Assembly: GCA_030038035.1 (NCBI GenBank)
Contig: JASHPP010000170.1
Span: 1 to 10,542 of the forward strand
Source of the DNA: Trebonia sp.
GTDB taxonomy: Bacteria > Actinomycetota > Actinomycetes > Streptosporangiales > Streptosporangiaceae
Length of the DNA: 10,542 bases
Direction of reading: 5' to 3'
Part shown: piece after piece, positions 1 through 10,542 of the stretch
How positions within the stretch are numbered: position 1 is the stretch's first letter
Layout of the letters: each line of letters begins with the position of its first letter
Made by a program: the position numbers and the translations under genes
The notes under the pieces: generated by a model
The model's database searches: none
What the model was told of the DNA's origin: nothing
Seen by the model: the letters and a program-made list of their open reading frames with translations, nothing else

Positions 1-374
1 TTACCGAGCAGGGTGTTGCGCAGCGGGACCAGGGGGTGGAAGAGCAATGCGAACAGCAACGCGAAGAAAACGCCGTCGGTGAAGTGGGATAGTTCACCGA
101 CGATATAGACCGCCGCTGTCGGCGCGGTGCCGACAGGAACACCAAGGATGAGCTCGCCGTTGGCCACCGGCCAGTTGACTGAGGGCAGCCCGAAGCCGCC
201 GAACCAGATGCCGAAGACGGTGGCGAACTGGGTCGCGACGGCGCCGGCGAGCAATGAGCTGCCGATCGGGTGAGTGGCGACCCAGGCCCGCCAGCGCGGC
301 AGGGAGTCGTCGGTCGGAATGCGGGTGAACAGCCCGGCTGCGGAGCCACGGGCTGCGGAGCTAGTGGTACTCAC
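1..374 (-). CDS. Unrecognised membrane protein, partial (C-terminus beyond left edge)
   Basis: The reading frame opens at a GTG (374-372) and stays open for 124 codons to the window edge, so the C-terminus is missing. The start is supported by a perfect AGGAGG (386-381 on the minus strand) six bases upstream. The N-terminal 35 residues are polar. A hydrophobic, probably membrane-spanning segment covers about residues 36-60 and is rich in Ala, Gly, Phe and Trp. A second covers about 101-118 (GVFFALLFALLF). Between them is a Gly/Pro-rich loop containing GELILGVPVG. I do not recognise the family and assign no function. The gene follows the catabolic cluster on the same strand but is separated from it by a 107-bp gap with two palindromes and a -35-like hexamer, so it probably has its own regulated promoter. 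A role in uptake or membrane passage of the aromatic substrate is possible only by context. Confidence 0.75.
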   Translation of the reverse strand, partial: MSTTSSAARGSAAGLFTRIPTDDSLPRWRAWVATHPIGSSLLAGAVATQFATVFGIWFGGFGLPSVNWPVANGELILGVPVGTAPTAAVYIVGELSHFTDGVFFALLFALLFHPLVPLRNTLLG

Positions 375-380
375 GTGGGA

Positions 381-386
381 CCTCCT
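381..386 (-). promoter_or_regulatory. Strong Shine-Dalgarno for the left-edge membrane protein
   Basis: AGGAGG on the minus strand, six bases before the GTG at 374. It decides the start and argues that this gene is translated independently of the catabolic cluster upstream. Confidence 0.75.
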
Positions 387-387
387 G

Positions 388-419
388 CTTTTACACGCAC
401 TGCCTTGCGCGTGTAAAAG
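388..419. promoter_or_regulatory. Perfect 11-bp inverted repeat, candidate operator
   Basis: Left arm cttttacacgc (388-398) and right arm gcgtgtaaaag (409-419) are exact reverse complements around a 10-bp spacer. The element lies immediately upstream of the AGGAGG of the left-edge membrane gene, where the transcript start would be expected. AT-rich arms in GC-rich DNA and the ACAC/GTGT core are typical of dimeric repressor sites such as those of TetR-type proteins. It could also form a hairpin in the 5' leader. No matching regulator gene is in the window. Confidence 0.55.
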
Positions 420-420
420 A

Positions 421-450
421 AGTGTGATTTTCCTGATGTTGACTTGTCAA
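421..450 (-). promoter_or_regulatory. Candidate promoter for the left-edge membrane protein
   Basis: On the minus strand a consensus -35 hexamer TTGACA occupies 450-445. Eighteen bases further on, cacact (426-421) is a poor -10 candidate, matching TATAAT at three positions. The -35 lies inside the 437-452 palindrome and the expected start site falls in the 388-419 inverted repeat, so both palindromes would be well placed to control it. The -10 assignment is weak. Confidence 0.35.
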
Positions 451-452
451 CA
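437..452. promoter_or_regulatory. 16-bp perfect palindrome, candidate operator
   Basis: TGTTGAC-TT-GTCAACA is a perfect inverted repeat with 7-bp arms and a 2-bp centre. It lies 30 bp beyond the metE-like stop codon and overlaps a consensus -35 hexamer on the minus strand. Its size and compact symmetry fit winged-helix dimer sites of the MarR or GntR kind. It lacks a following T-run on either strand, so a terminator is unlikely. Confidence 0.5.
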
Positions 453-481
453 GTCCAGGACGATTTGCGTACCGCAGCCCG

Positions 482-1522
482 TCAGCCGCTTTCTCGGAGC
501 CTGCGAGCCGCCTCGGCCGCTGCCGACATCTTGCTGATCGCGAGATATCGCGGCACCCGGCGGAGCCCGCAATCGGTCGATATCTCGAGGTGCTCGGGAT
601 CCCGGTATTCCAGGCAGGTGCGGACACGCTCGATAATGTCTTCCGGCGTCTCGGAGTAATGGGTCTTGATGTCGATGAGCCCGGCCGACAGGATGCGGTC
701 GCGGTCCCACTTGCCGACCAGGTCGATCTCGGCCATCTCCCGGGCACCGAACTCCAGGCTGAACCCGTGCACGTTGGCGTCGAGCAGCGCCGGGAACAGC
801 CAGCGGTAGGTGCGCTTGGCGTACGGCAGGCGGCGGAACGAGCCGAAGCAGATGTGCACGACGAACGTGCACCCGGTGATCCCTTCGACGACCTTGTTGA
901 TGACCGCGACCAGGTTCTCCGGCGTCCGGTCCTCGGCCGCGTGCGAGGGCGTCAGCGGTTCCTCGATCTGGATGTAGTCGCACCCGGCCGCCACCAGGTT
1001 GAGGATGTCCTGACGGATGGCCGGCACGAGCGCCTCGGCGCAGTCGCGGCGGTTGCGGTACACCGGGCTGAAGTCAAGCTCTGTCGTTATGCCGTACGGG
1101 CCCGGCATGCCGATCTTGGGCCGGCGGTCCGTGCGCGCCCGCAGGAACTCGTACTCGCTGACGTAGTCCCAGATCGACTTGATCTCGTCGAGCGGCTGCT
1201 GCACTTCGTAGACAGGGAGCATGTCCCAGCCGATCGCGCCGAGCTTGCGCGGGGACGGGCGCATGGTGATCCCGCGCATCGAGCCGGTGATGCCCTCGAT
1301 CCAGCCAAGCCGGCGGTGCTCGCCGTCGGTGAGGATGTCCAGGCCGGCGCGTTCCTGGTCGTAGATCGCCAGCTGACAGTAGTCGTCGAAGAGTTCCCTG
1401 CGGTCCGCCGGGCCGAAGCGGCCCTCTTTGCCGGCGTCCGCGAGGATGTCCCACCAGCCTGGCCGCGCCCAGCCTCCGGTGGTGGTGACCGGCAGCGTGG
1501 CCGGGTACTGGTAATCGCTCAT
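482..1522 (-). CDS. Stand-alone MetE C-domain-like zinc methyltransferase (COG0620 family)
   Basis: This 346-residue protein belongs to the UROD/MetE-like TIM-barrel superfamily. Cobalamin-independent methionine synthase is about 750 residues with two barrels; this protein has only the catalytic C-terminal barrel. A full zinc site like that of MetE is visible: His223 and Cys225 (VVHICFG), Glu257 (FSLEFG) and Cys318 (STDCGL). An acidic barrel motif, YIQIEEP (about 183-189), and TDGEHRR (65-71) also fit. Such proteins move an alkyl group to a zinc-bound thiolate. Known acceptors include homocysteine, and in the related epoxyalkane:coenzyme M transferases, coenzyme M. The ATG overlaps the phosphatase stop codon by four bases (ATGA, 1522-1519), so translation is coupled and it is the last gene of the run. 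The context suggests demethylation of a methoxylated aromatic, or recycling of the methyl group, but neither donor nor acceptor can be read from the sequence. Confidence 0.9.
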   Translation of the reverse strand: MSDYQYPATLPVTTTGGWARPGWWDILADAGKEGRFGPADRRELFDDYCQLAIYDQERAGLDILTDGEHRRLGWIEGITGSMRGITMRPSPRKLGAIGWDMLPVYEVQQPLDEIKSIWDYVSEYEFLRARTDRRPKIGMPGPYGITTELDFSPVYRNRRDCAEALVPAIRQDILNLVAAGCDYIQIEEPLTPSHAAEDRTPENLVAVINKVVEGITGCTFVVHICFGSFRRLPYAKRTYRWLFPALLDANVHGFSLEFGAREMAEIDLVGKWDRDRILSAGLIDIKTHYSETPEDIIERVRTCLEYRDPEHLEISTDCGLRRVPRYLAISKMSAAAEAARRLRESG

Positions 1523-2301
1523 GACAGGCCCTTCAATGCGGTGATCAGCTCATCGTGGATGTGCCCGTTGCTGGCCACGACGTCGGCGCGCTCGGCGGTC
1601 TCGTGCGGGCGGCCGTCGAACAGGGTCAGCGTGCCGCCTGCTTCCTGGAGGATCAGCTGGCCCGCGGCGACGTCCCAGGCGTCCATCGCGTACTCGCAGT
1701 AGGCTTCGAGCCTGCCCGCCGCGATGGCGCACAGCACCAGCGCGGGGGAGCCGAAGGAACGGACTCCGCCGGCCACGTGCATCAGCCGCTCCACGAGGGC
1801 CGCGTAGGCGCGGATCTGCCCGGCGTCGACCGACTGAGCCTGTGCGACGACGAGCGCGCGGTCGAGCCGGGTGACGGCCGAGACGCGAAGCGCGTGCCCG
1901 TCGCGGGTGGCGCCGCCGTCGAGTTCGGCCGCGAACATCTCGTCGTGCGCCGGGTCGTAGACTGCCCCGGCCACCGTCCGGCCACGGCTGCGCAACGCGA
2001 CCGACACGCAGTAGAAGGGCACGCCGTGCGCGTAGTTCGTGGTCCCGTCGAGCGGGTCGACGTACCAGACGTGCTCGGTGTCGGGGTTCCCCGTGGTGCC
2101 CTCCTCCCCGACGACCGCGTGGTCGGGGAACGCGCGCCTGATGACCTCGGTGACCGCCTGCTGGGACTCGCGGTCCGCGACCGTGACCAGGTTGGCCCGC
2201 GCGTCCTTGTAGGCGATCTCCAGGTCCCCGCCGCGCTGTCGCGCCATGAGCACCGCGCCGCCCGCGCGCGCCGCCGCTTGCGCGGTGTCCCGAACGGTCA
2301 C
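1519..2301 (-). CDS. Inositol-monophosphatase-family Mg2+-dependent phosphatase
   Basis: A GTG start at 2301 gives 260 residues, the normal size for the family, and overlaps the stop of the upstream ATP-binding subunit by four bases (GTGA). The frame continues further upstream, but that extension would lie inside the preceding gene. The metal-binding signature is complete: Asp43 (LVTVAD), Glu66-Glu67 (VGEEG), Asp82 and Asp85 (DPLDGTTNY), and Asp207/Asp210 (MDAWDVAAG). The enzyme should hydrolyse a phosphomonoester. The family includes inositol monophosphatase, histidinol phosphatase, PAP phosphatase and fructose-1,6-bisphosphatase, and residues alone do not settle the substrate. Coupling to two phenylphosphate-synthase-like subunits argues that it removes the phosphate they install on a phenolic compound, the role played by CreD in cresol catabolism. 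That assignment is inference; the phosphatase fold is near certain. Confidence 0.93.
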   Translation of the reverse strand: MTVRDTAQAAARAGGAVLMARQRGGDLEIAYKDARANLVTVADRESQQAVTEVIRRAFPDHAVVGEEGTTGNPDTEHVWYVDPLDGTTNYAHGVPFYCVSVALRSRGRTVAGAVYDPAHDEMFAAELDGGATRDGHALRVSAVTRLDRALVVAQAQSVDAGQIRAYAALVERLMHVAGGVRSFGSPALVLCAIAAGRLEAYCEYAMDAWDVAAGQLILQEAGGTLTLFDGRPHETAERADVVASNGHIHDELITALKGLS

Positions 2302-3416
2302 GCGCCGGGAACCTTGAACACGTTGCGCAGCGCGTACTGGACCGGGTCGAACGGCTTGGCAGCGGCCGCGGGGGCCGCGGGCGGCGCGGGTGGCGCGGGC
2401 GCCGCCTCCGGCGGCTCGCCCTCCCCGGCTGGCGTGAGCCACGTGGTCTCCGGGCGGTGCTGGAGGAAGAACACGCTGCCCGGCAAGGACCTGTCGCGGG
2501 CGATCGCCCACTCGACGTCCTGCGGGACACCCTCGTGCCGCTCGATCTCGGCCGCCTTCTCGCACAGGTAGCGCACCTCGTCATCGTCGAGGCAGGGCTG
2601 CCCGGCGAGCCCGGCGGGCAGCGGCGAGAACACCACCCGCCCGGCCGCCGGCTCGAAGACTGACCACTCGTGCTTGGCGCCCACGCGTCGCGTGATGATC
2701 TGGCCGCTCGCCCGGTCGACTTCCCAGTGGTCGGGCGTCACCTGCCCGGATACGACGCTCTCGCCGAACCCCCAGTTGGCCTCGACAACCAGTCGGCCGC
2801 GGTCCCCGGTGACGGGGTCCAGCGTGAACACGACGCCGGCGGACCGCACGTCGATCAGTTGCAGGACGCCGACCGCGAGGTCATGGGAGTGCAGTGGGCT
2901 CTTGCCTATCTGACGGCGGTACTCCAGGGCGTGCGGGGTGTACCCGCTTGCCCAGCACTTCCTGATGTGGTGCAGCACGTCGGCGACCTCGCTGATGCCG
3001 AGGTACGTGCCAAACTGGCCGGCGAAGCTGGCGCTGCCCCCGTCCTCGCCGACGGCGCTCGACCGCACCGCGACCCGCAGCCCGGCTCCCAGGCCCGTGC
3101 GCTGCCGCAGCCGCTCATGGGCCAGCCGGACCGCGTCCTCCAGCCACCCAGGCAGTTCCTGTTCGAGGATGAGGGCCTGCGCCCGCTCAGAAAGCCGCTG
3201 GAGCGTGGCCGGGTCGTGCTCCTGGCCCGCGAACAGCCGCGCCAGCTCGGCCCTGGTCGCGGCGGACAGCCAGCCGTCGAGCGCCTCCACCGGCACCGCG
3301 TATCCGTCGGGCACAGGCCAGCCGGCGGACGCCAGCTGGCCTAGCCGTGCCATCTTCGGCCCCACCCGGGGGATGTCGGTGATCCGGATCTCGCCGAGGT
3401 CGAGGACTGGGGTCAC
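2298..3416 (-). CDS. ATP-binding subunit of a phenylphosphate-synthase-like enzyme (PpsB/CreI type)
   Basis: This is a 372-residue PPDK_N (PEP synthase N-terminal) ATP-binding domain with no swivel or PEP domain. Visible motifs in order are VGPKMARLGQLASAGWPVPDG (about 18-38, whose first 20 residues are the glycine/lysine loop), VAVRSSAVGEDGGSASFAGQ (115-134), SAGVVFTLDPVTGD (192-205), VEANWGFGESVVSG (211-224) and DVEWA...FFLQHRPET (300-324). Size and content match Thauera PpsB, about 40 kDa, which uses ATP to phosphorylate the histidine of its partner. After the domain comes a Pro/Ala-rich linker (about 331-353) and a 19-residue tail (KPFDPVQYALRNVFKVPGA) that may dock to the partner. The GTG start at 3416 overlaps the swivel-subunit stop by four bases (GTGA), and its own stop overlaps the phosphatase start in the same way. 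A rifampin phosphotransferase or ordinary PEP synthase is excluded by domain order. Confidence 0.9.
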   Translation of the reverse strand: MTPVLDLGEIRITDIPRVGPKMARLGQLASAGWPVPDGYAVPVEALDGWLSAATRAELARLFAGQEHDPATLQRLSERAQALILEQELPGWLEDAVRLAHERLRQRTGLGAGLRVAVRSSAVGEDGGSASFAGQFGTYLGISEVADVLHHIRKCWASGYTPHALEYRRQIGKSPLHSHDLAVGVLQLIDVRSAGVVFTLDPVTGDRGRLVVEANWGFGESVVSGQVTPDHWEVDRASGQIITRRVGAKHEWSVFEPAAGRVVFSPLPAGLAGQPCLDDDEVRYLCEKAAEIERHEGVPQDVEWAIARDRSLPGSVFFLQHRPETTWLTPAGEGEPPEAAPAPPAPPAAPAAAAKPFDPVQYALRNVFKVPGA

Positions 3417-5245
3417 GGGATCGCCGGGAAGACCTGGACCGTGCCCGCCCGGCCGTCCACCCGGACGCGGTCGCCGGTCTTGATGGCCTGCGTGGCTTTC
3501 GCCGTGCCGACCACGCAGGGGATGCCGTATTCGCGGCTGACGATCGCCGCGTGCGTCAGGCTGCCTCCGGTGTCGCACACGCAGGCCTTGATGATGCCGA
3601 AGACGGGGGTCCACTCGGTCGTCGTGCCGCCGCAGACGAGGATGTCGCCCGGCTGTACCTGGCTGATGTCCGCCACGGTCGTGATCACCCGGGCGGTGCC
3701 CTCGGCCACGCCCTTGGCGGCGGGGAAGCCGCGCAGCTCGGTGGCGCCTTCCGTCCCGTCCCTGAGCGTCTGCAGGAAATGCCCGGACAGGCCGAAGACC
3801 TCGATCATGATCGGGTCGGGCACCGTGTCGGGAATCGTGCCGAGCATGGTCGGCAGCTCGGGACCGCGGTGCTTCCAGTGCTCGAAGAACGCGCGCCGGT
3901 CGGGGATCTTCGCTGCCAGCTCCGGCCAGCGTTCGTCACCGCCCTCCATGACCGCGAACAGCTCGGGCTTGAACAGGAAGAAAACGTCGTCTGGCTGGTC
4001 GATCGTGCCGTCGGCCGCAAGGCGCCTGCCCAGCTCGAGGCTGGCCCGGCGGACCGGGATCGCCGCCCGCCGGTCGATCAGGTAGTTGTGCTCCTCGTTC
4101 CACCAGGCGAAGTTGGCCGCCAGGTTGCTGGCGAGCGCCTCGTTGAAGCGCTGCAGGTCCGACCCGTTGATGGCGCGCCGCGCCGCCTCGATCTGCTCGT
4201 CCCGCTCGGCTATCGCCTGCTGGCGCGCCGCGTGGAAGTCGAACCCGGTCGGCTTGGACAAGAAGGTCCCGATGGCGTACAGCGCGGGTGACGGGTCCTC
4301 GATCCAGGACGGCGTGTCGACCCGGCAGGTCTCCTCGGTCCGCTGACCGTAGGCGGACAGGAACCCCGCGAAGTCGTTCCACCAGGTGCGCCCGTGCGGG
4401 AGCGCTTCAACCCGGGCCTTCATGTCGGTCGGCGCGGCGTGCAGCAGCGGCCCGGCGACGTCAAGCTCGCGGGCGCGCCCGGCCAGCCGCCACAGCTCCT
4501 CGTCCGTCTTGCTGTAGAAGGTCTGCTGGCCGGACAGGAACGCGGAGACCATCGAGCCTTCCAGCCCGATCTCCTCGGCCAGCGCGTAGAAGGCCAGATA
4601 GTTCGCCGTCAGGACGTACATCACCTCGAAGTGGATGAACCACGCCCTGCGGTGGAACGCGTACGCGTCCTTCACCGCCGTCCACAGCTGGCCCGGGTCC
4701 ATCGAGGCGAGGTCCAGGTTGTCCAGGTAGTCGTAGGCCGACTGCAGCTCGCCTGCCCGCATGGCCCAGTAGCTGTCGAAGTTCTGCAGCACCGGCCCGA
4801 CGTACGCACCGAACCGCGCGGCCCGGGACTGGATCTGCCAGTCGGTGTCGACATCGATCGTGCCGATGTAGACGTGCGTGCCCGCGAGCCGGTTCACCGA
4901 CCCCCGGGTCGGCGGCACCCCGACGATCTCCGCGCCCAGCTGCGCGCCCCAGGTCTGGGCGTCGTCGAGAGTGGCGATGCTGGCGGGCACCATCCCCTCG
5001 CTGAAATGCAGCGAGTCACGCAGCCAGTAACGGGCGTTGTCCGCCTTGCCGAACGGCCGCACCGGGCCGGCCACGAAAGGCTGGCTGCCGAACGCCGGCT
5101 TGTACCCGGGATAAAGCTCCTCCCGGACGAAATCGTCAACAGGGAAAATCCTCGGCTTGTCCTGTGCGGCCACGCCCAGTATCACCTCTGCACTGAAGTG
5201 GGATATGTTTCCCAAAGTCTCCCGTGCGGCCGGGCGCTTAGGCAA
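3413..5245 (-). CDS. Phosphohistidine-swivel catalytic subunit, phenylphosphate-synthase-like (PpsA/CreH type)
   Basis: This protein has up to 610 residues (about 67 kDa). The C-terminal 75 or so residues are a PEP-utiliser mobile domain: TTTEWTPVFG, then DTGGSLTHAAIVSREYGIPC with the phosphoryl-carrying histidine at about residue 565, then TGDRVRVDG. There is no PEP/pyruvate-binding barrel after it. The N-terminal two thirds resemble PpsA of phenylphosphate synthase as I remember it: FPVDDF...ELYPGY, RYWLRDSLHFSEGMVP, and a VYIGTIDVD segment. This part should bind the phenolic acceptor. The expected reaction takes phosphate from ATP through the neighbouring ATP-binding subunit onto His565 and then to a phenol hydroxyl. 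The first start in frame is TTG at 5245, 11 bases after ligB, with no good ribosome-binding site. TTG at 5215 (after GGGAG), GTG at 5185 and GTG at 5173 are alternatives, so the N-terminus is uncertain by about 24 residues. The acceptor substrate is unknown. Confidence 0.88.
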   Translation of the reverse strand: MPKRPAARETLGNISHFSAEVILGVAAQDKPRIFPVDDFVREELYPGYKPAFGSQPFVAGPVRPFGKADNARYWLRDSLHFSEGMVPASIATLDDAQTWGAQLGAEIVGVPPTRGSVNRLAGTHVYIGTIDVDTDWQIQSRAARFGAYVGPVLQNFDSYWAMRAGELQSAYDYLDNLDLASMDPGQLWTAVKDAYAFHRRAWFIHFEVMYVLTANYLAFYALAEEIGLEGSMVSAFLSGQQTFYSKTDEELWRLAGRARELDVAGPLLHAAPTDMKARVEALPHGRTWWNDFAGFLSAYGQRTEETCRVDTPSWIEDPSPALYAIGTFLSKPTGFDFHAARQQAIAERDEQIEAARRAINGSDLQRFNEALASNLAANFAWWNEEHNYLIDRRAAIPVRRASLELGRRLAADGTIDQPDDVFFLFKPELFAVMEGGDERWPELAAKIPDRRAFFEHWKHRGPELPTMLGTIPDTVPDPIMIEVFGLSGHFLQTLRDGTEGATELRGFPAAKGVAEGTARVITTVADISQVQPGDILVCGGTTTEWTPVFGIIKACVCDTGGSLTHAAIVSREYGIPCVVGTAKATQAIKTGDRVRVDGRAGTVQVFPAIP

Positions 5246-5256
5246 GCCCTACGCGG

Positions 5257-6099
5257 TCATGCCGCCGGCTCAAGCAGCATCATCCCGGCCGCGGTGTTGG
5301 AGATCGGTATGTGGTAATTGGCCGTGATCGCCCTGGCGCCGGCGCCCAGGGCGGCCCTGGCGGTGAGCCACAGCAGCAGCTCGATGCCCTGGCTGCCGGT
5401 CTGCTCCACGAGCTCGATCGTCGAGTACCTGGTCACCCAGGTCGGGTCCGCGGTGAGGCTGGCCATGAACTTCTGGTCGAAGGCCTTGTTGATGAACCCG
5501 GCACGCTCGCCGTCCAGCTGGTGGGAGAGCCCGCCGGTTCCCATGACCAGGACGCGCAAGTCCTCGGGGTAGGAGGCGATGGCCCGGCCAAGCGCCTCGC
5601 CGAGCCGGTAGCAGCGCGCCGCCGACGGCAGCGGGAACTGGACGGTGTTGATCTCGACCGGGACTATGCGCACCGGCCACTCCTTGCCGCCTGGCCACAG
5701 CAGCGCCATCGGATTGCAGAGGGCGTGATCCACCAGCATCTCCTGGCACATCGTGATGTCGAAGCCCTCGGCGACGACGGAGTTGATCACGTGCCACGAC
5801 AGCTGCGGGTCGCCCCTGAACGGCAGCACCGTCGGGATGTTCCAGCCCTCGTCGGCGCTCTGGTATTCGGTCGCCGCGCCAATCGCGAACGTCGGCAGCT
5901 TGTCGAGGAAGAAGTTCAGCCCGTGGTCGTTGTAGACGATCACGGCGACGTCCGGCCTCGCCTGCGCCAGCCACCGGTGCACCGGCTTGAACCCGTCGAA
6001 CCACTCTTTCCAGTACGGGTCTTCCTGCTGGCCCTTGGCTATGGCCCGGGCAATAGCCGGGACGTGCGAGGTCGTAACGCAGCCGATTATCTTCGCCAT
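5257..6099 (-). CDS. ligB: LigB-type class III extradiol dioxygenase, catalytic (beta) subunit
   Basis: This 280-residue non-haem Fe(II) dioxygenase opens the ring of an ortho-dihydroxy aromatic next to the two hydroxyls (meta cleavage). The iron ligands of Sphingobium protocatechuate 4,5-dioxygenase LigB (His12, His61, Glu242) appear here as His12 (TSHVPA), His59 (YNDHGLNFF) and Glu240 (TGSQGIELL). The catalytic acid/base histidine is His193 (GTGGLSHQL) and a further conserved histidine is His125 (MLVDHAL). The C-terminal motif YHIPISNTAAG, near the carboxylate-binding region of LigB, is kept. The ATG at 6099 lies three bases after the ligA stop; a GGAAGGA about nine bases upstream, inside the end of ligA, can serve as ribosome-binding site. 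Protocatechuate, gallate, a methylgallate or another substituted catechol are all possible substrates; the family call is firm and the substrate is not. Confidence 0.93.
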   Translation of the reverse strand: MAKIIGCVTTSHVPAIARAIAKGQQEDPYWKEWFDGFKPVHRWLAQARPDVAVIVYNDHGLNFFLDKLPTFAIGAATEYQSADEGWNIPTVLPFRGDPQLSWHVINSVVAEGFDITMCQEMLVDHALCNPMALLWPGGKEWPVRIVPVEINTVQFPLPSAARCYRLGEALGRAIASYPEDLRVLVMGTGGLSHQLDGERAGFINKAFDQKFMASLTADPTWVTRYSTIELVEQTGSQGIELLLWLTARAALGAGARAITANYHIPISNTAAGMMLLEPAA

Positions 6100-6102
6100 T
6101 TC

Positions 6103-6450
6103 CTATCGTCCTTCCGCGACGAGCCGTGCCTTGAATTCCTCCTTGGAGACCCCGGTCTGCTGGGCGCCGATGTCCTGGACGTCAAGGCCGAAGATGCCGG
6201 CGAACTTCGCCAGGTAGTAGATGTTGCCGCCCGCGGCGATCAGCTCGAGCACGTTCCTGTGCCTGACCGCCTCGCGCTGCTGCGTGCTGAGCCCGTAGCG
6301 CGCGCAGTACGCGTCCTCGTCCGCGGCGAACTCCGCCCGGTTGGCGGCGTCGTTGAACGACATGCACATCTTGTTCAGCGCGTAGCCCTTCCGGGCCTGG
6401 TCGCCGTCGAAGAGCGTTGTTCCTGGTACGGGCTGGCGTGTCGTAGTCAT
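6103..6450 (-). CDS. ligA: LigA-type alpha subunit of the extradiol dioxygenase
   Basis: This 115-residue all-helical small subunit forms part of the active site together with LigB. Family hallmarks are GTTLFDGDQARKGYALNK, MCMSFNDAANRAEF, DEDAYCARYGLS and GGNIYYLAKFAGIFGLD, ending with QQTGVSKEEFKARL. The TAG stop lies three bases before the ligB ATG, which implies co-translation and a 1:1 complex. I chose the ATG at 6450, with GGGG about seven bases upstream. An in-frame ATG at 6525 would add 25 residues (140 in all, close to the 139 of Sphingobium LigA), but the added stretch is low-complexity Ala/Arg and lacks a ribosome-binding site. It is the first gene of the tight dioxygenase-to-methyltransferase run; a promoter is expected in 6451-6593 but I see no convincing -35/-10 pair. 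Confidence 0.9.
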   Translation of the reverse strand: MTTTRQPVPGTTLFDGDQARKGYALNKMCMSFNDAANRAEFAADEDAYCARYGLSTQQREAVRHRNVLELIAAGGNIYYLAKFAGIFGLDVQDIGAQQTGVSKEEFKARLVAEGR

Positions 6451-6593
6451 GCGGGTGCCCCATTCGAAAGTCCGCGATCGTGTGGCCTGCACATAAAGGT
6501 CGGCTGCCGCTTGCGCGCGTGCCATGGACGGAAGTCCCGGTGATCAGGGCCCTTCGGCGGGGTCTGCGGCCGCCGGCAGGGCCGGTCGGGCGG

Positions 6594-7826
6594 TCAGCCG
6601 AGGCTGAACCCGAGGTCGCGGCCCGCCTCGCGCAACTCGTCCCTGGCCGCCGGGTGCGCCACCGACGTGATGATCGCCTCGGCCTGTGCCGAGGCGTCGT
6701 GGCCCCACACGGTCGCGGTTCCCTGGTCGCTGACGATGAAGCTGTGCTGGAACGAGGTCACCGGCCCGGCAAGCCTGGGGACCACGGTGGACACCCCGGC
6801 CTTCGGATGCCAGGAGGGCAGGGCGATGATCGCCTTGCCGCCGGGGGAGTGCAGCGCGCCGACCACGAAGTCGGTCTGCCCGCCGAACCCGGAGTAGATC
6901 AGCCCGTGCACACGGCTGGCGTTGGCCTGCGCGAACAGGTCCACCTGCAGCGCGCTGTTGACCGAGGTCATCCGCGCGTGGCGGGCGATTCGCGCCGGGT
7001 CGTTGGTCGTCTCGGTGCGCAGCATGCGGATGCCCGGATTGCGGTCCATCCAGCCGTACAGCTCCGCGCTGCCGAACGCGAACGACGCGATGACCGGCTG
7101 GCCTGCTTCCAGCGCGCCGGCCTTCGCCAGGCCGAGCACGCCGTCGCTGAACATCTCCGACCACACGGTCAGCCCGCGCCGGGTAGTGAGCGCGGCGAGC
7201 ACGGCATCGGGAACCGCGCCGATCCCCAGTTGCAGCGCCGCGCCATCGGGCACCAGGGCGGCCACCCGGTCACCGATGGCCGCCGACGCCGCAAGCGGCG
7301 GCCGCGGCCGCGGCGACGGCAGCGGGACGTCGGCCTCGATCCCGTAATCGATGTCGCCGACCGAGACGACAGCGTCCCCGTAGGCGTAGGGCACGTGGCT
7401 GCTGACCTGCGCGATGACCAGCCCACCGCGGGCGCGGGCGGCCTCGATCGCCGCCGGCAGCACGTTCACCTCGGTGCCGAGCGATACCGTTCCGTCCGCC
7501 GGGGGCGACGTCTGCACGAGGACGACGTCGGGCGGCAGGGTGCCCGCCAGCATGACCGGCACCAGCGACAGGCGGCAGGGAAAGTACAGCAGGCGCGGGA
7601 GGCCCCGCATGCCGGGACCGATGAACGGCGACTCGAGGACGACCCCTTCCCGGTCAGGGACGCCCGGCTGGGCGTTCAGCATGAACAGCCGGTACTCGGC
7701 AACCGCCGTGTCGAGCACGGCCAGCGCATGCCACGGGGTGGCGAAGTTCCCGCCGGCCACCACCCGGGGAGCGCCGGGCAGCGCGCTGAGCACAGCACCA
7801 AGCCGCGAGCCTGACACGATCCGCAT
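6594..7826 (-). CDS. Acetyl-CoA hydrolase / 4-hydroxybutyrate CoA-transferase family protein
   Basis: With the ATG at 7826 the protein has 410 residues. It belongs to the Cat1/4-hydroxybutyrate CoA-transferase family, which moves CoA between carboxylic acids through a glutamyl-CoA intermediate. The catalytic glutamate is Glu224 in VWSEMFSDGV, the family signature. GIGAVPDAVL (201-210), the glycine-rich GFGGQTDFVVGA (313-324) and the KAIIALPS stretch also match. In-frame alternatives start at ATG 7883 and TTG 7904, but family homology begins near residue 2 of the chosen form and no start has a Shine-Dalgarno. A GATAAT hexamer exactly six bases before the ATG suggests a leaderless message. It lies on the same strand, 143 bp upstream of ligA. 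It could activate an acid formed in the pathway, or be unrelated; the substrate cannot be told from sequence. Confidence 0.9.
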   Translation of the reverse strand: MRIVSGSRLGAVLSALPGAPRVVAGGNFATPWHALAVLDTAVAEYRLFMLNAQPGVPDREGVVLESPFIGPGMRGLPRLLYFPCRLSLVPVMLAGTLPPDVVLVQTSPPADGTVSLGTEVNVLPAAIEAARARGGLVIAQVSSHVPYAYGDAVVSVGDIDYGIEADVPLPSPRPRPPLAASAAIGDRVAALVPDGAALQLGIGAVPDAVLAALTTRRGLTVWSEMFSDGVLGLAKAGALEAGQPVIASFAFGSAELYGWMDRNPGIRMLRTETTNDPARIARHARMTSVNSALQVDLFAQANASRVHGLIYSGFGGQTDFVVGALHSPGGKAIIALPSWHPKAGVSTVVPRLAGPVTSFQHSFIVSDQGTATVWGHDASAQAEAIITSVAHPAARDELREAGRDLGFSLG

Positions 7827-7832
7827 CAGGTC

Positions 7833-7838
7833 ATTATC
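7833..7838 (-). promoter_or_regulatory. Candidate -10 element giving a leaderless CoA-transferase mRNA
   Basis: GATAAT on the minus strand (five of six matches to TATAAT) ends six bases before the ATG at 7826. Transcription would therefore begin at or next to the start codon, which fits the absence of a ribosome-binding site. No recognisable -35 lies 16-18 bases upstream. Confidence 0.4.
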
Positions 7839-7909
7839 GCTGGCGGCCCGGCCGCCCGGCCGCAGCAGATCGGCGGGAACCATCAGAGCCGTTGCCGCGT
7901 CCAAGGAGC

Positions 7910-9352
7910 ATGACGGTCGTCCGGCACGGGGGTGCTGCGGTGGGCACTCTCCTCGCCGGGGCCGTCATGGCGCTGGCGGGCTGCGGCCCGGTGCAGCCCG
8001 CAGCGCCGTCTACGACAGCCTCCTCCGCCGCCGCCGTGACCACCCCGGCCGGGCCTGGGCCGGAGAGCACACAGACGGCCGCGGGCGGCGGTGTGCGCAC
8101 CCTCTGGCAGGGCGCGCCGTGGGGTGACTTCGCGTTCGCGGGCCGGCTGCTGCTCGGCGTCCACTGGCAAGCCAACGGAGACGAAGTCGAGGCGATAGGC
8201 GCCGCGACGGGCGCGCCCGCCTGGACGGCGGCCATGCCCGCGTCGCTGCCGGACATCCTCGGCCTGGTGCCGGCCGGGAACGTCGTCATCGTCGAGGCCG
8301 GCCACGAGGTCGGGCGCGCTCCCGCGATGGTGTACCCGGTCGTCTCCGAGTACGTCGCCCTGGACCTCGCGACCGGCGCGAGGCTATGGGCGGTTCCGAT
8401 CGCCGGCGACTACCAGTCTCCGCAGATCGCGGTGTCGGGGACGTTCGTGCTGACCGGGGATCCGGCCGAGACGGTGACGGCGCGGGTCGCCGCGACCGGG
8501 GCGGTGGCCTGGCGCGACCCGCGGCCGGCGGACTGCCCGCCGTGGAACATGGCCGGCCCGCTGACCGGTTCCGGGCTTGGCCTGGCGGCGGACGGCGCGC
8601 TCGCCGCCGTCTCGTTCAACTGCGGGTCGCGCGTCGTCGTGCAGCGCCTCGACCCCGCGACGGGAAAGGCGCTGTGGACGTGGCGGTCGCCGTCCGTTGG
8701 CGCGGACGCCAGCCAGTCGCTGGCGGTCACCGCGGCGGCGGGCGACGGCGACCTGCTGCTGCTCACCGGGGAGGTCGGGTCTCCTCCGGCGGGCCAGGAG
8801 TTCGCCAGCCGGCTGCCGCGCCCCTACGCGTGGCCGGTCGCGCTCGGCCCGGACGACGAGGAGAGCACCGTGCTCGCGCTTGACGCGGCGACCGGGCAGC
8901 CGCGCTGGACCGAGCTCGGCGGCCAGCTTGAGACGTTCGCGCTGACCGCGGGAGCGGTCTGCGAGGTGGTCAACGTCGGGCTCGAGTGCCGCGACGACAG
9001 CACGGGCGCCCACACGATGCCCGTCCTGCTGACCGGGCGGAACGAAGGGGACAGCCCGCCGTACGTCGATGACGGCTACGCAGGCGTCAGCGGCGGCCTG
9101 GCGGCGGTGGTGATGGCGTCCCCCTCGGGCGGCGTCCTGCTCCGCGTCGTGCGCGTGCGCGGCGGCGCCACGGTGGCGCAGGTTCACCTGGCGATCGGGA
9201 CCAAGGGAGGCCGCGGCACGAACATCGAGGTGTTCGCGGTCGCCGCGGGCCCGCTCGGCAGCGACGCGATCCTGGTGCTCGTGCGCCGCGTCGACCTGCC
9301 CGGGTACCCGGTGCTCGCGCTTGAGGTCCCGATACCGGCAGCCGCCCGTTGA
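7910..9352 (+). CDS. Secreted lipoprotein with PQQ-like beta-propeller repeats
   Basis: The protein has 480 residues from the ATG at 7910. The N-terminus is a lipoprotein signal: Arg5, a hydrophobic stretch, then the lipobox L-A-G-C with Cys25 as the lipidation site, followed by a Ser/Thr/Ala/Pro-rich linker. The mature part carries recurring propeller-blade motifs of the form A-x-D-x-A-T-G-x-x-x-W: IGAATGAPAW, ALDLATGARLW, RLDPATGKALW and ALDAATGQPRW. This is the PQQ-binding-like repeat seen in BamB and in quinoprotein dehydrogenases. No quinone-site or haem motif is evident, so a scaffold or sensor role outside the membrane is likelier than catalysis. Paired cysteines (PADC/FNCG and AVCEV/LECRD) could form disulfides. 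AAGGAG lies only one base before this ATG, which is too close; TTG at 7892 and GTG at 7940 are alternatives. It diverges from the CoA-transferase. Confidence 0.85.
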   Translation: MTVVRHGGAAVGTLLAGAVMALAGCGPVQPAAPSTTASSAAAVTTPAGPGPESTQTAAGGGVRTLWQGAPWGDFAFAGRLLLGVHWQANGDEVEAIGAATGAPAWTAAMPASLPDILGLVPAGNVVIVEAGHEVGRAPAMVYPVVSEYVALDLATGARLWAVPIAGDYQSPQIAVSGTFVLTGDPAETVTARVAATGAVAWRDPRPADCPPWNMAGPLTGSGLGLAADGALAAVSFNCGSRVVVQRLDPATGKALWTWRSPSVGADASQSLAVTAAAGDGDLLLLTGEVGSPPAGQEFASRLPRPYAWPVALGPDDEESTVLALDAATGQPRWTELGGQLETFALTAGAVCEVVNVGLECRDDSTGAHTMPVLLTGRNEGDSPPYVDDGYAGVSGGLAAVVMASPSGGVLLRVVRVRGGATVAQVHLAIGTKGGRGTNIEVFAVAAGPLGSDAILVLVRRVDLPGYPVLALEVPIPAAAR

Positions 9353-9429
9353 CTCGCGGCCCGTGCGGTCCCGATCGAGGCGGCCGCCTTCGCCGCGATG
9401 GCGTACCCGGTCGCGTTCGCTCAAAGGAA
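9353..9429. other. Short convergent intergenic region
   Basis: These 77 bp separate the ends of the propeller lipoprotein and the DUF6918-like gene. They contain a 12-bp self-complementary AGGCGGCCGCCT but no T-run, so I do not call a terminator here. Confidence 0.4.
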
Positions 9430-9873
9430 TCAGGCGTACTTCTCCACCAGCGCTCCGACCTGCGGGAGAGCAGCCTTCACGTGCTTGGAGGCACCCCCGC
9501 GCACGGTGTTGTAGGCCTTCACGATCACGGGCCGCTGCGAGTTCCGGCCACGCTCGTCGGTGATCGACAGCAGCGACTCACTGACCTCGTCCTCGCGCTT
9601 GACGAGGTAGTCGCCGAACGAGCCGCCGCCGCCGGCGTTGAAGTCCGCCCAGTAGGGCTGAAGCTGGTCGGCCATGCCGGGGAGCAGCGTCGAGACCATG
9701 TAGTGGATGTGGTCCGCGGAGAAGGTGCGCACGGTTTTGTAGGCAAGCTTGACCGCCGTCCCCGAGACGCCGGACATATCCGAAATTTCGTGATTTATCA
9801 GCGCTTCGCAATCGAGGATTACCTGGGGTTCGATCTCGGGTGCTAGCAACATCTCGTGCAGCGTGGCTGCCAT
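9430..9873 (-). CDS. Small conserved actinobacterial protein, DUF6918-like
   Basis: With ATG 9873 the protein has 147 residues. It resembles a family I know from actinomycetes as DUF6918: MAATLHEMLL at the start, a helix with DCEALINHEIS, SGVSGTAVKLAYKTVR (about 35-50), LLPGMADQLQPYWADF, then FGDYLVKREDEVSESLL and the C-terminal ALPQVGALVEKYA. It has no signal peptide or membrane segment and appears helical and cytoplasmic. No biochemical role is known to me. AAGGAG lies 13 bases before the ATG. A GTG at 9897 would add eight residues but contains that ribosome-binding site within it, so the ATG is preferred. The gene is monocistronic here, convergent with the lipoprotein and divergent from the kinase. 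Confidence 0.82.
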   Translation of the reverse strand: MAATLHEMLLAPEIEPQVILDCEALINHEISDMSGVSGTAVKLAYKTVRTFSADHIHYMVSTLLPGMADQLQPYWADFNAGGGGSFGDYLVKREDEVSESLLSITDERGRNSQRPVIVKAYNTVRGGASKHVKAALPQVGALVEKYA

Positions 9874-9939
9874 GGCCGGCTGTTTTCTCCTTATCACCTG
9901 GGCCGGGCGCGCCAGTCGCGGGCGCCCGCCCTCCTCCCC

Positions 9940-9958
9940 CCGGGGCGAGCCGCCCCGG
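9940..9958. repeat. GC-rich hairpin in the DUF6918-like gene leader
   Basis: CCGGGGC (9940-9946) and GCCCCGG (9952-9958) are exact reverse complements around a 5-base loop. The stem lies about 67 bp upstream of the ATG at 9873 and may fold in its 5' leader. There is no T-run, so it does not look like a terminator. Confidence 0.35.
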
Positions 9959-10007
9959 CTGCGTGCATGGCTACCGTACCGGGATTTCCCCGGGCACCGC
10001 GGGGTCG

Positions 10008-10020
10008 TAACGATACGTTA
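10008..10020. promoter_or_regulatory. Small AT-rich palindrome, possible operator
   Basis: TAACG-ATA-CGTTA is a perfect inverted repeat in an otherwise very GC-rich divergent intergenic region, 135 bp upstream of the DUF6918-like start. It may be a regulator site or part of a minus-strand promoter; the arms are only five bases, so chance is possible. Confidence 0.3.
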
Positions 10021-10129
10021 ATCGACGCCCTTTTGCGAGGGAGTGGCCTGGCGCGCGCACACCGGCCGTGATTGCCCTCCCACGCTAGGGATGCGGCATG
10101 CCGGCAAGCAGACGCCGGGGACCGTTCTG

Positions 10130-10135
10130 TATAAA
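10130..10135 (+). promoter_or_regulatory. Possible -10 element for the kinase
   Basis: TATAAA lies 48 bp upstream of the kinase GTG in one of the few AT-rich patches of the region. No -35 is recognisable at the usual distance. Confidence 0.3.
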
Positions 10136-10182
10136 TGCTCTTACATCGCGTCCTGAGCGGAAATTACCTAGGCGGGTTTCCC

Positions 10183-10542
10183 GTGATAGAAGAACTGCGC
10201 CCGCAGGACCCACGGCAGATGGGGCCGTACCGGCTGACCGGGCGGCTTGGCGGTGGCGGGATGGGCGAGGTGTACCTGGGCCGGTCCGCCGGCGGCCGGG
10301 CGGTGGCGGTCAAGGTCATCCGCGCCGAGCTGGCCGCGGACCCCGAATTCCGGTACAGGTTCCGGCGCGAGGTCGCCGCCGCCCGCAGCGTGAACGGCCT
10401 GTACACCGCGCTGGTGGCGGACGCCGACGCGGACGGGCCGGTGCCCTGGCTGGCGACCGCGTACGTGCCAGGCCCGTCGCTGTCCGGCGCGGTGCGCGGC
10501 CACGGGCCGCTGCCCGAGCGCTCGGTGCTCGCGCTGGCGGGC
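10183..10542 (+). CDS. Ser/Thr protein kinase, N-terminal part (truncated by right edge)
   Basis: The first 120 codons of an actinobacterial Pkn-type kinase are present. The start is GTG 10183, with GGCGGG about six bases upstream. The glycine-rich ATP loop LGGGGMGEVYLG spans residues 22-33, the catalytic lysine is Lys44 (VAVKVI), the helix-C glutamate is probably Glu63 (RREVAAA), and the hinge region is TAYVPGPSL (about 92-100). The HRD and DFG motifs and any transmembrane or sensor domain lie beyond the window. No extracytoplasmic segment precedes the kinase domain, as usual for PknA/PknB relatives. Whether it signals through the neighbouring propeller lipoprotein is unknown; some actinobacterial kinases of this type carry a similar propeller at their C-terminus. 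Confidence 0.93.
   Translation, partial: MIEELRPQDPRQMGPYRLTGRLGGGGMGEVYLGRSAGGRAVAVKVIRAELAADPEFRYRFRREVAAARSVNGLYTALVADADADGPVPWLATAYVPGPSLSGAVRGHGPLPERSVLALAG

Follow-up and report, generated by a model that had tools for sequence, protein, structure and literature searches.

A conserved dikinase, phosphatase and MetE-like gene quartet in Trebonia as a candidate module of phenolic catabolism

Described systems and the Trebonia locus

The closest described counterparts of the dikinase considered here are PpsAB, CreHI and HpeHI/AcvAB. In each of them, as in the locus below, the ATP-grasp and swivel/substrate-binding functions lie on separate subunits, the catalytic His follows a GG motif and a phosphatase is encoded nearby. 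The swivel motif of phenolic dikinases has been given as T/SxxGGxxxH (PMC12167813). In the Hpe/Acv pathway, which phosphorylates, carboxylates and dephosphorylates, a middle enzyme works between the kinase and the phosphatase; the phosphorylated compound is the sole working substrate of the Hpe carboxylase, and the closest characterised homolog of HpeD is NagD (PMC9618137). Why such pathways start with phosphorylation is unclear according to the HpeHI authors (PMC12167813). Two other systems are relevant, the core methionine synthases MesA–MesD, which consist of the MetE catalytic domain alone with MetE's four zinc ligands, and the two-subunit protocatechuate 4,5-dioxygenase LigAB. To our knowledge, the bacterial aryl O-demethylases known so far use oxygen (P450 and Rieske enzymes), tetrahydrofolate or corrinoids. 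AgcA, GcoA and SyoA are examples among the P450s (PMC13101465).

We analysed a 10,542-nucleotide stretch of DNA from Trebonia sp. (the window); the host is a soil actinobacterium. Six genes, all on the minus strand, were found within 482..6450, and each of the six proteins scored above its cut-off in a Pfam scan (LigA, LigB, PEP-utilizers, PPDK_N, Inositol_P and Meth_synt_2), so that the coordinates and domain matches bore out the same-strand run given in a preliminary description of this DNA. The first two encode the small and the catalytic subunit of an extradiol dioxygenase, LigA (6103..6450; PF07746; NF009918, 201.5 bits against a cut-off of 161) and LigB (5257..6099; PF02900; NF009901, 475.5 bits against 290). 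They are followed by the swivel (phosphohistidine) and substrate-binding subunit of a two-component dikinase (3413..5173; PF00391), its ATP-grasp subunit (2298..3416; PF01326, 1.1e-76), an inositol-monophosphatase-family phosphatase, or IMPase (1519..2301; PF00459, 5.5e-61), and a single-domain MetE-like zinc protein of a distinct subfamily (482..1522; PF01717).

Starts read from the sequence were corrected to ATG 6450 for LigA (the DNA match to the closest relative, L001, begins at 6451), GTG 3416 for the ATP subunit and GTG 2301 for the IMPase. The reading frame of the swivel subunit reaches TTG 5245; its start is probably GTG 5173, a position that the starts of 8 of the 12 aligned relatives match to within one residue. 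With the corrected starts, three genes overlap the preceding one by 4 bases, namely those of the ATP subunit (3416/3413), the IMPase (2301/2298) and the MetE-like protein (1522/1519), while LigA and LigB are 3 bases apart and LigB and the swivel subunit 83 bases (11 with the TTG start). The same-strand run is longer than six genes, with an acetyl-CoA hydrolase/transferase-like gene upstream of LigA (6594..7904, minus strand; PF13336) and a membrane protein, F13, downstream of the MetE-like gene (3..374, minus strand; incomplete at the window end). No tRNA or Rfam element and no promoter- or terminator-like site was found in the window.

The conserved quartet and the neighbouring LigAB genes

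The six genes are two units, a conserved quartet (swivel subunit, ATP subunit, IMPase, MetE-like) and a separate LigAB pair. Comparison of loci demonstrated the gene content and linkage of the quartet, which was complete and in identical order in four other Trebonia-like loci, L002–L005, of which L003 belongs to Trebonia kvetii. A MetE gene of the window type occurred in 5 of 341 family genomes, close and thus non-independent relatives, all five of which carried the dikinase ortholog; none was found in the 397 Mycobacteriales genomes drawn, at a limit of 1e-90. These results support the earlier suggestion that kinase pair, phosphatase and MetE-like gene belong together. Because the active-site residues are intact and orthologous loci exist, chance is not an issue for the gene run. 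In contrast to the Cre, Ppc and Hpe pathways, neither a CreJ-type P450 nor PpcA/UbiD nor a biotin carboxylase was matched at L001–L005, and no carboxylase or P450 middle enzyme was present among the ten window proteins scanned with Pfam. The quartet resembles the Hpe/Acv pathway in its bracketing kinase and phosphatase, but differs in having a MetE-like protein in place of the biotin carboxylase and a phosphatase of the IMPase type.

LigAB behaved differently. The LigB residues H12, H59, H193 and E240, which we take to be the iron ligands and catalytic His, were kept in the alignment to 1B4U, and as in protocatechuate 4,5-dioxygenase both subunits are encoded. The pair adjoins the quartet only in the window and lies 4 kb from the dikinase in L001. 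Of the 341 family genomes, 4 had a LigB ortholog, and in one of these 4 no dikinase was matched; in G340 and G341 LigAB was on another contig than the quartet, and no LigB ortholog above 43% identity was found in the quartet genomes G001 and G005. In the window, the genes preceding the dikinase are LigAB, the CoA transferase and a lipoprotein-like gene; L002 instead carries a DUF6918 gene about 250 bases upstream of its dikinase. Queries for LigA, LigB, catechol dioxygenase and cupin gave no match at L002–L005, and the CoA-transferase-like protein had none in L001–L024. We therefore rejected LigAB as a fixed partner of the quartet, given its separate contigs in two genomes and missing orthologs in two others. 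Of the six-gene order whose conservation the preliminary description had suggested checking, the quartet part was kept in L002–L005 and the LigAB part was not; LigAB appears to be a separate, movable neighbour.

Active sites and clade membership of the quartet proteins

The dikinase has the two-subunit architecture, with PF01326 and PF00391 on separate genes, and the best solved match of its ATP subunit was 9GOJ, the HpeI structure (E 2.5e-69). Its swivel subunit carries a GGxLxH motif with the catalytic His565. In contrast to the described phenolic dikinases, Cys replaces Ser/Thr and Leu replaces Met, so that T/SxxGGxxxH does not match the window protein. The swivel subunit was only 27–31% identical to PpsA-, CreH- and HpeH-type members identified by gene context and fell outside their clade into a clade of its own (SH-aLRT 100), in a quick tree of 53 rows without bootstrap whose reference rows were named by gene context rather than by assay. 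The separate clade and differing motif led us to reject an identity with PpsAB, CreHI or HpeHI, and the label 'PpsA/CreH-like' given previously does not hold in the strict sense. NCBIfam matches of the dikinase included RedH, PigC and RPH, the structure model of the swivel subunit was poor (pLDDT 55.5), and our literature search found no function reported for this clade. The IMPase contains DPLDGTT, GEEG and DAWDVAAG, presumably the metal-binding motifs of the inositol monophosphatase family; it scored 206.9 bits for PF00459 against a cut-off of 27 and reached no NCBIfam cut-off.

In the MetE-like protein the zinc ligands H223, C225, E257 and C318 are kept, as they are in 96 of 96 aligned relatives. 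The homocysteine-binding Ser433, Glu484 and Asp599 (E. coli numbering) correspond to Gly, Glu and Glu, so that two of the three are changed (G17 and E187). The same pattern was seen in most of these relatives: position 433 was Gly or Ala in 91 of 96 relatives, position 599 was Glu in 93, and both were changed in 90. The structure model (pLDDT 86.4) had MesD (3RPD) as its best PDB match with a TM score of 0.81, and the four zinc ligands and lone catalytic domain are shared with MesA–MesD. Unlike those enzymes, the window protein has other residues in place of the homocysteine-binding Ser and Asp, and in NCBIfam its top score, 173.4 bits, fell far short of the cut-off of 406; MesX (DUF1852), the partner of MesD, was not among the ten window proteins scanned. 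Each of the five quartet genomes gave a match to a MetH-type B12 domain and so probably has a further methionine synthase. A single stop codon interrupts the match in G001 and that in G005, and all five matches but one begin at model position 47. A role of the MetE-like gene in methionine supply was judged unlikely on account of this domain and the two changed residues. Plasmid relatives of the MetE types had mixed gene contexts, and the literature search gave no reported function for the subfamily with the altered amino-acid pocket.

Related loci and possible pathways

The dikinase clade was spread over several phyla, beside phosphatases and often near ring-cleavage genes. At 18 non-quartet loci (L007–L024, with L007 and L017 from the same MAG), a HAD or IMPase phosphatase lay beside the dikinase in 16, and ring-cleavage or ring-hydroxylase genes were near it in nine: a gentisate-dioxygenase-like gene at L007, catechol dioxygenase at L008, L009, L010, L013 and L019, and HpaB at L018, L020 and L021. 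MetE-like genes stood beside the clade in three lineages beyond the quartet, one of them as a full meta-cleavage operon. In this gammaproteobacterial arrangement (L009/L010) the order is PpsA-PpsB-MetE-HAD-catechol dioxygenase inside a meta pathway with DmpF, DmpG, ALDH and phenol hydroxylase; the last of these indicates that the substrate there may be phenol. The kind of route imagined in the preliminary description thus has an independent parallel. About 0.14 such lineages were expected against the three found (P ~2e-4), under a rough model with lineages collapsed and gene counts rounded by hand, applied to a pattern noticed beforehand and to ten lineages; L040 and L045 were not among these ten, and no MetE was matched in the regions fetched for them (L097 and L099).

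No MetE-like match was found at 14 of the 18 loci, indicating that the dikinase has no general need for such a protein. The MetE-like proteins at L009, L010, L012 and L016 were 22–26% identical to that of the window, and these and L096 kept all three homocysteine residues; they therefore need not share its reaction. No solved structure matched the L009 protein at E up to 1e-3. As for a P450, UbiD or transporter recurring nearby, which had also been considered, the first two were without match at L001–L005, and branched-chain ABC transporter genes did recur, at L014, L016, L018, L021, L023 and L024, with none matched at quartet loci. In L002 and G342 a homolog of F13 is found on the downstream side of MetE, and in L007 and L017 one adjoins the dikinase; F13 has 143 relatives, and none of the 120 listed has a Pfam domain.

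We propose, tentatively and with a probability of roughly 0.38, that the quartet is a catabolic module for phenols. The dikinase would transfer the beta-phosphate of ATP through a swivelling phosphohistidine to a phenolic hydroxyl, most likely that of a methoxyphenol, perhaps plant-derived. The MetE-like protein would then move the O-methyl (alkyl) group of the aryl phosphate to a thiol bound to the zinc, probably one other than homocysteine, and the phosphatase would remove the phosphate and release a catechol that can enter ring cleavage. LigAB, directly upstream in this strain, may cleave the ring without being an obligate partner, and in other species that enzyme would be encoded elsewhere. 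The phenolic substrate, the step order, the demethylation and the catechol product are what we infer from the locus. A broader proposal, which we regard as rather doubtful, is that this constitutes a new, oxygen-independent aryl O-demethylation in which the separate dikinase clade phosphorylates a methoxyphenol, the phosphate serves as a handle, a MetE-derived zinc enzyme passes the methyl to a thiol other than homocysteine and a phosphatase frees the catechol. Such a logic would have two or more origins, each with its own MetE-like subfamily, in Trebonia and in gammaproteobacteria.

Other explanations were weighed against the proposed module. The dikinase might phosphorylate a phenol merely to retain it in the cell, with the phosphatase freeing it; the MetE-like protein would then serve a different purpose, for example the reuse of methyl groups that another O-demethylase removes. 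This trapping idea is stated in the Discussion of the HpeHI paper (PMC12167813), and it would fit both the kinase–phosphatase pairs of L007–L024, most of which lack a MetE-like match, and the company of dikinase, phosphatase and phenol hydroxylase at L009/L010; we consider it unlikely, if the likeliest of the alternatives, because the MetE-like and IMPase genes share 4 bases, because the former occurs, among the 341 genomes, only with the dikinase, and because plain recycling of methionine fits poorly with the altered pocket. A non-aromatic or biosynthetic substrate, as for the distant relatives PEP synthase, rifampicin phosphotransferase and prodigiosin ligases, would take the quartet out of aromatic catabolism altogether. 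The RedH, PigC and RPH matches and the lack of ring-cleavage matches in L002–L005 agree with that possibility, which is nevertheless improbable in view of the aromatic ring-cleavage or hydroxylase genes at half of the same-clade sister loci and of an architecture like that of phenolic dikinases.

Epoxyalkane:CoM transferase is a MetE relative, and a zinc thiol transferase of that kind might place a thiol on, or take it off, a phosphorylated intermediate with no methyl moved. An intact zinc site and the changes of Ser to Gly/Ala and Asp to Glu suggest another thiol, and in L004 a flavin-monooxygenase-like gene directly follows the MetE-like gene; no such oxygenase was found among those neighbours that were scanned at the other quartet loci, and a literature search on the transferase gave nothing, so that this explanation is quite unlikely, ranking between the previous two. 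We thought least of a single dedicated pathway of all six genes ending in LigAB cleavage, as originally proposed: the common strand, the 83-base gap, the lack of a terminator-like site and the proximity in L001 speak for it, but the scattered or missing LigB orthologs and the DUF6918 gene in place of LigAB in L002 make it improbable.

If the proposed module is correct, its phosphate-primed zinc-thiol route would be new chemistry for methoxyphenols, with a bearing on lignin turnover and lignin valorisation, and the quartet offers a place to test why such pathways start with phosphorylation. Even without demethylation, there are two enzyme families that can be tested, the deep dikinase clade and the MetE subfamily whose amino-acid pocket is rebuilt.

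Conservation of the gene run

All genes considered here lie on the minus strand of the window. LigA (6450–6103) and LigB (6099–5257) are followed by the swivel subunit (from alternative starts at 5173 or 5245 to 3413) and the ATP-grasp subunit (3416–2298), which together form a dikinase, and then by an IMPase (2301–1519), a MetE-like gene (1522–482) and a membrane protein running past the window end (374–3); a CoA-transferase-like gene (6594–7904) and a DUF6918 gene (9430–9897) lie on the other side of LigA. The sequence revealed three 4-base start/stop overlaps joining the swivel, ATP-grasp, IMPase and MetE-like genes (the quartet), and a gap of 83 bases between LigB and the swivel gene, given the GTG start at 5173.

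A single scan of genome contigs with the swivel-subunit alignment yielded 24 loci. The closest contig was L001 from a Trebonia sp. MAG (swivel subunit 90% identity); there and in L006 the contig ends fall inside the run. Among 341 family genomes, a swivel ortholog (at least 74% identity) was found in six and the window-type MetE (E up to 1e-90) in five, all of them among the six; the remaining genome, G339, gave a partial swivel match (residues 11–355) and no such MetE at E up to 1e-90. LigB orthologs (at least 72%) occurred in four family genomes. In G340 and G341 the ortholog and the quartet were on different contigs, with none of the LigAB neighbours in G340 resembling the window's genes; in G342 it was 4 kb upstream of the quartet, and in G343 the dikinase went unmatched at E up to 1e-30. 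In the quartet genomes G001 and G005, LigB relatives reached 43% at most. In a DNA comparison, window 6451–5257 (ligA start to ligB stop) aligned with L001 1557–2751. In L002, DUF6918 lies some 250 bases from the swivel gene on its upstream side; at this place the window has LigAB, the CoA-transferase-like gene and a gene for a lipoprotein-like product. Therefore, the six-gene run is the quartet plus a LigAB neighbour that was either brought in or left behind. The preliminary description had treated all six genes as one candidate aryl-phosphate catabolic pathway; the order held for the quartet, which was consecutive and complete in the Trebonia-like loci L002, L003, L004 and L005, but not for LigAB.

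MetE-like genes were also found in ring-cleavage clusters in which the dikinase was unmatched. L117 (7743–10961) carries a triad of LigB, a 339-residue protein and MetE, and L115 (7962–11147) a similar one. In L116 (5316–16324) about 9 kb separate MetE from LigB, an interval that holds a CaiB-type CoA transferase and a citryl-CoA lyase, and L118 (6509–13257) shares this layout by likeness; L113 (7995–12259) has a MetE-like gene with the same two enzymes. Plasmid pUSP2 of Aminobacter sp. MSH1 combines MetE with citryl-CoA lyase, CaiB-type CoA transferase, an extradiol dioxygenase and a 121-residue protein. These loci support a catabolic function of MetE-like proteins in ring-cleavage gene clusters generally. 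Since MetE-like genes stand beside LigB-type dioxygenases without a dikinase, the argument that the window's LigAB and MetE-like genes form one pathway with the dikinase is weakened.

The quartet's own surroundings are not clearly aromatic, and LigA, LigB, catechol-dioxygenase and cupin queries had no match in L002–L005. In L005 (6444–7274) a gene of the FAA-hydrolase family, to which meta-pathway hydratases belong, lies beside the quartet on the opposite strand, and a flavin-monooxygenase-like gene lies directly 3′ of the MetE-like gene on the same strand in L004 (9688–11139); both are possible further pathway steps. Another MetE-like gene, distinct from the quartet's, lies in L002 about 6.4 kb upstream of its dikinase. 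In L002 and L005 the dikinase has a DUF6918 homolog as its immediate upstream neighbour, whereas in the window LigAB, the CoA-transferase-like gene and the lipoprotein-like gene come between the two. The membrane protein belongs to a family of about 210 residues that recurs in L002 (14909–15547), L123, L007 (4763–5083) and L017 (1522–2061), with no Pfam domain among the relatives listed. In three Trebonia-like loci its gene is 3′ of the MetE-like one, and in a Thaumarchaeota-labelled MAG (L007, L017) it stands beside a dikinase of the window's clade; it may be a transporter of the quartet system.

The dikinase clade and its neighbours

The window's swivel subunit was 38–45% identical to those of the non-quartet loci L007–L024 and 27–31% identical to reference proteins classed by their gene neighbours: PpsA of Azoarcus KH32C (ppcABDG), CreH-type rows from two Rhodococcus plasmids (P450, ferredoxin, reductase), and HpeH-type rows from a Rhizobium plasmid (biotin carboxylase, HAD hydrolase, CoA ligase) and from a Rhodococcus plasmid that lacks annotation but gave a match to biotin carboxylase. 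A quick tree of 53 rows, without bootstrap, split the window's clade from the PpsA/CreH-type/HpeH-type clade with SH-aLRT 100 on both branches; two long-branched rows from the 30% group, L046 in the window's clade and L055 at the root, were flagged by the program as unsure. Counting L046 with the window's clade and setting L055 (Thr and Leu) aside, the swivel motif has Cys in 29/32 and Leu in 32/32 rows of the window's clade, versus Ser/Thr and Met in 20/20 rows of the other, and the catalytic His is present in all 52. Thus the window's clade, mostly with Cys in place of Ser/Thr, departs from the motif T/SxxGGxxxH given for PpsAB, CreHI and HpeHI (PMC12167813), but shares the catalytic His. 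The best solved match of the ATP-grasp subunit was 9GOJ, which is HpeI (PMC12167813).

An HAD or IMPase phosphatase was found at 16 of the 18 loci L007–L024, the exceptions being L017 (a 3.8 kb contig only) and L022. Ring-cleavage or ring-hydroxylase genes were present at nine (L007, L008, L009, L010, L013, L018, L019, L020 and L021), counting a weak catechol-dioxygenase match (23%) in L020, which has HpaB as well, and a match clipped by the locus end in L013. MetE-like genes occurred at four (L009, L010, L012 and L016); a further one was found in L096, which spans 19 kb of genome G196. L009 and L010 have the order swivel, ATP, MetE-like, HAD phosphatase, catechol 2,3-dioxygenase, surrounded by acetaldehyde dehydrogenase, aldolase, aldehyde dehydrogenase, FAA-hydrolase-family and phenol hydroxylase genes. 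In L096 (7384–12843) the dikinase adjoins a MetE-like gene, a gene for an IclR regulator and one for a Rieske protein whose C-terminus is of LigXa type; the MetE-like gene is 68% identical to the gammaproteobacterial one of L009, and the module looks like a cross-phylum transfer. A MetE-like gene lay within 7.5 kb of the dikinase in three of ten lineages versus 0.14 expected (P ~2e-4, a rough value calculated once the pattern had been noticed). In L018 (2375–16504), L021 (888–15072), L014, L023 and L024 the dikinase clade accompanies a branched-chain-type ABC transporter, an HAD phosphatase and an aldehyde dehydrogenase, with an HpaB-type monooxygenase in L018 and L021; this is a putative catabolic cluster. 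L007 and L017 are two contigs of the one Thaumarchaeota-labelled MAG carrying such catabolic genes, and may be mis-binned.

The MetE-like protein

The MetE-like protein is one catalytic domain whose best PDB match, by sequence and by fold, was MesD (3RPD; TM 0.81; predicted model pLDDT 86.4, pTM 0.89). Price et al. 2021 (PMC7857596) define four residues that bind zinc and three that bind homocysteine. Alignment revealed that all four zinc ligands are kept, whereas the homocysteine-binding Ser and Asp of MetE are replaced by Gly and Glu, the latter a mild change, with the Glu unchanged. In 96 database relatives that reach 330 residues or more (a subset of the 120 listed, out of 1236 matches), position 433 (E. 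coli MetE numbering) was G in 63, A in 28 and S in 5, position 599 was E in 93 and D in 3, and both were altered in 90. Ser, Glu and Asp were intact in 23/23 aligned MetE-like proteins of other types, including those of L009, L010, L096, L012 and L016. So the amino-acid pocket is rebuilt in the window's subfamily and not in other dikinase-linked types, which is evidence for a thiol other than homocysteine in this subfamily and, from the intact pockets elsewhere, against one identical reaction for all dikinase-linked MetE types. A MetH-type domain was matched in all five quartet genomes, in two of which a stop codon interrupts the matched stretch. In addition, G001, G005, G339, G340, G342, G003 and G780 each have 14–23 PF01717 stretches (some genes give two), a MetE-like gene number that should be far above the need for methionine synthesis.

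A proposed phosphate-bracketed route

From its architecture and the HpeHI, PpsAB and CreHI biochemistry, in which phosphorylation proceeds via phosphohistidine (PMC12167813), the dikinase would phosphorylate its substrate in the same way, and the company of its clade suggests that this substrate is phenolic (probability roughly 0.7). The MetE-like protein would then move an alkyl group onto a zinc-bound thiol, a step somewhat favoured by the kept zinc site; O-demethylation in particular, suggested by the catechol-consuming neighbours in L009 and L010, is a tentative reading. The IMPase would remove the phosphate, as its gene's place makes rather probable. In this Trebonia sp. strain LigAB may carry out the subsequent step, though this is less likely than not.

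Among the open-licence papers listed for dikinase/phenylphosphate synthase, MetE, O-demethylation, extradiol cleavage, core methionine synthases and related kinases, none was recognised as a description of the quartet. The phosphate-bracketed logic is already known, and the Hpe and Acv pathways are described in PMC9618137 and PMC13101465, but the quartet's dikinase clade and middle enzyme appear to be new.
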